Shown here piece by piece: positions 1 through 64,000 of a stretch of DNA of 64,000 bases. Source of the stretch: Luteolibacter flavescens (GTDB lineage: Bacteria > Verrucomicrobiota > Verrucomicrobiia > Verrucomicrobiales > Akkermansiaceae); the NCBI RefSeq assembly GCF_025950085.1, contig NZ_JAPDDS010000003.1, forward strand, positions 372,001 through 436,000. Direction: 5' to 3'. The notes beneath the pieces are model-generated. The model made no database searches. It saw only the letters and a program-made list of their open reading frames with translations, and had not been told where the DNA came from. Both the position numbers and the translations under genes were made by a program. Each line of letters begins with the position of its first letter. The stretch's first letter is position 1.

Positions 1-1979
1 TTCTCGAAGTTGTTCCAAGCAATCCGCGGTTCCCGCCCAGCACCGAATTGCAAGGAAGCGGAGAGGACGGAGAGTTGAGGGAGCGCATCAAAGCGAGAGA
101 ACGTTACTTTATCCGTCGACGTTCCCAAGCTCTTGAAAATGACTCGAGTGTCGTCGCCCTGATTCTCGATTCCACTGCGCCCAGCTTGAGACCAGTAAGG
201 AGTTGGAGCGTACCAGAAAGCGGTAATCACATATGGAAACCCCCCATTATTATCAGAGTCAGATATATAATAGCATCGAGACGAATCCGGAGCAACCTCG
301 CAACTCAGCTCATTCCCAGCCAGATTATAATCCTGCCTATTATTATACAAAGTGAGGCAATCATATTCCGCGCATTTCGCTGGAGAGAAAACGAGACATT
401 CCCCCGGGCCGAATATTGTTACCGGAATGGAAAAAAAATAAGACCCAACATATTGATCCTTGTAAGCCTCATCATTAAAAACCTGAAGTCCTGAAAAGAA
501 GGTAGCCGCACTTCGACCACCCTCGTAAGATATCCACTGAGACGGAGCAACACTAACCCCGCGATAACTATTTTGCGTCCACATTTCTTGGCGTCCATTA
601 CCCTGAATCATCACCATCATACGCTCCGTTTGAAGATGTATATTGTAGGGATTCCACAAAACCACCCGCGGATAGTGCAAAGGGCGGATCTGGTACGACT
701 TGCCCGCTCCAGCAACATGAGCGATTTCATTCGTGCTCATCTGAGTATACATGCTCGCCTCCACGACGATTGGCTGGAGACCCGAGTGAATGTTTCCCGA
801 AAGCTTGACCGGCTTCTCATTCGCTAATGCCTTAGCGCGAGAGACGGTGACATCACCGTCCATTGTCTCGGGCAAACGCACATTGGATGAGCCATCAGCG
901 AACGAGACAGACTGCCTTGCCCAATCCCTGAGGAGACCGAAGCGGGGACCCGTTATGCGATGGCGGGAATCGGCGGCGGTCGCGCTGGCACTTTTGCTGG
1001 CAGTGGCACCCGTATCGGAAATCCGGCTGCCGACCAGCGGATCATCGTCCTTCAGGCCGACGCGTCCTTGCAGGTCCGGCACCGTGCCATCCCCGCTGAG
1101 ATAGGCGGTAAGGTCGCGCTTCAGGCCGCCTTCCGCCACGTCCGCGAGCACGCCGCTGGAGGCGACGGTGAAATCAAAGCCATGATCCCTGGTCCACTGG
1201 GGGCCCGCCGGTGTAAGTGCGGAAGTCTTGGCGGTGACGAGCCGGTCGCCGTGGGATTTGTCCAGCTTCTCCGGGAGACCCATCATGGTGAGATCCGGAG
1301 CAGCGCTGGCGAGCATGCGATACATGCCGCCGTCGGCAGGATTTTCCCGGCTGGCGACGGTGTCCGAGCGTGGGTCGGCGGTGGCAATGTTTGCCCTCAC
1401 GCCCAGGTCACCCGTCCACCAGGCGTAGCTGCCCGTGGCCTTGCCCTTTTCCGCGACTTTCACCAGCGGCACGGCCACCGGGTCTACTTGGCCGCTCGCA
1501 CCGGCGCTGATGAGCGGGATGGTCTCGCCCGTCGGACCGGTCATCGGATCGCCCTCGCCGCTGGTCAGCCAGGCTAGTGCCTTTTCCTTCGTGCCCGCGG
1601 CGCGACCGTCGTGAAGCCCGCCTGCGAGATCGTCCCGCGTGAACCAGGAACTGCCGTCCGCCTGCCGGGTACGCCACACGCCGGTCCAGTGAGGTTGCTT
1701 CACGCCTTCGCCGAGGATTTCCGCCGTGGCGGACACACGCTGGTCCGGGCCGAGGGTCGTCTGGAGCTGGCCGATGGCGGAAATGAGCGCCATCCGTGCA
1801 TTTGCCCGTGCCGCGGCAGCGTGATCCTCGCGACCGGAGCGCCGGATCTCGATGCTGGAAAGACTCATCAGCCCGAGCGCCACCACCATCAAAAGCGTCA
1901 CCATCATCATGCACGCCACCAAGGCGAATCCGCGTGCGGATCCCCGACGGTTGGTTCTGCAGCGGTGGCGCGCAGTCAC
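1..1979 (-). CDS. Verru_Chthon cassette protein A-like prepilin-type protein (partial, C-terminus beyond window)
   Basis: This reading frame stays open for about 659 codons and runs off the left edge. Its N-terminus has a basic stretch followed by RGFALVACMMMVTLLMVVAL and then SLSSIEIRRS, a type-IV-prepilin-like class III signal with one hydrophobic helix. Farther in, a VVLWNPYN segment and a FGPGECLVFSP segment resemble the Verru_Chthon cassette protein A family (TIGR02600), which in Verrucomicrobia heads a cassette of four pseudopilin-like genes A to D. The other members, if present, lie outside the window. I chose GTG 1979 because no ATG precedes the conserved signal in frame; the nearest good ribosome site instead faces an out-of-frame ATG at 1996. 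Roughly positions 150-750 are clearly AT-richer than the rest. A role in surface or secretion structures is inferred. Confidence 0.75.
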   Translation of the reverse strand, partial: MTARHRCRTNRRGSARGFALVACMMMVTLLMVVALGLMSLSSIEIRRSGREDHAAAARANARMALISAIGQLQTTLGPDQRVSATAEILGEGVKQPHWTGVWRTRQADGSSWFTRDDLAGGLHDGRAAGTKEKALAWLTSGEGDPMTGPTGETIPLISAGASGQVDPVAVPLVKVAEKGKATGSYAWWTGDLGVRANIATADPRSDTVASRENPADGGMYRMLASAAPDLTMMGLPEKLDKSHGDRLVTAKTSALTPAGPQWTRDHGFDFTVASSGVLADVAEGGLKRDLTAYLSGDGTVPDLQGRVGLKDDDPLVGSRISDTGATASKSASATAADSRHRITGPRFGLLRDWARQSVSFADGSSNVRLPETMDGDVTVSRAKALANEKPVKLSGNIHSGLQPIVVEASMYTQMSTNEIAHVAGAGKSYQIRPLHYPRVVLWNPYNIHLQTERMMVMIQGNGRQEMWTQNSYRGVSVAPSQWISYEGGRSAATFFSGLQVFNDEAYKDQYVGSYFFSIPVTIFGPGECLVFSPAKCAEYDCLTLYNNRQDYNLAGNELSCEVAPDSSRCYYISDSDNNGGFPYVITAFWYAPTPYWSQAGRSGIENQGDDTRVIFKSLGTSTDKVTFSRFDALPQLSVLSASLQFGAGREPRIAWNNFE

Positions 1980-1990
1980 AAGAACGGTAA

Positions 1991-2008
1991 TTACATCGTA
2001 GTCTCCTT
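1991..2008 (-). promoter_or_regulatory. Strong Shine-Dalgarno followed by an ATG-TAA start-stop
   Basis: On the minus strand AAGGAG (2008-2003) sits six bases before an ATG (1996-1994) that is followed directly by TAA (1993-1991). It lies just ahead of the cassette A-like gene but out of its frame. It could be a minimal start-stop element, a sequence error or a recent frameshift that removed the original start. The pattern is seen directly; any function is inference. Confidence 0.35.
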
Positions 2009-2086
2009 CTCCGCGAGCAAGAAATTGTATCCGATGCAGCGGAAACCTTGCCAGTTGCTGGTTTCTCCGCCGGAAAGCGCTCTTCG

Positions 2087-2989
2087 TTACCGGGTTTTTG
2101 CCGCGTTTTTCTCTTCTTCCGCCGCGACGGCCCGCAATTCAGCAACGAAAACGGCAGTCACGGGCGACGTTTCCTTCCCGGCCGCTACCCCGGCCGAGAC
2201 GCACACGGGCTCCGGCTCCGGGTCCAGCGCGAGCACCGCCACGCGCTCGATGCGGCTGCCCGCGGCGATGAGCGCGACGCCCAGCCCGGCCTCGACCGCG
2301 GAGCCGAGACTGGTGACGCCGTCGAATTCCCCTGCCACCTTGGCATCGATGCCGTGGTCGCGGAAGAGCCGCGTCACGCCCTGCCAATACTCCGGGTAGT
2401 CCGTGCGGGAAAAGAGGAGGAGCCGCTGGCCATTCAGCTCCGAAAGCTTCACCCGGTCACGCCCGGCGAAGGGGTGCGACATCGGCGCCGCGAGCCTCAT
2501 CGGGTGCTGGCGCACCTGCGTCCACTGCACCGCCCCCGCATCGCCCTCCCACGGGACAGTGACGACCACGTCGAATTTCCCGGAAAGCAGGCCCTCCCGC
2601 ATCTCTGCGCTGGAGCAGTCGTGGAGCTGCACTCGTGCCCGCGGGTGGACCTGCGAGAAGCGCTCCAGCGCCAGCCCGAGGAGCGGCCCGGCGAGCGAGG
2701 GCGCGTAGCCGATCCGCAGCGGCTCGCCCGCGGACTCCGCGCGCACCATCTTCACCACGCGCTCGGCACGCTCCACCAGCTTCCTCCCCTCCTCCACCAG
2801 CACGCGACCGGCGGCGGTGAGCGCGACCGAGTGCGCGCCGCGGGTGAAGAGCTCCACATCCAGCTCTTCCTCCAGCGCCTTGATCTGACGGCTCAGCGCC
2901 GGCTGGGTCAGGTTCATCTTCCGCGCCGCCGCGGTGATGCTCCCTTCCTCCGCCGCCGCGAGAAACAACTGCACTTGCCGCAATTCCAT
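2087..2989 (-). CDS. LysR-family transcriptional regulator
   Basis: This 300-residue protein has the usual LysR size. Residues 1-60 form the winged helix-turn-helix with the family pattern SITAAARKMNLTQPALSRQI, followed by a linker helix. Residues 90-290 form the periplasmic-binding-protein-like effector domain, where RIGYAPSLAG opens the fold. It is divergent from the M42 peptidase gene at 3079, the usual layout in which a LysR regulator controls itself and its neighbour; a dyad in the shared 89-bp spacer fits this. The effector is not predictable from sequence. The cassette A-like gene follows on the same strand 107 bp downstream, but co-transcription is uncertain. Confidence 0.95.
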   Translation of the reverse strand: MELRQVQLFLAAAEEGSITAAARKMNLTQPALSRQIKALEEELDVELFTRGAHSVALTAAGRVLVEEGRKLVERAERVVKMVRAESAGEPLRIGYAPSLAGPLLGLALERFSQVHPRARVQLHDCSSAEMREGLLSGKFDVVVTVPWEGDAGAVQWTQVRQHPMRLAAPMSHPFAGRDRVKLSELNGQRLLLFSRTDYPEYWQGVTRLFRDHGIDAKVAGEFDGVTSLGSAVEAGLGVALIAAGSRIERVAVLALDPEPEPVCVSAGVAAGKETSPVTAVFVAELRAVAAEEEKNAAKTR

Positions 2990-3013
2990 GCGCGTCTTCT
3001 AGCAGGTCCGGGC

Positions 3014-3040
3014 GGATCGGTCACATGATTGTCACGATCC
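3014..3040. promoter_or_regulatory. Candidate LysR operator between divergent genes
   Basis: GGATCG (3014-3019) and CGATCC (3035-3040) form a perfect six-base dyad with a 15-base AT-richer spacer. It lies 38 bases before the M42 peptidase start and 24 bases before the LysR start. LysR proteins usually bind interrupted dyads of about this size (T-N11-A type) in such divergent spacers. The dyad is seen; binding is inferred. Confidence 0.4.
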
Positions 3041-3078
3041 GGATTGCGCCCCGCACGGTGGCCGGTAGCCTCGGACGC

Positions 3079-4158
3079 ATGAAGACGAAGGCCATCTCGC
3101 TGCTGCAGGAACTGACGGAAGCCCACTCCGTGCCGGGCCACGAGGACGAGGTGCGTGCGATCTTCATCAACGAGCTGGAAGACTGCGGCGAGCTGTCCGC
3201 GGATCGCTCCGGCTCCGTCTTCTGCGAGCTGCCGGGCGAAGGGCCCCGCGTGATCGTGGCCGGTCATATGGATGAAGTCGGCTTCATGGTGCAAAACATC
3301 ACGCCCGACGGCTTCCTCCAGTTCATCGGGCTCGGCGGCTGGTGGGAGCACAGCCTGCTCTCCCAACGCGTCATCATCCGGACCCGCTCCGGCGAAAAGA
3401 TCACCGGCGTGGTGGCGTCGAAGCCGCCGCACTTCCTTCCTGAAGCACAGCGCCGCCAGGTGATGACCATGGACCAGCTCTTCATCGACGTGGGCGCAAC
3501 GTCGAGGTCTGAGGCGGAAAATGAATTCGGCATCGCGATCGGCGACCCCATCGCCCCGGCATCCGAATTCACGCCGATGAAGCGCGAGGACTGGTACATG
3601 GCGAAGGCCTTCGACAACCGCGTGGGCATGGCCGGAGCCATCCAGGCCGGCCAGCAACTCGCCGCCGCAGCCCGGCCGAACAAGATCATCCTCGCCGGCA
3701 CGGTGCAGGAGGAGGTGGGCCTGCGCGGTGCGAAGACGGCCGCGGTGCATTCCAAGCCCGACGTGGCCATCGTGCTCGAAGGTCCGCCCGCGGATGACAC
3801 CCCGGGCTTCAACCGCTCCGAAAGCCAGGGCCGCCTCGGCGGTGGCGTGCAGATTCGTCTCTACGACCCCAGCGCAATCATGAATCCGCGCCTTGCAGAG
3901 CTGGCGATCCGCACCGCGAAGGAGGAGGGCATTCCCCATCAGGTGACCGTCCGCCGCAGCGGTGGCACGGACGCGGGTTCATTCCACCTCGCGGGTGATG
4001 GCATCCCGTCCGTGGTGCTCGGCGTGCCCGCGCGCTACATCCACTCGCACAACTCCATCATCGACGTGAACGACTACCTCCACATGGTCGCCCTCGCGAC
4101 CGCGCTGGTGCGCCGGCTCGATGAAGGAACCGTGCGCGGCCTGACGCGATTCCTCTGA
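3079..4158 (+). CDS. M42-family metallo-aminopeptidase (glutamyl aminopeptidase/FrvX-like)
   Basis: This 359-residue protein is a cytosolic two-metal aminopeptidase of MEROPS family M42. The metal ligands and catalytic residues appear in family order: AGHMDEVGFMV near residue 62, KAFDNRVG near 175, QEEVGLRGA near 212 with the catalytic glutamate, LEGPPADD near 235, and the late histidine in RYIHSHN near 323. A central insert after GLGGWW corresponds to the PDZ-like dimerisation/tetrahedron domain. I chose ATG 3079, which begins the conserved ALxxLTxAxSVPGxE segment; an in-frame ATG 54 bases upstream would add an unconserved tail. It is divergent from the LysR gene and may be regulated by it. 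Confidence 0.93.
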   Translation: MKTKAISLLQELTEAHSVPGHEDEVRAIFINELEDCGELSADRSGSVFCELPGEGPRVIVAGHMDEVGFMVQNITPDGFLQFIGLGGWWEHSLLSQRVIIRTRSGEKITGVVASKPPHFLPEAQRRQVMTMDQLFIDVGATSRSEAENEFGIAIGDPIAPASEFTPMKREDWYMAKAFDNRVGMAGAIQAGQQLAAAARPNKIILAGTVQEEVGLRGAKTAAVHSKPDVAIVLEGPPADDTPGFNRSESQGRLGGGVQIRLYDPSAIMNPRLAELAIRTAKEEGIPHQVTVRRSGGTDAGSFHLAGDGIPSVVLGVPARYIHSHNSIIDVNDYLHMVALATALVRRLDEGTVRGLTRFL

Positions 4159-4207
4159 GGCGCATCGACATTCCGTCGATACAAGCCGGACAAAGGTGGC
4201 AGGATCT

Positions 4208-4657
4208 TCAATCCCGCCGCTTCTTATTGGCAGCCTCCCCGGCCAAGGACTCGCGCAGGCTTTCGAGAATCGCCTCCAGATTGATCTCGTCGATCTCTTC
4301 GCCTTCCTCAAGGCGCGCCGAGATAACCTCGCACGGGAAGACGAGAAGCTCGGTGTCCTGATACTGGAGCGCGTAGTTGGTGCCCTCGTCATCGCGGTGG
4401 ATCACCCAGCGCAGGCCAAGCTCGCGGGCCAACACATTGCCGAAGACGATGCCGAATGTTTTCAGCTCGGCCTCCGGGTCATCCGTGAAGGGTCCCTCGC
4501 CGAGCATCGTGTGCAGGTTCGGAATGTCCTCCATCGTACCCGTGAGGCGGACATCGGTTTGGTATTCCTCGGCGAGGAGATTGTTCACCCAGGCAACGGC
4601 GTCTCGCAGCGTTGCTTGCTCCTCGGGATTTGGCAGGCGGGTCTTGGTCTTGGGCAT
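4208..4657 (-). CDS. DUF3806-like protein
   Basis: This is a small acidic soluble protein of 149 residues. Its middle and C-terminal half match the DUF3806 pattern: GIVFGNVLARELGLRWVIHR, then a tyrosine/alanine stretch and LLVFPCEVISARLEEGEEID. The function of this domain is unknown. I chose ATG 4657 because the conserved region starts soon after it; an upstream in-frame GTG at 4732 would add 25 residues and nearly touch the oxidoreductase gene at 4739. It lies on the same strand directly downstream of that gene and may share its transcript. Confidence 0.7.
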   Translation of the reverse strand: MPKTKTRLPNPEEQATLRDAVAWVNNLLAEEYQTDVRLTGTMEDIPNLHTMLGEGPFTDDPEAELKTFGIVFGNVLARELGLRWVIHRDDEGTNYALQYQDTELLVFPCEVISARLEEGEEIDEINLEAILESLRESLAGEAANKKRRD

Positions 4658-4738
4658 GGGGACGAAAGCGTTGATCTTTCCTATCTGGGTGAAGCGCGGC
4701 AGGAAATAGCCAAGCGATGAAGAGTGGGCCACGGGAAA

Positions 4739-5698
4739 TCACAAGCACCTCACATCGAGCTCCGACTCGATGTCCGCTTCACCCGCCAGCCAGGCGGCGA
4801 GACGGGTGGCGACGCCTGGGGCGTAGAGAGAGCCCTTCGATCCCAGGCCATTGAAAACGATGCGGCCGTCTTCCAGCGGGCCGATGACCGGCTGGCTTTT
4901 CCTGACGATGGGCCTGACCCCTGCGTCGTGGGCGATGACCTCGAAATCCTCGCCAACGAGCAGGCGCGCGATCTTCTCGACCTTCGCCCTGCCCTCATCC
5001 GTCGGCTCGCCGTCGAGGCGGTCCCACACATAGGTCGAGCCGACCTTGAAGAGCCCGCCGCCCACGGGCACCAGCCAGCCGCCGCCACCGATGAGGATGC
5101 GATCCTCCGGGCAGCCCGCACGGAGCGTGAGGATCTCCCCCTTCGCACAGCGATGCCGCCCGAGGCGTCCCGCGATCAATCCCGCAGCCCCCTCGCACCA
5201 AACCGTCGCTGCCTGGTCCTGCGGTTGCTGCCGCATGGCCGAGAAATAGGCGCGTGTGCCTTCGCAGAATTCCCGGGTCGCCACTCGTCCGCCGCCTTTC
5301 AGCACGACCGCGCGGCTCCACCCGGGGACGTCTTCCTCGATACGCTCCAGCCACGGACCGGCTTCCCCGAGCTTGGACTCCACCTTGGCCCATTCGCCCT
5401 CCGCCACCAGCCTCCACACGGGATAGGAAAACCACAGTTGCCGCCCCAGCAGCTCGCCGACCTTCGCGTAGAATGCCTCCGCTTCCGGCAGGAATTCCGC
5501 GAGCCGCCAGCTCGGGCTGAAGTTCTTCCCCGTCACCGGATTGACCAGTCCCGCCGCCACCTTCGACGCGGCACCGGGGCGATCGTCATCCTCCCACGTG
5601 AATCCCTCGCCGCGGAAATGCCGCTGCCAGGCGAGGCAGCAGCCCGCCAAGCCCATGCCGGTGATGTGGATCGATCTTCCGATGGCCCGATCTTTCAT
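4739..5698 (-). CDS. FAD-dependent oxidoreductase (DAO/glycine-oxidase-like)
   Basis: The 319-residue protein has a dinucleotide-binding start, IHITGMGLAGCCLAWQ, a variant GxGxxG Rossmann motif close to the N-terminus. AASKVAAGLVNPVTGK resembles the FAD-adjacent segment of MnmC C-terminal/DadA-type amine oxidases, and the C-terminal GLGSKGSLYAPGVATRLAA is the second FAD-contact motif (GxGxxG..APxxA). It is short for the DAO family (350-400). It probably oxidises an amine or amino acid, but the substrate is unknown. It follows the YgiC-like gene by 34 bp on the same strand. Confidence 0.85.
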   Translation of the reverse strand: MKDRAIGRSIHITGMGLAGCCLAWQRHFRGEGFTWEDDDRPGAASKVAAGLVNPVTGKNFSPSWRLAEFLPEAEAFYAKVGELLGRQLWFSYPVWRLVAEGEWAKVESKLGEAGPWLERIEEDVPGWSRAVVLKGGGRVATREFCEGTRAYFSAMRQQPQDQAATVWCEGAAGLIAGRLGRHRCAKGEILTLRAGCPEDRILIGGGGWLVPVGGGLFKVGSTYVWDRLDGEPTDEGRAKVEKIARLLVGEDFEVIAHDAGVRPIVRKSQPVIGPLEDGRIVFNGLGSKGSLYAPGVATRLAAWLAGEADIESELDVRCL

Positions 5699-5732
5699 CT
5701 CCCGGCATTCCTTGCAACCCGGCGCGGCGGCT

Positions 5733-6857
5733 TCACGCGATGCGGTGCGGCAGGAAGCGGCTCAGATTCCCGGTGACCGGCGAGGTATCTCCGCGGGCGG
5801 AGAGTCCGCGGCATTCGTCGCCGACCATCCACAGGCCCCACACGACGTGACGACCTGCGGCTTCGAAGAGATTGGCGTGACCCTGATAGACCGTGGGGCC
5901 GATGGGTGGCGGCGAGTGGAAGGGTCCGCGGGACCGCAGCACCACGCCGCTGCCCTCGCGACCGAAGAAAGGCTTCTCCACCCAGCGGTCCATTTCGCCG
6001 AGGGCCTCGCGCGAATCGTAGGCGGGAAGCAGCAGCGGATGGCCGGGATTCAGCTCCCAGAGGATGGGCAGGATGCCCTTGTTCGAGAGCATCATCTTCC
6101 ACGCAGGCTCGGTGAAGCGGTCCCGCTCCAGGCCGATCTCGGCGAAGAAGGGCTCCTCCACCATCCACTCCCACGGGTAGAGCTTGAAGAGCCGCTCAAT
6201 AGAGCGTTCCGAGGGATCCGTGAAGCGGCCGCCTTCGGAAAAGCCGATCTCGCCCATGTCCATCAGCTCGACCGACTTGCCCGCCTGCTCCGCGGTCTCC
6301 GCGAGATAGGCGATGGTCTGCCGGTCCTCCAGATTGTCCCACACGCAGGCGAAGTGGATCATCTGCTCGGGGAAAATCTTCCAGCGCTCGACGAGGGCCT
6401 CGTGGATGGAGTTGAGCTGGTCACCATCGGGCGCCACGTCTTCCAGCCACTGCCACTGGATCACCGCGGCCTCCAGCAGCGAGGTCGGCGTGTCGGAATT
6501 GTATTCCAGCATCTTCGGCTTGCCGGTGCCGTCCCATGCGAGGTCGAAGCGGCCGTAGAGCGCGCGATCCCCCGTCATCCAAGACGCCTGCACCATGCCT
6601 GCGGCGGCGTCCGGGATGGCGAGCCGCCCGAACCAATCGCGCCGGACGATCTCACCGCAGGCGTACAGGCAGAGTTGGTGCAGCTCATTGGCCGCCGCTT
6701 CCAGCTCCTCCGCCGCATCCAGCGTGAAGACCAGGCTCTGGTCCTCGGTCCAGTAGGGCTGGCCATCGGTGGCATGCCACAGCAGGCCCGCCTCCTCGAC
6801 GCGACGCTGCCAATCCGGCCGGGGCGCCCGGGATTCCAATCGGATGGGAGCGCTCAT
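5733..6857 (-). CDS. YgiC-like glutathionylspermidine-synthase-family ATP-grasp protein
   Basis: This 374-residue protein matches the glutathionylspermidine synthase pre-ATP-grasp family, which in E. coli includes YgiC and YjfC. Visible landmarks are KMLEYNSDTPTSLLEAAVIQ (substrate/ATP region, about residue 115), LSNKGILPILWELNPGHP (about 255), the ATP-grasp segment WVEKPFFGREGSGVV (about 290) and the late GLWMVGDECRGLSARGD with the metal-binding acidic residue. It lacks the amidase domain of the bifunctional enzyme. Its start overlaps the stop of the upstream YgiB-like lipoprotein in an ATGA arrangement, so translation is probably coupled. The substrate of this subgroup is not established. 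Confidence 0.92.
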   Translation of the reverse strand: MSAPIRLESRAPRPDWQRRVEEAGLLWHATDGQPYWTEDQSLVFTLDAAEELEAAANELHQLCLYACGEIVRRDWFGRLAIPDAAAGMVQASWMTGDRALYGRFDLAWDGTGKPKMLEYNSDTPTSLLEAAVIQWQWLEDVAPDGDQLNSIHEALVERWKIFPEQMIHFACVWDNLEDRQTIAYLAETAEQAGKSVELMDMGEIGFSEGGRFTDPSERSIERLFKLYPWEWMVEEPFFAEIGLERDRFTEPAWKMMLSNKGILPILWELNPGHPLLLPAYDSREALGEMDRWVEKPFFGREGSGVVLRSRGPFHSPPPIGPTVYQGHANLFEAAGRHVVWGLWMVGDECRGLSARGDTSPVTGNLSRFLPHRIA

Positions 6858-7600
6858 CAGCTACCGGAGGAGAAGCCGCCACTGCCACCGCTGTTCCGGC
6901 TGCTGGAGCCGAAGCCACCACGGACCGACTCGCCCGCGCGGACCGGTTTGCCGCTCGCGCGGCTCTGCTCGACCATGCGCTGGTAGCCGGGATTCGCCGC
7001 CGCATGCGAGGCCACGGCGCGGCGCTGGTTGTCCATATTGCCCTGCCACTGCGGTGCCTGCGAGGTTGCCTGGCGGAAGCCATTCCCGGGAGAAAAGAAG
7101 CCGCGGTTGCCGGAGAGCATCCAGTACATCAGCAGGGCATTCCCCATGCCGAAGCCGCCGCCGCTGCGCGCGGTGCCGGATTGGCCGGCGAGGAGTTGCT
7201 GCTCCTTTTCCAGAGCACCCTCCACTTTCTTCAGCGCTTCCGGGGTCGGGCGGCTGTCGGCGACCAGGCCGGGGCCGGGGACGTTCTGCCAAAGGCCATT
7301 CACGAACCACTTCCCTTCGCGCTCGAAGCCGTAAGGGTGCGGGTAGAAATCACGGGCATCCGCATGGTAGTAGCCGACGCCTTCCAAGTGGAAGTTATTC
7401 GGCACCATGCCGCTCGCCAGCTTCGCCTTCTGGGCGTCCAGCTCGTCGATGCGCTTCTGCGTCTCTGCCATCTGCTGGTCCTTTGCGGACGCGACGTAAT
7501 CGCCGCGGTCGCAGCCGGTGAGACCGGCCCCGGCAAGCAGGGCCACGGTGGACCAACGGAGGACTCCTCCGGGGCGGATCATGGCAGAGCGGCGTTTCAT
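6857..7600 (-). CDS. YgiB-like (DUF1190) lipoprotein
   Basis: This 247-residue protein starts with a lipoprotein signal: a basic N-terminus, a short hydrophobic stretch and lipobox LTGC near residue 30. A short coiled coil (about 38-60) leads into a region rich in Tyr, Phe and His, then a Gly/Ser/Arg-rich low-complexity tail ending in SSGS. The layout and the partnership with the YgiC-like gene point to DUF1190/YgiB, which also sits next to YgiC in E. coli. An in-frame ATG six codons downstream is an alternative start. The lipid anchor would place it at the inner or outer membrane. Its molecular role is unknown. Confidence 0.8.
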   Translation of the reverse strand: MKRRSAMIRPGGVLRWSTVALLAGAGLTGCDRGDYVASAKDQQMAETQKRIDELDAQKAKLASGMVPNNFHLEGVGYYHADARDFYPHPYGFEREGKWFVNGLWQNVPGPGLVADSRPTPEALKKVEGALEKEQQLLAGQSGTARSGGGFGMGNALLMYWMLSGNRGFFSPGNGFRQATSQAPQWQGNMDNQRRAVASHAAANPGYQRMVEQSRASGKPVRAGESVRGGFGSSSRNSGGSGGFSSGS

Positions 7601-7832
7601 GAGAGGCCCGAAGCTACGTGGCTGTGGGCCCGCGCGTCAACCGGTGGGGGCTTCCAAATCGGCACGCAGGTTCCAAGCGCCTGTCCGCAGCGGCCACGCG
7701 GAAGTTTTCCTGAAGAAAATTTCCAAGGAAATCGTCCATCCTCCGACTTGCTGGTGAGTCCGCGGTTTCCACCGCTCCCGGAGAATCGGGGGAAGAAGCC
7801 GCGGACGACACCATCGAACCGACAATCGTCAC

Positions 7833-8501
7833 ATGAAATCGTTTGTATTCCCGCTGCTTGCAATCGCCGGCCTCGCCACCGCGCACGGCCAGACCGCCAA
7901 GCCCGGCACCATTTCCCCCGTCCTGGTGGAAGCCACCATCATCACCGAGAACGCCCCGACCACCGGCAACGTGCAGGGCGGCGTGCGCAAAACCTACACG
8001 ACCAGCTCGGTCCGCTTCATCAACCGCGACATCCTCGAGGCAATGCGCGTCGCCAACCTCCTCGACGGCACACTGACGGGCTGGACCATCCAGCGCCTGG
8101 CCAATCCCTCGGGCGTCGGCAATGTCTACGCCACCAAGCCGGGCAAGACCGCCGTGGCCGTGCCGGCGACGCTGCTGACCCAGCCGGTGGCCCAAGGCAC
8201 CGCCACCACCGGAACGGAATTCACCCCGACCGGCGGCGCGACCAAGCCGACGCTCTTCCGCCGCGTCTCCGCCACGTTGAATGTGAAGAACGGCGCGAGC
8301 AGCGCCTTCGGCACCCAGACGGTGAAGTCAGCCAACTTCAAGGCAGGCTCCACGACCACCCCGGTGGTGACCATCACCGAAAACTACAACCTGACCGGCA
8401 AGAGCGGCACCGGCGTCGGCGTCCTCGTCGGCAGCTACCGCGTGACGAAGGCCAAGCCGGCCGACCTCTCGGCCCTGCTGCCCGGCAACGCCGTTCCCTG
8501 A
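7833..8501 (+). CDS. Secreted Thr/Gly-rich protein, unknown function
   Basis: The 222-residue product has a signal peptide (MKSFVFPLLAIAGLATAHGQ, cleavage likely after AHG) and a mature part rich in Thr, Gly, Val and Ala, predicted mostly beta. I recognise no domain. Periodic TxxG and TTxxV stretches suggest a beta-sandwich or exported structural protein. A clear intrinsic terminator follows the stop, so it is probably a single-gene transcript. An AT-richer patch around 7705-7735 in the 232-bp spacer upstream is the best place for a promoter, but I see no consensus boxes. Confidence 0.8.
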   Translation: MKSFVFPLLAIAGLATAHGQTAKPGTISPVLVEATIITENAPTTGNVQGGVRKTYTTSSVRFINRDILEAMRVANLLDGTLTGWTIQRLANPSGVGNVYATKPGKTAVAVPATLLTQPVAQGTATTGTEFTPTGGATKPTLFRRVSATLNVKNGASSAFGTQTVKSANFKAGSTTTPVVTITENYNLTGKSGTGVGVLVGSYRVTKAKPADLSALLPGNAVP

Positions 8502-8523
8502 TCTGCCCCGCTCCTGACACCGT

Positions 8524-8551
8524 CCCCGCCGGTCCGTCCGGCGGGGCTTTT
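8524..8551 (+). terminator. Intrinsic terminator after the secreted protein gene
   Basis: A nine-base perfect GC-rich stem (8524-8532 pairing with 8538-8546), loop TCCGT, then CTTTT. It starts 23 bases after the stop codon at 8501. Confidence 0.85.
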
Positions 8552-8579
8552 CCCCTCCATTCCTTTCCCTTCCGTCGCC

Positions 8580-9083
8580 ATGAAAAAGTTCATCATCGTC
8601 TCCAGCCTGGCTGTCTGGACCGCCTTCGTCGCCTACACTTCCTCACGGCAGGCCGAGTCCGAGCCCTCTGCTCCTGCCGGAGAGAGCGCAAAGCCCGCGA
8701 AGTCCCCGCAGAAGGTATCGCAGCGCGAAAGCGGGAGCCGCCGTGCAACCGCCACCGCGACTTCTGATCCGAAGCGACTTGCGACCGCACGCGAGACCAT
8801 CGAGGCGGCCGCCGTTCGCTACGAGCCCTCCGCCGTGAGGGACATCCGCCCGTGGCTGCTCGACAGCGACCCGGAGATCCGCCAGCTCGCCCGCGACGGC
8901 ATGGTGATGCTCGGCGAGGCCGATGCGATCCCCTTCCTGCGCGATGCGGCGAGCCGCCTGACCGATTCCGCCGAGGTCGCCTCATTGCACGAGGCTGCCG
9001 ACCTGCTCTCGCTGCCCGCGTGGTCCGACTCCGAGGAAGCCCGCCGGGTGATGGCCGAGATCGTGGCGGACGGTAATCTCTGA
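8580..9083 (+). CDS. Exported small protein with a HEAT-like region
   Basis: This 167-residue protein starts with a signal or anchor sequence (MKKFIIVSSLAVWTAFVAYT), followed by a Ser/Ala/Lys/Glu-rich linker (residues 25-75) and a helical C-terminal part. There, the SAVRDIRPWLLDSDPEIRQ and MVMLGEADAIPFLRDAAS segments look like one or two HEAT-type helical repeats. It probably works as a periplasmic scaffold, but no partner is apparent. It follows a terminator, so it has its own promoter. A 12-base palindrome (9091-9102) lies just after its stop. Confidence 0.8.
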   Translation: MKKFIIVSSLAVWTAFVAYTSSRQAESEPSAPAGESAKPAKSPQKVSQRESGSRRATATATSDPKRLATARETIEAAAVRYEPSAVRDIRPWLLDSDPEIRQLARDGMVMLGEADAIPFLRDAASRLTDSAEVASLHEAADLLSLPAWSDSEEARRVMAEIVADGNL

Positions 9084-9192
9084 GCCCCCTACGCGATCGC
9101 GTGATGTCGGAGGGGTAATTTTCGGGCAGGATCCGGGGTGGTCCAACGGTGATCCCCGTCGCCGCGACCTTCCCCCTTATCCCCCCGTTCCG

Positions 9193-9396
9193 ATGACCCT
9201 CGAACAGAGAATCGCCCAGGCGGCGCGTGCCGTCCTGTGCTCCGGCCCCGTGCCCGAACTTGTTCCCGTCCTTGCCGCCCGGCGTCCTGCCACGGCCAGC
9301 CTTGAGACCCAGCCGCATGCCCGTCACCGGCTGATCCTGGAATCCGGCGGTCTCCCGGTCGTCCCGCCATCCGCGAGACGCGAGCTCTGGATCTGA
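9193..9396 (+). CDS. Microprotein with C-terminal PSARRELWI, copy 1
   Basis: This 67-residue protein has no known domain, no signal peptide and no membrane segment. It starts with MTLEQRIAQAARAVL and ends with PSARRELWI. The next gene (9582) has the same plan: a similar start with a shared RI and an alanine-rich helix, and the same end pattern PxARxE[LV]WI. Shared ends with a divergent middle argue that both are real genes, related by duplication. An intrinsic terminator follows 18 bases after the stop. Function is unknown; the fixed C-terminal WI could be a binding or degradation tag or a modification site, which is inference. Confidence 0.65.
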   Translation: MTLEQRIAQAARAVLCSGPVPELVPVLAARRPATASLETQPHARHRLILESGGLPVVPPSARRELWI

Positions 9397-9414
9397 AGTT
9401 GCCCATCGGGCACG

Positions 9415-9451
9415 GCCCCGCCCGGGATTTCCTGACGGCGGGGCTATTCTT
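9415..9451 (+). terminator. Probable intrinsic terminator after microprotein copy 1
   Basis: GCCCCGCC (9415-9422) pairs perfectly with GGCGGGGC (9437-9444) across a 14-base loop and is followed by TATTCTTT. The weak T-run makes it a less certain terminator, but its position between two small genes supports it. Confidence 0.6.
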
Positions 9452-9581
9452 TCCAAGGGAGAGATAGGGGCAAACCACGCCCTACATGATCACGGAATGT
9501 TAGCATGTCCGAATTTCGTAATGATGTGCCTGTTCCCCATCAGGAACATCCCAGCGGAATCCCCAACCCAGTCTCTCCCCC

Positions 9582-9797
9582 ATGAGCACCCAGGAAAGAA
9601 TCACCGAATTGGCCATCGCCGCCCTTCGCTCGGCCCCCAAGGCCGTGACCCCGCGGCCAGCGACCTTCATGCTGCCCTTTGAAAAGCCGCAGTCCGTCGC
9701 CATCGCCAACGGGGTGAATGATGCGCGCTTCGAAAAGTCGGCCGGAGCCGCCTACCAGACGAACTGGCCCTTCGCGCGCCAGGAAGTCTGGATCTGA
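9582..9797 (+). CDS. Microprotein with C-terminal PFARQEVWI, copy 2
   Basis: This 71-residue protein is the second of the pair. It starts with MSTQERITELAIAALRSAP and ends with WPFARQEVWI; between them is a Pro/Ala/Asn-rich stretch with no known domain. Against copy 1, identities cluster in the first 18 and last 10 residues. It converges on the MntR gene, with only 12 bases between stop codons. No modification enzyme, transporter or immunity gene is next to either copy, so a RiPP precursor is possible but unsupported. Confidence 0.7.
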   Translation: MSTQERITELAIAALRSAPKAVTPRPATFMLPFEKPQSVAIANGVNDARFEKSAGAAYQTNWPFARQEVWI

Positions 9798-9809
9798 ACT
9801 ACTGAGTTT

Positions 9810-10253
9810 TCAGCCGCGGATTTCCCGGCTCTTTGCACGGGCTTCCTCCAGCAGGCCGGGCCGCGACTCCAGCAGGTCCGCCATGGCGCGGATGACCGCG
9901 AGCGTGGGCCGGGAGACGTGATGCTCCATGCCCTCCACGTCGCGGTAGATCGTTTCCTCATCGATGCCGAAGAGGCGGAGGAAGCGCGTCAGCGTCTCGT
10001 GGCGGTCGATGATGGCCTTGGCAATGCGGTGGCCCTCCTCGGTGAGGACGGTGCCGCGGTATTTCTCGTGCTTCACCAGCCCCTCGGTGTCCAGGCGGCG
10101 CAGCATGTTGGTCACGCTGGCCTGGGAGATGCCGAGGTTCTTCGAGATGTCCACCGCGCGGGCATAGCCCTTCGACTCGATCAGATGCAGGATCTGCTCG
10201 AGGTAGTCGTCCATGGCGACGGAGCCGCTGGTGCGCTGGGATCTCGCGGGCAC
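9810..10253 (-). CDS. mntR: MntR-type manganese-responsive transcriptional regulator (DtxR family)
   Basis: The protein is close in length (147 residues, or 134 from the ATG at 10214) to Bacillus MntR (142). The order is a winged helix with SQASVTNMLRRLDTEGLV and HEKYRGTVLTEEG, then a dimer domain. All six metal ligands of Bacillus subtilis MntR are in place: Asp and Glu in DDYLEQ (D8, E11), the His of RHETLTRF (H77), and Glu, Glu and His of VEGMEHHVS (E99, E102, H103). It should repress manganese uptake when the metal is plentiful. No transporter gene is nearby. The GTG at 10253 gives a family-like N-terminal extension; ATG 10214 is the alternative. Confidence 0.93.
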   Translation of the reverse strand: MPARSQRTSGSVAMDDYLEQILHLIESKGYARAVDISKNLGISQASVTNMLRRLDTEGLVKHEKYRGTVLTEEGHRIAKAIIDRHETLTRFLRLFGIDEETIYRDVEGMEHHVSRPTLAVIRAMADLLESRPGLLEEARAKSREIRG

Positions 10254-10316
10254 GACCGGAGATCAAAGGCACCGGGGGAAAAGTGACAAGGGCATTTCCA
10301 GCCCGCATCCACCGGC

Positions 10317-11972
10317 CTACCACTCCAGCTCCAGCAAGGTGACGCCCTGGCGCGGCAGCGTGAGCATCACTGCGGAGAGACTTTCCTCCTCGATGAAGCG
10401 GGGCTTTTCCTCCACCTCGGCGAGCTTGCAGGCCTGCTCCAGCGTCGCGATCTGCTCCGCGGTCGGCTGTTGCGGGGAGCCCATCGCCTGCCACGCGGTG
10501 AAGGCATTCGAGTGGGTCTCGTCGATCAGGTAGCGCTTCACCTTTGGCAAGCCCTTCGGCGCGCCGACCAGATCGATGCGCACCTCGGCGTCCGGCCCGC
10601 GCAGGTCATCGTCGTGATAATGCCACGCCATCACCGTGATCTTCTTCCCATCCATGGCGGCCAACGCGGAAACGTCTGGCTTTCCCCGCACGCCGGAGCG
10701 CAGCAGGTCCGGCAGCGACACGGCGTGGTCGCTGGCGACGGGCAGGCGCAGGCCGTCCATCTTCGAGAACATGCGGAAGACATTCAGCACCGGCTTGTCG
10801 ATGCCATTGGTGGCGAGCGAACGGAAGCCGGCGAAATACGGCTGGTCCTCGAACTCGAAGGCCCAGGTCAGCGCGCCTTCCAGATTCACGCCATGCTTGT
10901 CCGCCAGATCCAGCTTCCGCGGGAAACTCGCCGCCGTGTAGCTGGAATACATCGTGCCATTCCGATACGCGAGCTGCGGCCCCTGGCATGCCGCGCAGCC
11001 CTCGGGATCCGACTCGCCGATGACGATCGGCGTGTCCTTCATCTCGGGATAGCGGGCGATGACCGCGAAGGCACCGTCGATGTCGCGGAGCTGGTTCGCG
11101 ATGCCCATCTGCACCCGTCCGTCGATGTGGCGAGGCTGGCCCTTCGCATGGAAAGAGAGGAAGTCCGTGGGAGTGCCGGTTTCTCCCGTGGCGAGGTTTT
11201 TCCCCTTCACGCAGTGCTCGATGAAGCTCTTCAGGAAATCCCCGCCCGCACCGCCGGCCAGGTCCGGACCGCCGACCTTTGCCCCCGGGATGGCCCGGCG
11301 AACGCCACGGACCGCGTGATCGTGGAGCTTGAAGAATTCCTCACGCGAGCCGCGCCAGTAGCCGATGTTCGGTTCGTTCCACGTCTGCCAGTACCACTTC
11401 AGCACCTCATCCTTGCCGTATTTTTCCAGTGAGTGCTTGGCCCATTGATAGACGAGCTCTTCCCACTTCGCCCAGTCCTTCGGCGGGTAGGCCCAGCCGG
11501 TGTAGATGTCGTCATACTTCGCCGCCGGGGTCCAGTGATGGCGGTAGGGCTCGGGCTTCACCGACATGGCCTGCGGCATGAAGCCGATCTGCACGTAGGG
11601 CCGGACGCCATTCTTCAGGTAGCTGTCGAAGATGCGATCGACGATGGTCCAGTCATAGACCGGATTTCCCTGCGCGTCCTCCGTGTAGGCGTTCGTGGAG
11701 CCCCACTTCAGCGCGGGCGTGCCATCGCCGGTGACAAGCATGCTGTGCGCGCGGAAGAAGACCTCCTTCGGCTTCATCGAGCCGAGATGACCCAGCAACT
11801 CATCGCCGTGCTTCATGTAGGCGTAGTTCGGCTCGTCCGCGCCGAAGAACCGCCAGATCGGCTTCAGCTCCTTGCCCGGCCGCGCGGCGTCCACCGTGAT
11901 GGTGACGGGAAACGACTCCGCCGAAGCGAGCGCCGCCGAGAAAAGGAGGAGGGAAATGGGTTTCAGGGTCAT
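10317..11972 (-). CDS. Secreted GH39-type glycoside hydrolase (beta-xylosidase-like)
   Basis: The 551-residue protein has a signal peptide (KPISLLLFSAALASA) and a (beta/alpha)8 domain with the GH-A acid/base motif WNEPN near residue 200. The nucleophile candidate is the Glu in VIGESDPEG near 330, at the expected end of strand 7. The C-terminus forms a beta-rich accessory domain. These features fit GH39/GH-A enzymes acting on xylosides or related plant or algal glycosides; the exact sugar is not predictable. I chose ATG 11972, right before the signal peptide, over an in-frame start ten codons upstream. It is divergent from marC. Confidence 0.82.
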   Translation of the reverse strand: MTLKPISLLLFSAALASAESFPVTITVDAARPGKELKPIWRFFGADEPNYAYMKHGDELLGHLGSMKPKEVFFRAHSMLVTGDGTPALKWGSTNAYTEDAQGNPVYDWTIVDRIFDSYLKNGVRPYVQIGFMPQAMSVKPEPYRHHWTPAAKYDDIYTGWAYPPKDWAKWEELVYQWAKHSLEKYGKDEVLKWYWQTWNEPNIGYWRGSREEFFKLHDHAVRGVRRAIPGAKVGGPDLAGGAGGDFLKSFIEHCVKGKNLATGETGTPTDFLSFHAKGQPRHIDGRVQMGIANQLRDIDGAFAVIARYPEMKDTPIVIGESDPEGCAACQGPQLAYRNGTMYSSYTAASFPRKLDLADKHGVNLEGALTWAFEFEDQPYFAGFRSLATNGIDKPVLNVFRMFSKMDGLRLPVASDHAVSLPDLLRSGVRGKPDVSALAAMDGKKITVMAWHYHDDDLRGPDAEVRIDLVGAPKGLPKVKRYLIDETHSNAFTAWQAMGSPQQPTAEQIATLEQACKLAEVEEKPRFIEEESLSAVMLTLPRQGVTLLELEW

Positions 11973-12062
11973 CCTCGCAAGCGTGGCGGCTGGCGGAAAC
12001 ACCTGCCATCATGATTCCGACATCTCCGGCGGGGAAAAGATGCAACTCCCCCGCCGGGAAAA

Positions 12063-12128
12063 GTGGCCCCGGCTTCCAGCCGGCAGCCCCTCATGACATC
12101 GAGACCTCCGGCTGGAAGCCGGGGCCAC
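12063..12128. repeat. Long perfect inverted repeat between GH39 and marC
   Basis: A 21-base perfect inverted repeat: arms 12063-12083 and 12108-12128 around a 24-base loop, built on GGCTTCCAGCC. No T-run follows, so it is not a classic terminator. The motif looks like a dispersed intergenic palindrome of REP type; whether it recurs elsewhere in the genome cannot be seen here. Confidence 0.85.
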
Positions 12129-12182
12129 GGTAAACATGGGTCCGGGATTGGCAGGCGCGGCGTCGCACGCTCAGATCGCCCG

Positions 12183-12776
12183 GTGAATCTGCTCGCCCTC
12201 GCCGTCACCCTTTTCCTCGTGCTCGATCCCTTCGGCAATGCGGCAATCTTCCACTCCATCCTTTCGAAAATCCCGGAGGAGCGCCGCCGCACGGTGCTGT
12301 TGCGCGAGCTGCTCTTCGCGCTGGCGATCCTGCTCGGCTTCCTTTTCATCGGAAAGCACCTGCTCGGCTTCCTCGGGCTGCGGCCTGCCACGCTGAGCAT
12401 CTCCGGCGGCATCCTGCTCTTCCTCATCGCCCTCGGCATGGTCTTCCCCACGCGATCAATCCTCGGCGAGACCGGAGACGAGGAGCCATTCATCGTCCCG
12501 CTGGCCGTGCCGCTGATGGCTGGCCCGTCGAGCATTGCCCTCATCCTGCTGACCGCATCGAAATACCCCGCGGCCATCGGCTCGATCGCTCTGGCGGTGA
12601 GCGGTGCGTGGCTGGTTTCCGCGGTGATCCTCCTCTTCTCCCCTGCCATCCTGAAGCTGCTGGGCACCAAGGGCACACGGGCGCTGGAGCGGCTGATGGG
12701 CCTGCTGCTCATCATGGTGGCGGTCCAAATGTTCCTCGACGGCGTGGCCACCTACAGCGCATCCTACGCGAAGTGA
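12183..12776 (+). CDS. MarC-family integral membrane protein
   Basis: This 197-residue protein has six predicted membrane helices and the MarC (UPF0056) signatures: FLVLDPFGNAAIFHSIL near the start, ISGGILLFLIALGMVFP, and VPLAVPLMAGPSSIALILL in the middle with the family PLxxxGP-like element. The family's biochemical role is unsettled; an old link to multiple antibiotic resistance in E. coli has been questioned. I chose GTG 12183, which begins the first helix; a longer frame would run through the inverted repeat upstream. Its stop overlaps the acylphosphatase start by four bases, so the two are probably co-translated. Confidence 0.9.
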   Translation: MNLLALAVTLFLVLDPFGNAAIFHSILSKIPEERRRTVLLRELLFALAILLGFLFIGKHLLGFLGLRPATLSISGGILLFLIALGMVFPTRSILGETGDEEPFIVPLAVPLMAGPSSIALILLTASKYPAAIGSIALAVSGAWLVSAVILLFSPAILKLLGTKGTRALERLMGLLLIMVAVQMFLDGVATYSASYAK

Positions 12777-13048
12777 TTGCCCGCCGTGTGATATTCGAGG
12801 GCCGCGTCCAGGGCGTCGGCTTCCGCTACACCACCAAGGACCTGGCCAAAGGCTTCGAGGTCTGCGGCACGGTGAAGAATTTGCCCGACGGCACCGTGGA
12901 GCTGGAGGTGATGGGCGAGCGCGAGGAGGTGGAAGCCTTCATCAACGAGATCGCCGAGGAAAGCCCGCTGGCCCACAACATCAAGGGCATGCACGTGAAG
13001 AACATCCCGCCGCTCGACGGCGTGAAGGGATTCACGATCGAGCGATAG
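12773..13048 (+). CDS. acyP: Acylphosphatase
   Basis: At 91 residues this is the usual acylphosphatase size. Both catalytic residues are present: Arg in GRVQGVGFRYTT near residue 19 and Asn in GTVKNLPDGTVELE near 37. The enzyme hydrolyses carboxyl-phosphate bonds such as those of acetyl phosphate or 1,3-bisphosphoglycerate in the cytoplasm. The GTG start at 12773 overlaps the marC stop (GTGA arrangement), indicating coupled translation. Confidence 0.95.
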   Translation: MIARRVIFEGRVQGVGFRYTTKDLAKGFEVCGTVKNLPDGTVELEVMGEREEVEAFINEIAEESPLAHNIKGMHVKNIPPLDGVKGFTIER

Positions 13049-13154
13049 CCGATTGCCGTTAAGTGGAGCCCGGACTGCTATGGCATCGGCACCGGGAGAC
13101 GGGCGGATGACGATGAACCGTCACGCGAAATGAGCGCAGAAAAGCAGGAAGAAG

Positions 13155-14669
13155 TCACTTCTTGCTCAATAGCTTCCTGATAAGCTCCGCGTGCTCCTCT
13201 GCTACCACAACCTTGTCAGGATAGACCCAGATTTTGAATTCCTCAGTTTCTTCTTCACCTTCTGATTGGAGGTAGATGATCCAGTCATTCTTGCTGTGGC
13301 AGAGAACATCCTGGATATCCGCGATCACTCGCGGAAGCGAATCGAGTGACTTCTCGCTCGTCACCTGCACGTCGCGCCACCGGCATTCGACCTGCCATCG
13401 GTGGAAGTAATAATCCTCGTCTTCTTGAAGCCACTTGTCGAACGCGGCTTTGAGCTTCTCGTCGAGCCAATCGACTTCGGAACCCAGCATGTTCGAATTG
13501 CCCTCGGGATTCCAGGTGCCATGGGGCGCTTGATGGTCGAGCGCCTCAAAGGCTTTCTGGTCCAGAACCTCGAGCTTCTGTGATGGGGCGTGACGCGGAG
13601 TTGCCAAGTGGAAGTCCTCGTCCCAAGAGCCGAGCTTTTTCCGAAAAGGCGCCAGCGCGGCAGGTTCCACGCCCGCACATCTCACGGTGACATCGCGAAG
13701 TCTCGGAATCGCCACGAGCGGTTCCAGATCGAGAGTCGAAGAGTCCGAAACGATCCAGATCGATTTCAAGCCGGCAAGGCCTCCAAGTGGCTTGAGATCC
13801 CTGACCTCCGACGTGGTGATGATGTGCAAGTGGGTCAAGGCTCGAAGCCCCGCCAAAGGCTCCAGCGAATCGAAGTCCCCATCAACAGAGAGATTCCGCA
13901 GCGAAGGAAACCTCTCCACGCCTGCCAGGCTTTTCGATCTGATGCCCGACAAGGAAGACAGCTTCGGCATCAGTGGAAGAAGGCGAAGAGAATCCGCCGG
14001 CTCCGCTTCGATAGACCAGACATGGAGTTCCACAAGATCGGGCAGCGACTCAACCCTGCCAAGCGTCGGCAATTGATCCGCCGAGATCGTCAACTGCTTG
14101 AGCGACGGCAGTTTTGCGAGAACCGAGAAATCCTCGATGGGATTCCTTGCGATATCCAATTCTTCCAACTTGGAGCAACCGACCAATGGAGAAAGATCGC
14201 GGAGAGGATTTTCCTTAAGAAGCAGTCGCCGGAGTTCCTTGAATCCAGCAAGCGCCGAAATGTCCGAGATCTCATTTTCACCCAGTGAGAGACCTTCCAC
14301 CTGATTGAAAAAGCGAAGCGCCCCGATGTCCCTGACAGGACGCACGGCATTCACCCGCTGAAGGCTCAGCCAATCCCTTTTCTCCAGAAGCGCTGATGCT
14401 GGAGCAACATGCTTCTGGTTGAATTTCGGCTGGTAGTTCTCTTTGCGGCGTTCGTCGGTGAGCTTGATGGATTCGCGCCAGTAGCTCTTATCGAACTCCC
14501 AACGCACATTATCGATCAGCTTTTCGATGGTATAGATCTGCTCATCGGTCAGATCCGGCTTTGAGGCGTGGTCGGCGAAGGTCTCGGCAGTCATCGGCTC
14601 GGCACAAATGGGAATGGCGCTCATTGCTCCGCAAAGCAGGATCCACTGAAGCATGGGGCGTTTTGCCAT
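13155..14669 (-). CDS. Secreted leucine-rich-repeat protein
   Basis: The 504-residue protein has a signal peptide ending near ICAEP, an alpha-helical cap (about 30-95) and an array of roughly 22-residue leucine-rich repeats from about 105 to 330, for example ISALAGFKELRRLLLKENPL and FSVLAKLPSLKQLTIS. The spacing matches the bacterial internalin-type LxxLxxLxxLxL repeat. The C-terminal 170 residues form a mixed alpha/beta domain I do not recognise, rich in Asp, Glu and Trp. Its base composition is visibly lower in GC than its neighbours. Binding of an extracellular partner is inferred from the LRR fold. Confidence 0.85.
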   Translation of the reverse strand: MAKRPMLQWILLCGAMSAIPICAEPMTAETFADHASKPDLTDEQIYTIEKLIDNVRWEFDKSYWRESIKLTDERRKENYQPKFNQKHVAPASALLEKRDWLSLQRVNAVRPVRDIGALRFFNQVEGLSLGENEISDISALAGFKELRRLLLKENPLRDLSPLVGCSKLEELDIARNPIEDFSVLAKLPSLKQLTISADQLPTLGRVESLPDLVELHVWSIEAEPADSLRLLPLMPKLSSLSGIRSKSLAGVERFPSLRNLSVDGDFDSLEPLAGLRALTHLHIITTSEVRDLKPLGGLAGLKSIWIVSDSSTLDLEPLVAIPRLRDVTVRCAGVEPAALAPFRKKLGSWDEDFHLATPRHAPSQKLEVLDQKAFEALDHQAPHGTWNPEGNSNMLGSEVDWLDEKLKAAFDKWLQEDEDYYFHRWQVECRWRDVQVTSEKSLDSLPRVIADIQDVLCHSKNDWIIYLQSEGEEETEEFKIWVYPDKVVVAEEHAELIRKLLSKK

Positions 14670-14799
14670 TCGTGCACTTGATCTAACATGTTTGGTTTCG
14701 CCCGGCTATCAGGAACAGCTACCTCGCGTGACCGGGTTTGGAAACGAGCGATGAGGCTTTACGCCCGATACATGCCCCCGGAAATTGGCGGCTCGAACC

Positions 14800-15330
14800 A
14801 TGGATACCACCATCACTCTCCCTGTCCGCCGTCCCCAGGTCTGCATCCTCGGCAGTGCCGAGCCGGGGTCGGAAGCATTTGCCCTGGCCGCTGCGGCGGG
14901 TGCCCTTCTCGCGAAACTCGGCATCACCGTAGTCAGCGGTTGCGGCAGCCCGGCGACACGCGTCGCCGCGGAGAATGCCCTCGCTGCCGGTGGCACGGTC
15001 GTGAGCATTGTCCCGTCGGACGATATCAATCTCGAAGGATGGCCGTGCTCGGTGCTCATCCCCTGCGGGATGGGTGATGCCCGGAATCTCCTCATGGCCT
15101 TGGCCGGGAATGCCTGCCTGGTCATCGGCGGCCGCGCCGGGACGATCTCCGAGGTGTGCCTCGCGTGGCTTCACCACCGCCCGCTACTGCCACTCACCGG
15201 TCACGGCGGGTGGTCGGATCAATTGGAAAGCAATCCACCGGACGAGCGCGGCAACTCACCCATCCTGCCGTGGGACTCGATCGAGAAACTGGAGCAGCGA
15301 CTCCGCGAGCTGGGATTGTTGACGGAGTGA
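14800..15330 (+). CDS. TIGR00725/LOG-like Rossmann-fold protein (SLOG family)
   Basis: This 176-residue protein opens with PQVCILGSAEPGS, then TVVSGCGSPATRVAAENALA and GMGDARNLLMALAGNACLVIGGRAGTISEV in separate stretches. The last part matches the PGGxGTxxE-like nucleotide-sugar site of LOG/YgdH proteins in the altered form typical of the TIGR00725 subgroup. LOG enzymes release cytokinins from nucleotides; many bacterial members act on nucleotide 5'-monophosphates, and this subgroup is not well studied. I prefer ATG 14800 to a TTG five codons upstream. Confidence 0.85.
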   Translation: MDTTITLPVRRPQVCILGSAEPGSEAFALAAAAGALLAKLGITVVSGCGSPATRVAAENALAAGGTVVSIVPSDDINLEGWPCSVLIPCGMGDARNLLMALAGNACLVIGGRAGTISEVCLAWLHHRPLLPLTGHGGWSDQLESNPPDERGNSPILPWDSIEKLEQRLRELGLLTE

Positions 15331-15349
15331 TGGCTGAGAGCTTATCCCC

Positions 15350-15670
15350 TCAGCCAATCGGACTCCCGCACGACTCTCCCACCCACTTGATATATTCCGG
15401 CAGTCCCGCCTTCACCGGCAGGGAGATGATTTCCGGTACCTCGTAGGGGTGGAGTTCGCGGATGGCGGCTTCGAGGTCGGGGTAGCGGGTGGTCTTGATG
15501 ACGGCGAGGACTTCGGTAGCGCGCTCGATCTTGCCGTCCCAGCGATAGATGGACTCGGTGCCGGGCAGGAGATTGACGCAGGCAGCCACTTGCCTTTCCA
15601 CCAGAGCCGCGCCAATCTGTCGCGCCTGATCGAGATCGGGGAAGGTGCAGAGGACGACCACGGGTTCCAT
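15350..15670 (-). CDS. cutA: Divalent-cation tolerance protein CutA
   Basis: This 106-residue protein has the CutA1 signatures VVVLCTFPDLDQARQIGAAL, VAACVNLLPG, a YRWDGKI stretch, and LHPYEVPEIISLPVKAG near the C-terminus. CutA forms a very stable ferredoxin-like trimer linked to copper and other divalent-metal tolerance. It converges on the LOG-like gene with only 19 bases between the stop codons and stands alone on its strand. Confidence 0.97.
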   Translation of the reverse strand: MEPVVVLCTFPDLDQARQIGAALVERQVAACVNLLPGTESIYRWDGKIERATEVLAVIKTTRYPDLEAAIRELHPYEVPEIISLPVKAGLPEYIKWVGESCGSPIG

Positions 15671-15702
15671 GTGCCTTTCCTAATCGAGCATCGGGAAAAA
15701 TG

Positions 15703-15729
15703 AACCGCCAAGACGCCAAGGACGCGAAG
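15703..15729. repeat. Short 9-base tandem-like repeat in a gene-free stretch
   Basis: Three imperfect nine-base units with the core CGCCAAGRA lie between cutA and the histidine kinase gene (CCGCCAAGA, CGCCAAGGA, CGCGAAG). Such runs are common in intergenic DNA of several phyla and have no known coding role. Confidence 0.55.
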
Positions 15730-15794
15730 ATTCCGATCTCCAACTCGGAACTTGGCGCGCTCGGCAGCCTGGCAGCGAACCTCTCTATCCAACC

Positions 15795-16967
15795 TTGAAG
15801 CCCGGATTCCTCGACAAATTGCTCGCCCGCATCGACCGGATCGACCCGGCCGAGGCCCGGCAGCTATTGGACCGGCTGGTCCGGGAAAAGGGCTTCCTTG
15901 AGCAGGTCTTCGAGGCACTGCACGAGGGCGTGATCGTGCTGGATGAGGACGGGGAGATCTCCTTCATCAATGGCGCGGCGTGCCGGTTCTTCGGCATCGA
16001 TGCGGAAGAGGCACCCGGCATGAGGGTCACGGCCTGCATCCCGGGGCTGGAGTGGAAGTCGCTGGCGAAACCCGGCACCTCGGTCTCGCGGGACCTGGAG
16101 ATCTTCTACCCGGAAAACCGCTTCCTGAATTTCTACCTGTCCCCCATTCAATCCGGCGAGGGCTCGGCCACCGTCGGCTGGGTGATGCTGGTGCGCGACC
16201 TGACCACTACCCGGCAGGAGGCGGAGCAGACGCTGGAAAGCGAGCGGCTGAATGCCCTCACCCTGCTCGCCGCCGGGGTGGCGCACGAGATCGGAAATCC
16301 GCTGAACTCGCTGGACATCCACCTGCAACTGATGGCGCGGAAGCTGAAGAAGCTGCCACCTGGCGACCGCCAGCCGCTGGAGGAAAACCTCTCCACCGCG
16401 CGCCGTGAGATCCAGCGGCTCGATACCATCCTCCGCCAGTTCCTCCAGGCCATCCGCCCGACCACGCCACATCGCGAGCGCTGCGACCTGACCCAGGTGG
16501 TGCGCGATGCCGTGAAGCTGCTGGAGCCCGAGCTGGAGTCCCGCCACGTGACTGTGGAGCTGGACATGGACGATGATTTCCCCGCGCTGGAGCTGGATGC
16601 CGGGCAATTCCAGCAGGTCTTCTACAATCTGCTGCGCAATGCCTATCAGGCGATGGCGGGGAAGGACGGCGTGATCCGGATCTCGGCGCACGCGAATGAA
16701 TTCGAGGCTACCCTATCCATTGAGGACAATGGCAGCGGCATCCCGCCGGAGCAGATGGGCTCGCTCTTCGAGCCCTACCGCACGACGAAGCAATCCGGCA
16801 CGGGCCTAGGCCTGCTCATCGTCCGCCGCGTCGTCCGCGAGCATGGCGGCGAGATCGAAATCCAGAGCGAACCCGGCGCCGGCACCCGCATCCTCATCCA
16901 CCTCCCACGCGGCCCGCGGCCGGTGAGGCTGCTGGAACCGCCGGTGAGCATCATCGACATCGACTGA
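15795..16967 (+). CDS. PAS-domain sensor histidine kinase (NtrB-like)
   Basis: The 390-residue cytosolic kinase has a PAS domain (about residues 40-140) with HEGVIVLDEDGEISFINGAA. The dimerisation/phosphoacceptor segment is GVAHEIGNPLNSLDIHL with His164. The HATPase domain has N box FYNLLRNAYQAM, G1 DNGSGIPPEQMG and G2 SGTGLGLLIV. It starts at TTG 15795 because no ATG lies near the first helix. It is the first gene of an operon with the small membrane protein and the sigma-54 regulator, its probable partner. The input signal is unknown. Confidence 0.93.
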   Translation: MKPGFLDKLLARIDRIDPAEARQLLDRLVREKGFLEQVFEALHEGVIVLDEDGEISFINGAACRFFGIDAEEAPGMRVTACIPGLEWKSLAKPGTSVSRDLEIFYPENRFLNFYLSPIQSGEGSATVGWVMLVRDLTTTRQEAEQTLESERLNALTLLAAGVAHEIGNPLNSLDIHLQLMARKLKKLPPGDRQPLEENLSTARREIQRLDTILRQFLQAIRPTTPHRERCDLTQVVRDAVKLLEPELESRHVTVELDMDDDFPALELDAGQFQQVFYNLLRNAYQAMAGKDGVIRISAHANEFEATLSIEDNGSGIPPEQMGSLFEPYRTTKQSGTGLGLLIVRRVVREHGGEIEIQSEPGAGTRILIHLPRGPRPVRLLEPPVSIIDID

Positions 16968-16973
16968 ATTACC

Positions 16974-17279
16974 ATGGACCGAAACGAACCCGACATCTTC
17001 CGGCGGCTCAGGACCATTTCGATCGTGCTGATCATCGCTTCGATTGCCTGTGCCCCCTTCCTCCCCAGCGAATGGCTGCCGCGTCTTCCCGGACTGTCGC
17101 TGGATTGGTTCGGTGTCATGCTGTCCTTCGCCATCCCGATGGCTGCCATCCTTCTTTTTTATGAGATCGGACGCGTGATCTCCTCCACGCTCGCCCGTCG
17201 TCGGATGGCGAAGGCGAGCGATCAGGAATTTCTCGAAAGACTCTCCCGGCATTCACGACGGGATCACACGCAACGATGA
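16974..17279 (+). CDS. Small two-helix membrane protein between kinase and regulator
   Basis: This 101-residue protein has two hydrophobic helices (about residues 13-30 and 45-65) separated by a Pro/Trp-rich loop. A basic C-terminal tail (RRRMAKASD to RRDHTQR) should face the cytoplasm. I recognise no family. It sits six bases after the kinase stop, and the regulator follows 27 bases downstream, so it is co-expressed with a two-component pair whose kinase is soluble. A membrane anchor or modulator for that system is a reasonable inference. Confidence 0.75.
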   Translation: MDRNEPDIFRRLRTISIVLIIASIACAPFLPSEWLPRLPGLSLDWFGVMLSFAIPMAAILLFYEIGRVISSTLARRRMAKASDQEFLERLSRHSRRDHTQR

Positions 17280-17306
17280 CCGATTCACCGGTCGCTCCAC
17301 TTTCCC

Positions 17307-18707
17307 ATGACCACCCCCACCCTGCTCATAGCCGACGACGAAAAGGCCACCCGCGATGGCCTGCGGTCGGCCTTGGAGGAAGAATTCGAGGTCTTCACCG
17401 CGTCGAATGTCGCCGAGGCGATGACCGTGCTGAAGGCCGAGCCCATCGACCTGCTGCTGACCGACCTGCGGATGGGCGGCGACTCGGGGATGGACCTGCT
17501 CGACCAGTCGATGGCGCTCTCCCACCCGCCGGTGGCGATCATGATGACCGCCTACGGCTCCGTGGACACGGCCGTCGAGGCGATGCGCCGGGGTGCCTGG
17601 CACTTTGTCACCAAGCCGCTGAACCTCGACGAGGTGGAAATGCTGCTGAAGCGCGCCCTTCGCAGCCGGAAGCTGGAATCGGAGAACAAACAGCTCCGCG
17701 CGCAGGTCTCAGACAATACCGGCCTCGAAAAGCTGGCGGGCAAATCCCCGGCGATCCAAAAGGTGATCGACGTGGTCCGGCAGGTCGCGCCGACCCGCGC
17801 CACCGTCCTCATCGAGGGCGAGAGCGGCACCGGCAAGGAGGTCGTCGCCCACGCCATCCACCGCCTGAGCGGCCGCCCGGCGGAGAAGCTGGTCATCGTC
17901 CACTGCGCGGCGCTCGCCCCACAAATCCTTGAGAGCGAGCTGTTCGGCCACGAGAAAGGAGCTTTCACGGGGGCCGTGCAGCGGCGGATCGGCCGCTTCG
18001 AGCAGGCGGACGGCGGGACGCTCTTCCTCGACGAGATCGGTGAAATCGACGCCTCCATCCAGGTGAAGCTCCTGCGTGCCCTGTCCGAGCGGACCATCGA
18101 GCGAGTCGGGTCGAACACGACCGTGAAGGTGGACGTCCGCGTGGTGGCCGCGACGAACAAGAACCTGGCCGCACTGGTCGCGAGGGGTGATTTCCGCGAG
18201 GACCTGTATTTCCGCCTGAATGTCGTCCGGGTGGAAATGCCGCCCCTGCGCGAGCGGGCCGAGGACATCGTCCTGCTGGCCGGGGCCTTCCTGAAGGAAT
18301 TCGCCGAGGAAAACCGCCGCCCGGTGAAGCCGCTGACCGATGCCGCGCTGCGGGTGCTGCGGGCCTACCCGTGGCCGGGCAATGTGCGCGAATTGCGCAC
18401 GGCGATCGAGCACGGCGTCGTGATGAGCAATGAGCCGGTCATCGACCTGCACCACCTGCCCGCCTCGGTGCTGGGGGAACTGCCGGTCTTCCCTTCGCTG
18501 GCACCCGTTCCGGCGGGATTGGTGACGACGGACGACACCGGGAAAATCCCCCTTGCCGCTGGGGGGGAATTCAACTTGCATGCGCTCGAAACCAGCGCCA
18601 TCCGCGCGGCTTTGGCGCAAGCCGGGGGCAACCGGACGCGGGCAGCCGAGCTACTCGGCATCAGTCGCCGGACCCTGCAGCGGAAGCTGAAGGAGGAAGA
18701 GGACTGA
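17307..18707 (+). CDS. Sigma-54-dependent response regulator (NtrC family)
   Basis: The 466-residue protein shows the full NtrC plan: a receiver domain with phosphoacceptor Asp53 in LLLTDLRMGG, an AAA+ domain with Walker A GESGTGKE, the sigma-54 contact loop GAFTGA, Walker B GGTLFLDEIGEI and an arginine finger region FREDLYFRLNV, then a Fis-type helix-turn-helix NRTRAAELLGISRRTLQRKL at the C-terminus. It should activate sigma-54 promoters when phosphorylated by the kinase encoded upstream in the same operon. Confidence 0.97.
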   Translation: MTTPTLLIADDEKATRDGLRSALEEEFEVFTASNVAEAMTVLKAEPIDLLLTDLRMGGDSGMDLLDQSMALSHPPVAIMMTAYGSVDTAVEAMRRGAWHFVTKPLNLDEVEMLLKRALRSRKLESENKQLRAQVSDNTGLEKLAGKSPAIQKVIDVVRQVAPTRATVLIEGESGTGKEVVAHAIHRLSGRPAEKLVIVHCAALAPQILESELFGHEKGAFTGAVQRRIGRFEQADGGTLFLDEIGEIDASIQVKLLRALSERTIERVGSNTTVKVDVRVVAATNKNLAALVARGDFREDLYFRLNVVRVEMPPLRERAEDIVLLAGAFLKEFAEENRRPVKPLTDAALRVLRAYPWPGNVRELRTAIEHGVVMSNEPVIDLHHLPASVLGELPVFPSLAPVPAGLVTTDDTGKIPLAAGGEFNLHALETSAIRAALAQAGGNRTRAAELLGISRRTLQRKLKEEED

Positions 18708-18737
18708 CGGCCCGCGGGTGCCGCGACCGTATTCCCC

Positions 18738-20579
18738 ATGAGCAGCCTTCCCTCTTCCCAGTTCGAGACCGCGGTAATGATCCGCCGCATCTTGTTCTTC
18801 CTGGTGCTCGTCAGCTTCACGCTGCTGCACCTGCTCCCCCTCTTCCGCGGGCTGGACTCGCCGCAGGCCATGGAGCAGGCCCAGATCGGTCGACAATTCG
18901 CGCGCGGCGAAGGCCTCACCACCAAGATGATCCGCCCGCTGGCCTACTACGAGGCGGAGCAGGCAAACGGCGGCGCGGTGGATTACACGAAATTCAAGGA
19001 CACCTACCACGCCCCGCTCAATCCGCTGATCATGGGCGTGGTCCTCAAGCTCGCCGGCGCGGACAAGGATGGCGCATGGCCGATGGGGAAAAACGAGCAG
19101 GTCTATCCGCTCGACCGGGTGATCGCGCTGGTTTCCACCCTCTTCTTCCTGGTGTCCATCGGGGTTACCTACCTGCTGGTAGGCAGGATCTTCGACGCGA
19201 AGATCGCGGGAGTGACGGCAGTGCTGATGCTGCTGTGCGACCTGATGTGGAAGTTTTCCCAGAGCGGCCTGCCCCAGATGCTGCTGATGATGCTCTTCAG
19301 CTGCGCCCTCTACTTCACCTACCGCGCGGTGGAGGCCACGGAGGAGGGCAAGACGCCCTTCGGCCACGCACTGGCCGCCTCGTTCTTCCTGGTGCTGATG
19401 GTGCTGTCGCATTGGATCACAGCGTGGATCTTCCTCGGCTTCCTGGTCTTCGCGGCCATCGCCTTCCGCCCTCGCGGCTTGGTGGCGCTCTCCGGCCTCG
19501 CGATGCTGGCCATAGCGCTGGCGTGGCCGCTTATGCGGGCGAGCGATTTCTCCGGGCAGCCCTTTGGCACCGCCCTCTACGTGCTCTACAATGGCCTCGG
19601 CAACGGAACCGAGGCGTCCATCATGCGGAATCACGACCTGCAGAGCGCGTCGCTTTCGCTGGACGGCCTGATGATGCGGATCCTGGGCACCACTCTGGTC
19701 CAGATCTCGGAGCTGCTGCCTTTCCTCGGCGGCATCCTCGCAGCCCCATTGTTCTTCGTCGCGCTGCTGCATCCCTTCAAGCGGACGTCGATCGCGAGCT
19801 TCCGCTGGGCCATCGTCCTGATGTGGCTTTTCGCGGCGCTGGGCATGGCGGTCTTCGGCATCAATCGCACCGTCCTGCTGCATCCGAACCAGATCCACAT
19901 CCTCTTCGCTCCGGTGATGGCCGCTTACGGACTGGCGTTCATTTCCATCCTGTGGAGCCGCTTGGAAGCCGTCAATTCGGTCCCCTACCTGCGGAATGTC
20001 CACTACGTCGCGGTGATCCTCCTCTCCGCTGCCCCGATGCTCATGTCCATCCCTGACAAGGTGAAGCTGGGCATGTGGGTACGCGACCGCGGCTATCCGC
20101 ACTGGCCCCCCTACCTGCCCTCCGTGCTGAACCAAGCCCTCCCGAAGCTGGTCGCCCCCAGCGAGGACGAGAAGGACAAGGTCCGCGTGGTCGTCTCCGA
20201 CCAGCCCTGGGCCGTGGCATGGTATGCCGACGAGATCAGCCTCTGGCTGCCGAAGACCAAGCGCGGCTTTGAAAAGATGGAAGACCAGGCGAACGCCCTG
20301 GGCACCCCCTTCGGCGGTATCATGGTCAGCCCGAGCTCGACCACATTCGACCCGGCACCGGTGGTCCGGGACCAGTATGGCGAATTCGCCTCCATGATTT
20401 TCAATGGTCTGGCATTGGACGTGACTGCCGCCGGCGCGAATCGCGTGGGCATCTCGATCATGGACAAGGATCCGAAGCTCAGCGACATCGTGCGCCGCTA
20501 CCCGCACCTCCAGCCCCTCGCGGGCACGGAGATCCTCTACTACGGCGAGCGCCGCGCGGAGACGGCCCCGAATCCCTAG
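18738..20579 (+). CDS. GT-C/ArnT-like membrane glycosyltransferase, putative
   Basis: This 613-residue protein has about ten membrane helices and a soluble C-terminal domain from about residue 450. The first loop after helix 1 contains SPQAMEQAQIGRQFARGEGL, with the conserved early acidic residue and ARxxxxGxG-like stretch of GT-C enzymes such as ArnT, which take sugars from polyprenyl-phosphate donors. I see no specific family signature. It lies 30 bases after the sigma-54 regulator gene and could be read through from it. Role inferred: a surface or lipid glycan transfer step. Confidence 0.6.
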   Translation: MSSLPSSQFETAVMIRRILFFLVLVSFTLLHLLPLFRGLDSPQAMEQAQIGRQFARGEGLTTKMIRPLAYYEAEQANGGAVDYTKFKDTYHAPLNPLIMGVVLKLAGADKDGAWPMGKNEQVYPLDRVIALVSTLFFLVSIGVTYLLVGRIFDAKIAGVTAVLMLLCDLMWKFSQSGLPQMLLMMLFSCALYFTYRAVEATEEGKTPFGHALAASFFLVLMVLSHWITAWIFLGFLVFAAIAFRPRGLVALSGLAMLAIALAWPLMRASDFSGQPFGTALYVLYNGLGNGTEASIMRNHDLQSASLSLDGLMMRILGTTLVQISELLPFLGGILAAPLFFVALLHPFKRTSIASFRWAIVLMWLFAALGMAVFGINRTVLLHPNQIHILFAPVMAAYGLAFISILWSRLEAVNSVPYLRNVHYVAVILLSAAPMLMSIPDKVKLGMWVRDRGYPHWPPYLPSVLNQALPKLVAPSEDEKDKVRVVVSDQPWAVAWYADEISLWLPKTKRGFEKMEDQANALGTPFGGIMVSPSSTTFDPAPVVRDQYGEFASMIFNGLALDVTAAGANRVGISIMDKDPKLSDIVRRYPHLQPLAGTEILYYGERRAETAPNP

Positions 20580-20600
20580 TCCCGCGCCCTTGCCCGACAG

Positions 20601-20924
20601 ATGCCCGCCCGCAAGAAAACTCCCGACGCAGGTCAAAACGGCGACAATCCGAGCTTCGAAGCCGCGCTCGCGGAGCTGGAGGAAATCGTCGCCGCGATGG
20701 AGGAAGAGCAGCTTCCGCTGGAAGAATTGGTGTCCCGCTACGAAAAGGGCTCGAAATTGCTAGCTCGATGCGAAACGGTCCTCGCCTCCGCGCGGAAGCG
20801 CCTCCAAACCATCAGCGCGCGCGCCGAAGCCGCCGAGGAGGAGACCTCCGATGCGGACGAAGATGATGAATTGACCGGCGCACCGGCCGAAAACGACGAC
20901 GATGACGACATCCGCCTCTTCTGA
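20601..20924 (+). CDS. xseB: Exodeoxyribonuclease VII small subunit
   Basis: The 107-residue protein has the XseB core SFEAALAELEEIVAAMEEEQ, then PLEELVSRYEKGSKLLARCETVL, a two-helix hairpin of about 60 residues. An acidic tail (EDDELTG...DDDDDIRLF) extends beyond the usual 80 residues. With XseA it forms exonuclease VII, a single-strand DNA exonuclease. Its end overlaps the dxs start by 23 bases; an xseB-dxs neighbourhood is common in bacteria. xseA is not in the window. Confidence 0.95.
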   Translation: MPARKKTPDAGQNGDNPSFEAALAELEEIVAAMEEEQLPLEELVSRYEKGSKLLARCETVLASARKRLQTISARAEAAEEETSDADEDDELTGAPAENDDDDDIRLF

Positions 20925-22794
20925 GCCCCCCGCCCTCGGGCCGCTCCTCTCCGCCATCCGCACTCCCGAAGACGTCAAGGCTATCGCGGAGGCGGACTTG
21001 CCAAAGCTGGCCGCGGAGGTCCGTCACTCGCTCATCACCTCGCTTTCCCGCACCGGCGGCCACCTCGGGCCGAATCTGGGCGTCGTCGAGCTGACCATCG
21101 CGCTGCACCGCGTCTTCTCCACCCCGGCTGACAATTTCGTCTTCGACGTGGCCCACCAGGGCTACGTGCACAAGATGCTGACCGGCCGAGCCCCGGACAT
21201 CCACACGATCCGCACCTACAAGGGCCTGAACGGCTTCCTGCTGCGCAGCGAGTCCGAGCACGACTGCTATGGCGCGGGCCACGCAGGCACCGCCCTCTCC
21301 GCCGCGCTCGGCATGGCCGCCGCCCGCGACCTGACGAAGGATGACAGCCACGTGGTCGCCGTCGCCGGGGATGCCGCCTTCACCTGCGGCCCCACCCTTG
21401 AGGCGCTGAACAACATCGCCGAGACGACGAAGAAATTCATCGTCGTGCTGAACGACAACGAGTGGTCCATCGACAAGAACGTCGGCGCGATCGCCCGCTA
21501 CTTCAACGCCCTGCAGACGCACTCGACCTACGCGAGCGTGCGGAATTCCGCCGCGGAATTCGTCGAGCGCGTCGCCGGCAAGGCCGTTCGCAAGCTCGCC
21601 CACAAGGTGGAGGAAGGCGCGAAGAACCTGCTTTTCCCGAATGTCCTCTTCGAGAAATTCGGCCTGCGTTACTTCGGCCCCATCGACGGCCACGACCTGC
21701 CGCTGCTGATCCGCACCTTCGAGCACCTGAAGACGCTCAACGAGCCTGTGGTGCTGCACATCATCACGGAAAAGGGCCGCGGCTACCAGCCCGCGCTGGA
21801 CAACCCGGGCAAGTTCCACGGTCTCGGTGCCTACAAGATCGAGGACGGCTCGGTGGACGTCTCCGCCACGCCGACCTGCTCGGACATCTTCGGCCGCACG
21901 GTCACGGACCTCGCGAAGGCCGACGAGAAGGTGGTGGCCATCACCGCGGCCATGCCCGGCGGCACCAAGCTGGAGATTTTCAAGAAAGAGCTGCCCCAGC
22001 GCTACTACGACGTGGGCATCGCCGAGGAACACGCCGCGCTCTTCGCCTGCGGTCTCGCGACCCGGGGCATCAAGCCCTTCCTCGCGATCTACTCGACCTT
22101 CATGCAGCGCGCCTATGACATGATCATCCATGACATGGCGCTGCAGCACCTGCCCGTGCGCCTTTGCATGGACCGCGGCGGCCTCTCCGGCGACGACGGC
22201 CCGACGCACCACGGGCTCTTCGACATCGGCTACCTCCGCCCCGTCCCGGGCATCGTCCACATGCAGCCGGCCAGCGAGCCGGAATTCGTGGCCATGCTGA
22301 AGTGGATGGCGGACTACGAGGCCGGTCCGACCGCGATCCGCTACCCGCGCGGCCCGATCAATGGCACCCCGCTGGACGCGCCGGTCGCTCCGATCGAGCT
22401 CGGCAAGGCGATCGTCGAGTCCGAGGGCACCGACGTCGCGCTGATCGGCCTGGGCACCCTCTTCGAAATGGCGAAGCAGACGAAGGCGCTGCTGGAAGCC
22501 AAGGGCCTCTCTGTCGCGCTGATCAATCCCCGCTTCATCAAGCCGCTCGACGGTGCGGTGCTCGAGCGCTTCGCCCGCCAGTGCAAGGTGGTCTGCACCT
22601 TCGAGGACCATGTCCTTCACAATGGCTTCGGCTGCGGCGTGATCGAGCTGCTGCACGACGCCGCCATCACCACGCCGGTCGAGCGCATCGGCTGGCCGGA
22701 TGAATTCGTCGAGCACGGCAAGCCGGACACGCTGATGCAGCTCCACGGCCTCACCGCGGAAGCGGCGGTCGCGAAGGTGATGAAGCACTTCTGA
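20902..22794 (+). CDS. dxs: 1-deoxy-D-xylulose-5-phosphate synthase
   Basis: This 630-residue transketolase-like enzyme makes DXP from pyruvate and glyceraldehyde 3-phosphate, the first step of the MEP isoprenoid pathway. SRTGGHLGPNLGVVELTIAL holds the catalytic histidine. The thiamine-diphosphate motif runs from GDAAFTCG (residue 156) to LNDN (183), and the C-terminal half has FDIGYLRPVPG. The first motif has GDA where most Dxs proteins have GDG. The start lies inside the xseB end, so translation is coupled. A small DUF3634-like gene begins three bases after its stop. Confidence 0.96.
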   Translation: MTTSASSEPPALGPLLSAIRTPEDVKAIAEADLPKLAAEVRHSLITSLSRTGGHLGPNLGVVELTIALHRVFSTPADNFVFDVAHQGYVHKMLTGRAPDIHTIRTYKGLNGFLLRSESEHDCYGAGHAGTALSAALGMAAARDLTKDDSHVVAVAGDAAFTCGPTLEALNNIAETTKKFIVVLNDNEWSIDKNVGAIARYFNALQTHSTYASVRNSAAEFVERVAGKAVRKLAHKVEEGAKNLLFPNVLFEKFGLRYFGPIDGHDLPLLIRTFEHLKTLNEPVVLHIITEKGRGYQPALDNPGKFHGLGAYKIEDGSVDVSATPTCSDIFGRTVTDLAKADEKVVAITAAMPGGTKLEIFKKELPQRYYDVGIAEEHAALFACGLATRGIKPFLAIYSTFMQRAYDMIIHDMALQHLPVRLCMDRGGLSGDDGPTHHGLFDIGYLRPVPGIVHMQPASEPEFVAMLKWMADYEAGPTAIRYPRGPINGTPLDAPVAPIELGKAIVESEGTDVALIGLGTLFEMAKQTKALLEAKGLSVALINPRFIKPLDGAVLERFARQCKVVCTFEDHVLHNGFGCGVIELLHDAAITTPVERIGWPDEFVEHGKPDTLMQLHGLTAEAAVAKVMKHF

Positions 22795-22797
22795 GCG

Positions 22798-23034
22798 ATG
22801 CTCTGGCTGCTCAAGCTGACTTCCCCGCTCGTCCTCGTGATCCGAGCAGGGAAGGTCGGCTTGGCCAAGGGGCGTCTGTCCGGCGGCATCATCCGGGAGA
22901 TCCAGTCCATCGTTTCCGACGAGGGCATCGCCTCTGGCACCATTCATGCCGACGGCTCCGGCAGGTATCATTTCTCCGACAGCATCCCGGGAGAGTTACA
23001 TCAGCAGTTGAGGAACGTGCTCGTTTCCTCATAA
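22798..23034 (+). CDS. DUF3634-like small protein, copy 1
   Basis: The 78-residue protein has a short hydrophobic N-terminus (MLWLLKLTSPLVLVIR), followed by AGKVGLAKGRLSGG and FSDSIPGELHQQLRNVL. The pattern V-x-x-G-x-[IV]...F-x-x-x-[IL]P-x-x-[VL]-x-x-x-[LI]-R resembles DUF3634 proteins of Vibrio and relatives. It starts three bases after the dxs stop and is probably part of its transcript. A related protein of the same length is encoded at 24320. Function unknown. Confidence 0.65.
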   Translation: MLWLLKLTSPLVLVIRAGKVGLAKGRLSGGIIREIQSIVSDEGIASGTIHADGSGRYHFSDSIPGELHQQLRNVLVSS

Positions 23035-23043
23035 GCTGCCGAT

Positions 23044-24309
23044 ATGGCAACGATCCATTACGAGGGTCTGGATGGCTGGCAAAAATCCGCGGCGCTCTGG
23101 GGCGCGGCCGGGATCTTCCTTGCTCTCGCAAAATCACCGCCACTCCCGTGGATGATCATCGCGATCCTGTGCGGCTCGATCACCGGGGGCGTGTGCGCCT
23201 ACCTGCTCTCGCAGATGAAGCTCCGCGCGATATCGACCGCGGACTGGATCGGGCTGCTTGCCTTCGGTGCGGTGATCTATCTCATGTTCATCTCGACTCC
23301 TAGAGTCAGATTGTCACCGCTGGGGGCGCTTGGTCTCGGCTGCCTATTCACCTCCATGAAATCGCTGGTCTTCGGCATCGCGGGCACCCGGGCGATGAAG
23401 GCGGTGAATGAGAAAAACGCGAGCTGGCTGGGCAAGCTCGATCCCGCTCCCAAGCGTGTGGGGCCACCCCCATCTTCACCCTCACCGCTGGATGCGCCCG
23501 TCGATCTGGATGCGAGCAAGACACGACTCCTCGCCAATCTGCCGGAGCCGCTGCGGTCGGAGATCGCCGGTGCATTCCAGACCATCACGCTGGCCACTCC
23601 TTTCCGCTCGCTCCAGAGCATCCCCGCCGCGGCTTCCTCGCTCTCCGGAGCGGCCTTGCTCGATCCCGCGCATGCATGGCCGCATCGAGACGGCCAGCCA
23701 CTCGATTTCCTCGCCCAGCTCAATCTGGAAGAAATCCCCGAAACCGGGCACGCTCGCCCGCCGCGCGGCCTGATCTCCTTCTTCTACGACGCGGCAAATT
23801 CGCCATGGGGCAGCGAGGCCGGAGATCGCAGCGGCACGGTGGTACTATTCTCACCTGACCCCGCGAGTGCCCGACCGATTCTAAAGCCGGGCACCCCGCC
23901 GCATGCACCGCCGCGCAAGCCGCTCGCCTTCACCCGGGTCGCCGCCTTTTGCCCGACCCGCGCGCAGGAGGAGCGACTGGAAGACTTCATCCAGCAATCG
24001 GACGCGGCCATCGCGGAGGTCGTGTCAGACGCACAGATGACGCTTTCCGAAGCGAACCCGCCCGAGGACCACCGAGTCCTGTCCGCACCCGCCCTCGTCC
24101 AGGAGGACATGGACGACGATCTGGCAAACGCCGCCGGATTCCTCGGTCTCCCCTCCTCCACGAAATGGACGCTGCTGCTCCAGCTCGACTCTGATCGCGA
24201 CCTCGGCTGGTGCTGGGGCGACGCCGGGTGCCTCTACTTCTGGATTCCGGAAGAAGACCTAGCGGCAGGTCGCTTTGATCAGGTCTGGACGATTCTCCAG
24301 TGCTGCTGA
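23044..24309 (+). CDS. Membrane-anchored DUF1963 (YwqG-like) protein
   Basis: The 421-residue protein begins with about four hydrophobic helices in the first 125 residues, then a Pro-rich linker and a DUF1963 domain. Inside that domain, DFLAQLNLEEIPE and GLISFFYDAANSPWG mark its start, and WGDAGCLYFWIPEEDLAAG marks the C-terminal end, as in Bacillus YwqG-type proteins. The role of DUF1963 is unknown. The membrane part is unusual, since most members are soluble. It is encoded between two DUF3634-like genes, ten bases from each, on the same strand as dxs. Confidence 0.75.
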   Translation: MATIHYEGLDGWQKSAALWGAAGIFLALAKSPPLPWMIIAILCGSITGGVCAYLLSQMKLRAISTADWIGLLAFGAVIYLMFISTPRVRLSPLGALGLGCLFTSMKSLVFGIAGTRAMKAVNEKNASWLGKLDPAPKRVGPPPSSPSPLDAPVDLDASKTRLLANLPEPLRSEIAGAFQTITLATPFRSLQSIPAAASSLSGAALLDPAHAWPHRDGQPLDFLAQLNLEEIPETGHARPPRGLISFFYDAANSPWGSEAGDRSGTVVLFSPDPASARPILKPGTPPHAPPRKPLAFTRVAAFCPTRAQEERLEDFIQQSDAAIAEVVSDAQMTLSEANPPEDHRVLSAPALVQEDMDDDLANAAGFLGLPSSTKWTLLLQLDSDRDLGWCWGDAGCLYFWIPEEDLAAGRFDQVWTILQCC

Positions 24310-24319
24310 AGATTCCGGC

Positions 24320-24556
24320 ATGGCCCAGTTCGTCGAGCGAGTCGCCATCGAGTGGTATGAAGTGCAGGCCGGCCGTGTCCACGTCCGGAAGGGTCACCCG
24401 TCGCACCTGAAGGTGAATGCGCTGAAGAAGCTCTTCGAAACCGAAAAGGTCCCCGGCATCACCGGCTTCTGGACCACGCGCGACCGCTGCATCCACTTCA
24501 AGCTGAACTTCCCGCAAGACCTGCGCCCGGCGGTGCGCGCGATCGTGGATCCTTGA
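24320..24556 (+). CDS. DUF3634-like small protein, copy 2
   Basis: This 78-residue protein aligns with copy 1 at 22798: YEVQAGRVHVRKG against LVIRAGKVGLAKG, then an EKVPG/EGIASG turn, and FPQDLRPAVRAI against IPGELHQQLRNV. It lacks the hydrophobic N-terminus of copy 1 and is probably cytosolic. I chose ATG 24320 because it gives the same length as copy 1 and does not overlap the DUF1963 gene. It converges on the DPxAA-repeat gene. Function unknown. Confidence 0.6.
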   Translation: MAQFVERVAIEWYEVQAGRVHVRKGHPSHLKVNALKKLFETEKVPGITGFWTTRDRCIHFKLNFPQDLRPAVRAIVDP

Positions 24557-24562
24557 AGGGAT

Positions 24563-25780
24563 TCAGCCCCCGGGAGTGACTCCCTCGGGGATGGAATCCA
24601 GCACTCTGGCACGCAGCGTGGGATCATCAATGCGCTGGGCCCAGGCCCGCGCGGCATCCTGGTCACGCCGCCACAGGAAATTCGCATAGACTTGGACGGA
24701 CGCGGCATGGCCCGGTGCGCCCACATTGCCCAGTATCCACTCTCCCGCTGCCTGATGGTCACGCTGGCACCACGTGTTCATCGCATGAATGGTCGCGCTC
24801 TCCATGCCGGTCCGCCCCGCCCACTCCATGGCCTCCGCGGGACTGCGCTCGGCGAAGGCACTTGCCGTGCTGGCCACGATGCCATTTTGCTCCACCCACG
24901 GCTCGTCGAGATTTTGCTCCAGCCATGCCGCTGCCTTGTCGGGCTCGAAGGACCGCTTCACCTCGGCGATCCGGTTGGCAAAGCCTTCGATGTCCTTCGC
25001 CGGTGCGCCTGACTTCTGGATCCCGGCGAACCATTCATCCAGGTCCTCCTGTCCACCCTGACGGCTGATCCCATCGACGATTGCTCCATACTCGCCGCTC
25101 ATGCCCAGCCCGGACCTGAAGATCCACTCCGCGGCAGCCTTCGGGTCCACATTCGACCAACCTCTCACCAGCCCGTAGACGAGCGAGCGGTCGCCACGTG
25201 CCATCTCGGGACTCGCCTCCACATGCTGGAGCGCCGATGCAGGATCGGTCTCGGCCCAGTGGAGCAGCGTCCGGTTCCTCGCCTCTCCCTTGGCGGCCTC
25301 GTTCCAGCCTTCGAATTCCGGGCTCTGGATGAATGCCAGCGCGCTGGCGGGATCGCGCCTGCCCCAGCTCTCCCAGATCCTCGACCACTCGCCGGCATTG
25401 CCACATCCCCTGAGATCGCTCTCGCGGATCAGGGCCAGGACGGTCGGGTAGTCCGCCACCTCGATGCGCTCCAGCATGCGCTCGAACTTCGCCAAGCGGC
25501 GATTCTCCACGCTGTCCCGGAAGATCGAGCGCACCGAGTCGGCGAACTCCCGCGTTTCCTCGCGCGATTGACCCCGTGGGCGCGTCCGCCCCGCCGGACC
25601 GGCGGACGAAGAGCCTTCATGGAAAGCGGAGCCGCGACTTGAAGCTGATCCGCCGCCCTCGGCACCGGCCGCGGCAGCCTCAGCCTGACGCCCCATGAGC
25701 CAACCGCCCAGTCCGCCGGCCATGAGCCCTGAGATGAAGATCATGGCAGCACGGGAGCGAAGAATGGATGAAGCACTCAT
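24563..25780 (-). CDS. Signal-anchored helical-repeat (DPxAA) protein, paralog 1
   Basis: The 405-residue protein has an N-terminal anchor (AAMIFISGLMAGGLGGWLMG), a Gly/Ser/Arg linker and then repeated helical units of about 40 residues marked by W-x-x-x-DP-x-[AS]A, for example WGRRDPASALAFI, WSNVDPKAAAEWIF and WLEQNLDEPWVEQ. Such repeats are frequent in Verrucomicrobia and form an alpha-solenoid similar to TPR or HEAT. They probably hold partners at the membrane. A second, more divergent member is encoded at 51853. It is divergent from priA. Confidence 0.75.
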   Translation of the reverse strand: MSASSILRSRAAMIFISGLMAGGLGGWLMGRQAEAAAAGAEGGGSASSRGSAFHEGSSSAGPAGRTRPRGQSREETREFADSVRSIFRDSVENRRLAKFERMLERIEVADYPTVLALIRESDLRGCGNAGEWSRIWESWGRRDPASALAFIQSPEFEGWNEAAKGEARNRTLLHWAETDPASALQHVEASPEMARGDRSLVYGLVRGWSNVDPKAAAEWIFRSGLGMSGEYGAIVDGISRQGGQEDLDEWFAGIQKSGAPAKDIEGFANRIAEVKRSFEPDKAAAWLEQNLDEPWVEQNGIVASTASAFAERSPAEAMEWAGRTGMESATIHAMNTWCQRDHQAAGEWILGNVGAPGHAASVQVYANFLWRRDQDAARAWAQRIDDPTLRARVLDSIPEGVTPGG

Positions 25781-25959
25781 GGGTGGACGTGACTGTGACT
25801 CCTTATCTCATGACATGGCATTACATCGGCGACCGGGAAGCAAGGCGGATCGCGATGGAAGCGTGTCCTACCAAGCTGGACCCGGCGGGCATCGCTCCCG
25901 GCCAAATCGCGAAAAATTTCGCGCCCAATCGGTTCCAATCGTGTCTAGAAGACCCCCCG

Positions 25960-28185
25960 ATGCCCGCCGCCCGCGTCCTCATCGACGGCCCTTCCGAGCT
26001 CGTCTTCGACTACGCCATCCCGGATGGACTGAATGTCCAGCCCGGCTGCCGCGTGCGCATCCCCCTGCGCAACAAGCTGTCCCAGGGCACGGTGCTGGAT
26101 CTGGTGCCGCAGCAGGACGACCTCGGCTTTGCCCTGCGCCCTCTGCATTCCCTCAGCGATCCCGAGCCGCTGATTACCCCGAACCTGCTGAAGGCGGGCC
26201 GCTGGATCGCGGACTACTATGGATGCAGTATTGAAAGCGTGATCCGCGCGCTGCTACCGGAGGCCGTCAGGACCGAGGACAATTCCGCAAAGGTCCGCAA
26301 GACGGTGGTGCTCGATCACGAGCCCTCTCCCGAGACGCTCGCCAAGCTCCAGAAGCGTGCGCCGAAGCAGGCCGCCATCCTTTCCCTGCTCACTCACGCT
26401 CCGGAACGGAAGATCGCGCTGGCCGACCTGGGCGACGGTGCATCCGCCTCCGTGAAATCCCTCGCGAAGCAGGAATTTGTCCGCGTGCTTGAGGAGGAAG
26501 TCCGCCGAGATCCGGAGGCGGATGGCGTCGAGGAGATCCTGCCCGACACCCCGCTCCCGCTCAATGACGAGCAGGAGGCTTCGCTTGAAATCATCCTTTC
26601 TTCGCTGCAATCCGCGGAGAACAAGCAGCCCATCCTGCTCCACGGCGTGACCGGCTCGGGCAAGACCGAGGTCTACCTGCAGTCCACCCGCGCCGCGCTG
26701 GACATGGGCAAGACGGTGCTGGTCCTGGTGCCGGAGATTTCCCTGACGCCGCAGACCGTGCGGCGCTTCCGCGCGCGCTTCGCCGGCATGCAGGACCAGG
26801 TGGCGGTGCTTCACTCGAATCTCTCCCAGGGCGAGCGCTTCGACGAATGGCACCGCATCCGCAAGGGCATCGCGCGCATCGTCATCGGCGCGCGCTCCGC
26901 GGTCTTCGCCCCGCTGCCGGATCTCGGTCTCATCCTCGTGGATGAAGAGCATGAGAACTCCTACAAGCAGGACCAGATCCCGCGCTATCACGGGCGCGAT
27001 GTCGCCGTGCTGCGTGCCGCGCTGGAAGGCTGCACCATCGTGCTCGGCTCCGCCACGCCCTCGCTGGAGTCGTTTCAAAACACCCTCGAAGGAAAGTATC
27101 GGCTCGTGCGACTGGCCAAGCGTGCCGACGGCCAATCGCTGCCGCTGATCCGCGTGCTCGACATGCGGCTGGAGAAGCAAAAGCAGAAGGGCGGCATGGC
27201 CATCCTCTCCGACCGGCTGCGCAATGCCCTCGAGCAACGCCTGCTGAAGAACGAGCAGTCGATCCTCTTCCTCAATCGCCGCGGCTTCGCGCGCTCCCTG
27301 CAATGCCCGTCATGCGGTGCCGTCTGCATGTGTCCTCACTGCTCGGTGGCGCTGACGTATCACCGCGATGAGGAGAGGCTGATGTGCCACATCTGCGGGC
27401 ATCAGGCCGTGGTGCCTCGCAAGTGCCCGGAGTGCCGCGACCCGGCAATCGCATTGCAAGGCTACGGCACGCAGAAGGTGGAGGAGATCATCGCAAAGGT
27501 GCTGCCGAATGCGAAGGTCGCCCGCATCGATGCCGACGCGATGCGAAAGAAGCACGCGCTGCGCGACCTGTTGAATGCCTTCCAGGCCCGCAAGATCGAC
27601 ATCCTCATCGGCACACAGATGATCGCGAAGGGGCTGCATTTCCCGAATGTGACCCTTGTGGGAATCCTCAATGCGGACATCGGCCTGCATGTCCCGGACT
27701 TCCGCGCGGGCGAGCGGGTTTTCCAGTTGCTCACGCAGGTGGCCGGTCGTGCCGGTCGCGGCGATTTGGAGGGCGAGGTGATCGTCCAAACCTTCACGCC
27801 GCACTCGCCCTCGATCCAATTCGCACGGCATCACGACTTCGACGGCTTCGCCGAGCAGGAGCTGGAATTCCGCCGTCAATTCAGCTTCCCGCCCTTCTCA
27901 CACTGCGCCGTGCTCACCAGCCGCTCCACCCACGAGCGCCGCGCGGAATTCACGCTCCAGACGCTCCACCGCCGTCTCACGGAGAATACGCCGCCGGACA
28001 TCATCATCGGCGACCCGCTGCCCAGCCCGCTGGTGAAAACCCACGGCCAATTCCGCTTCCAGCTCATGCTGCGCAGCACGAAGGCCCGCCCCATGACCCG
28101 CCACGTGCAGCAGGTCCTGCAAAAAACCACGCTCCCGGAAGACGTCACCGTGGTCTTTGACATGGACGCGTGGAGCTTCACGTGA
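25960..28185 (+). CDS. priA: Primosomal protein N' (replication restart helicase PriA)
   Basis: The 741-residue protein is the usual PriA size. It has the 3'-DNA-binding domain (about 1-105), the helicase core with Walker A GVTGSGKTEVYL and the box VDEEHENSYKQ, the zinc-binding insert with eight cysteines from RSLQCPSCGAVCMCPHCS to CPECRDPAI, and the C-terminal helicase lobe with GTQMIAKGLHFPNVTLVG and VAGRAGRG. I chose ATG 25960, where the family's DPSELVFDY-like start begins; an upstream frame back to 25768 is unconserved. PriA reloads the replicative helicase at stalled forks. Confidence 0.97.
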   Translation: MPAARVLIDGPSELVFDYAIPDGLNVQPGCRVRIPLRNKLSQGTVLDLVPQQDDLGFALRPLHSLSDPEPLITPNLLKAGRWIADYYGCSIESVIRALLPEAVRTEDNSAKVRKTVVLDHEPSPETLAKLQKRAPKQAAILSLLTHAPERKIALADLGDGASASVKSLAKQEFVRVLEEEVRRDPEADGVEEILPDTPLPLNDEQEASLEIILSSLQSAENKQPILLHGVTGSGKTEVYLQSTRAALDMGKTVLVLVPEISLTPQTVRRFRARFAGMQDQVAVLHSNLSQGERFDEWHRIRKGIARIVIGARSAVFAPLPDLGLILVDEEHENSYKQDQIPRYHGRDVAVLRAALEGCTIVLGSATPSLESFQNTLEGKYRLVRLAKRADGQSLPLIRVLDMRLEKQKQKGGMAILSDRLRNALEQRLLKNEQSILFLNRRGFARSLQCPSCGAVCMCPHCSVALTYHRDEERLMCHICGHQAVVPRKCPECRDPAIALQGYGTQKVEEIIAKVLPNAKVARIDADAMRKKHALRDLLNAFQARKIDILIGTQMIAKGLHFPNVTLVGILNADIGLHVPDFRAGERVFQLLTQVAGRAGRGDLEGEVIVQTFTPHSPSIQFARHHDFDGFAEQELEFRRQFSFPPFSHCAVLTSRSTHERRAEFTLQTLHRRLTENTPPDIIIGDPLPSPLVKTHGQFRFQLMLRSTKARPMTRHVQQVLQKTTLPEDVTVVFDMDAWSFT

Positions 28186-28301
28186 AACTCCGCTTTTCCC
28201 GCGTTTTGCGATTTTGCGTGGGGAGTGCATGACACATTCCAACTTGCCTGTGCGGCGGAGCGGGTCGATGGGTGCCCGCTAAGAAAAAATTCGCCGTTAG
28301 C

Positions 28302-29366
28302 ATGAAACCCACATTCGCCAACGAACCGGACCTCAAAGAGGCCTTGAAAGAAAATCCCGCCGACTGGGAAACCCGCAAGCGACTGGCCCATCTCCTCTAC
28401 GATCAGGAACGCTTTACCGACGCTGCCAACCTCGTGTGGGCGGCGGATGAAATACCGAACATCGACATCGAGCTCGCCTTCGCCGCACGCGTGCTGGCAA
28501 AGGCGGCACCGAGGAAATCGATACGCCTGCTCACCGCGCTCCTGGAGCTGAACCAAGGCAAGGCAGTGCAGAACCTGGGACTCGCGAATGCCCTGCTCCA
28601 TCATGGCATGGTGCTGCAGGCGGCGCGATTCTACGGAGCTGCGATGGAAGCCGATCCCGATCTGGGAAATGCTGACCTCGAGCACTTCATGCTGTGGATC
28701 GACGACGAGGAGTCCCTGTGGGGGAACTTCAAGAACCGGAGCCCGCGCCTCGGCGAGCTGCCATGGATGAAGCGCAGCCTCGAGGAATCGATGAAGCTGA
28801 CCGCCTCCATCAGCCGACACACGACGCCGATCCGCGTGGCGAGCCTGCAGGAAGCCCTCGGAGAAGAACTGACCAACGAACTCTACGAGCAGACACCTGC
28901 GAAAAACGCGCAGCCAAGTCCGCCACCGGCAGTGACGATCCCGCTGGATCGCGTCGCGGAGAAAGACCGGCTCTTCGACCCGGAACTCGGAGCAGCAAAT
29001 GCACCGGAGCCAGCGAAGAAGAAGGCACGTCCCGCCGCGAAGAAAGCGGCCAAGACTCCGGACAAGCCAGCCAGTGCGCCGAAGCCATCATCCGGCCCGC
29101 CTGCGCCGGATCTACCGCCGCCGCCGACCGTGGCCCCGACAGCAGCGCCTGCTGCTGCGACCGCGCCTCGCAAGCCCGCACTGCCACCACTGACTGCCAA
29201 ACCGGGTGGACCACCATCTGGCGTCCCGGCGCCCAGCCTGCCCGGCGGAGCAAAGGCCCCGGCGCGATCACCCGATCTGCCCGGGCTCACGAAGCTCAAG
29301 CTGACGCCATCCCATCCCTCGAAAGTGAAAATGCCTTCGAGCGTCGCGGTGGACGATGAAAGTTGA
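28302..29366 (+). CDS. TPR-like protein with Pro/Ala-rich C-terminal half
   Basis: The 354-residue protein has no signal peptide. Residues 1-190 are helical and TPR-like: LKEALKENPADWETRKRLAHLL opens a repeat and LALANALLHHGMVLQAARFYGA style helices follow. From about residue 200 the protein is a long disordered Pro/Ala/Lys tract with PPPPT-like runs. It resembles scaffold proteins but I recognise no specific family. I chose ATG 28302 over a GTG at 28272 because the longer N-terminus is unconserved. It follows priA by 116 bp on the same strand. Confidence 0.65.
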   Translation: MKPTFANEPDLKEALKENPADWETRKRLAHLLYDQERFTDAANLVWAADEIPNIDIELAFAARVLAKAAPRKSIRLLTALLELNQGKAVQNLGLANALLHHGMVLQAARFYGAAMEADPDLGNADLEHFMLWIDDEESLWGNFKNRSPRLGELPWMKRSLEESMKLTASISRHTTPIRVASLQEALGEELTNELYEQTPAKNAQPSPPPAVTIPLDRVAEKDRLFDPELGAANAPEPAKKKARPAAKKAAKTPDKPASAPKPSSGPPAPDLPPPPTVAPTAAPAAATAPRKPALPPLTAKPGGPPSGVPAPSLPGGAKAPARSPDLPGLTKLKLTPSHPSKVKMPSSVAVDDES

Positions 29367-29420
29367 GTAGGGAGATCTCCCGGATCGACTTTGCGGGGGC
29401 CGACCACTATCGCTCATGCG

Positions 29421-30860
29421 ATGAAGGTCGCCCCCGCTTTTCTTGCCACTGTGTTCTTGTTCCATGCCGCTCCGTTGGAAGGTGCCGAGCAGATCGTGAC
29501 CCTCGGTGACTCGCTGACCTTCGCCTACGAGGCATCGTTTGCCTTCGAGAAGAAGATCCTGGGAACCACCTATGGAGACGGCTTTGGCCCGCAAGTCCGC
29601 AATTGGGTCGAGATATTGAGTTCAAATACCTATCGAAAGAATCATTTTGACCTCGGGGCTAGAGACTCAATATCGCTCCTAGTCGGCGGTTCGCTCTACT
29701 TCCGCCAAAAGCACAACTGGGCCATCCCCGGTCTCAAAGTCGATCAGCTCCGCCGCTTCGTCAGCGGCGACGCCACGGTCACCGATCTCCTCGCGGAGGA
29801 CCCGGACTTCGCGAGCTTGAGCCTGGCGCTGAGTTTTTCGGACTTCAACGAGAACACCGATTTCAACGTCACCGATCTGGAAGCACAGATCGCCAATACC
29901 GCCGAACGTCTCACCTTCTTCATCGGCGGGAACGACATCAATGGCGTCTATGGTACCATCTACAATGGCGGCTCGCCCGGGACCTTCGTCGATGACTTCA
30001 TCGCGGACTCCGCCTTCATCCTCGACTGGGTGCTCGATATCAATCCGGGCATTCAGATCGTGGTGGTGAATGTCCCGCACGTGGGCATCACCCCGGATGT
30101 GAAGGCGAGCTACCCCACGCATGCGACGAAGACGCCGCTCGTGACGAACGTGCTGGCTGATCTTAACGCACGCCTCGCCGGTCTCGCAGCCGAGCGTGGA
30201 CTCGGCTATGCCGATATTTTCACCCCCACCCTGCCCCTGCTGGGCACGGCACCATTTTGCATTCAAGGCCTGCCCTTCACGAATTCTGGATCCACGACGG
30301 GCGATCTGAACTACGTATGGCTGAATGGCCCGGTGAGCGCGAACTTCCACCCGAACACGAATGCACAGGCAGTCATCGCGAACACCATCGTCGATGCCTT
30401 CAACCGTCACTACGGCACGGGCATCGCACCCCTGACTGCCACGGAGATTCTCGGCGGCCTGCTTGGCAAATCGGCAACCGCCATCGACATGACCTACACC
30501 ACGTGGATCTCGAATTACGGGCTGCCCGCCGCATCCTCCGATGCAGACTCGGACGGCGATGGCATCGCAAATGGCGTGGAATTCGCGCTCGGACTCGATC
30601 CCACCTTCCACGACTCGTGGAAGGTCAGCACGCGGATCGTGAATGGATCGGGCGGCAAGGAACTGGAGCTCGCCTATCCCGTGCGGCTCACCTCTACGTC
30701 CCGCTTCACCCTGCGTCCGGCGGCAGCGGTCGGCTCGCTCGACACATTCGTCCCCTTCACCGTCCCGCCGGCTCCGGGTGTGGATGGCGTTGCGAGGGCC
30801 CGCATCTCGGCCAGCGGACCGCGTGCTTTCCTGAGACTTCAGGCTGACATCGCCAACTAA
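29421..30860 (+). CDS. Secreted SGNH/GDSL-type hydrolase with calcium-binding tail
   Basis: The 479-residue protein has a signal peptide (APAFLATVFLFHAAPLEGAE) and then SGNH block I IVTLGDSLTFAYEA with the nucleophile Ser, block III FFIGGNDINGVY with the oxyanion Asn, and a block V-like ANFHPNTNAQ with the catalytic His. Its C-terminal DADSDGDGIANGVEFALG is a thrombospondin-type-3-like Ca2+ motif, common at the ends of verrucomicrobial secreted enzymes. An esterase or lipase role on an extracellular acylated substrate is inferred. I chose ATG 29421 directly before the signal peptide. It converges on the coiled-coil gene with a four-base overlap. Confidence 0.88.
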   Translation: MKVAPAFLATVFLFHAAPLEGAEQIVTLGDSLTFAYEASFAFEKKILGTTYGDGFGPQVRNWVEILSSNTYRKNHFDLGARDSISLLVGGSLYFRQKHNWAIPGLKVDQLRRFVSGDATVTDLLAEDPDFASLSLALSFSDFNENTDFNVTDLEAQIANTAERLTFFIGGNDINGVYGTIYNGGSPGTFVDDFIADSAFILDWVLDINPGIQIVVVNVPHVGITPDVKASYPTHATKTPLVTNVLADLNARLAGLAAERGLGYADIFTPTLPLLGTAPFCIQGLPFTNSGSTTGDLNYVWLNGPVSANFHPNTNAQAVIANTIVDAFNRHYGTGIAPLTATEILGGLLGKSATAIDMTYTTWISNYGLPAASSDADSDGDGIANGVEFALGLDPTFHDSWKVSTRIVNGSGGKELELAYPVRLTSTSRFTLRPAAAVGSLDTFVPFTVPPAPGVDGVARARISASGPRAFLRLQADIAN

Positions 30861-31696
30861 CGCTTCAGCGCGTCACTCCAGTCGATCTCGCGCTCCAGGT
30901 ATTCCACATACCGGCGGCGGGCAGCGGGCCAGCGTTTTTCCTCCGGCCAGGCCGCATCCGATTTGTCGGCTTCGGCGCGCTTGGCATTCTCCGCCTCCGC
31001 TTGCAGGCGGATGAGTTCTTGGTGCCATGGTTCCGTGACCTTCTCCAGCTTCCTCCACAGGTGATCGTCCATGCCAAACCACTGCCGACGAACCTCCGTC
31101 AGTTTTTCCGTCAAAGCTTGAGACTCCGCGTTGAAACGATCACTCAGATCCCCGCAGGCATTCCGCTTCGCATGATAAGCGACCATCGCATCGTAGGCCG
31201 GCCCTTCTCCAAGGGGCAGATTCTTCATCGCAGCTTGGAGCTTCTCGTCAGCCTTGCGGATGTCTTCATCGGTCGTCCTCGCTCTGGCTGATTCGGCCTT
31301 GAGCGCGATTCTTTTAGCACCCTTTTCGAGCCGGGCTTGCTCGCACTCGAAGGCATAGGTGCCAAACTCCTTGATAAGTCTGGTCCAAGTCTCCGCGTCC
31401 TGCCTGCGTAACTCGAACATCAACCGGGTCATCTCAAGCTCAGCCACGCGCACCTCATCGGCAGCAGCCCACTCCGTCTCGAATCTCTCGAACCGGTGCC
31501 GTGAAAGCTCCCTGAATTGGGCCACCATCCGATTGGCGATGTCGACTGGATCAGGAGCTACCGCCACGGCTTTCTCCTGACCGGACTCCTGGGCCATCAC
31601 GCTCCCCGTGGCCCCGCAACACGCGGCGATCACCCCGGCAAGAGCCGATCTGCCTGAAAACACCAGGCTCCTGATTCGCGGGACATTCGATCTCAT
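30857..31696 (-). CDS. Exported coiled-coil protein, unknown function
   Basis: The 279-residue protein has an N-terminal signal (VFSGRSALAGVIAACCGATG, cleavage near SVMAQ) and is otherwise almost fully helical and charged, with heptad-like stretches from about 60 to 250 rich in Glu, Arg, Lys and Ala. I recognise no domain. It overlaps the SGNH hydrolase gene end by four bases on the opposite strand. Its role is not predictable; a periplasmic spacer or adaptor is possible. Confidence 0.6.
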   Translation of the reverse strand: MRSNVPRIRSLVFSGRSALAGVIAACCGATGSVMAQESGQEKAVAVAPDPVDIANRMVAQFRELSRHRFERFETEWAAADEVRVAELEMTRLMFELRRQDAETWTRLIKEFGTYAFECEQARLEKGAKRIALKAESARARTTDEDIRKADEKLQAAMKNLPLGEGPAYDAMVAYHAKRNACGDLSDRFNAESQALTEKLTEVRRQWFGMDDHLWRKLEKVTEPWHQELIRLQAEAENAKRAEADKSDAAWPEEKRWPAARRRYVEYLEREIDWSDALKR

Positions 31697-31769
31697 CTGC
31701 TACTCCGATCATCGCAGCCAAAGATTCGCCGTCACCTCAAAAAGGCGCGTGACCTGCTAGCGACACCGC

Positions 31770-33161
31770 ATGCCATGGAGCACCACCATCGCCGGCCGCC
31801 GCCATGGCTTCGCCGACCTGCGCGCCTTGCTGGCGAAGGCGACACCACTGCGCTCCGGCGACATGCTCGCGGGCCTAGCCGCCACCTCCGCGGAGGAGCG
31901 GGTGGCCGCCCAGCATCTCCTCGCAGACCTTCCCCTCTCGCATTTCCTCACGGACCTCCTCGTCCCGTATGAAGACGATGAGGTCACGCGCTTGATCCAT
32001 GATCGTCACGATGCCTCGGCCTTCGCTCCCGTCGCCGGACTCACGGTCGGCGAATTCCGCGACTGGCTGCTCGACTACGAAACGGACACGATCACGCTCA
32101 CCGCCCTCGCCCCCGGGCTCACGCCCGAGATGGTCGCAGCAGTCAGCAAGATCATGGCGAATCAGGACCTGATCCTCGTCGCTTCGAAGTGCGAGGTCGT
32201 GACCCGCTTCCGCAATACCCTCGGACTCCGGGGCAGGCTCTCCGTGCGACTCCAGCCGAATCACCCCACGGACGACATGCGGGGAATCGCCGCCTCCATG
32301 CTCGATGGCCTGCTATTAGGCTGCGGTGACGCGGTGATCGGGATCAATCCCGCCACCGACCAGGTCTCCACCACCTGCGCCCTGCTCGAGATGATGGACG
32401 GCCTGATCTCGCGATATGAGATCCCCACCCAATCCTGCGTGCTTGCCCACGTGACGACGCAGATCCGCGCCATGGAGCAAGGCGCGCCGGTCGATCTCGT
32501 CTTCCAATCCATCGCCGGATCGCAATCGGCGAATGCCAGCTTTGGCATCGATCTCGCGCTGCTCCGTGAAGCAAGGGAAGCAGCGCTTTCACTGAAGCGT
32601 GGCACGCTCGGAAGCAACGTGATGTACTTCGAAACGGGCCAAGGCAGCGCCCTATCGGCGGATGCCCATCACGGCATCGACCAGCAGACCATGGAGGCAC
32701 GCGCCTATGCCGTGGCGCGCGAGTTTTCCCCGCTGCTCGTGAATACGGTCGTCGGCTTCATCGGTCCCGAGTATCTCTACGATGGCAAGCAGATCACCCG
32801 CGCAGGCCTGGAGGATCACTTCTGCGGGAAGCTGCTCGGCCTGCCGATGGGGTGCGATGTCTGCTACACAAATCACGCCGAAGCGGACCAGGACGACATG
32901 GACAACCTGCTCACGCTGCTGGGCGTCGCCGGGTGCAACTACATCATGGGTGTGCCCGGCTCGGATGACATCATGCTCGGCTACCAATCAACCTCCTTTC
33001 ATGACGCCCACTACCTGCGCCAGGTGCTCGGGAAGAAGCCTGCGCCGGAATTCGAAGCGTGGCTGGAAAGAAGCGGCATCGCCGACCGGCGTGGTCGCTT
33101 GAGAAAGGATGCCCGCGCGCTCATCGACGCACCCGCCGCTCTCGGCCTCCTCACCCCATGA
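31770..33161 (+). CDS. eutB: Ethanolamine ammonia-lyase large subunit
   Basis: The 463-residue protein matches EutB in length (E. coli 453) and content. The TIM-barrel core has LAKATPLRSGDMLAGLAA at the start, RLSVRLQPNHPTDDMRGIA, GDAVIGINPATDQ, QSIAGSQSANASFGI, YFETGQGSALSADAHHG and MGCDVCYTNHAEADQDDMDN in order. With EutC it splits ethanolamine to acetaldehyde and ammonia using adenosylcobalamin. It overlaps eutC by four bases (ATGA). No eutA reactivase, shell proteins or ethanolamine transporter are in the window. Confidence 0.97.
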   Translation: MPWSTTIAGRRHGFADLRALLAKATPLRSGDMLAGLAATSAEERVAAQHLLADLPLSHFLTDLLVPYEDDEVTRLIHDRHDASAFAPVAGLTVGEFRDWLLDYETDTITLTALAPGLTPEMVAAVSKIMANQDLILVASKCEVVTRFRNTLGLRGRLSVRLQPNHPTDDMRGIAASMLDGLLLGCGDAVIGINPATDQVSTTCALLEMMDGLISRYEIPTQSCVLAHVTTQIRAMEQGAPVDLVFQSIAGSQSANASFGIDLALLREAREAALSLKRGTLGSNVMYFETGQGSALSADAHHGIDQQTMEARAYAVAREFSPLLVNTVVGFIGPEYLYDGKQITRAGLEDHFCGKLLGLPMGCDVCYTNHAEADQDDMDNLLTLLGVAGCNYIMGVPGSDDIMLGYQSTSFHDAHYLRQVLGKKPAPEFEAWLERSGIADRRGRLRKDARALIDAPAALGLLTP

Positions 33162-33910
33162 GTGACGACATCCATCCGCTGAAGCACTGGACGAGCGCCC
33201 GCGTCGGGAACGGCCGCGCCGGCGGCTCATTGCCGCATGGCGAACTGCTGCGCTTCCGCCTGGATCATGCGAAGGCCCGCGATGCCGTGCATGCCTGCTT
33301 TGACCCCGCATCGCTTGCGGCGGAACTGGAACCTCTGGGGCTTCCGGTCATCCTTGCACATTCGCAGGCCGGTGATCGCGCGACCTATCTCCAGCGCCCG
33401 GATCTGGGGAGGAGACTCTCCCCTGAGAGCGCCGGAAAGCTTGCCGCGCACCACGGCGATCACGACCTCGTCATCATCCTAGCCGACGGCCTGTCAGCGA
33501 CCGCCGCGCATCGGCAGGGGCCGCCTTTGCTCGGAGCACTGCTCCCGCTGTTAGAGAGTTGGGCGCTCGCTCCGCTGGTCATCGTGCCCTTCGCCCGAGT
33601 CGCCCTGCAGGATGAGATCGGCCACGCGCTCGGGGCCCGTGCGGCACTCATCCTGCTCGGCGAGAGGCCCGGCCTCGGCTCGCCCGATAGCCTCGGTGCC
33701 TACCTCGTTCATTCACCGCGGTCCGGGAATACGGATGCGCGTCGGAATTGCGTCTCGAACATCCGTCCGGAGGGCCTGCCCCCAGCCGCGGCGGCTCGCC
33801 GGATCGCATGGCTGTTGCACGAGTCCCGGAGGCTTGGTTTCAGCGGAGTGGACCTCAAGGATACGAGCGAGTCGGCGATTTCAGGGGAGGTCAACGGGGC
33901 CATCGGTTAG
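33158..33910 (+). CDS. eutC: Ethanolamine ammonia-lyase small subunit
   Basis: This 250-residue protein is slightly shorter than E. coli EutC (295) because it lacks much of the N-terminal extension. The core has TSARVGNGRAGGSLPHGELL, LRFRLDHAKARDAVH and, toward the end, GTRPGLGSPDSLGAYL-like LLGERPGLGSPDSLGAYL and RRNCVSNIRPEGLPP, which are typical EutC signatures. It forms the cobalamin-binding part of the lyase with EutB. The short N-terminus matches EutC forms that are not targeted to a microcompartment, consistent with no shell genes here; that link is inference. Confidence 0.95.
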   Translation: MSDDIHPLKHWTSARVGNGRAGGSLPHGELLRFRLDHAKARDAVHACFDPASLAAELEPLGLPVILAHSQAGDRATYLQRPDLGRRLSPESAGKLAAHHGDHDLVIILADGLSATAAHRQGPPLLGALLPLLESWALAPLVIVPFARVALQDEIGHALGARAALILLGERPGLGSPDSLGAYLVHSPRSGNTDARRNCVSNIRPEGLPPAAAARRIAWLLHESRRLGFSGVDLKDTSESAISGEVNGAIG

Positions 33911-33930
33911 ATTTCCCGGCTGGCCACGAT

Positions 33931-33957
33931 TTCATCTTTTCTTCACAGTTGGACCAC
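33931..33957 (+). promoter_or_regulatory. Cre-tag-like direct repeat before creB
   Basis: TTCAT (33931-33935), six bases, TTCAC (33942-33946), six bases, ACCAC (33953-33957) form an 11-base-period direct repeat. E. coli CreB binds TTCACnnnnnnTTCAC; the first two units match nine of ten positions. The site ends 35 bases before the creB start. Autoregulation is inferred. Confidence 0.45.
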
Positions 33958-33992
33958 GATCCGGGCTTATCCGGTGCCGTATCTTCCAACCC

Positions 33993-34688
33993 ATGAACGT
34001 CCTGCTCGTCGAAGACGAACCCGCCATCGCAGACACCCTCGTCTATGCGCTGAAAACCGAGTGCTTCGAGGTGCATCACGCGCTCACCGGGCAGGAGGCG
34101 CTCGATGCTTTCGAGAGCCAGCCCTTCGACTTCGCCATCCTCGATATCGGCCTGCCGGACATGACCGGTCTGGACGTGTGCAAGAAGCTCCGCGAAACCT
34201 CCACCGTCCCCGTGCTCTTCCTCACCGCCCGCGATGGCGAGGTGGATCGCATTCTCGGCCTGGAACTCGGCGGCGACGACTATGTCACGAAGCCCTTCAG
34301 CCCGCGCGAGATCGTCGCCCGCATCCGCGCGATCCTGCGGCGGTCGCAGACTGCCACCGCGGCTCCCGCTCCCTTGAAGCAACCCGAAGCTACGCCCGCC
34401 GGGGTGCTGCATCACGACTCTGCCGCCATGCGCATCCACTGCCACGGCAGCGAGCTCGACCTGACCGCCCACGAATACAAGCTGCTGCTCGTCTTCATGA
34501 AGAACCCGCGCCGCGTGCTGAGCCGGGACCAGCTCCTCGACCACGCCTGGGCCGATCCCGGTGCCGTGACCGACCGCACCATTGATGCCCACATCAAGTC
34601 CATCCGAGCCAAGCTCCGCACCGCCAAGGCCGGCTCCGAGGACCTGATCCAGACCCGCCGCGGGCTGGGCTATCTATTCGTGCCGTGA
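33993..34688 (+). CDS. creB: OmpR-family response regulator CreB-like
   Basis: The 231-residue protein has a receiver domain with phosphoacceptor Asp51 in DFAILDIGLPDMTG and switch Lys in DDYVTKPFSPRE, then an OmpR/PhoB winged helix ending in TRRGLGYLF. The kinase encoded 90 bp downstream is CreC-like, which supports the CreB name. In E. coli CreBC responds to carbon/fermentation state and, via creD, to beta-lactam pressure; no creD is in the window. I chose ATG 33993, the start of the receiver domain. Confidence 0.88.
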   Translation: MNVLLVEDEPAIADTLVYALKTECFEVHHALTGQEALDAFESQPFDFAILDIGLPDMTGLDVCKKLRETSTVPVLFLTARDGEVDRILGLELGGDDYVTKPFSPREIVARIRAILRRSQTATAAPAPLKQPEATPAGVLHHDSAAMRIHCHGSELDLTAHEYKLLLVFMKNPRRVLSRDQLLDHAWADPGAVTDRTIDAHIKSIRAKLRTAKAGSEDLIQTRRGLGYLFVP

Positions 34689-34778
34689 GAAGAGATGCTC
34701 CGACTTCGATGAAGTAGTTGAGGCTTCCCGCTCTCTTTGGAACTTGGCACTTCGTCCTTGGCCATTTGACTTCCCTCC

Positions 34779-36206
34779 ATGCGCCTCACCCGCGTCACGC
34801 TGTTCTTCATCGCCCTCATCATCGGCACCGGTCTCTACCTGCTGATGCGCCAGCAGCTCTCGGTCGTGGAGCCGCAGACGTACCAGGCGACGGAGGAGCT
34901 GATGGTGGATGCAGCGCAGATGCTGGCCGCTTTCGTCGAGGAGGACCTGGAGGATGGCAACTTCGACAAGGACCACTTCCACAGAGCCTTCGACGGTGCG
35001 GAGGCGCGGAAATTCAAGGCGCTGATCCACGGGCACCTGAAGGATCACATGGGCCTCGGGGCCTACGTCACCGATGCCAGCGGGCTCTGCATCTTCGACT
35101 CGCGGGACCGGCTGGAGGGCACCTATCTCGGACACAAGCGGGACGTGGCTCTCACCCTTCAGGGAAAGTACGGCGCGCGCAGTAGCAGGACGGACGAGAA
35201 CAATGCGAACTCCTCCGTCCTCCACGTGGGGGCGCTCATCGGACCGGTGGAGAAGCCCTTCGGCATGCTCACCGTGTACAAGCCGCAGGCGGACGTGCTG
35301 CCGATCGTGGACGCCCGGCGGCGCGGCATCTACTGGGGCACCGGGCTCATCGGCGCGGGGATCTTCTTCCTCGTGACTGCGGTCTTCATCTGGCAGTACC
35401 GGCCGGTCAGCCTGCTCACGGAATACGCCCGCGAGATCGAATCTGGCAAGCGTCCCCCGCTGCCGAAGCTGGGCGCGGGCAAGGAAGTGAACACGCTGGC
35501 CCGCGCGCTGGAGTCCATGCGCGAAGCACTCGAGGGCCGCCGCTACGCCGAACGCTACGTCCAGACGCTGACCCATGAAATGAAGAGCCCGCTGGCCGCC
35601 ATCCGAGGAGCCGCGGAGCTGCTGGACGAGGACATGCCGGAGGCCGACCGCAGGCGCTTCCTGGAGAACATCCGTGCCGAATCCGGCCGTGCCGAGCGAC
35701 TGCTCAACCGACTACTCGAACTCTCCGCCCTTGAGGGACGCAGCAGCCTGGAGGAAACGGAGGCCGTCGATCTGGAACTCATCGTCGCCCGCGCGATCGA
35801 CCAGGCCAAGGCACCGGCAAGCATGGCCAGGGTGACGCTCGCCCCGTCTCTACCCAGCAGCACCGTGAAAGTCCGCGGCGACGCCTTCATCCTGCGCTCC
35901 GCCGTCACGAACCTGCTGGAGAATGCCATCGATTTCTCCCCGGCCGGAGCTACGGTGGATATCGTACTTGAGCCGGACGGCGGCATCATCGTCTCGGACC
36001 GCGGCCCGGGAATCCCAGACTACGCCCGGGAAAAAATCTTCGAGCGCTTCTACTCGCTGAAGCACCACTCCTCCGGCCGCAAGGGCACCGGGCTGGGCCT
36101 CACGCTGGTGAAGGAAGCCGCCGAACTCCATGGCGGCTCGATTTCCCTCGATGATCGCGAAGGCGGCGGGACAGTCGCGAAGCTGCTCTTGCCCGTGGTT
36201 TCGTAG
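34779..36206 (+). CDS. creC: Sensor histidine kinase CreC-like
   Basis: The 475-residue kinase matches E. coli CreC (474) in length and order. TM helix 1 (about 6-22) is followed by a periplasmic domain with TYQATEELMVDAAQMLAAF and the CreC-like LTLQGKYGARSS, then TM2 (about 187-205), a HAMP-like linker, HisKA with His266 in TLTHEMKSPLAAIRG, and HATPase with N box VTNLLENAIDFSP, DRGPGIPDYA and FERFYSLKHHSSG-KGTGLGL. It is the partner of the upstream regulator. A sulfatase gene converges 10 bp after its stop. Confidence 0.93.
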   Translation: MRLTRVTLFFIALIIGTGLYLLMRQQLSVVEPQTYQATEELMVDAAQMLAAFVEEDLEDGNFDKDHFHRAFDGAEARKFKALIHGHLKDHMGLGAYVTDASGLCIFDSRDRLEGTYLGHKRDVALTLQGKYGARSSRTDENNANSSVLHVGALIGPVEKPFGMLTVYKPQADVLPIVDARRRGIYWGTGLIGAGIFFLVTAVFIWQYRPVSLLTEYAREIESGKRPPLPKLGAGKEVNTLARALESMREALEGRRYAERYVQTLTHEMKSPLAAIRGAAELLDEDMPEADRRRFLENIRAESGRAERLLNRLLELSALEGRSSLEETEAVDLELIVARAIDQAKAPASMARVTLAPSLPSSTVKVRGDAFILRSAVTNLLENAIDFSPAGATVDIVLEPDGGIIVSDRGPGIPDYAREKIFERFYSLKHHSSGRKGTGLGLTLVKEAAELHGGSISLDDREGGGTVAKLLLPVVS

Positions 36207-36216
36207 GCGGGAGCGA

Positions 36217-37644
36217 TCAGTCCCAGAAGGTTCCCTCCTTCGAAAGCGATGCTTCGAAGGTATCCACCACGCTCTTCAATTCACCGATCTTTGCGCTGTT
36301 CCCGGCGGCTTGATCGATGCGCTCGGAGGGATCTTGTTCGACATTGAAAAGCAGCGGACTGGCGACGGAAGTAGTGAAGCCGTAGTTGTTTCCTGTCTGC
36401 GAATAGAGCCGGGTGTGGAGCTTCCACGGCCCCTTGCGCACGGCGCAGATCGCATTCGTGGAATCGCCGGTGTAGACGAACGAGAAGTCCGGCACCATGC
36501 CGGGGAAGAGCGATGCATTGAGCGCGGGGCGGATGCCCCGGCCATCCAGCGTGCGTCCGGCGGGCAGGGCTTGCCCGGCCAGGGCGAAGACCGTGGGCAG
36601 CACATCCAGTGTCGAGGCGGGATCGCGGACAACCGTCGCAGCCGGGATCGTGCCGGGCCACCACCACACGCCGGGCACCCGCACGCCGCCTTCCCAGGTC
36701 GAGCCCTTGCCATCGCGGAAGGGCAAGGCGGAGCCGATCAGCAGGCGCGCCTCACCATACTGCTCGTGGCTTGCGGTGTCCTGAAAGCGGATCCAAGGGC
36801 CATTGTCCGACGTGAAGATGACGAGCGTGTTTTGCGCGATCCCCTCCTCTTCCAGCGCGGCACGGATGCGCCCGAGATGGTGGTCGATCTCCTCGATGCA
36901 GTCACCGTAGAGACCGCGGCGCGACTTCCCCTTGAAGGCATCCGGCACATGGACCGCGAGGTGCGGCATGTTTGGCGCGAGGTAGATGAAGAAAGGCTCG
37001 TCCTTCTTCTCGCGGATGAAGCCGATGGCGGCATCGGCATAGCGACCGGTGAGGCCTTCCATCACCGGGATATTCGCCGCGATGCTCCGCGCAATGATCT
37101 CATAGCCCGCCACCGGTTGATTCACCGCGGACGGCCCTTTCATGAGATGGGAGGCGGGATTGTAGTCGTGGGAGAGATTCGTGCCGAGCCAGCGGTCGAA
37201 GCCATGGGCGAGCGGCAGGGAGTCGACGGTGTTCCCATTGGCACCGTTAGGCGTTCCGAGATGCCACTTGCCGAAGAGACCCGTCGCATAGCCGCGCTGC
37301 TTCAGGCCCTCTGCGATGGTGACCTCATCCGGGTGAAGGTGGCGCTGGTCAGCCGGGCCCAGCACCCACTTGCCAAATCCTGAGCGGCGCGGATTCCTCC
37401 CGGTCAGCAGGCCGTAACGCGACGCCGAGCAAGCGGGCGACGCACTGTAGAACTGCGGGAAATTCGCCCCCTCGCGGACCATCCGCGTGAGATTCGGCGT
37501 ATCGACCGTGGGATTCCCCGTGTGCGAGAAGTCACCGTACCCGGCGTCATCCAGCAGGATGACGATCACGTTCGGCTTCTCCAGCGGAGGGCGCGCGCTG
37601 GCCGTGGCGGCCAACGCGCTGAAGAGCAGGCACAGGAATTTCAT
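36217..37644 (-). CDS. Secreted type-I sulfatase (arylsulfatase-like)
   Basis: The 475-residue enzyme has a short signal peptide (LCLLFSALAATASA), the metal site NVIVILLDDAGYGD, and the sulfatase signature PACSASRYGLLTGR with Cys72, which would be oxidised to formylglycine (C-x-[PA]-[SA]-R). The second motif GLFGKWHLG and the metal-binding FTSDNGP also fit family S1. Such enzymes are abundant in Planctomycetes and Verrucomicrobia and remove sulfate esters from algal or host polysaccharides. The exact substrate is unknown. It converges on creC. Confidence 0.96.
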   Translation of the reverse strand: MKFLCLLFSALAATASARPPLEKPNVIVILLDDAGYGDFSHTGNPTVDTPNLTRMVREGANFPQFYSASPACSASRYGLLTGRNPRRSGFGKWVLGPADQRHLHPDEVTIAEGLKQRGYATGLFGKWHLGTPNGANGNTVDSLPLAHGFDRWLGTNLSHDYNPASHLMKGPSAVNQPVAGYEIIARSIAANIPVMEGLTGRYADAAIGFIREKKDEPFFIYLAPNMPHLAVHVPDAFKGKSRRGLYGDCIEEIDHHLGRIRAALEEEGIAQNTLVIFTSDNGPWIRFQDTASHEQYGEARLLIGSALPFRDGKGSTWEGGVRVPGVWWWPGTIPAATVVRDPASTLDVLPTVFALAGQALPAGRTLDGRGIRPALNASLFPGMVPDFSFVYTGDSTNAICAVRKGPWKLHTRLYSQTGNNYGFTTSVASPLLFNVEQDPSERIDQAAGNSAKIGELKSVVDTFEASLSKEGTFWD

Positions 37645-37704
37645 GCGAACAGGCGAACCCGTCCTACGTCAAACCCATCTGCAATTGATCGGAAAAACGC
37701 CAGA

Positions 37705-40700
37705 TCACGCCGTCTGCCAGCGCTTCGCGATGGACTCGAGCTGCATCGTGTCTTCCGGAGTATCGGCGCGGCCGAAGTGCTTCGCTTCGAGTTCGACGAT
37801 CTCCTTCTCGATCTCGCGCTTCATCATCGGCGTGGTGCCTGCGCGCTGCTGGAGGCGGCGCAGGTAGCCGATAACGCTGACGACATTCATCTGCGCGGGC
37901 AGCGGTGCCAGCTCCGGGCCGTCGTGATGCGGGGCCTTGCGGCGCTTCGCAGTGCCCAGCACCGCGGCGGCGATCACGGCGAGGGCCATGAGCCCGCCGA
38001 GGACCATGGTCTCGCTCCCACCGGCGGAACCGCCGAGCTCGACCCGCTCGCCCACCGGCTGCAGATCGACATCGACGTAGCGCTGACGGGTCAGACCGTC
38101 TTCCTTCGCAAGCTCCTGCTTCACCGTCGGGAATTCGAACGAGGCAGGCAGGCTGCCACCTTCCGGCTTCAGCTCGATCCGCCACTCGTGTTCGGAGATC
38201 GGGGCAAAGTCATCCGCGGCGGCATCCATCTCCACAACCCGCAGGCCGCGGTCCTCGATATTGCCAACCTCAAAACCGTCGTAGGTCTCCGACATCAGCT
38301 CGCCAAGTGGCGGGATGAGGCCGTGCGCGGTGGCCTTCACCTCAAGGAAGAGGCTGCCCTTTTCCGCATGGCTGCGCTCGTCGAGCGTCTGCGTCACCTT
38401 CAGGTCGCGGAAGGGCCGCGGCTCGGACTTGCCGGCGTCGATCAGGACCTCCGCCGAAGTCACCGGCAGCACGACGTAGCCGGACGTGTCATTGAAATCG
38501 AGGTCCAGCTTGAGGGGCGGCACCTTGTCCACCTGCGGGCCTTTCGGCTTCAGCATGAAGTAGGCATACGGCGTGTAGCGCCAGCCGAACTTCGGATCGG
38601 TCTGCGACTCCACCTTGTCCGTGTGGAAGGTGAGCGAAACGACCTCGAAGTGCTCCTCCAGCGCGGCGCGTGCCGCCTTCTCGAACTTGTCGCGGTAGTC
38701 CTCGGTCGGGCGGCCGAAGTTCCACGCATACTGCATCGAATTCTGGTTCTGCAGGTACTTCTGGAAGCCGCCGGCCTCGCGCTCGATCTCACGCGTGTGG
38801 CGCAGGTTCACGCGCAGGCCGAATGCCTGATCCGTGCCCACGCGATCCGAGCCGTCCACCGTGGCGTCGAGCTGGATCTCCGTGATGAGGTCGCGGTAAT
38901 AGGCGAGCACGTCGCTCGCATCGCGCATCGCCGGATGGTCGCCGATCACGGCACCCGCAGCTTCCAGATAGCGGAGCTTCAGGTCCGGCGCGACGTTGGC
39001 GAGGCGGTTGTTGATCGTGGTGGCAAAGGACTTCAGGTGGCGCGCCTTCGTGTCGCCGGGCAGCGAATCGAGCGCCTGCTTGATCTTCGCATACTCCTCG
39101 GGAGTCGCGACGTGGTTGCTCTTCAGCGCCTCCAGCGAAGGCGAGCCCAGTGCGGCGTAAAACCACGTCTCAAAGATCGCGCTGGTCTCGTCCGAGGGAT
39201 CCTCCAGCGGCAGCGAGGCCGCGTATTCCCCGGCGGCGGCGGCGAGCATGTCGAGCGACGCGCGCTTCGTCTTGCTGTGCTCGTGATTGCCCTCAAGCGA
39301 GCTGCGGTAGTTGCTCTCCTCGAAGCGCAGGCCGGCAAGCTGCTCCTCCAGGCGCCACGCTTGGGCGGGCTTCTTCAGCAGCGCGCGCTCCAGCACGCCC
39401 TGCGCCGCCTTGTAGCCGGTGAAGATCTGCTCCTGCAGTTCCTTGTCCTTGCGCTTCGTCTGGAAGGCCTGCTGCACCTTCGGATTCGGCCAGAGACCGG
39501 CGAGGTTCAGCCGCATCTTGCCCACCAGCGTGGCGAGGGTGTCGGAGTCGAGCACGTCGGTCGCGCCGAAGACGGACTCGACCGCCTCGACACGCCACAC
39601 CTCTGCCTGGCTGTGGCAGGAGATGAAGGCATTCGCGAACTCGGTGTGGAAGCTTTCGCCAAGGTCCAGCTCGCTCACGCCCTTCACCAGCGCGGCCAGC
39701 TCGACCAAATTGCGCTCCTGCTTCGAACGCGTCAGCGGGATCGCTCCCGACTGGTTGTTGAAGCCGTAGAAATACATGTACTGCGAACGATAGTTCTGCC
39801 CTTCGTTCGGGTTGTTATTCTCGGTCCAGACCTTGATCGTCTCGCGGACCAGCGCCTTCGCCTGCTCCTTGTCGGTGGCGGCGAGTGTCTTGATCACCGG
39901 CAGCGCCTGGTTCTCCTCCTTCACCTTCAGGTGCAGGCGGGCGGCGGCGAGGAGGCATTCGTTCCGCGACGAGCTCTGGATCGAAGCGAGCCACTTCTCG
40001 TCGGGCTTGCACTCCAGCAATTCACCCGCGCCGATGGGACGGACGCCGGGGCCCTGGAAGCCGGTATTCGGGCGGCTGTAGAAGAGATTCCCCCACTCGT
40101 CATACTGCGGGACCATGCGGCGGGTATTGCTCTGGTCCTTCACCTGGGTGACGCCGGCCTCGTAGGCCCACTGCTCGGCGTAGATGGTGAAGATGCCGGA
40201 CCATGCTGCGGGATCGACGTCCTTGGTCGCGAGGATCGTCGTCACCGCGGCGTGCTGCAGCTTGAGCTGCTCGAGGCGGAGCGTCTGATCGGGATTCTCG
40301 CGGGTCTGCGCGGTGAGGGTGCCGAGCGTGGCGAGCAGCTCGACGCCTTCGCCCTGCGGGTTCTTGAAGGTCTTTTCAAGCCACAGCTTGCCGGTGTCAT
40401 CGCCGAGCTGCGGGATCAGCGAAAGCGCGCGGAAAAGCGCCTCGGCCTTGGCGGGTGCCGGTGCCTTGGCGTCCGTGAGGAAGGAAGTGGAAAGCTCCCA
40501 GGCGAGGGGCAGCGCGTCCTTGCCCGCGTCCTTCTTGTCGAGCTGGTAGAGATCGGCGCGATGGCGCGCGATCAGGTTGAGGGCGGCGTAGTCCTTCTTC
40601 TCCTTCGCGGTGGCGAGGTCGGGCAGGAACGGCGTGGCGTCCTTTACGAAACCCGCCTCCATCAGGAACTCTGCGGCACGCTGGCGCGACGCGGGGTCCT

Positions 40701-41706
40701 CACCTCCGAAGTGCTGGATGCCCTTGGCCAGCGCATCGAAGAATTCCTTCGGCGGGCGCGGGTCCTTCGGCAGCATCTTGGCGAGACCCTTGATCTGTGC
40801 CTTTTGCGGCGGCTTCGGGGCAGCGGCGGCGAGGCCTAGCAGGTCATCGGTCGAGAGCAGGGCCGGCTGCGTGTGCGGCTTCGCACCGCGGGCGATGAGG
40901 TCCGGCGTCGGCTGGACCGGCGACGGCGCGGAAAGCCTCGCGACGACATTTTGATAAGCCTCTGCGGAAAGCTGCGGCGGGAGACCGGCGAGGAATGCCT
41001 TCACCTTGTCCCAACGACCGAGCACCACATCGCGGCGGAAAACGGCGGCGTCCTTGCGGAATTGCTCAAGCTCCGCCTGTGCCTTTGCGGCATCCGGAGA
41101 TGGCTTCTGCGGAGCCGGAGGCGCGACCGGGGCCGGGGCGACTTCGGGAGCGGGAACCACTGCACCTTCCACACCCGGAGCGCCTTCCGGAGTCATGCCG
41201 CCCTCGGGCGTGGCGGGCACACCCTCCACTGCGGGAGCGGCAGGCGGGGCCACCGGCGGAGCGGGCGGAGCGACCGGGGCAGGAGGCGCGGGTGGGGCCG
41301 GATGTGCAGGCTGTGGATTCTTTGCAGCGGCGGCTTCGCGGGCTTCCTCCATGCGGGTGGCGAGGATGCCTGCTGGGCTGCGGTCAAACTGGAGCTCGCG
41401 GAGGATTCCCGCCTTCTGCTGCTCGACGGTCGGAGCAGGGCGGTTCTTGCTCTGCTCGATCATCTGCCGGAGGCGATTGAAATCGACATCGCCACCCTCC
41501 GCCCCGCCTGCCGCAAGCGCGGCCATGGCACCCGCCGGAGGCAGCATGCCCTCGGCAGGCTCGCCGTCCTGGACTTCAATGACCATCGGCTGACCGGGAA
41601 CTCCCCCGATGACCGCACCACTCACCGCCCCTCCCTGGACGATGATCTGGGCGGAAAGCGGAACCGTAAGGGCGGCCAAGGTGATCAGGGCGGTGCGAGA
41701 GTACAT
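37705..41706 (-). CDS. Very large signal-peptide protein ending the MoxR-Bat type operon
   Basis: The 1333-residue protein has a signal peptide (SRTALITLAALTVPLSAQ) and a Pro/Ala-rich linker (about 110-210). A long helical region with TPR-like stretches spans about 230-950, then a beta-rich region (about 1000-1230), one membrane helix (TMVLGGLMALAVIAAAVLG, about 1245) and a basic cytosolic tail. Its position as the last gene after the VWA and TPR genes, and the beta-rich-plus-helix end, suggest it replaces BatD/BatE, but no standard domain is obvious. I chose ATG 41706, directly before the signal peptide. A 221-bp spacer with two hairpins separates it from the TPR gene. Confidence 0.75.
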   Translation of the reverse strand: MYSRTALITLAALTVPLSAQIIVQGGAVSGAVIGGVPGQPMVIEVQDGEPAEGMLPPAGAMAALAAGGAEGGDVDFNRLRQMIEQSKNRPAPTVEQQKAGILRELQFDRSPAGILATRMEEAREAAAAKNPQPAHPAPPAPPAPVAPPAPPVAPPAAPAVEGVPATPEGGMTPEGAPGVEGAVVPAPEVAPAPVAPPAPQKPSPDAAKAQAELEQFRKDAAVFRRDVVLGRWDKVKAFLAGLPPQLSAEAYQNVVARLSAPSPVQPTPDLIARGAKPHTQPALLSTDDLLGLAAAAPKPPQKAQIKGLAKMLPKDPRPPKEFFDALAKGIQHFGGEDPASRQRAAEFLMEAGFVKDATPFLPDLATAKEKKDYAALNLIARHRADLYQLDKKDAGKDALPLAWELSTSFLTDAKAPAPAKAEALFRALSLIPQLGDDTGKLWLEKTFKNPQGEGVELLATLGTLTAQTRENPDQTLRLEQLKLQHAAVTTILATKDVDPAAWSGIFTIYAEQWAYEAGVTQVKDQSNTRRMVPQYDEWGNLFYSRPNTGFQGPGVRPIGAGELLECKPDEKWLASIQSSSRNECLLAAARLHLKVKEENQALPVIKTLAATDKEQAKALVRETIKVWTENNNPNEGQNYRSQYMYFYGFNNQSGAIPLTRSKQERNLVELAALVKGVSELDLGESFHTEFANAFISCHSQAEVWRVEAVESVFGATDVLDSDTLATLVGKMRLNLAGLWPNPKVQQAFQTKRKDKELQEQIFTGYKAAQGVLERALLKKPAQAWRLEEQLAGLRFEESNYRSSLEGNHEHSKTKRASLDMLAAAAGEYAASLPLEDPSDETSAIFETWFYAALGSPSLEALKSNHVATPEEYAKIKQALDSLPGDTKARHLKSFATTINNRLANVAPDLKLRYLEAAGAVIGDHPAMRDASDVLAYYRDLITEIQLDATVDGSDRVGTDQAFGLRVNLRHTREIEREAGGFQKYLQNQNSMQYAWNFGRPTEDYRDKFEKAARAALEEHFEVVSLTFHTDKVESQTDPKFGWRYTPYAYFMLKPKGPQVDKVPPLKLDLDFNDTSGYVVLPVTSAEVLIDAGKSEPRPFRDLKVTQTLDERSHAEKGSLFLEVKATAHGLIPPLGELMSETYDGFEVGNIEDRGLRVVEMDAAADDFAPISEHEWRIELKPEGGSLPASFEFPTVKQELAKEDGLTRQRYVDVDLQPVGERVELGGSAGGSETMVLGGLMALAVIAAAVLGTAKRRKAPHHDGPELAPLPAQMNVVSVIGYLRRLQQRAGTTPMMKREIEKEIVELEAKHFGRADTPEDTMQLESIAKRWQTA

Positions 41707-41762
41707 GACGGGGCTTAAAAAGGGTGTTGCGGAAGCAAGGGCACGAAACAAAGGCGGGGGGA

Positions 41763-41780
41763 GACGACACTCCTGTCGTC
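41763..41780. repeat. Short perfect hairpin in the operon spacer
   Basis: GACGACA (41763-41769) and TGTCGTC (41774-41780) form a seven-base perfect hairpin with loop CTCC, 57 bases before the 1333-residue protein's start (minus strand). There is no T-run after it in either direction, so it looks like a dispersed intergenic palindrome or a mRNA structure. Confidence 0.55.
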
Positions 41781-41854
41781 AGAAGGCGGCAGTCCCGGAG
41801 AAACTCGCCGGGATGCCGCAAACACAATCGTCAAAGGGCAGAAGCAGGGACTGA

Positions 41855-41915
41855 GGCATGCGTCTCCAGTAGCTACCGCGGTGTCACCACCGCGCCTACG
41901 GAGAGATGCATGCCT
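41855..41915. repeat. REP-like 61-base hairpin in the operon spacer
   Basis: An imperfect inverted repeat: outer arms AGGCATGC (41855-41862) and GCATGCCT (41908-41915), and an inner perfect CGCGGTG (41877-41883) with CACCGCG (41888-41894) around TCAC, with mostly paired bases between. It lies 13 bases after the TPR gene stop on that strand. It could act as an mRNA 3'-stabiliser or a REP target. Confidence 0.6.
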
Positions 41916-41927
41916 CTGATTTCCAGC

Positions 41928-42632
41928 TCAGGAGCCCTGGCCATCCACCGGCGGACCGGAGCTGGCGCCGCGGGCGTCCTGCGGCTTCTTGTTACCGCTC
42001 TTGGGCGAGGGCTTGTTGCACTTGCCCGAGCTGCAGTTGCACTGCTTCGGGATGGCCTTGCCGTAGAGTTCTTCCGGCTCCATGCGGGCGAGGCGGATCG
42101 AGGCTTCAAGGTCGTCGGCGTGCTTCGCGGCAGCCTTTTCGTCGCCGGACTCGGTGGCGCGCTGGACGAGCAGCTTCTGCTCCTGGCGGGCGGCTTCGAT
42201 TTCCGGCTCCCAATCGCTGTCCGGCAGGCCTTCCAGCTTCATGAGATAGGTCATGTAGAAGCGCGAGCTGGCCAGCGTCGCCAGAGTCTCGTCGCGCAGG
42301 CCGGCGTGGGCATTCGGGTCCTGGGCGAGTTCATCGGCCAGAGCAGCCAGCTCTTCGCGGGCCTTCGGCAGCTCGGCGGCCTCCATGCGGGCCTTTGCCA
42401 GCTCCAAGCGGATGCGGCGAGCGTCGGAGACATTCTCCTTCGGCAGCTTCGCGAGCGCTTGTTCGTAGGAGGAAATCGCACCCTTCCATTCGCTGGAAGC
42501 CGACTTCGACGTCGCGTTTCCGAGTGCTTCGGAGGCGGCATCGAGCTTCAGCCCGGCTTGGCCGGGACCGTAATGATAGGCGACGAGGCCCAGGGGAACC
42601 AGGCACCACAAAGTGAGAACGAGTATTTTCAT
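41928..42632 (-). CDS. TPR protein of the MoxR-Bat type operon (BatC-like)
   Basis: The 234-residue protein has an N-terminal anchor (ILVLTLWCLVPLGLVAY) and a TPR-like helical part (about 35-115: EWKGAISSYEQALAKLP, RIRLELAKARMEAAELP). The tail is Lys/Pro-rich with a cysteine cluster CNCSSGKC near residue 205. It starts nine bases after the upstream VWA gene and resembles BatC of the aerotolerance operon in position and plan. The cysteine cluster, possibly metal-binding or disulfide-forming, is not part of the BatC description I know. Confidence 0.65.
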   Translation of the reverse strand: MKILVLTLWCLVPLGLVAYHYGPGQAGLKLDAASEALGNATSKSASSEWKGAISSYEQALAKLPKENVSDARRIRLELAKARMEAAELPKAREELAALADELAQDPNAHAGLRDETLATLASSRFYMTYLMKLEGLPDSDWEPEIEAARQEQKLLVQRATESGDEKAAAKHADDLEASIRLARMEPEELYGKAIPKQCNCSSGKCNKPSPKSGNKKPQDARGASSGPPVDGQGS

Positions 42633-42641
42633 GGCAGTCTG

Positions 42642-43673
42642 TTAAGTCGCGAGTTGATCGGATTTGTCAGGAAAAGGAAGCGAGGACTTCCGCGGATTTT
42701 GGAACCGGAGAGGGCCGGGATTCCAGCGGGACCCGGCGAAATGGAGCAGCAGAGGGAGTCCGGCAAGCAGGCTGGCGCCCATTGTGGTGAGAAAGATCGC
42801 CAATTCACGCTGGCCGGGCAGGCGGGCGATCCCGTCCATGGTGATGGTGCCGAGGCGCTCCAGCATCGCCGTGGGGACCAGCTTGGCATTCCCGTCGTGA
42901 TACTCGCCGCCGAGGCGCGTGGCGATCTGGCGCAGGGTGGTGCCGTCCTGCCGGGAGTGGCGGCCGTCGATGAAGCTGCCCTTCAGCGGGTCCCCCACCC
43001 CGGCGACCAGCACGCCGCCGATGGAGGGCGGCATCTTTGGCATGCCGGTGGCAGGCACGGAATCGCCGTCGCTGATGAGAATGAGCGTGGCCGAACCGGC
43101 GGGCCACTTCGAGGCGATCTTGGCCGCTTCTTCCAAGCCGTCGAAGATCCGCGTCTGCCCGGACTGGAAGGCGTAGTGCATGGGCAGGTCGCCCATGATA
43201 TTATGGATGATTTCCAGGTCACGCGTCTCCTCGACCACCGGCTTCGCGCCATTATAAACGGCGACGACGGTGGTGTGGAGCTTGTCGTGGGCGGAGCGGG
43301 CGATGACCGACTCCAGCACGGCGCGGGCGCGGTCCATGCGGCTTTCCTTCCCGCCTGCCCCGGCGTCGCGGAGGCGCATGCTGGGGGAGACATCGAGCAC
43401 CAGCAGCAGGTGCTGGCGGTCCTTCACCTCGACGTCCTTCACCGAAGAACGATGGGCGACCGGCGGCAGCAGGAACAAGGTGGCCACGCCCCAGACGAGC
43501 ATGCCGAGCGCCAAAACGCGGATGACCGGCGCAGCCTGACCGACCAGCGAGGCCCTTTTATCCGGACCGAAGGCAAGCGCCGCGACACTCCGGACGCGGC
43601 CCATGTGAATCCACTCCGCCCCCGTGGCGAGCACGACGGCGGCGACAGCCAGCAGCAGCGGGGTCTGGTTCAA
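42642..43673 (-). CDS. VWA-domain membrane protein (BatB-like)
   Basis: The 343-residue protein has two N-terminal membrane helices (about 6-22 and 50-72). Its von Willebrand A domain has the metal-ion-dependent adhesion site LLVLDVSPSMRLRD (Asp94, Ser96, Ser98), and a C-terminal helix lies near 300-320. In Bacteroides and spirochetes BatA and BatB form a periplasmic VWA complex driven or assembled by MoxR-type ATPases. It lies downstream of the BatA-like gene but is separated from it by a 412-bp repeat element, so it may have its own promoter. Confidence 0.88.
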   Translation of the reverse strand: MNQTPLLLAVAAVVLATGAEWIHMGRVRSVAALAFGPDKRASLVGQAAPVIRVLALGMLVWGVATLFLLPPVAHRSSVKDVEVKDRQHLLLVLDVSPSMRLRDAGAGGKESRMDRARAVLESVIARSAHDKLHTTVVAVYNGAKPVVEETRDLEIIHNIMGDLPMHYAFQSGQTRIFDGLEEAAKIASKWPAGSATLILISDGDSVPATGMPKMPPSIGGVLVAGVGDPLKGSFIDGRHSRQDGTTLRQIATRLGGEYHDGNAKLVPTAMLERLGTITMDGIARLPGQRELAIFLTTMGASLLAGLPLLLHFAGSRWNPGPLRFQNPRKSSLPFPDKSDQLAT

Positions 43674-44085
43674 GATGGCAGATGGTGGATGGAGGATGGC
43701 AGATGCGACGAAAATGCCCCGAGATTGGCGAGGGATGAGCCGATGATTTCAGCCCTGGAGGGGCCAGAGAAATTAGCCGGTGGCGTGAGCCACCGGGTCT
43801 CGGTCGAAGAAAATTGCCGCGTCCCGAAGGGTCGCCGGACGGAGAAACCTTGTAGCACGCCATCGTCGGATGAAACGTACGGTGGGGTTATTCCCACCCT
43901 TCCGGCACCCCGCCGGGGTGCATTCCGCTTTTCCGTGCCTTTCCGGTGGCTCACGCCACCGGCTAATCTCCCCCGCCCCGCCGGGGCGAAAGATGCACCG
44001 CCCGATGCGGACGGGATCACGCGATTCGCCGATGGCATCTTATCTGCCATCCACCATCCGCCATCCGCGATCTCTGGACTCGTCC
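43674..44085. repeat. Non-coding inverted-repeat element inside the Bat-type operon
   Basis: The 412-bp stretch between the two VWA genes has no credible gene. It contains a 25-base perfect inverted pair (43772-43796 and 43943-43967, core GGTGGCGTGAGCCACC, itself palindromic) and, nearer the ends, GATGGCAGATGGTGGATGG (43675-43693) with an imperfect inverted copy around 44045-44070. Internal hairpins GCACCCCGCCGGGGTGC and CGCCCCGCCGGGGCG also occur. The ordered, mirror-like layout suggests a non-autonomous REP or BIME-type element. No transposase is present. Confidence 0.7.
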
Positions 44086-45000
44086 TCACCATGGCGTGTG
44101 TCGCAATCCGAAGAGGGTAAGTAGATAAAGCGCCCCGATCCCGAGACCGGCGATGGCGAAGGGCTGGAAGTAATCCACAGGGTCCGGCGTGACGCGCTTG
44201 AGCGGCGCCTTTTCCATCTCGTCGATCCTTGAGAAGACGGCCTTCAAGCCATTCGGATCGCCCGCGGCAAAGATTTCTCCACCGGTGATCGAGGCGATCA
44301 CGCCCACCTCGTCCGGCGCGCCGCCCTCGGCGACGTGGACGCCATAGACCTTGATATTGTTCGCCTTCAGGCTCTGCGCGATGGCGATGTCCTGGCCATT
44401 CATCAGGTCCGAGCTCATGCCATCGGTGAAGAGCACGATCATCCGGTCACCCGAGTCGCCGGCGAGCAGCGTCTTCTCCGCGGAACGCAGCGCCATGCCG
44501 ATGCTGGTGCCGCCGAACCAACCCGGAAGCACATCCGGCCGCAGGAATGGCGGCGCGCACTTGAAGGCGGACACGTCATTCGTGAGCGGCACCCAGTTCA
44601 GCACCGCGCTGCCGAAGACCGTCAGGCCGAAGGCATCGCCCTTCCGGAAGGAGATGAAGTCATTCACCGCCTGCATCGCCGCGTCATAGCGTGTGCCGGA
44701 CCCGAAGGGCGCCGTCATCGAGCCGGAGACATCGAGGCAGAAGAGGATATTCGTCATTTCCCGCTCGTTGCGCGGCTGCTCGAAGCGCCTCGGTCCGGCG
44801 AGGATCGCGATGGCGAGCATCAGCAGAAGCACCGGCAGCAGGTCGGCGGCCTTCAGCAGGATGGCGAGCATGCGCTCGCGCGGGATCGGCTGGTGGTCGA
44901 AGGGCAGTGGCACGCGGCGACCGCCACGCTTCCAGAGATACACCGCCAGCCCGACCGGCAGGACGAGCAGGGCTAGCAACCATGGATGGGCGAAGGTCAT
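44086..45000 (-). CDS. VWA-domain membrane protein (BatA-like)
   Basis: This 304-residue protein has the BatA order: an N-terminal helix (AHPWLLALLVLPVGLAVYLW) with the typical HPWxLxLL start, a second helix near 53-70, then a VWA domain with MIDAS LDVSGSM (Asp90, Ser92, Ser94), the threonine of WFGGTSIGMAL and the aspartate of VLFTDGMSSD, and a C-terminal helix. With MoxR and DUF58 proteins it forms a conserved cell-envelope module. It begins 24 bases after the small membrane protein gene. Confidence 0.92.
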   Translation of the reverse strand: MTFAHPWLLALLVLPVGLAVYLWKRGGRRVPLPFDHQPIPRERMLAILLKAADLLPVLLLMLAIAILAGPRRFEQPRNEREMTNILFCLDVSGSMTAPFGSGTRYDAAMQAVNDFISFRKGDAFGLTVFGSAVLNWVPLTNDVSAFKCAPPFLRPDVLPGWFGGTSIGMALRSAEKTLLAGDSGDRMIVLFTDGMSSDLMNGQDIAIAQSLKANNIKVYGVHVAEGGAPDEVGVIASITGGEIFAAGDPNGLKAVFSRIDEMEKAPLKRVTPDPVDYFQPFAIAGLGIGALYLLTLFGLRHTPW

Positions 45001-45024
45001 GGGAAAGACGGAAGACTGGGAGAC

Positions 45025-45807
45025 TCAGGACGCAAGACTGGAGCCCGAGTAAGGGGCGAGGAGCTTTTCGATATCGGCGGTAGTCGTATGGCTGCTCGGG
45101 GCGTGCAGCCAGCGCTCCAGCGCGAGGACGAGCGGCGAGGCATCGGCGTCGGTGCGGAGCTTCACCATGGCCTCCGCGGGTGCGAGCGCGGCGATGTCCG
45201 GTCGGCTCTCGCGCCAGTGGCCGATGACGAGGCGCTCGAGCTTCGCGCGATCGTCGGAGGAAAGCTCGCCCTTTGCCGCGGCACCGACCAGAGGGCGGAG
45301 GCGCTCCGCGAGGGACGCGTGGGCATTCGCACCGTCATCTGCGGCGGCGGGCTTGCTCTTCTTCCACATCAGGATGCCGACGAAGCCCGCGATCCACAGC
45401 GAGACGAAGAGCATCATCTTCGTGCGGTAGCCGCCGAGTTCCGGCAGGCCGGCGGCCTCGTTTTTGTTCGGATGGACCAGCCCGTCGGGCAGGCCGGAAG
45501 TGATCTCCAGCGGAATGGCGGGCAGGGTGGTGCCCTCCGGCGCATCGAGGAATTCCGCGAGATTGTAGGTCCCGGCTTCAAGGCCCTGCACCTCGAAGTC
45601 GTAGCGCGAGCCATCCTTGGCGGGCTTCACCTCCAGCACGCGGACCATCAGCGGCGGCTTGCGGTCGCGGCGCGGCTTTGGCTTCACCTCGCCGCCGGGG
45701 ATGTACACGTCGCTGATTTCCAGCGGCTGGCCGACGCGTTGGGTGGGAGTCTCCGCAAGCAGCGGGCTCGCGGCAAGCAACAGGGCGATGAGGGCGCGGC
45801 GAATCAC
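45025..45807 (-). CDS. Membrane protein of the MoxR-Bat type operon (DUF4381-like position)
   Basis: The 260-residue protein has a signal peptide (RRALIALLLAASPLLAET), a beta-rich periplasmic part of about 110 residues, one membrane helix near 125-145 (MMLFVSLWIAGFVGILMW), and a cytosolic helical tail. No clear domain is visible, but its place between DUF58 and BatA-like genes is where DUF4381-type proteins sit in many operons. The GTG start at 45807 overlaps the DUF58 gene stop by four bases. Confidence 0.7.
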   Translation of the reverse strand: MIRRALIALLLAASPLLAETPTQRVGQPLEISDVYIPGGEVKPKPRRDRKPPLMVRVLEVKPAKDGSRYDFEVQGLEAGTYNLAEFLDAPEGTTLPAIPLEITSGLPDGLVHPNKNEAAGLPELGGYRTKMMLFVSLWIAGFVGILMWKKSKPAAADDGANAHASLAERLRPLVGAAAKGELSSDDRAKLERLVIGHWRESRPDIAALAPAEAMVKLRTDADASPLVLALERWLHAPSSHTTTADIEKLLAPYSGSSLAS

Positions 45808-46667
45808 TGGCGGCTGCGGCGGGATGCTCCCCCGCGCGAGCGGAGGAAGTGGCGGAGTTGGCCGAGGAAGGGCGTTCCCGGGCGGATGAGGAAATGATCG
45901 AGCGACGCCTTTTTCAGCGACTCGGTGAGCGCATCGGTCGTGGAGAGCAGGCGCTTGCCGTGCGTGAGCAGCTCGCGGCCGGACTCGACCTCGCGGCCAC
46001 GGAAGAGGCCCGCGCCTTCTAGCTGGTCCTCGGCGGGATCGCGGAAGATCAGGCACAGGCAATCGTGTCGCGCGCCAATGAGCTTCATCGCGGCGAGTGC
46101 ATCGGGATCGTGGAAATCGCTGAGCACGATCAGCATCGACCGCTGCGTCAAGGATGGCTCCAGCGAGAGCAGGCGCTGGCCGAGCGTGGTCGGCTCGTCA
46201 AAGCGGTAGTGCCGCAGCGCGTGGAGCCACTGGAGCAACACGTCGCGGGAAAGACTCGGCTGGATGACGAGGTCGCGGCCACCGGCACCGAGCACGCCCA
46301 CCGGATTCACGTGATCCAGACATGCCAGCGCGATGCCACCGGCGACCTGCACGGCCAGCCCGTACTTCCCCGGCGGATGCGAGGCGATGGCCATCGAGGC
46401 GGAGGTGTCCACCACGAGCCACACCGGCATCTGCTTCGGCGTCTCGAATTGCTTCACGTGGTGCTTGCCCGTGCGGGCCGTCACCCGCCAGTCGATCGAC
46501 TTCACCGGATCTCCCGGCTCGTAGCGGCGCGACTGCACGTATTCCAAGCCTTGGCCGAGGAACGGGCTGCGATCCGTGCCGTAGCTCAGGCTGTCTGCCA
46601 AGCGCTTCACCGCCACCAGGAACTGGCGGTGGTCGAGCGGATCGGCGTTGTGAAGCGTGGCTTGCAT
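45804..46667 (-). CDS. DUF58 protein (MoxR-associated)
   Basis: The 287-residue protein has the DUF58 hallmark near residues 48-70, RRYEPGDPVKSIDWRVTAR, followed by a VWA-like fold with LVVDTSASMAI and LIVLSDFHD. DUF58 proteins are usually encoded right after MoxR and are thought to be its substrates or partners. It starts two bases after the moxR-like gene stop and overlaps the next gene by four bases, so the three are translated together. Confidence 0.94.
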   Translation of the reverse strand: MQATLHNADPLDHRQFLVAVKRLADSLSYGTDRSPFLGQGLEYVQSRRYEPGDPVKSIDWRVTARTGKHHVKQFETPKQMPVWLVVDTSASMAIASHPPGKYGLAVQVAGGIALACLDHVNPVGVLGAGGRDLVIQPSLSRDVLLQWLHALRHYRFDEPTTLGQRLLSLEPSLTQRSMLIVLSDFHDPDALAAMKLIGARHDCLCLIFRDPAEDQLEGAGLFRGREVESGRELLTHGKRLLSTTDALTESLKKASLDHFLIRPGTPFLGQLRHFLRSRGGASRRSRQ

Positions 46668-46669
46668 GC

Positions 46670-47662
46670 TCAGGAAACCGAGGCCTCGAGGATCTGGCGG
46701 AGCACATTCGCCCCGGTCTTGCCCTCGGCCAGCGCTTCGTAGGTTAGGCGGATGCGGTGCAGCATCACGTCCTCCGCCAGCGCGAAGAGATCCTCCGGCA
46801 CCACGTAGTCGCGGCCATGCAGGAGCGCGCGGGCGCGGGACGCCTTGAGAATGGAAATGCCGGCGCGCGGCGAGCAGCCGACCTCGAGGTCCGGGTGCTT
46901 GCGGGTGCGCTCGATCACATCGACGACGTGCTTCAGGAAGACATCGCTGACGTGGATGTGGTTCGCCGCTTCCATCGCCGAGATCAGGTCGTTCTCGCTG
47001 CCGATGGCCTCCTCCTTGATCATGTCGAACTCGGTGCGAGCCACGGCACCGGAGCCCTCGCGCTTCACGCCGAGCTTCAGGTTCCGGCGAAGGATTTCCT
47101 CCTCCTCGACCGGCGTCGGGTAGCCGAGGCGGTGGCACATCATGAAGCGGTCGAGCTGCGCTTCCGGCAGCTCGAAGGTGCCGCTCTGCTCGATCGGGTT
47201 CTGCGTGGCGATCACCAGGAAGGGCGTCGGCAGCGAGTAGGATTGGCTGCCGATGGTTACCTTGCGCTCCTGCATCGCCTCGAGCAGGGCGCCCTGCACC
47301 TTTGGCGCGGCGCGGTTGATTTCGTCGGCCAGCAGCAGGTTCGTGAAGACGGGACCCTGGTGGGTGCGGAAGTTGCCGGTGCGCTCGTCGAGGATTTCCG
47401 AGCCGAGGATGTCCGAGGGCAGGAGGTCGATGGTGAACTGGATGCGGCGGAAATTCAGGTGCATCGCGCGGGCCAGCGTGTTCACCAGCAGCGTCTTCGC
47501 GAGGCCGGGCATGCCTTCTAACAAAAGGTGGCCGCTCGTCAGCAGGGCGATGAGCATGCGCTCCACCACCACGTCCTGGCCGACGACGATGGTGCCGACC
47601 CGCTCGCGGATCGCTTGGAGATATTGCGCGGTTTCTGAAATCGGGGTGTGGACGCTGCTCAT
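46670..47662 (-). CDS. MoxR-family AAA+ ATPase
   Basis: The 330-residue protein has Walker A EGMPGLAKT (about 49-57), Walker B LLADEINRAAP (about 107-117), sensor 1 IATQNPIEQSGTFELPEAQL and the arginine finger region QLDRFMM. It is the first gene of a seven-gene minus-strand operon. MoxR ATPases act as chaperones that mature the VWA-containing partners encoded downstream. A perfect hairpin about 60 bases upstream of the start may control the operon. Confidence 0.97.
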   Translation of the reverse strand: MSSVHTPISETAQYLQAIRERVGTIVVGQDVVVERMLIALLTSGHLLLEGMPGLAKTLLVNTLARAMHLNFRRIQFTIDLLPSDILGSEILDERTGNFRTHQGPVFTNLLLADEINRAAPKVQGALLEAMQERKVTIGSQSYSLPTPFLVIATQNPIEQSGTFELPEAQLDRFMMCHRLGYPTPVEEEEILRRNLKLGVKREGSGAVARTEFDMIKEEAIGSENDLISAMEAANHIHVSDVFLKHVVDVIERTRKHPDLEVGCSPRAGISILKASRARALLHGRDYVVPEDLFALAEDVMLHRIRLTYEALAEGKTGANVLRQILEASVS

Positions 47663-47720
47663 GGCAATTTGCGTTGCAATCGACGACCTAACTCAGTGCC
47701 GCAGCGGCCCCCGTTTGTCT

Positions 47721-47743
47721 GTGAAAATCCAACGGATTTTCAC
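47721..47743. promoter_or_regulatory. Perfect 10-base hairpin/operator-like dyad upstream of moxR
   Basis: GTGAAAATCC (47721-47730) and GGATTTTCAC (47734-47743) are perfect inverted copies around AAC. The dyad lies 58 bases before the moxR-like start, in the divergent spacer, and has no T-run suitable for a terminator. A regulator-binding site or leader hairpin is inferred. Confidence 0.5.
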
Positions 47744-47822
47744 CACGCGTATTTACGACGTTCCGACAGGGTAGGTCTCCTGCGTTCTTGCCGTGCGGAA
47801 AGAGCCCGGCTAGGTTCTGCGC

Positions 47823-48047
47823 ATGTCTCAGGATACCAAGCCTCTCATCGCCGCTCGACGGGAAGGCTGGACTCTGGAAGTAGTGCAAAGCTTCGACGAA
47901 GCCGAGGCCAGCGAACGGGCGCGATGGCACGCGGCCACTCCGGAAGAGCGGTTCGAAGCCGCCGCACAGATCCGCTACATCGTCTATGGCAAAGCCGCAG
48001 CTACCGCCCGACTTCAGAGAGTTCTTGAAGTTGTTTCTGGAGCATGA
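47823..48047 (+). CDS. Small partner protein of a degraded nucleotidyltransferase locus
   Basis: The 74-residue protein is rich in Glu, Arg and Ala with one long helix; it reads RREGWTLEVVQSFDEAEASE and HAATPEERFEAAAQIRYIVYG. It overlaps the nucleotidyltransferase fragment at 47986 in a different frame. Proteins of this type sit just upstream of MNT/AbiEii-like nucleotidyltransferases in related bacteria, as I recall, so it is probably half of an antitoxin/toxin-like pair. Its partner here is broken; the protein itself looks intact. Confidence 0.6.
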   Translation: MSQDTKPLIAARREGWTLEVVQSFDEAEASERARWHAATPEERFEAAAQIRYIVYGKAAATARLQRVLEVVSGA

Positions 48048-48207
48048 GGTTCGCTTCCTCGTGATCGGTGATCTACCAGCGGACAAGCCTCGAGCTTCCT
48101 GTGAAGCCCTCGTGAAGAATTGCCGCGGAAATCGGTGGAAGTTGCCGGTCGCGGTGACGTCAGGCATGATCCACACATGGCCATCGTCTCCTTGGTGTTT
48201 GCGGTGA
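47986..48207 (+). pseudogene. Remnant of a nucleotidyltransferase (MNT/AbiEii-like)
   Basis: Only the first 31 residues are convincing: MAKPQLPPDFREFLKLF, then EHEVRFLVIG, the usual opening of minimal nucleotidyltransferases, which normally continues with GGxAVxxHGxxRxTxDxDxx. Here the frame goes straight to DLPADKPRAS and then unrelated residues, so the catalytic GS/DxD region is absent. DLPADKPRAS resembles the C-terminal DL-x-A-[DN]-K end of such proteins, suggesting an internal deletion, which is speculative. The last 30 bases overlap the next membrane protein gene. Confidence 0.6.
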
Positions 48208-48602
48208 TAGCACTCCTACTGATCGGCGTCGGGATCGCGCTGGGCCTCGTGGCCTGTGCCATCGCAGCAGTGCTCGTGGGCCTTGGCGTGATCTCATCAT
48301 CCGTGCTCGCTGGGATCTACAGCGGACGGACCACGGATGGCATCCGGATTTTCCTACTTCAATGCGGGATCATCGCCGGAGTGCCGATGGGTGCCGCCTG
48401 CGCATGGGTGGCCACCCGCTTGATGGCGGAGCTACAAGCGAGTGCCGACCTGCCCGTGCTCGTCTTCGGCGCGCTCGGCGGTGCTCTGGCAGGGATCGTC
48501 GGTGCACTGGTGCTCGACCAAATCTCGCGACGCTTGCATGCGCGGGCTGCAGCCCGCTTTCCCGGCATGCTCGGGACCACGGGAAAAGCTGGAGGTGCCT
48601 GA
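48177..48602 (+). CDS. Small integral membrane protein, unknown function
   Basis: This 141-residue protein has three to four hydrophobic helices (about 3-25, 28-48, 60-82 and 90-112) with many Gly, Ala and Val, and a basic C-terminal tail. No family is recognised. It starts at ATG 48177 inside the end of the degraded nucleotidyltransferase frame. It converges on folP with only five bases between the stop codons. Confidence 0.65.
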   Translation: MAIVSLVFAVIALLLIGVGIALGLVACAIAAVLVGLGVISSSVLAGIYSGRTTDGIRIFLLQCGIIAGVPMGAACAWVATRLMAELQASADLPVLVFGALGGALAGIVGALVLDQISRRLHARAAARFPGMLGTTGKAGGA

Positions 48603-48607
48603 TCCCG

Positions 48608-49468
48608 TCACCCCAGCGCATCCAACGTTTTCACCGTCTGCCACGCGGCGCGCACGTCGTGAACGCGGAGCATCTGCGCGCCGCGGCGCATGGCTGCGGA
48701 GATGCATGCCACGGTGCCGGCATCGCGCTCCTTTGGTTCGGGAATTCCCAGCACCTCGCCGATCACCGTCTTGCGGCTCACCGGCACCAGCAAGGGACGG
48801 CCGAAGCGATGCAGGCGCTCCAGCTCGCGGAAGACCCGTAGGTTGTCCTCGCGCTGCTTCGCGAAGTCGATGCCCGGGTCGAGCACCAGCGCCTCAAGCG
48901 GCAGACCCGCATCCACGGCCATCGCGATCTTCTCCTCGAAGAAGCGCTCCATGGCCCCCATCACATCGTCCCATTGCTGATGGAAATGCGGGACTTTTGG
49001 CTCGCCGACGGAGTGCATGACGAGCAGCGACGCCCCTGCCCCGGCGCAGAGCCGCGCATTCCGGTCATCGGGTAGCGCGCCCATGTCATTCACGAGCTCC
49101 ACGCCAAGCGGAAGCACGGCCTCCACTACCTCGGGCCGCCAGGTATTCGCGGAGAGGACGGGTGGCCACACCTGGGGGTCATCCTTTGGCACCGCCGCCG
49201 CAACTGTCTCCGGCCAGCGGGTGAGAAACTCCCGGAAGCGCCGCACCTCCTCCTCCACCGCGACCGCGGCGCGATTCGTCCGCGCGCTCTCCGCCCCCAC
49301 GTCGATCACGTCCGCGCCCTCCTCCGCCTGGCGCTTCGCCTGCGCGAGCGCCGCCGCGATCTCCAGCGTGCCATCGCCGGAGAAGGAGTCGTCATTCACA
49401 TTCACGATCCCCATGACCAGCGGGCGGCGGGGAAAAACGATGTCTCGGGCGGGCAGCTTCCAGATCAC
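48608..49468 (-). CDS. folP: Dihydropteroate synthase, divergent
   Basis: The 286-residue enzyme (usual length 270-290) joins pABA to the pterin diphosphate in folate synthesis. It keeps PLVMGIVNV, the SRKTVIGEVLG motif and the late VHDV. Loop 1 reads NVNDDSFSGDG where most read NVTPDSFSDGG. Loop 2 reads GAESARTNR where most read GGESTRPGA, so the positions equal to E. coli Thr62 and Pro64 are Ala62 and Thr64. Pro64Ser is a known sulfonamide-resistance change in E. coli DHPS. It stands alone on its strand. Confidence 0.9.
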   Translation of the reverse strand: MIWKLPARDIVFPRRPLVMGIVNVNDDSFSGDGTLEIAAALAQAKRQAEEGADVIDVGAESARTNRAAVAVEEEVRRFREFLTRWPETVAAAVPKDDPQVWPPVLSANTWRPEVVEAVLPLGVELVNDMGALPDDRNARLCAGAGASLLVMHSVGEPKVPHFHQQWDDVMGAMERFFEEKIAMAVDAGLPLEALVLDPGIDFAKQREDNLRVFRELERLHRFGRPLLVPVSRKTVIGEVLGIPEPKERDAGTVACISAAMRRGAQMLRVHDVRAAWQTVKTLDALG

Positions 49469-49638
49469 GGGACGACTTCAAGATTTCCGGTACAAAAATC
49501 CCAATCCGAAATCACGCTGCATCCCGCGCCCGCTGGCACTTTCCGGGAATCCGCTGTCACAGAAAATACGGAATCATACACACTCAAACCTGTTTCATCA
49601 TAGCTCCTGACGGCGGCTCATTTAAGCTGACCCTCATC

Positions 49639-50535
49639 ATGAGCGTCACTTTTGGAGCCAGCACCTGGCTGTGGACTTCGCCCTTCACCTCGGAGCACGG
49701 CGATCTTCTCCGCAGCATCGCGAAACTGGGATTCGACGCGGTCGAGCTTCCCATCGAGGACCCCGATCTGGTGGATGCGGCGGAGATCCGCCCCATCCTG
49801 GAGGAGACCGGCCTGACCCCGTATCTCTGCGGTGCCTTCGGCCCCGGGCGCGACCTGACGAATGCCGACTCCAGCGTGCGCGCGAATACCCGCGCCTACC
49901 TCTCCCGCCTGATGGATCTGGCCGAGGCGCTGGACATCCCCTTCATCGCCGGACCGATGTATGCGCAGGTCGGAAAGGCGCGCCAGCTTTCCCCGGACGA
50001 TCGCCAGCGCGAGTGGGACCTGGCAGCGAGCGAACTCCGCACCGTGGCGAATGAAGCGGGCAACCGCGGCCTGAAGCTCGCGATCGAGGCGATCAACCGC
50101 TTCGAAAGCGATCTGGTCAATACCACCGCCGACACCATCCGGCTGATCCGCTCCATCGACCATCCCGCAGCGAAGGCGATGATCGATACCTTCCATATGA
50201 CCATCGAGGAGTCGGACATCGGCGACGCCATCCGCCATGCGGGCGACGATCTGATCCACGTGCAGGTCAGTGAAAACCACCGCGGAGTCACCGGCACCGG
50301 CCTCACCCCGTGGCAGGACTTCCGCGATGCCCTGCGCGACATCCGCTACACCGGCGCGATCGTCATCGAGTCCTTCACGCCGGACAATCGCGACCTCGCA
50401 GGCGCGGTCTGCATCTGGAAGCGCTTCACCACCACGCAGGATGAATTCGCCGGGCGCGGCCTCGCCTTCATGCAGGATCTCTTCGACCGGCCGCTCCGCA
50501 GCCTGGAGGCCGCGATCTTGACCGCCTCCCACTGA
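49639..50535 (+). CDS. Sugar-phosphate isomerase/epimerase (D-psicose/tagatose 3-epimerase type)
   Basis: The 298-residue TIM-barrel protein has FGASTWLWTSPF at the start and the metal site KLAIEAINRFESD, MIDTFHMTIEES, IHVQVSENHRGVTGTG and AIVIESFTPDN, matching D-tagatose/D-psicose 3-epimerases (catalytic Glu in EAINR and ESF, His in SENHRG). It lies 42 bp upstream of a Gfo/Idh/MocA oxidoreductase on the same strand, a common pairing for rare-sugar or inositol breakdown. The exact ketose is unknown. Confidence 0.92.
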   Translation: MSVTFGASTWLWTSPFTSEHGDLLRSIAKLGFDAVELPIEDPDLVDAAEIRPILEETGLTPYLCGAFGPGRDLTNADSSVRANTRAYLSRLMDLAEALDIPFIAGPMYAQVGKARQLSPDDRQREWDLAASELRTVANEAGNRGLKLAIEAINRFESDLVNTTADTIRLIRSIDHPAAKAMIDTFHMTIEESDIGDAIRHAGDDLIHVQVSENHRGVTGTGLTPWQDFRDALRDIRYTGAIVIESFTPDNRDLAGAVCIWKRFTTTQDEFAGRGLAFMQDLFDRPLRSLEAAILTASH

Positions 50536-50576
50536 TACCGGATATCTTGGGACCCATTTCCTTTTCCTTTAAATCC

Positions 50577-51701
50577 ATGAGTGACATCAACATCGCCATC
50601 GTCGGACTCGGGTTCGGCGCCGAATTCATCCCGATCTACCAGCGCCTGAAGGGCGTGAACATGTATGCCATCTGCCAGCGCACCCAGTCCAAGCTGGATG
50701 AAGTCGGCGACAAGTTCGGGATCGAAAAGCGCTACACCTCCTACGACGACCTGCTCGCCGATCCGGACGTCCACGCCGTCCACATCAACTCCCCCATCCC
50801 GGACCACGCCGAGCAATCCATCAAGGCGCTGAAGGCGGGCAAGCACGTCGCCTGCACCGTGCCGATGGCGACCAGTGTCGAGGACTGCAAGAAAATCGTC
50901 GATCTGGTTAAGGAGACCGGCCTGAAATACATGATGATGGAGACCGTGGTATATGCCCGCGAGTTCCTCTTCATGAAGGAGCTCTATGACAAGGGCGAGC
51001 TCGGCAAGATCCAGTTCATCAAGGCATCCCACCAGCAGGACATGGATGGCTGGCCGGGCTACTGGCCGGGCCTGCCGCCGATGCACTACGCCACCCACTG
51101 CGTGGGCCCGGCGCTCGGCCTGATGCGCTCCGAGGCGGAGTATGTGTCCTGCTTCGGCTCCGGCACCATCCGCGAGGAGATGCACGGCTGCTACGGCTCG
51201 CCCTTCGCCGTGGAGACCACCCACGTGAAATTCAAGGACAGCGATGTCTCCGCGCACATCTACCGCTCGCTCTTCGACGTGGCGCGGCAGTATCGCGAGT
51301 CCATCGAGGTCTATGGCTCGCAAAAGTCCGTCGAGTGGCCGCTGATCGAGCACAATCCGCTGGTGCTCCACACCGCGAAGCTGCCCGAGCCGGAGATCCC
51401 TTCGGAAGTCGAGAGCCCGGACTTCGCCCACTACCTGCCGGAGGAAATCCAGCTCTTCACGAAGGGCGGCGTCTACGGCGGCGACACCGGCGAGGACCAC
51501 CTCTCCTTCACCCAGGGCGCGGGCCACGGCGGCAGCCACCCGCACCTCGTCCACCAGTTCGTGAAGATGCTCCAGACCGGCGAGGACGCGTATCCGAATG
51601 CCATCGAAAGCGCGAACATCACCTGCACCGGCATCCTCGCCCACGAGTCCGCGCTCAAGGGCGGCGAACTCATCCGCCTGCCGGAGTGGACGCACCGCTG
51701 A
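50577..51701 (+). CDS. Gfo/Idh/MocA-family oxidoreductase
   Basis: The 374-residue protein has the N-terminal NAD(P)-binding motif NIAIVGLGFGAEFIP (GxGxxG-like), the family Lys-Pro region altered to GKHVACTVPMAT, and the C-terminal alpha/beta domain with HQQDMDGWPGYWPGLPPMHY and the conserved HxxxH-like THCVGP stretch. The usual EKP is replaced by CTVP, an atypical form seen in some Planctomycetes/Verrucomicrobia members. It is co-directional with the epimerase, suggesting oxidation of the same sugar. A terminator follows 40 bases after its stop. Confidence 0.9.
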   Translation: MSDINIAIVGLGFGAEFIPIYQRLKGVNMYAICQRTQSKLDEVGDKFGIEKRYTSYDDLLADPDVHAVHINSPIPDHAEQSIKALKAGKHVACTVPMATSVEDCKKIVDLVKETGLKYMMMETVVYAREFLFMKELYDKGELGKIQFIKASHQQDMDGWPGYWPGLPPMHYATHCVGPALGLMRSEAEYVSCFGSGTIREEMHGCYGSPFAVETTHVKFKDSDVSAHIYRSLFDVARQYRESIEVYGSQKSVEWPLIEHNPLVLHTAKLPEPEIPSEVESPDFAHYLPEEIQLFTKGGVYGGDTGEDHLSFTQGAGHGGSHPHLVHQFVKMLQTGEDAYPNAIESANITCTGILAHESALKGGELIRLPEWTHR

Positions 51702-51740
51702 GCCGGAAGGGATAATTTCCAGGCAACGACCGCATCAGAC

Positions 51741-51775
51741 AAAGGCACTCCGGAAACGGGGTGCCTTTTGTCTTT
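51741..51775 (+). terminator. Intrinsic terminator after the oxidoreductase gene
   Basis: An 11-base stem with one G-U pair, AAAGGCACTCC (51741-51751) with GGGGTGCCTTT (51758-51768), loop GGAAAC, then TTGTCTTT. It ends the sugar epimerase/oxidoreductase pair. Confidence 0.85.
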
Positions 51776-51852
51776 GTCGATGACGGTTTCCTCCGGCACA
51801 GACAAGTTGGACGCGCCATGGCATTCTTGCACCGGCACCTCGCCACTCTGGA

Positions 51853-53010
51853 ATGCGCATCTCCGGCCCATCGATTCTCGTGGCAGCGGCATCATTCGCG
51901 GCCTTGTGGACCATGTCCAAATCGAGCCAGCCGGAGAAGGCTTCGCTCGCAAGTCCGGGATCTTCAGAGCAGGTCTCCAACTCAGGAAACTTCGGCAAGG
52001 ATGAAGCCGCCGCTTGGCTTCGAAGGCAGATCCAGTTGTCGGCTGACTCGCGTTGGAAGTCGCCTAGAAAGGCGGCTCTTGCGAGAGCGTGCGCACAGAC
52101 TACCACATCGGAGTGCATGGATCTCTTGGAGGAGATCGAGCAGCACTACAGAGACCCTTCCTTCGGCGGTTCCAACAAGCTCAGGCGTCACTTGATCCGA
52201 CTCCAACCACTGCGGGATCTGCTGCTGGAGCAGGTCGCCCACGAAGAGCTGGAAACCTCCCTCAAGCGCTTCCCTTCCGGAGCCGAAGTCCTTCTGAGGG
52301 CATCCGCGAAGAAGAACGGGAAAGAAACATTGAAGGTCTGGAATCGGGTTCGTGATGAATGGCGGGAACTCGACCGGGATTCTCCGCCAATCAAATTTGA
52401 GTGGATCGAAGGAGTAGCCGGAGTGCCCACGATAGTCCGCGATGATGAACACTTCCCGGCTTGCGCCGCACTGGCCGAAGGCTGGGCCTCGACCGATCCG
52501 GAAGCAGCTTGGACAGCGGTCACAACCGGACGAATGAATGAACCTCCGGACTGCGACATCCTCAAGGGCTTCTTCGCCGGGCTGCCCCAAGACACCGACT
52601 GGTCAGCTTGGCCTTCTCGGTTGGAAGCCCTGCCGTGGAATAAACCTGATGACTTGTTTTTCGAGACGAGTTGCCGGGCTTTTGCGGCCCTCGCATTCGC
52701 GCAACGTTGGCTCCAATCAGACCCCGAAGCAGCCATGGCTTGGTTCGCGAAAGACAGGGCAACATGGGAGGAAGGGAACTGGGTCCGTATCCCTGTTTTC
52801 AAGCACGGGATCTTCGACAATGTTTACAGTCTCTCCGAACATGCGGCCTTGCTGGGAGAATGGATGAAGCAACAGCCAGAAACAGCATCGGCATGGCTTT
52901 CGCATGCCGATGAAATTCTCGCTCCAGAAGAAGTGCTTCGCGAAATCTCAATTGAAATGGAGATACCGGAGACTCTGAAAAAACAGATCGCGGAACGCTA
53001 CGAGGAATGA
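51853..53010 (+). CDS. Exported helical-repeat (DPxAA) protein, paralog 2
   Basis: The 385-residue protein has an N-terminal signal or anchor (SILVAAASFAALWTM), a Ser-rich linker, and then helical repeat units marked by W-x-x-x-DP-[EK]-AA-x-x-[AW], such as WASTDPEAAWTAV, WLQSDPEAAMAWFA and WMKQQPETASAWL. It is a distant relative of the protein encoded at 24563 and probably folds as an alpha-solenoid. Its DNA is visibly less GC-rich than its neighbours. It lies alone between two terminators. Function unknown. Confidence 0.7.
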   Translation: MRISGPSILVAAASFAALWTMSKSSQPEKASLASPGSSEQVSNSGNFGKDEAAAWLRRQIQLSADSRWKSPRKAALARACAQTTTSECMDLLEEIEQHYRDPSFGGSNKLRRHLIRLQPLRDLLLEQVAHEELETSLKRFPSGAEVLLRASAKKNGKETLKVWNRVRDEWRELDRDSPPIKFEWIEGVAGVPTIVRDDEHFPACAALAEGWASTDPEAAWTAVTTGRMNEPPDCDILKGFFAGLPQDTDWSAWPSRLEALPWNKPDDLFFETSCRAFAALAFAQRWLQSDPEAAMAWFAKDRATWEEGNWVRIPVFKHGIFDNVYSLSEHAALLGEWMKQQPETASAWLSHADEILAPEEVLREISIEMEIPETLKKQIAERYEE

Positions 53011-53095
53011 GAACCGCCCCTCCCCTTTGCCTGATCAAACGGGATGGCCTTTCTGGGCTTGGAAGAGCCTGAGCCGCGACCCTGAGTGCCCCTCG

Positions 53096-53134
53096 AAAAA
53101 CAAACGGACACCGGGAGCTTGTCCGGTGTCCGTT
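53096..53134 (-). terminator. Intrinsic terminator after argG
   Basis: A perfect 12-base stem (53103-53114 with 53123-53134, core CGGACACCGG), loop of eight bases; on the minus strand the stem is followed by TTTGTTTTT. It lies 65 bases after the argG stop. Confidence 0.85.
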
Positions 53135-53198
53135 GCTGGTGAGTGGATGGGCGCGGGGCCTGTGCCGTGTCGACGGGACGTCGACACCCCTCAAGGGC

Positions 53199-54482
53199 TT
53201 ACTTGACCTGGCGGGCGCTGGCCTTGAGGCGCAGGGCGTTGAGGGCGATGAAGCCGGTGGCGTCGTCCTGGTTGTAGGCCGCTTCCTGGCCGCCTTCCAT
53301 GGTGGCGACTGCTTCGGAGTAGAGGCTGTGCGGGCTCTTGCGGCCGGCATTCATCACGTTGCCCTTGTAGAGCTTCACGCGCACCTCGCCGGAGACGGTC
53401 TGCTGGGTCTGGGTGACGAGTGCCTGGATGGCCTCACGCTCGGGGGCGAACCAGAAGCCATTGTAAACGAGCTGCGCGTACTTCGGGATGAGGCCGTCGC
53501 GGATGAACATGGCCTCGCGGTCCACGGTCAGCGCCTCGAGGTCGCGGTGGGCGGCGAGCAGGATGGTGCCGCCGGGGGTCTCATAGACGCCGCGGGACTT
53601 CATGCCGACGAAGCGGTTTTCCACGATGTCCACCCGGCCGACGCCATTGCGGCCGCCGAGCAGGTTCAGCACGCGCATCACGCCGTACGGGGTGAGCAGC
53701 GTGTAGCCGTCCTGGCTGCCGGTGACCTTCACGTCGCCGAGCTCGGTGATGATCGCGTCGAGGCCGTCGTGCCTGATGCCGATGGCATTGCCCTTGTCGA
53801 AAAGGATCTCGACGTATTCCGGGGTGTCCGGGGCGTCTTCCGGGGCCACGGAGAGGACGTACATCTCGCGGTCGTCCGGGGTGGTGGCGTCGTACCACGG
53901 GTCCTCGAGCATGCCGGCCTCGAAGGAGATGTGCAGAAGATTCCGGTCCATCGAGTAGGGCTTCTTCATGGAAGCCTTGATCGGGATATTGTGCGCCTCG
54001 GCGTAGGCGATCATCTCGGAGCGGCCGGGGAATTGCTCGCGGAAGGAAGCGTCGCGCCATGGGGCGATGCACTTCACATTCGGAGCGAGCGAGGCGGCGG
54101 AAAGCTCGAAGCGGACCTGGTCATTGCCCTTGCCGGTGGCACCGTGGGCGATGGCGTCGGCGCCTTCCGCGATGGCGATGTCCAGCATGCCTTTGGCGAT
54201 GCACGGGCGGGCGATCGAGGTGCCGAGCAGGTAGCGGCCCTCGTAGATCGCGCCAGCTTGGATCATCGGGAAGATGTAGTTGGCCGCGAAGTCCTCCTTG
54301 AGGTCGCCGATGTAGCACTTCGAGGCACCGGTGGTGAGGGCCTTTTCCTCCAGGCCGTCCAGCTCGTCGCCCTGACCCACGTCCGCGCAGTAGGCGATGA
54401 TTTCAGCGTTGTACTTCTCCTTGAGCCAGAGAAGCAGCACGGAGGTGTCGAGTCCTCCCGAGTAAGCGACGACGATTTTCAT
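53199..54482 (-). CDS. argG: Argininosuccinate synthase
   Basis: The 427-residue enzyme joins citrulline and aspartate in arginine synthesis. It has the ATP P-loop [14 protein letters not shown], then [14 protein letters not shown], the [15 protein letters not shown] motif, [16 protein letters not shown] and a C-terminal dimer arm. It is longer than E. coli type I enzymes but near the 400-residue type II in core. I chose ATG 54482, immediately before the P-loop. A clear terminator follows. The start faces lgt across a 135-bp spacer with an inverted repeat. Confidence 0.98.
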
Positions 54483-54511
54483 GGCGGCGGGAGGACAGCA
54501 CGGGGCGGAGG

Positions 54512-54591
54512 CGGTAGCAAGTAGCGAGTGGCGGGGCGAAATCGCCATCTGCGGCAGCAATGCACCCCGGCCCCCTCGCTACTTGCTACCG
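54512..54591. repeat. 17-base perfect inverted repeat between argG and lgt
   Basis: CGGTAGCAAGTAGCGAG (54512-54528) and its exact inverse (54575-54591) flank a 46-base GC-rich loop in the divergent spacer. GTAGCAAGTAGCGAG contains two near-copies of a GTAGC unit, a form common in intergenic DNA of this group as I recall. No T-run follows. A REP-like element or dispersed palindrome is likely. Confidence 0.75.
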
Positions 54592-54617
54592 GCTACCGGC
54601 TGCTCTCTAGTCGCCGC

Positions 54618-55652
54618 GTGTTCGCGACTTACGTGCATGACCTGAGCCCCGTGCTCATCCGCTTCACCGATGCCATCCAGCTCCGCTGGTACGGCCTGGC
54701 CTATCTGGCGGCATTCCTGGTGGGTGCCTGGCTGCTGAACGTGCTGGCAAAGCGGAAGCTGTGGGTGCTGCCGCCCGGCGCGGCGGGCGACTTCATCGCG
54801 GCGGCGGCCATCTTCGGCGTCTTCATCGGCGGGCGGGTCGGCTACATGCTGTGGTATCACAGCCGCGAGCACGGCTGGGACTGGGTGAATCAGGACCCGC
54901 TGATGCTCTTCAAGGTGTGGGAAGGCGGCATGGCCAGCCATGGTGGCATCCTCGGGCTGGTGATTTTCACCTGGTTCTACGCGCGGAAGAAAAACGTCTC
55001 CTGGCGCGGTCTAGGCGACGGCCTCTGCGTCGCGGCTCCGCTCGGCCTGTTCTTCGGCCGGTTGGCGAATTTCTGGAACGGCGAGCTCTATGGTCGCGCG
55101 GCCCAAGGCGTGGCGTGGGCGGTGAAATTCCCCCGCTCGCTGGTGGAGCAGCAAAAAGCCGAGGGCGTCGATTTCCCCGCGGCCATGCAAGCCGCCTCCG
55201 AGGTATCCCCGACGATCAAAGAGTCCTTCGACCTCTGGCAGCAGGACCGAATCAGCAGCCACGCCATGATGGATGCGATGCTCGCGGTGCAGCGGAAGGA
55301 TCCCGCCGTCTCAAAGGCAATCGAGCCCTTCCTGCAACCGCGCCACCCGTCCCAGCTCTACGAGGGCCTGCTGGAGGGCGTCGTGCTCTTCGCCATCCTC
55401 TGGTGGGTGCGGAACCGCTTCCCGCAGCTCCCGGCTGGCATCCTGACCGGCCTGTTCTTCATCTTCTACGCGCTGTTCCGTATCTTTGCGGAGCAATTCC
55501 GCGAGCCCGACTCGAAGATGGTCGGTTTCATGACCAGCGGGCAATTCCTCTCGCTCTTCATGGTCCTGGCCGGTGCGGCATTCATCGTCTCGGCCAAGCT
55601 GATGCCGACGAAGCACCGCATGACCTCCACCGCCGCCCCGGAGGCCAAGTGA
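54618..55652 (+). CDS. lgt: Prolipoprotein diacylglyceryl transferase
   Basis: The 344-residue inner-membrane enzyme adds diacylglycerol to the lipobox cysteine of prolipoproteins. It has about seven helices, GGMASHGGILG (catalytic His region), the Lgt signature GRLANFWNGELYGR with its Asn and Glu, and the late RHPSQLYEG with the essential His. About 70 residues lie between the signature and RHPSQLYE, longer than in E. coli Lgt, and are mostly charged and helical. I chose GTG 54618; the frame upstream runs into the inverted repeat. The YgiB-like lipoprotein in this window would be a substrate. Confidence 0.95.
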   Translation: MFATYVHDLSPVLIRFTDAIQLRWYGLAYLAAFLVGAWLLNVLAKRKLWVLPPGAAGDFIAAAAIFGVFIGGRVGYMLWYHSREHGWDWVNQDPLMLFKVWEGGMASHGGILGLVIFTWFYARKKNVSWRGLGDGLCVAAPLGLFFGRLANFWNGELYGRAAQGVAWAVKFPRSLVEQQKAEGVDFPAAMQAASEVSPTIKESFDLWQQDRISSHAMMDAMLAVQRKDPAVSKAIEPFLQPRHPSQLYEGLLEGVVLFAILWWVRNRFPQLPAGILTGLFFIFYALFRIFAEQFREPDSKMVGFMTSGQFLSLFMVLAGAAFIVSAKLMPTKHRMTSTAAPEAK

Positions 55653-55685
55653 GAGATTACCGGGGCCGGACGCCGCTGATCTTTC

Positions 55686-56447
55686 TCAGTAGCGGGCCGG
55701 CTCCACCTTGTCCTTCGTGAAGCGGACGACCACGAGGTAGCCGCCGCCCTGGCTGGAGACGCCCAGCAGCGCGGAGCCCCCGCTCTTCAGCTTCCACAGG
55801 TGGGTCGGCAGGAACATGTCGTCCTTCACCTGATTGATCCCCGGGTAGGCACCGCCTTGGACGGGCTTGCCGTGGAGGGTGGTCATCAGTTCCACGAGCT
55901 GCGCCCAGGTCGCCTGCAGGTTACCCGCGTAGGCATCCGAGCGCTGGGCCTGCGTCTGAAGCACCACCTCGCTGAGCGTTTGGACCGGCGTCCAGTCGAA
56001 GAAAAGCTCGCAATGCAAGCCGCCGATCTTCTGGCGGGTGCGATAGACGCCATTCAAGCCGGTGCGGGCCATGTAGCTCTCATCCAGCGTGGTCTCGACC
56101 GCCTTGCTCTCCTTCAGCTTCTTTTTGACGGTGTCCGTCGTGTCGCCGAAGCACAGCGTGTCAAAGACAGCATTCGGGTCCGGTGCCACCTCGGGCTCGG
56201 CGGCTGCAGGCTTTTTCCCGGCGGTGGCCGATTGGGTGGTCACCCATGTCTTCTCATCCGGGTGGAGCTTCGCGTAGTCCACGGTGAAGACCTTCCCGTC
56301 CTCACGGCGGATCGTGACGCCCGAGTCCGTGTGCGACACGTACTCCCCGGTGAAGGAATTTCCACCGTCCGCGCTCTTCCACGTCCGCGATTCCGCGAAG
56401 AGTGACACGGTGCCGGAAAGGAAGGCGGTGAGGAGAAGGAGTCGCAT
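55686..56447 (-). CDS. Exported SHD1-domain protein
   Basis: The 253-residue protein has a signal peptide (RLLLLTAFLSGTVSLFAES) and an SHD1-like domain at about 21-70 (RTWKSADGGNSFTGEYVSHT, VTIRREDGKVFTVDYAKLHP), a small SH3-like module common in Planctomycetes/Verrucomicrobia exported proteins. The rest is a mixed alpha/beta domain of about 150 residues with no known match, containing FDTLCFGDTTDTVKKKL and FFDWTPVQTLSEVVLQT. I chose ATG 56447, at the signal peptide. Function unknown; a periplasmic adaptor is possible. Confidence 0.8.
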   Translation of the reverse strand: MRLLLLTAFLSGTVSLFAESRTWKSADGGNSFTGEYVSHTDSGVTIRREDGKVFTVDYAKLHPDEKTWVTTQSATAGKKPAAAEPEVAPDPNAVFDTLCFGDTTDTVKKKLKESKAVETTLDESYMARTGLNGVYRTRQKIGGLHCELFFDWTPVQTLSEVVLQTQAQRSDAYAGNLQATWAQLVELMTTLHGKPVQGGAYPGINQVKDDMFLPTHLWKLKSGGSALLGVSSQGGGYLVVVRFTKDKVEPARY

Positions 56448-56487
56448 GGGTATGCTGGAAGAACGCCGCGGGGCGCGGAAAGTTGAC

Positions 56488-56524
56488 AAAAAAATCCCGG
56501 CAACGGGCAAAGCCGCGGCCGGGA
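56488..56524 (-). terminator. Intrinsic terminator after the TIGR04073-like gene
   Basis: GCCGGGA and TCCCGGC (56518-56524 with 56495-56501) form a seven-base stem with a 16-base GC-rich loop; on the minus strand the stem is followed by seven T residues. It lies 25 bases after the gene's stop at 56550. Confidence 0.8.
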
Positions 56525-56549
56525 CCAATGAACTGTCTATCCTACCGGA

Positions 56550-56981
56550 TTACCAGCGCTGGGTGCGTGCGTGGTGGAAGTGGCTTTCGAAGCCGAGTTC
56601 CGGCGGGAACTCCGAGAGACCGTCGGACGGGTTCATCTCGATGCGGTTGTCTTCGCCGCAACGCTCGTACGGCGGCTTGAAGGTGCCGCGGTAGGTCGGG
56701 CAGGTGAAGGTGAAGACTTCATAGAAGCCGTAGCCGAGGCGCTTCAGGGAGCGGCTGGTGCCGTCCACCACGCCGAAGGACCAGCCAGCCTTGCGGCCGT
56801 AGTCGTCGGACTTGCGGACGATCTGCTCGGGCAGTTCCATGAATCCATAGAGGATGTTGCTGATGCCGCGGCCCAGCTTGCGGGTCGCCGTGTAGGTCGA
56901 TCCCGGAGGAGCTTGGATATCGGCGGAAGCAACGCCGCCAAGGGCGAGCACGGCTGTAGCGAGAACGGCGAGTTTTTTCAT
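56550..56981 (-). CDS. Exosortase-system-associated TIGR04073-family protein
   Basis: The 143-residue protein has a signal peptide (MKKLAVLATAVLALGGVASA) and then TATRKLGRGISNILYGFMEL, the TIGR04073 signature [RK]K-LGRG-[IL]xN-[IV]-[LF]YG-[LF]xE-[LI]P, and FTFTCPTYRGTFKPPYERCG later. These proteins occur in genomes with exosortase/PEP-CTERM systems, especially Verrucomicrobia; their own role is unknown. It has its own terminator and stands between the SHD1 gene and serA. Confidence 0.85.
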   Translation of the reverse strand: MKKLAVLATAVLALGGVASADIQAPPGSTYTATRKLGRGISNILYGFMELPEQIVRKSDDYGRKAGWSFGVVDGTSRSLKRLGYGFYEVFTFTCPTYRGTFKPPYERCGEDNRIEMNPSDGLSEFPPELGFESHFHHARTQRW

Positions 56982-57119
56982 GTCCTGCGGTTAGGTTAGG
57001 AGCGGGAATCGGGGGTTGGCAACGGGAAAGTGGGGCAGGAAGGCAGTTCCAAGGGAAAAGTTCCGGGTGCAAAAAGGCCGGTAAATACCGAGTGCCTACC
57101 CCGACTTCCGTTTCGGGTT

Positions 57120-58724
57120 TCAGAGATCCAGCGTCAGCACGCGCAGGATGCCCGGGGTGCTGCGGAGCTGGTCGATGAGGGCGGCGGGCGGCTCGGAATC
57201 GACTTCCATGAGAGTCAGCGCGCGGCTGCGGTCGGCGGTGCGGCTGAGGTCCATGTTCGCGATATTCACGCTGGCGGCGCCGAGGGCGGTGCCGATCACG
57301 CCGACGATGCCCGGGCGGTCGTCATTCTCCACCAGCAGGAAGCGGCCGGAAATATTGCAGTCCACGTAGAGGTGGTCGATTTCCACGATCCGCGGCGAGC
57401 GGCCGATGATCGTTCCGGCCACGCGGTAGCGGGCCTCGCCCTTGCGGAGCTCAGCGACGAGCAGCTCGTTGAATTCCGTCTTCGCATTGATCGTCGATTC
57501 CACGAGATCGAGGCCGAGCTGGGCGGCAACGGCGGGGACATTGACAATATTCACCTGGCCTTCCTGATGCGATGCCTCCAACAGGGCGGTCAGCACCGTG
57601 CGGGAAACGAGGCCGGTGTCCTTCTTCGCGAGGGCGCCGTGGTAGGACACGCGCAGCGAGTCCGGGCCGGCCGGGCCAAGCTTTGCCAGCAGCTTGCCGA
57701 GCGCGCGGGCGAGGCCGAGATAGGGGCCGACTTCCGCCAGCGCCTTTGCGTCCAGCGACGGCATGTTGATTGCATTCCGAATCTCGCCGGTGACGAAGAA
57801 ATCGCGGAGCTGCTCGGCCACTTGGATGCCCACGTTTTCCTGCGCCTCATTCGTCGAGGCACCGAGGTGCGGGGTGAAGACGACGTGCTTGTTCAGAGTG
57901 AAAAGCGGGTGATCGTTCGGCGGCGGCTCCACCTCGAAAACATCGAGGCCGGCCCCGGCGATGTGGCCGGATTCGATGGCCGCCTTCAGCGCTTCCTCGT
58001 CGATCAGGCCGCCGCGGGCACAATTGATGACCAGCGCGCCCTTGTTCATCAGGGCAAGGCGCTCGGCATTGATCAGGCGGTTGGTGTCCGGGGTGAGCGG
58101 TACGTGCAGCGTAACCACGTCGGCACCCTTCAGGGCCTCGTCCGGCGTGGCGGCCAGCTCCACCTTCAGCTCGTCGGCGCGGGTCTGGGTGAGGAAGGGA
58201 TCGTACGCGACCACCGTCATGTTGAAGGCCTGGGCGCGCTTGGCGAATTCCGTGCCGATTCGGCCCATGCCGAGGATGGCAAGGCGCTTCGTATTCAGCT
58301 CTATGCCCTGGTAGGCCTTGCGGGCGGCCTTGAAGTCGCCCTTCAGCACGGCGGAGTGGGCCGGGCCGATATTGCGGGCGGCGCTGAGCATCAGCGTGAA
58401 GGCATGCTCGGCAGTCGAGATCGTGTTGCCGGTCGGCGTGTTCATCACGATCACGCCGTGGTCGGTGGCGGCTTTGCGGTCGATATTGTCCACCCCCACC
58501 CCGGCGCGGCCCACGGCCTTCAGGTTCGTGGCGGCGGCCAGCAGCTCGGCGGTGACCTTCGTCTCGGAGCGGACAACGAGGCCGTGATAGTCGCCGATGA
58601 TCTTCAAAAGCTCCTCCGGCTTGAGACCGGTATTTACATCCACGGAGATTCCCGGGGCGGCAGCGAGGGCTTCGACACCTTTCTCCGAAATCGGATCCGA
58701 AACGAGCACGCGGTAAGTGGCCAT
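57120..58724 (-). CDS. serA: D-3-phosphoglycerate dehydrogenase (long form)
   Basis: The 534-residue protein is the long type of SerA that starts serine synthesis from 3-phosphoglycerate. It has the NAD-binding LAILGMGRIGTEFAKRA, the catalytic region VINCARGGLIDEEAL, the histidine region FTPHLGASTNEAQENVG, an ASB-type intervening domain (about 320-450) and a C-terminal ACT domain with LLVENDDRPGIVGVIG, where serine feedback usually acts. It is divergent from ilvD across a 398-bp spacer. Confidence 0.98.
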   Translation of the reverse strand: MATYRVLVSDPISEKGVEALAAAPGISVDVNTGLKPEELLKIIGDYHGLVVRSETKVTAELLAAATNLKAVGRAGVGVDNIDRKAATDHGVIVMNTPTGNTISTAEHAFTLMLSAARNIGPAHSAVLKGDFKAARKAYQGIELNTKRLAILGMGRIGTEFAKRAQAFNMTVVAYDPFLTQTRADELKVELAATPDEALKGADVVTLHVPLTPDTNRLINAERLALMNKGALVINCARGGLIDEEALKAAIESGHIAGAGLDVFEVEPPPNDHPLFTLNKHVVFTPHLGASTNEAQENVGIQVAEQLRDFFVTGEIRNAINMPSLDAKALAEVGPYLGLARALGKLLAKLGPAGPDSLRVSYHGALAKKDTGLVSRTVLTALLEASHQEGQVNIVNVPAVAAQLGLDLVESTINAKTEFNELLVAELRKGEARYRVAGTIIGRSPRIVEIDHLYVDCNISGRFLLVENDDRPGIVGVIGTALGAASVNIANMDLSRTADRSRALTLMEVDSEPPAALIDQLRSTPGILRVLTLDL

Positions 58725-59122
58725 GTCAGAAGCGCCATAGGCGTGCCCGGACGGGCTGGCAAGAGCGGGCAGGACTCATTCGCGTCACCGCTGGAAATCA
58801 AAGCCGCACAACGAACGGCCACTCCTGCGGCGACTGCTCGCCCTTGCCGGACTCTCTCCTTACGGAATCTCTTGGGTTGTGCCGGGATATCCCTGGGTTC
58901 AGAGGAACCGGCGATTTTCGTGAGGAGAGTGTGTCGGCAAGGGCAGCAACCTGCAATTAACGCGGTATTTACAAACGATACGAATTGCGGGGACGGCAAG
59001 AGAATTCCCTGACTGCCCGGTCAAAAATGTGAATAATTTTCACCAACGGTCGTTTGGGAACCCTTTCGCACAACCAATACGCTCTTGGCGCGCCGCGCGG
59101 AGCCCCGTAGCATGTCCCTCCC
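58725..59122. other. 398-bp divergent spacer between serA and ilvD
   Basis: I see no credible gene here. The part from about 58955 to 59045 is AT-richer and probably holds promoters for both genes. It contains a dyad GTGAA (59029-59033) and TTCAC (59039-59043), 80 bases before the ilvD start. I found no attenuator or T-box pattern. The rest of the spacer shows nothing else of note. Confidence 0.6.
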
Positions 59123-60823
59123 ATGCCCGACCCGACCAGACCCTACTCCTCACTCATGCTCGACGGCCCGGACCGCGCGCCCTCGCGTGCGATGCTCTAC
59201 GCCGTCGGCTTCAAGAAGGAAGACTTCGCCAAGCCGCACATCGGCATCGCTTCCACCTGGTCGCAGGTCACCCCGTGCAACATCCACATCGACCGCCTCG
59301 CCCGGGAATCCGCCAACGGCGCGGACGCAGCAGGTGGCAAGGCCGTGATCTTCAACACGATCACCATTTCCGACGGCATCTCGATGGGCACCGAGGGGAT
59401 GAAGTACTCGCTCGTCTCCCGCGAGGTCATCGCCGACTCGATCGAGACGGTGGTGGGCTGCGAGGGCATGGACGGCTTCGTCGCGATCGGTGGCTGTGAC
59501 AAGAACATGCCGGCCTGCGTGATGGCGATGGCGCGGATGAACCGCCCGTCGGTTTTCGTCTATGGCGGCACCATCCTGCCGGGCTGCGCCACCATCAAGG
59601 GCGAGCAAAAGGACCTCGATATCGTATCCGTCTTCGAAGCGGTCGGAAAGCACGCGTCCGGCGAGTATTCCGACGAGGAACTCGAGACCGTGGAAAGCTG
59701 CGCCATCCCCGGCGAAGGCTCCTGCGGCGGCATGTACACGGCGAATACGATGGCATCCGCGATCGAGGCGCTGGGCATGTCCCTGCCAAACTCCTCCGCA
59801 CAGGCCGCGGTGTCCGAGGACAAGATGCGCGACTGCTTCGACGCCGGTGCCGCCGTGTTGAACATGATCAATCTCGGCATCAAGCCGCGCGACATCATGA
59901 CGCGGAAGGCCTTCGAAAACGCCATCACCGTGGTGATCGCGCTCGGTGGCTCGACGAATGCGGTGCTGCACCTTCTCGCCATGGCGCACGCCGCCGAGGT
60001 GGAACTCTCGATCAATGACTTCACGGAGATCGGCAAGAAGGTTCCGCTGCTCGCGGACCTGAAGCCCTCCGGCAAGTATTCCATGGCCGCGCTCGTGAAG
60101 ATCGGCGGCACCGTGCCGCTGCTCCGCATCCTGCTCGAGGCCGGCCTGCTCCACGGTGACTGCCTCACCGTGACCGGCAAGACGCTGGCGGAAAACCTCG
60201 CCAACTCGAAGATCCACTACCCCGAGGGCCAGGAAATCATCCGCCCGCTCGACAATCCGATCAAGAAGGACAGCCACCTGCGCATCCTCTACGGCAATCT
60301 CGCCCCCGGCGGCGCGGTGGCCAAGATCACCGGCAAGGAAGGCGAGGTCTTCACCGGCCGTGCCCGCGTCTTCGACTCCGAGGACGAAGGCATGAAGGCG
60401 ATCCTCGACAATCTGATCGTGGAGGGCGACGTGATCGTCATCCGCCGCGAGGGGCCGAAGGGCGGCCCCGGCATGCGTGAGATGCTCGGGCCGACCAGCG
60501 CCATCATGGGCCTGGGTCTCGGCAAGAAGGTCGCGCTCATCACCGACGGTCGCTTCTCCGGCGGCAGCCACGGCTTCGTGGTCGGCCACATCACCCCGGA
60601 AGCACACGACGGCGGCCCGATCGGCCTGCTCGTGGAAGGTGACATCGTCACCATCGACGCGGTGAACAACGTCCTCTCCGTGGATCTCGACGATGCCGCG
60701 CTGAAGGCCCGCCGTGAGAACTGGACCCCGCCTGCCCCGCGCTACACCCGCGGCGTGCTGGCGAAGTATGCCAAGCTCACGACCAGCGCCAGCGAGGGCG
60801 CCGTGACGGACAAGTATCTCTGA
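59123..60823 (+). CDS. ilvD: Dihydroxy-acid dehydratase
   Basis: The 566-residue Fe-S enzyme makes 2-oxo acids for valine, leucine and isoleucine synthesis. Cluster cysteines are in [14 protein letters not shown] and [13 protein letters not shown], followed by [12 protein letters not shown]. The C-terminal [21 protein letters not shown] is the usual end motif. The length is typical of the [2Fe-2S] or [4Fe-4S] class. A 10-base hairpin (60839-60869) follows the stop but lacks a T-run. Confidence 0.98.
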
Positions 60824-60897
60824 AGCTGCTTTTTCTCCCTGGAAGCGGGCCCGCCGGGTCCGCTTCCAGCGGACGGCCGCTAATCCCGGGCGCGGCC

Positions 60898-61083
60898 TCA
60901 GTTTTCGCCGTGCGTGACGCGGGCGAGCTGGGCTTCGAGGACAGCGACGCGGTTGTTCAGGTCCTGCATGCAGGCAAAAAGGCCTCTCAGGATAGACATG
61001 AGGCGCTCTGCTTGCGCCTCTTCCATGGTACTGAGCTCGGCGGACAATGCATGCATCAAATCGTCAGGCGTAGTGGAAGACAT
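60898..61083 (-). CDS. Small coiled-coil protein
   Basis: The 61-residue protein is one amphipathic helix: EEAQAERLMSILRGLF and MQDLNNRVAVLEAQLARV have heptad spacing. It could be a short oligomerisation protein or an adaptor. There is no close neighbour on its strand apart from the DUF3108 gene 168 bp upstream. A 14-base palindrome lies in that spacer. It has no clear ribosome site, so it is less certain than its neighbours. Confidence 0.45.
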   Translation of the reverse strand: MSSTTPDDLMHALSAELSTMEEAQAERLMSILRGLFACMQDLNNRVAVLEAQLARVTHGEN

Positions 61084-61207
61084 GGTATCAATCTGGGGGG
61101 AACCACGAAACCCGCTGCAACTGATGCAATACGCACGCAGATACAGGAATTCGGTGAAGCTGCGTTTAACTTATCCAAAATCGGACAGTTTTCAAGCGCT
61201 TGTTCTA

Positions 61208-61221
61208 ACGTAGATCTACGT
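61208..61221. promoter_or_regulatory. 14-base perfect palindrome upstream of the small coiled-coil gene
   Basis: ACGTAGATCTACGT is fully self-complementary and lies in an AT-rich spacer, 125 bases before the start of the 61-residue gene and 31 bases after the DUF3108 stop. Its symmetry and length fit a dimeric regulator's operator, but no regulator is suggested. Confidence 0.35.
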
Positions 61222-61251
61222 GTATTACGGGGAAAATCTGCGCTTCCAAGC

Positions 61252-62037
61252 TCAAAGTTTTCGGTCGGCGGCCAAAGTCATCCTCACATCGCCGATGAAA
61301 ACCTCGGATCGCAGCTCCACAGGAATGCGATTTGCATCATCTGAGAGCCACAGAGTGGTGCTTTTCATCTTTTTGTAAGGCAAAAGCGCCTTCGACTTGG
61401 GATCGATCTTTTGCAACGCCACAGACAACTTGATGGTGTCCCTCCCTGCAAATTTTTCACGACCCAAGACATGAACCCTCATCAAGTATGGCTTGTTGAA
61501 GGGCATCAGCGGCAAGACAAGCTTGTCGCCATTTGCGAGCTTGTGGCTGCGGACATGCAGCATGGCCGAGAAGATGTCATGCACCGGGGTGAAAATGAAT
61601 TTCGTCTCGGCGGTCGTCTCGGCACCGGTTTTCGCCACCTTGGTGATGCGCTCGCTGGTGACCTGCGTGCCTGCCCAACTGCTGCGGGTGGTGACGATCT
61701 CCTTCCCCTCGTCCTGCACGCCCACGGAGAAGCGCGGCTTCAGGGTGGCGGGGTCGAGACGGGAGATCAGGGCCACGTTGCTCTTGTAGAGCTTGGAGGC
61801 CACGCCGGTGCTGCCGCCATGCGCCCGAGCGACGTAGTCCGAGGGATACTTCGGGTCCTTTTTCCCGAAGCTGAAGGTGAGCTTCCCGGCATCCACCATG
61901 CCGTTCCATGAGAGCCGGTAGTCGAATTCCTGCGGGGTGATCTTCGGGTGCGGTCCGAGCTTGGCAGGGGTGACTTCCGCTTTCCAATCCGCCATGACTG
62001 GCAGGCTGAGGGTCAGGAGCAATGCGGCGACTTTCAT
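61252..62037 (-). CDS. DUF3108 secreted protein
   Basis: The 261-residue protein has a short signal peptide (VAALLLTLSLPVMA) and a DUF3108 domain: EFDYRLSWNGMVDAGKLTFSF at the start, VALISRLDPATLKPRFSVG and ETKFIFTPVHDIFSAMLHVR in the middle, then WLSDDANRIPVELRSEVFIG at the end. DUF3108 proteins are periplasmic beta-barrel-like or lipocalin-like proteins of unknown role. It is divergent from the TPR-CHAT gene across a 141-bp spacer. Confidence 0.9.
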   Translation of the reverse strand: MKVAALLLTLSLPVMADWKAEVTPAKLGPHPKITPQEFDYRLSWNGMVDAGKLTFSFGKKDPKYPSDYVARAHGGSTGVASKLYKSNVALISRLDPATLKPRFSVGVQDEGKEIVTTRSSWAGTQVTSERITKVAKTGAETTAETKFIFTPVHDIFSAMLHVRSHKLANGDKLVLPLMPFNKPYLMRVHVLGREKFAGRDTIKLSVALQKIDPKSKALLPYKKMKSTTLWLSDDANRIPVELRSEVFIGDVRMTLAADRKL

Positions 62038-62178
62038 GGCTATCCATCAGACTCCGCCCAAAGTGAACTCATTCAAGGAAAGACTGGGATGGTGCGTGTC
62101 ACCCTCCCTCGGCGCAGGCTTGTCAGCCGGGGACGGTTCAGGGATGTTAGGCACGTCGCCAACCTCAGACTCGTCCGG

Positions 62179-64000
62179 ATGCCCCCTCCCCGCCGCACCG
62201 TCGTCTGCCTGCTGATCCTCGGCATAGGAGCGGCGGCGGCGCTCGACACGGATGATCCGCCGCCAACGGAGCAGGAAATGGAGGGGGTGGTGGCCGAGTG
62301 GGAAGAGGCGTGGCGGGAAAACCCGTCGCCCGAGAACGCGATCGAGTCCGGGCGTGCGCTCCATTACCTCGGCGCGATCGAGCGTCAGGCCGGGAAAACG
62401 GAAGAGGCCCTGCCCCACCTGCAGCTCGCCCTCGAACGACTTGCCGCCGACACCCCGGAAGGCCGCGCCGATGCGCTGGAGGTGCTGGCGCTGGCAGAGC
62501 AGGATCTGGGAAAAGACGCCGACGCGGAGAAACACCTGCGGGAAGTGATCGAGCTTCGCCCGGAAGGGCCCGACCGCATCCAGGGACAAGAGCACCTCGC
62601 GCTCAATCTCCTGACACAAGGGAAATACCCGGAAGCGAACGCGCTCCTGATGCAAACGCTGGAGGCGACTCCCGCTGCGGATACCGAATCGCGTGCCCGG
62701 CGGCTGGGAAACCTCGGCCGATACTTCCACGTGCTCGGCAGCCACGCGCGGGCCGCGGAGACATTCCGGGAAGCGCTCGGTCTCGATCCCGGGAATGCTG
62801 AGCTGCGGCTCTCCCTCTCCAGCCAGCTCGCCTTGGCCCAGCTCCGTCTGGGGAAGACCGAGGAAGCTCGCCGTGGCATGGAGGAGACCGCCGCGAAGGC
62901 CCGCAAGCTCTACCGCGACTCCCCTTTCCGCGCGGTGCCTTTCCTGAATAATCTCGGTGCGCTGGACCTGTCGCTGGGACATCCGGACGAGGCGAGGAAG
63001 TCCTTCCGGGAAGCGCTCGACCTGCTGGAAGGCCATTTCGGCCCGGAGCACCCGTCGCTGATCACGCCGCTCAATAACCTCGGCTCGGCGGAGCAGGCGG
63101 CGGGCGATTACCCGCGGGCGGAGACCTCGTTGCGACGCGCGGCAGCGCTGCAGGAGAAGCATCTGCCACGCGTGAGCGTGCAGGCGTCGGAGACCGCACG
63201 CAATCTGGCCCGCAATGCCCTGCTATCCGGAAACGAGGACGCCGCCACGCAGATCGACCGAGCCACTGCGCTCGGGATCGCCGTGCTGGACGAGCTCATC
63301 GTTCAAGGGAGCGAAAAGGAGCGGCTGAATTTCCTCCAGCGTCACGATCTGGTCTCTCTGGCCTGCGCGACTGGTGACGCAGAGCGGATCGCAAACGTGC
63401 TGCTTGCGACGAAGGCCCGGCTTTTCGACGCCATGCTCACCACGGGGAAGAGCCACGTCATTCCCGACTGGCGCACGGTGCAGCAGGCGCTGGCTCCGGG
63501 ATCGGCACTGGTGGACGCGTGCCGCTTCACGACCATCGAGGGCGAGGTGCGATACGGGGCGATCGTGCTGCTGCCGAATGGCCCTCCGAAGTGGGTGCCG
63601 CTGGGAAGCGGTGAGGATCTGGAGCGCTGGCTCGCCGCGTTCCGGGATCGTCTCGCGTGGAAGGCCGGCATGCTGGCGGGCGTGGACCAGCCGCCGCCCG
63701 CCCTGAAGCTGCGAGCCATCCTGAACTCGATGCACCGGGGCTTTTGGGAGCCGGTGGCCGCAGTGCTGCCGACGGGAATCCAGCACGTCGCCTTCTCGCC
63801 GGATGGGGCGCTGCACTTCCTCCCGCTGCCCGCCCTGCTCGACGGGGAGATGCAACCGCTTTGCACACGCTTCCTCCAGATTGCCACGGTGACCAGCGGG
63901 CGCGACCTGCTGGATGAGCCCCCAGCCATGCGCCTCTCCGCATCCCCGTGGGAATTACTAGGAGTCTCGGAGTTCCCGAAATCCGGGGAACCTCCCGCGG
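62179..64000 (+). CDS. Secreted TPR-CHAT protein (partial, C-terminus beyond window)
   Basis: The frame stays open for 607 codons to the right edge. A signal peptide (RRTVVCLLILGIGAAAA) is followed by an array of TPR units from about 40 to 330 (QAGKTEEALPHLQLALERL, LGSHARAAETFREALGLDP, GHPDEARKSFREALDLLEG, AGDYPRAETSLRRAAALQEK). The C-terminal part has IQHVAFSPDGALHFLPLPAL, the opening of a CHAT caspase-like peptidase domain. The catalytic His and Cys of CHAT lie farther on and are not in the window, so activity cannot be judged. Confidence 0.88.
   Translation, partial: MPPPRRTVVCLLILGIGAAAALDTDDPPPTEQEMEGVVAEWEEAWRENPSPENAIESGRALHYLGAIERQAGKTEEALPHLQLALERLAADTPEGRADALEVLALAEQDLGKDADAEKHLREVIELRPEGPDRIQGQEHLALNLLTQGKYPEANALLMQTLEATPAADTESRARRLGNLGRYFHVLGSHARAAETFREALGLDPGNAELRLSLSSQLALAQLRLGKTEEARRGMEETAAKARKLYRDSPFRAVPFLNNLGALDLSLGHPDEARKSFREALDLLEGHFGPEHPSLITPLNNLGSAEQAAGDYPRAETSLRRAAALQEKHLPRVSVQASETARNLARNALLSGNEDAATQIDRATALGIAVLDELIVQGSEKERLNFLQRHDLVSLACATGDAERIANVLLATKARLFDAMLTTGKSHVIPDWRTVQQALAPGSALVDACRFTTIEGEVRYGAIVLLPNGPPKWVPLGSGEDLERWLAAFRDRLAWKAGMLAGVDQPPPALKLRAILNSMHRGFWEPVAAVLPTGIQHVAFSPDGALHFLPLPALLDGEMQPLCTRFLQIATVTSGRDLLDEPPAMRLSASPWELLGVSEFPKSGEPPA

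Follow-up and report, generated by a model that had tools for sequence, protein, structure and literature searches.

Two microproteins encoded side by side in Luteolibacter flavescens, here called s1 and s2, lead through their promoters to a larger set of genes that carry the same DNA signature. On comparative evidence s1 and s2 are genuine protein-coding genes, and on the same footing they belong, as short members lacking the anchor, to a lineage-restricted family with a long form, b, of about 230-250 aa. We regard it as an evenly balanced proposition that they form the cytosolic arm of an undescribed regulon, met so far in two genera within a single verrucomicrobial family, where one activator binding a dyad at about -42 would act on membrane-anchored b, on the short forms s, on a further short membrane family c, on prepilin-like and polysaccharide genes, and on two families of C-rich small RNAs. 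The window, meaning the whole stretch of DNA analysed, is 64,000 nucleotides long; its own genome is G000, the other G-numbers are compared genomes, and the genus sample holds 18 genomes. Coordinates are collected in Table 1.

Coding evidence and the long form b

The initial annotation had described two same-strand open reading frames of 67 and 71 aa with matching ends and no named family. All of this has held up: the frames lie as listed in Table 1 with 185 bp between them, both termini are alike above shuffled controls, and s1 and s2 match no family in Pfam or NCBIfam (0 each at E up to 1) or in PHROGs. Aligned locally over the whole proteins, s1 and s2 give P = 0.0026 against shuffles. Phage tblastn matches of s2 (E 0.2-0.3) were taken as chance.

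The same annotation had pointed to dN/dS and to the state of homologs and reading frames in relatives as ways of judging these genes, and both speak for them. Syntenic orthologs with the frame intact are present in G007 and G009 of the same genus, 74% and 70% identical for s2 and 52% and 62% identical for s1. For the three pairs of the close trio G000/G007/G009, dN/dS was 0.12, 0.18 and 0.21 for s2, 0.42, 0.49 and 0.39 for s1, and 0.22, 0.15 and 0.21 for b, all as NG86 estimates since YN00 gave no usable value for most pairs; third-position changes are in excess in the s1 and s2 comparisons of this trio. More distant s2 pairs gave 0.50 (G008-G006), 0.48 (G008-G000) and 0.59 (G006-G000). It is because of the intact syntenic orthologs and these dN/dS values that s1 and s2 are read as genes.

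Their distribution is narrow. s1 is clearly present only in G000, G007 and G009 (3/57 genomes), and s2-type genes are found in the same three and, in more divergent form, in G003, G006, G008, G010 and G015. Genome searches with s2 and s1 at E <= 1 returned matches in 35 and 44 of the 57 genomes, mostly noise; accepted matches are those with E < 1e-3, plus that of G005 (E 0.02), for which the protein was inspected.

Table 1. Features of the s1/s2 locus, with positions in the window unless a contig is named, and sRNA-like units of each class
Feature	Position	Strand	Description	Basis
HEAT-like gene	8580-9083	+	Other flank of the b/s locus; same order in G007 and G008	PF13646 3.2e-5, below cut-off
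s1 operator-like dyad	9091-9106	+	ACGCGATCGCGTGATG; 1 mismatch to ACGYGATNRCGTAATG; 102 bp before ATG	
s1 -10-like element CAGGAT	9127-9132	+	20 bp after dyad	Read by eye
s1	9193-9396	+	67 aa; N-terminal helix, divergent middle, ...PPSARRELWI	ORF; orthologs in G007 and G009
s2 operator-like dyad	9484-9499	+	ACATGATCACGGAATG; 2 mismatches; 98 bp before ATG	
s2 -10-like element AATGAT	9520-9525	+	20 bp after dyad	Read by eye
s2	9582-9797	+	71 aa; N-terminal helix 3-16, PRPATFMLPFEK segment, ...WPFARQEVWI	ORF; s2-type genes in 8 genomes
mntR (DtxR family)	9810-10214	-	Convergent with s1/s2	PF01325 4.7e-19; PF02742 1.1e-13
Class A sRNA-like units	G000 contig C3, about 65-67 kb (L076, L077, L085)		L076, L077, L085; L169, L174, L180, L196, L201, L217, L096	
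Class B sRNA-like units			L172, L205, L207, L222, L091, L164, L103, L165, L177, L159	

The N-terminus of s2 leads to the long form. In same-genus genomes it matches b and short proteins from residue 1 to residues 37-71 (E 4.5e-13 to 5.7e-4), the longer b proteins being matched by the first 37-57 residues. Nine b proteins of 228-252 aa were aligned and three more are found in G014, G029 and G299. Read by eye, b starts with a helix and a PKPATFM segment like those of s2; an Ala/Pro linker of low complexity and a basic stretch lead to one hydrophobic segment, the predicted membrane helix, and what follows is helical. Basic residues ahead of this segment, again by eye, suggest that the N-terminus of b is cytosolic. 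The AF2 model of b, of low confidence (mean pLDDT 59), has helices at 3-17, 82-123, 125-175, 187-198 and 205-231, with a long helix spanning the hydrophobic segment, and that of s2, also of low confidence (mean pLDDT 66.7), has a helix at 3-16 with the rest coil. The N-terminal helix is weakly amphipathic (moment P = 0.02 for b, 0.07 for s1 and 0.12 for s2). Not every b carries the full N-terminal pattern: that of G299 is without the s2-like N-terminus, in G014 and G029 this N-terminus has diverged, and the b of G005 is without PKPATFM.

A further family, c, was met by following the promoter dyad described below. These are proteins of 95-148 aa with one hydrophobic segment (by eye), and an s2-like start is seen in only 2 of the 7 aligned. 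A c profile matches 12 places in 11 of the 57 genomes, one of them the b of G012, at 4.8e-8; because of this match we take b and c to share ancestry. A c match in G017 (E 0.0013) has a stop inside. Neither b nor c has a Pfam, NCBIfam or PHROGs family above cut-off, and weak sub-threshold matches (Pfam E 0.0042-0.49; NCBIfam 0.14 for b) were taken as chance. Clear s2-type or b matches occur in 11 of the 18 genus genomes and were not seen in the other 7, and across the phylum b is found in 6 of 288 genomes, in the genera g1 and g13 (2/151 genera). The family is also present in the named relative Haloferula sp. BvORR071 and in three MAG records.

The two ends of the short proteins

Both ends of s1 and s2 are more alike than shuffled sequences would be. 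The last 10 residues, anchored at the end, score 32, which 0 of 100,000 shuffles reached, and residues 2-20 score 29 (P = 3e-5 by shuffles). Among s1/s2-type genes, the N-terminus is kept better than the C-terminal ending. The strict PxARxE[LV]WI ending occurs in s1 of G000 and in s2 of G000, G007 and G009; variants of it (PSARREVRI, PSPRRELRI, PFHAREVRI and PFCAREVWL) take its place in the s1 genes of G007 and G009 and the s2-type genes of G008 and G006, so that 3/3 s1 and 5/8 s2-type genes have it in one form or the other. It is absent from the s2-type genes of G003, G010 and G015, of which the first and last carry NAFDxAF-type tails and that of G010 another tail, and from all b and c proteins examined.

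The initial annotation had proposed this ending as a fixed C-terminal recognition tag (a protease adaptor, binding or modification site) carried by an otherwise variable protein. That is distinctly unlikely. The similarity of the last 10 residues lies far above shuffles and the ending is retained in most of the short genes, yet its loss from three of the eight s2-type genes and its absence from b and c do not fit a fixed tag. The annotation had also proposed a search for the motif at other C-termini. Scanning the 18 genus genomes for RxE[LV]WI followed by a stop gave 7 matches, namely the s2 genes of G000, G007 and G009 and four places where an in-frame TGG stands and there is no true stop. 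No unrelated protein with the same ending was found, within a pattern that covers CGN arginine codons only and thus misses s1, AGR arginines and variant endings. As far as these sequences go, the ending is a secondary, sub-lineage feature of the short forms.

Gene order bears on where the short forms came from. The order in G008 is HEAT-like gene, b, s, mntR and that in the window is HEAT-like gene, s1, s2, mntR, and comparing the two suggests that s1 took b's place at the locus. One could go further and see in s1 and s2 partial duplicates of b (its operator and 5' end) in decay or close to neutrality, whose end motif would be a relic of the PxAxxxV that follows b's membrane helix. The position of s1 beside the HEAT-like gene would agree with this, as would the tandem arrangement of s with b in G003, G008 and G015 and the higher dN/dS values, those of s1 (0.39-0.49) and of distant s2 pairs (0.48-0.59). 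Of 143 windows of b compared with the s ends, the top-scoring is PSAQAKVAK, just after the membrane helix (PKARAEISA in G008); however, column permutations give P = 0.10 and 0.14 for this match, which is not significant. Moreover, s2 in the close trio is as constrained as b (0.12-0.21 vs 0.15-0.22) and 8 genomes keep an open s2-type frame, and we therefore hold decaying duplicates to be unlikely. A different source within b, the segment ELRAMIEE before the membrane helix, was rejected, as it falls outside the top four windows of every ending (ungapped comparison, b of G000).

A shared dyad and the units behind it

A 16-bp dyad, ACGYGATNRCGTAATG, lies 69-105 bp before the ATG of 21/21 b and s genes examined (nine b, eight s2-type, three s1 and one related short gene of G012). 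It has 0 mismatches in 3 of these genes, 1 in 7, 2 in 8 and 3 in the remaining 3, hence at most 2 in 18/21. The consensus was first read from these same upstreams, so this count is not independent of it; the genome counts are. Shuffled upstreams never came within 2 mismatches (0/4200) and reached 3 in 0.5%. Across the 18 genus genomes the exact dyad has 20 sites against 0 for the reversed pattern, and at <=1 mismatch there are 131 sites against 7 for the reversed control, with none in G013. Among 349 upstreams of neighbourhood genes, a control chosen around dyad sites and so not neutral, 7 have a site at <=2 mismatches, these being four b/c genes, two of which already belong to the 21, and RluD-, Wzz- and prepilin-like genes. 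The s2 dyad of G007 and G009 reads ACGCGATTACGGAATG, 96-97 bp before the ATG. Outside the seed set, the c genes at L148, L149 and L150 have sites with 1, 1 and 2 mismatches, that of L150 lying some 240 bp away, and the b genes of G014, G029 and G299 have sites with 3, 2 and 3 mismatches at 50-61 bp upstream. In an order-wide sample of 189 genomes, exact sites are confined to 9 genomes in 2 of 43 genera, g1 and g13, which are also the genera where b was met in the phylum sample.

The dyad keeps a fixed distance to a -10-like element. In the 131 windows with <=1 mismatch, xAxxxT stands at a spacer of 20 or 21 after the 16-mer in 86 (35 + 51), whereas over the 38 other spacers the count averages 6.5 and never exceeds 19. 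This peak would place the dyad centre near -42, with transcription starts taken from the -10-like element, and we infer from this geometry an activator overlapping the -35 position.

It was also observed that the leaders of the 21 b/s genes are C/A-rich and G-poor, with 7% G against 23% in 214 other genes. An SD-like motif is present in 0/21 of these leaders against 21/214 of the other genes, and initiation at b/s genes therefore probably proceeds without SD pairing.

Several kinds of unit follow the dyad. Downstream of sites in several genomes we found c genes, a Pfam-confirmed MarR paralog and genes that by eye resemble those for apt, prepilin, Wzz, small secreted proteins and a membrane protein. 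Many one-mismatch sites precede nothing recognisable, and the intragenic sites L175, L187 and L206 are probably chance. An exact dyad in G007 (L104, C19:29421) was seen 125 bp before a gene that by eye resembles the Wzz-type chain-length genes, a hint that the regulon of one species may include exopolysaccharide genes.

Among the loci examined, 22 sites with <=2 mismatches have CGTAAG after them and, beyond it, sRNA-like units marked by C-runs and by hairpins that look to the eye like terminators. These were sorted into two classes of 11 (Table 1 names ten of each), with L097, placed in class A, looking closer to class B. Class A units have a CGTAAGCRACGCC-like start, CUCCCC/CCCCCC runs and a terminator-like hairpin (by eye), and three of them stand in tandem in G000; the class A alignment has one weak helix region of 9 pairs with 88/99 cells paired. 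Class B units start with a CGTAAGGGAT-like sequence, and their long hairpin, whose loop holds a C-run, has 207/209 cells paired and 6 pairs covarying on both sides. No Rfam model matched (E up to 0.1) in any of 15 loci, members of either class being among them (L076, L085, L091, L096, L097 and L103, with L091 and L103 as the class B loci scanned). Elsewhere in the window, two Acido-Lenti-1 RNA matches lie about 150 bp apart on opposite strands, at 43751-43796 (-) and 43943-43988 (+), with 41.5 and 39.4 bits (gathering 37).

The dyad also bears on the neighbouring mntR. The initial annotation had noted that s1 and s2 converge on this gene, which is correct, and had left metal control as an observation on the neighbourhood; the present data lend that link no support. 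Of the 18 genus genomes, 11 encode a close MntR (at least 83% identical), a count that does not extend to the more divergent MntR of G013 and G017, and b or s lies convergent beside the close copy in 9 of the 11 (G000, G003, G006, G007, G008, G009, G010, G012 and G015). This is what one would expect if s1 and s2 belonged to manganese/iron control through MntR, a reading that we nevertheless consider extremely improbable. G004 and G005 have mntR without a b or s neighbour, the b genes of G000, G007, G009 and G010 and eight c loci inspected lie away from mntR, and the dyad also precedes prepilin-, apt-, Wzz-like and other genes (names by eye). Because b and c lie elsewhere and the dyad stands before many unrelated genes, metal control is not indicated; and because the distant b and c copies carry the same dyad with no mntR, the adjacency is read as inherited gene order, and mntR is not regarded as belonging to the system.

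Three families were considered as the regulator, and no protein that binds the dyad came out of this. CRP/FNR was rejected for the window's genome on one HTH model, HTH_Crp_2 (PF13545): at 1e-5 it is present in 10/18 genus genomes and absent from G000 and G003-G009, all of which have sites, 7 of these 8 having five or more. Across the 12 genus upstreams read, the conserved MarR copy has no site, its closest approach being 5-7 mismatches; this set leaves out G002 and the core copies of G006, G008, G011 and G015, and 3/21 MarR loci were unparsed. Only the MarR paralog of four genomes (G008, G011, G006 and G015; L259, L260, L261 and L262) has a dyad in its own promoter, 109-116 bp before the ATG. 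In G003, G010 and G015 the HEAT-like gene has an ECF sigma gene as its neighbour (L124:6720-7244, L125:6563-7099 and L121:10497-11024; Pfam-confirmed in L124 of G003 only), and in G003 and G015 this sigma gene and another gene sit just before b. The sigma gene is absent from the listed loci of G000 (the window), G007, G008 and G012, and the distance from the dyad to the -10 is too long for the dyad to be a -35.

Proposed role and known systems

Taken together, we tentatively favour, at slightly less than an even chance, a reading that makes s1 and s2 short, soluble versions of b, induced together with it and docking through their N-terminal helix, with one activator serving b, s, c and the sRNA-like units. 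Its footing is the homology with b, the selection on the short genes, and the dyad with its fixed -10 spacing. One activator binding near -42 would switch on all these units together, and the short forms would carry b's N-terminal docking helix without the membrane anchor. In the cytosol they may compete with or complement b for its partner, or bind b itself, and would set what share of that partner stays at the membrane.

Another role is brought to mind by the sRNA-like units that share the dyad, one in which s1 and s2 would be small RNA-binding proteins acting with the C-rich transcripts, as CcaF1 does with the CcsR RNAs in Rhodobacter. The dyad common to protein and sRNA-like units speaks for this, as does the class B hairpin with its pairing and covariation. 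We still think this analogy very unlikely to hold: s1 and s2 match neither DUF1127 nor any other family, the conserved helix has no excess of basic residues (by eye), and in the loci seen the protein and sRNA units lie on separate transcripts.

A simple DNA signature, read from two microprotein promoters, links unannotated small proteins, a long membrane relative and two sRNA-like families. It singles out genes and promoters for testing in named relatives, Haloferula sp. BvORR071 among them, and should the short forms compete with or regulate b, they would be a clear case of microproteins arising as anchor-less versions of a neighbour gene. To our knowledge, Verrucomicrobiota are poorly explored for small proteins and small RNAs. 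Searches of open-licence papers for Luteolibacter or Haloferula regulation, verrucomicrobial promoter motifs, sRNAs and the motif letters gave nothing on this system among the entries listed.

Among known systems, the Rhodobacter one resembles the present case in several respects, its CcsR RNAs being C-rich. Rhodobacter sphaeroides switches on the DUF1127 protein CcaF1 and the sRNAs CcsR1-4 together in a stress network (PMC10253847, PMC8307010), and CcsR and ccaF1 form one precursor (PMC8307010). The likeness is that of a small protein and homologous small RNAs under a common switch, co-induction here being suggested by the shared dyad, and tandem sRNA-like copies occur here too (G000 contig C3). 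The systems differ in that s1 and s2 have no DUF1127 match (0 in Pfam and 0 in NCBIfam at E up to 1), that the units here are separate and share a dyad whereas Rhodobacter has a single CcsR-ccaF1 precursor, and that no alternative sigma factor has been shown for the b/s system.

At class II activator promoters of the CRP/FNR type, a dyad of CRP length is centred near -41.5. The dyad described here is of the same length and its centre would fall near -42, going by inferred rather than mapped starts, but PF13545 is unmatched in 8/18 genus genomes including the window's own. A more general kind of system is also known, in which short paralogs share the interaction segment of a full-length membrane protein and thereby modulate it. 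The likeness is that the s forms carry the N-terminal segment of the long membrane form b; here, though, the family is an unnamed one of two genera and the interaction is a proposed one.
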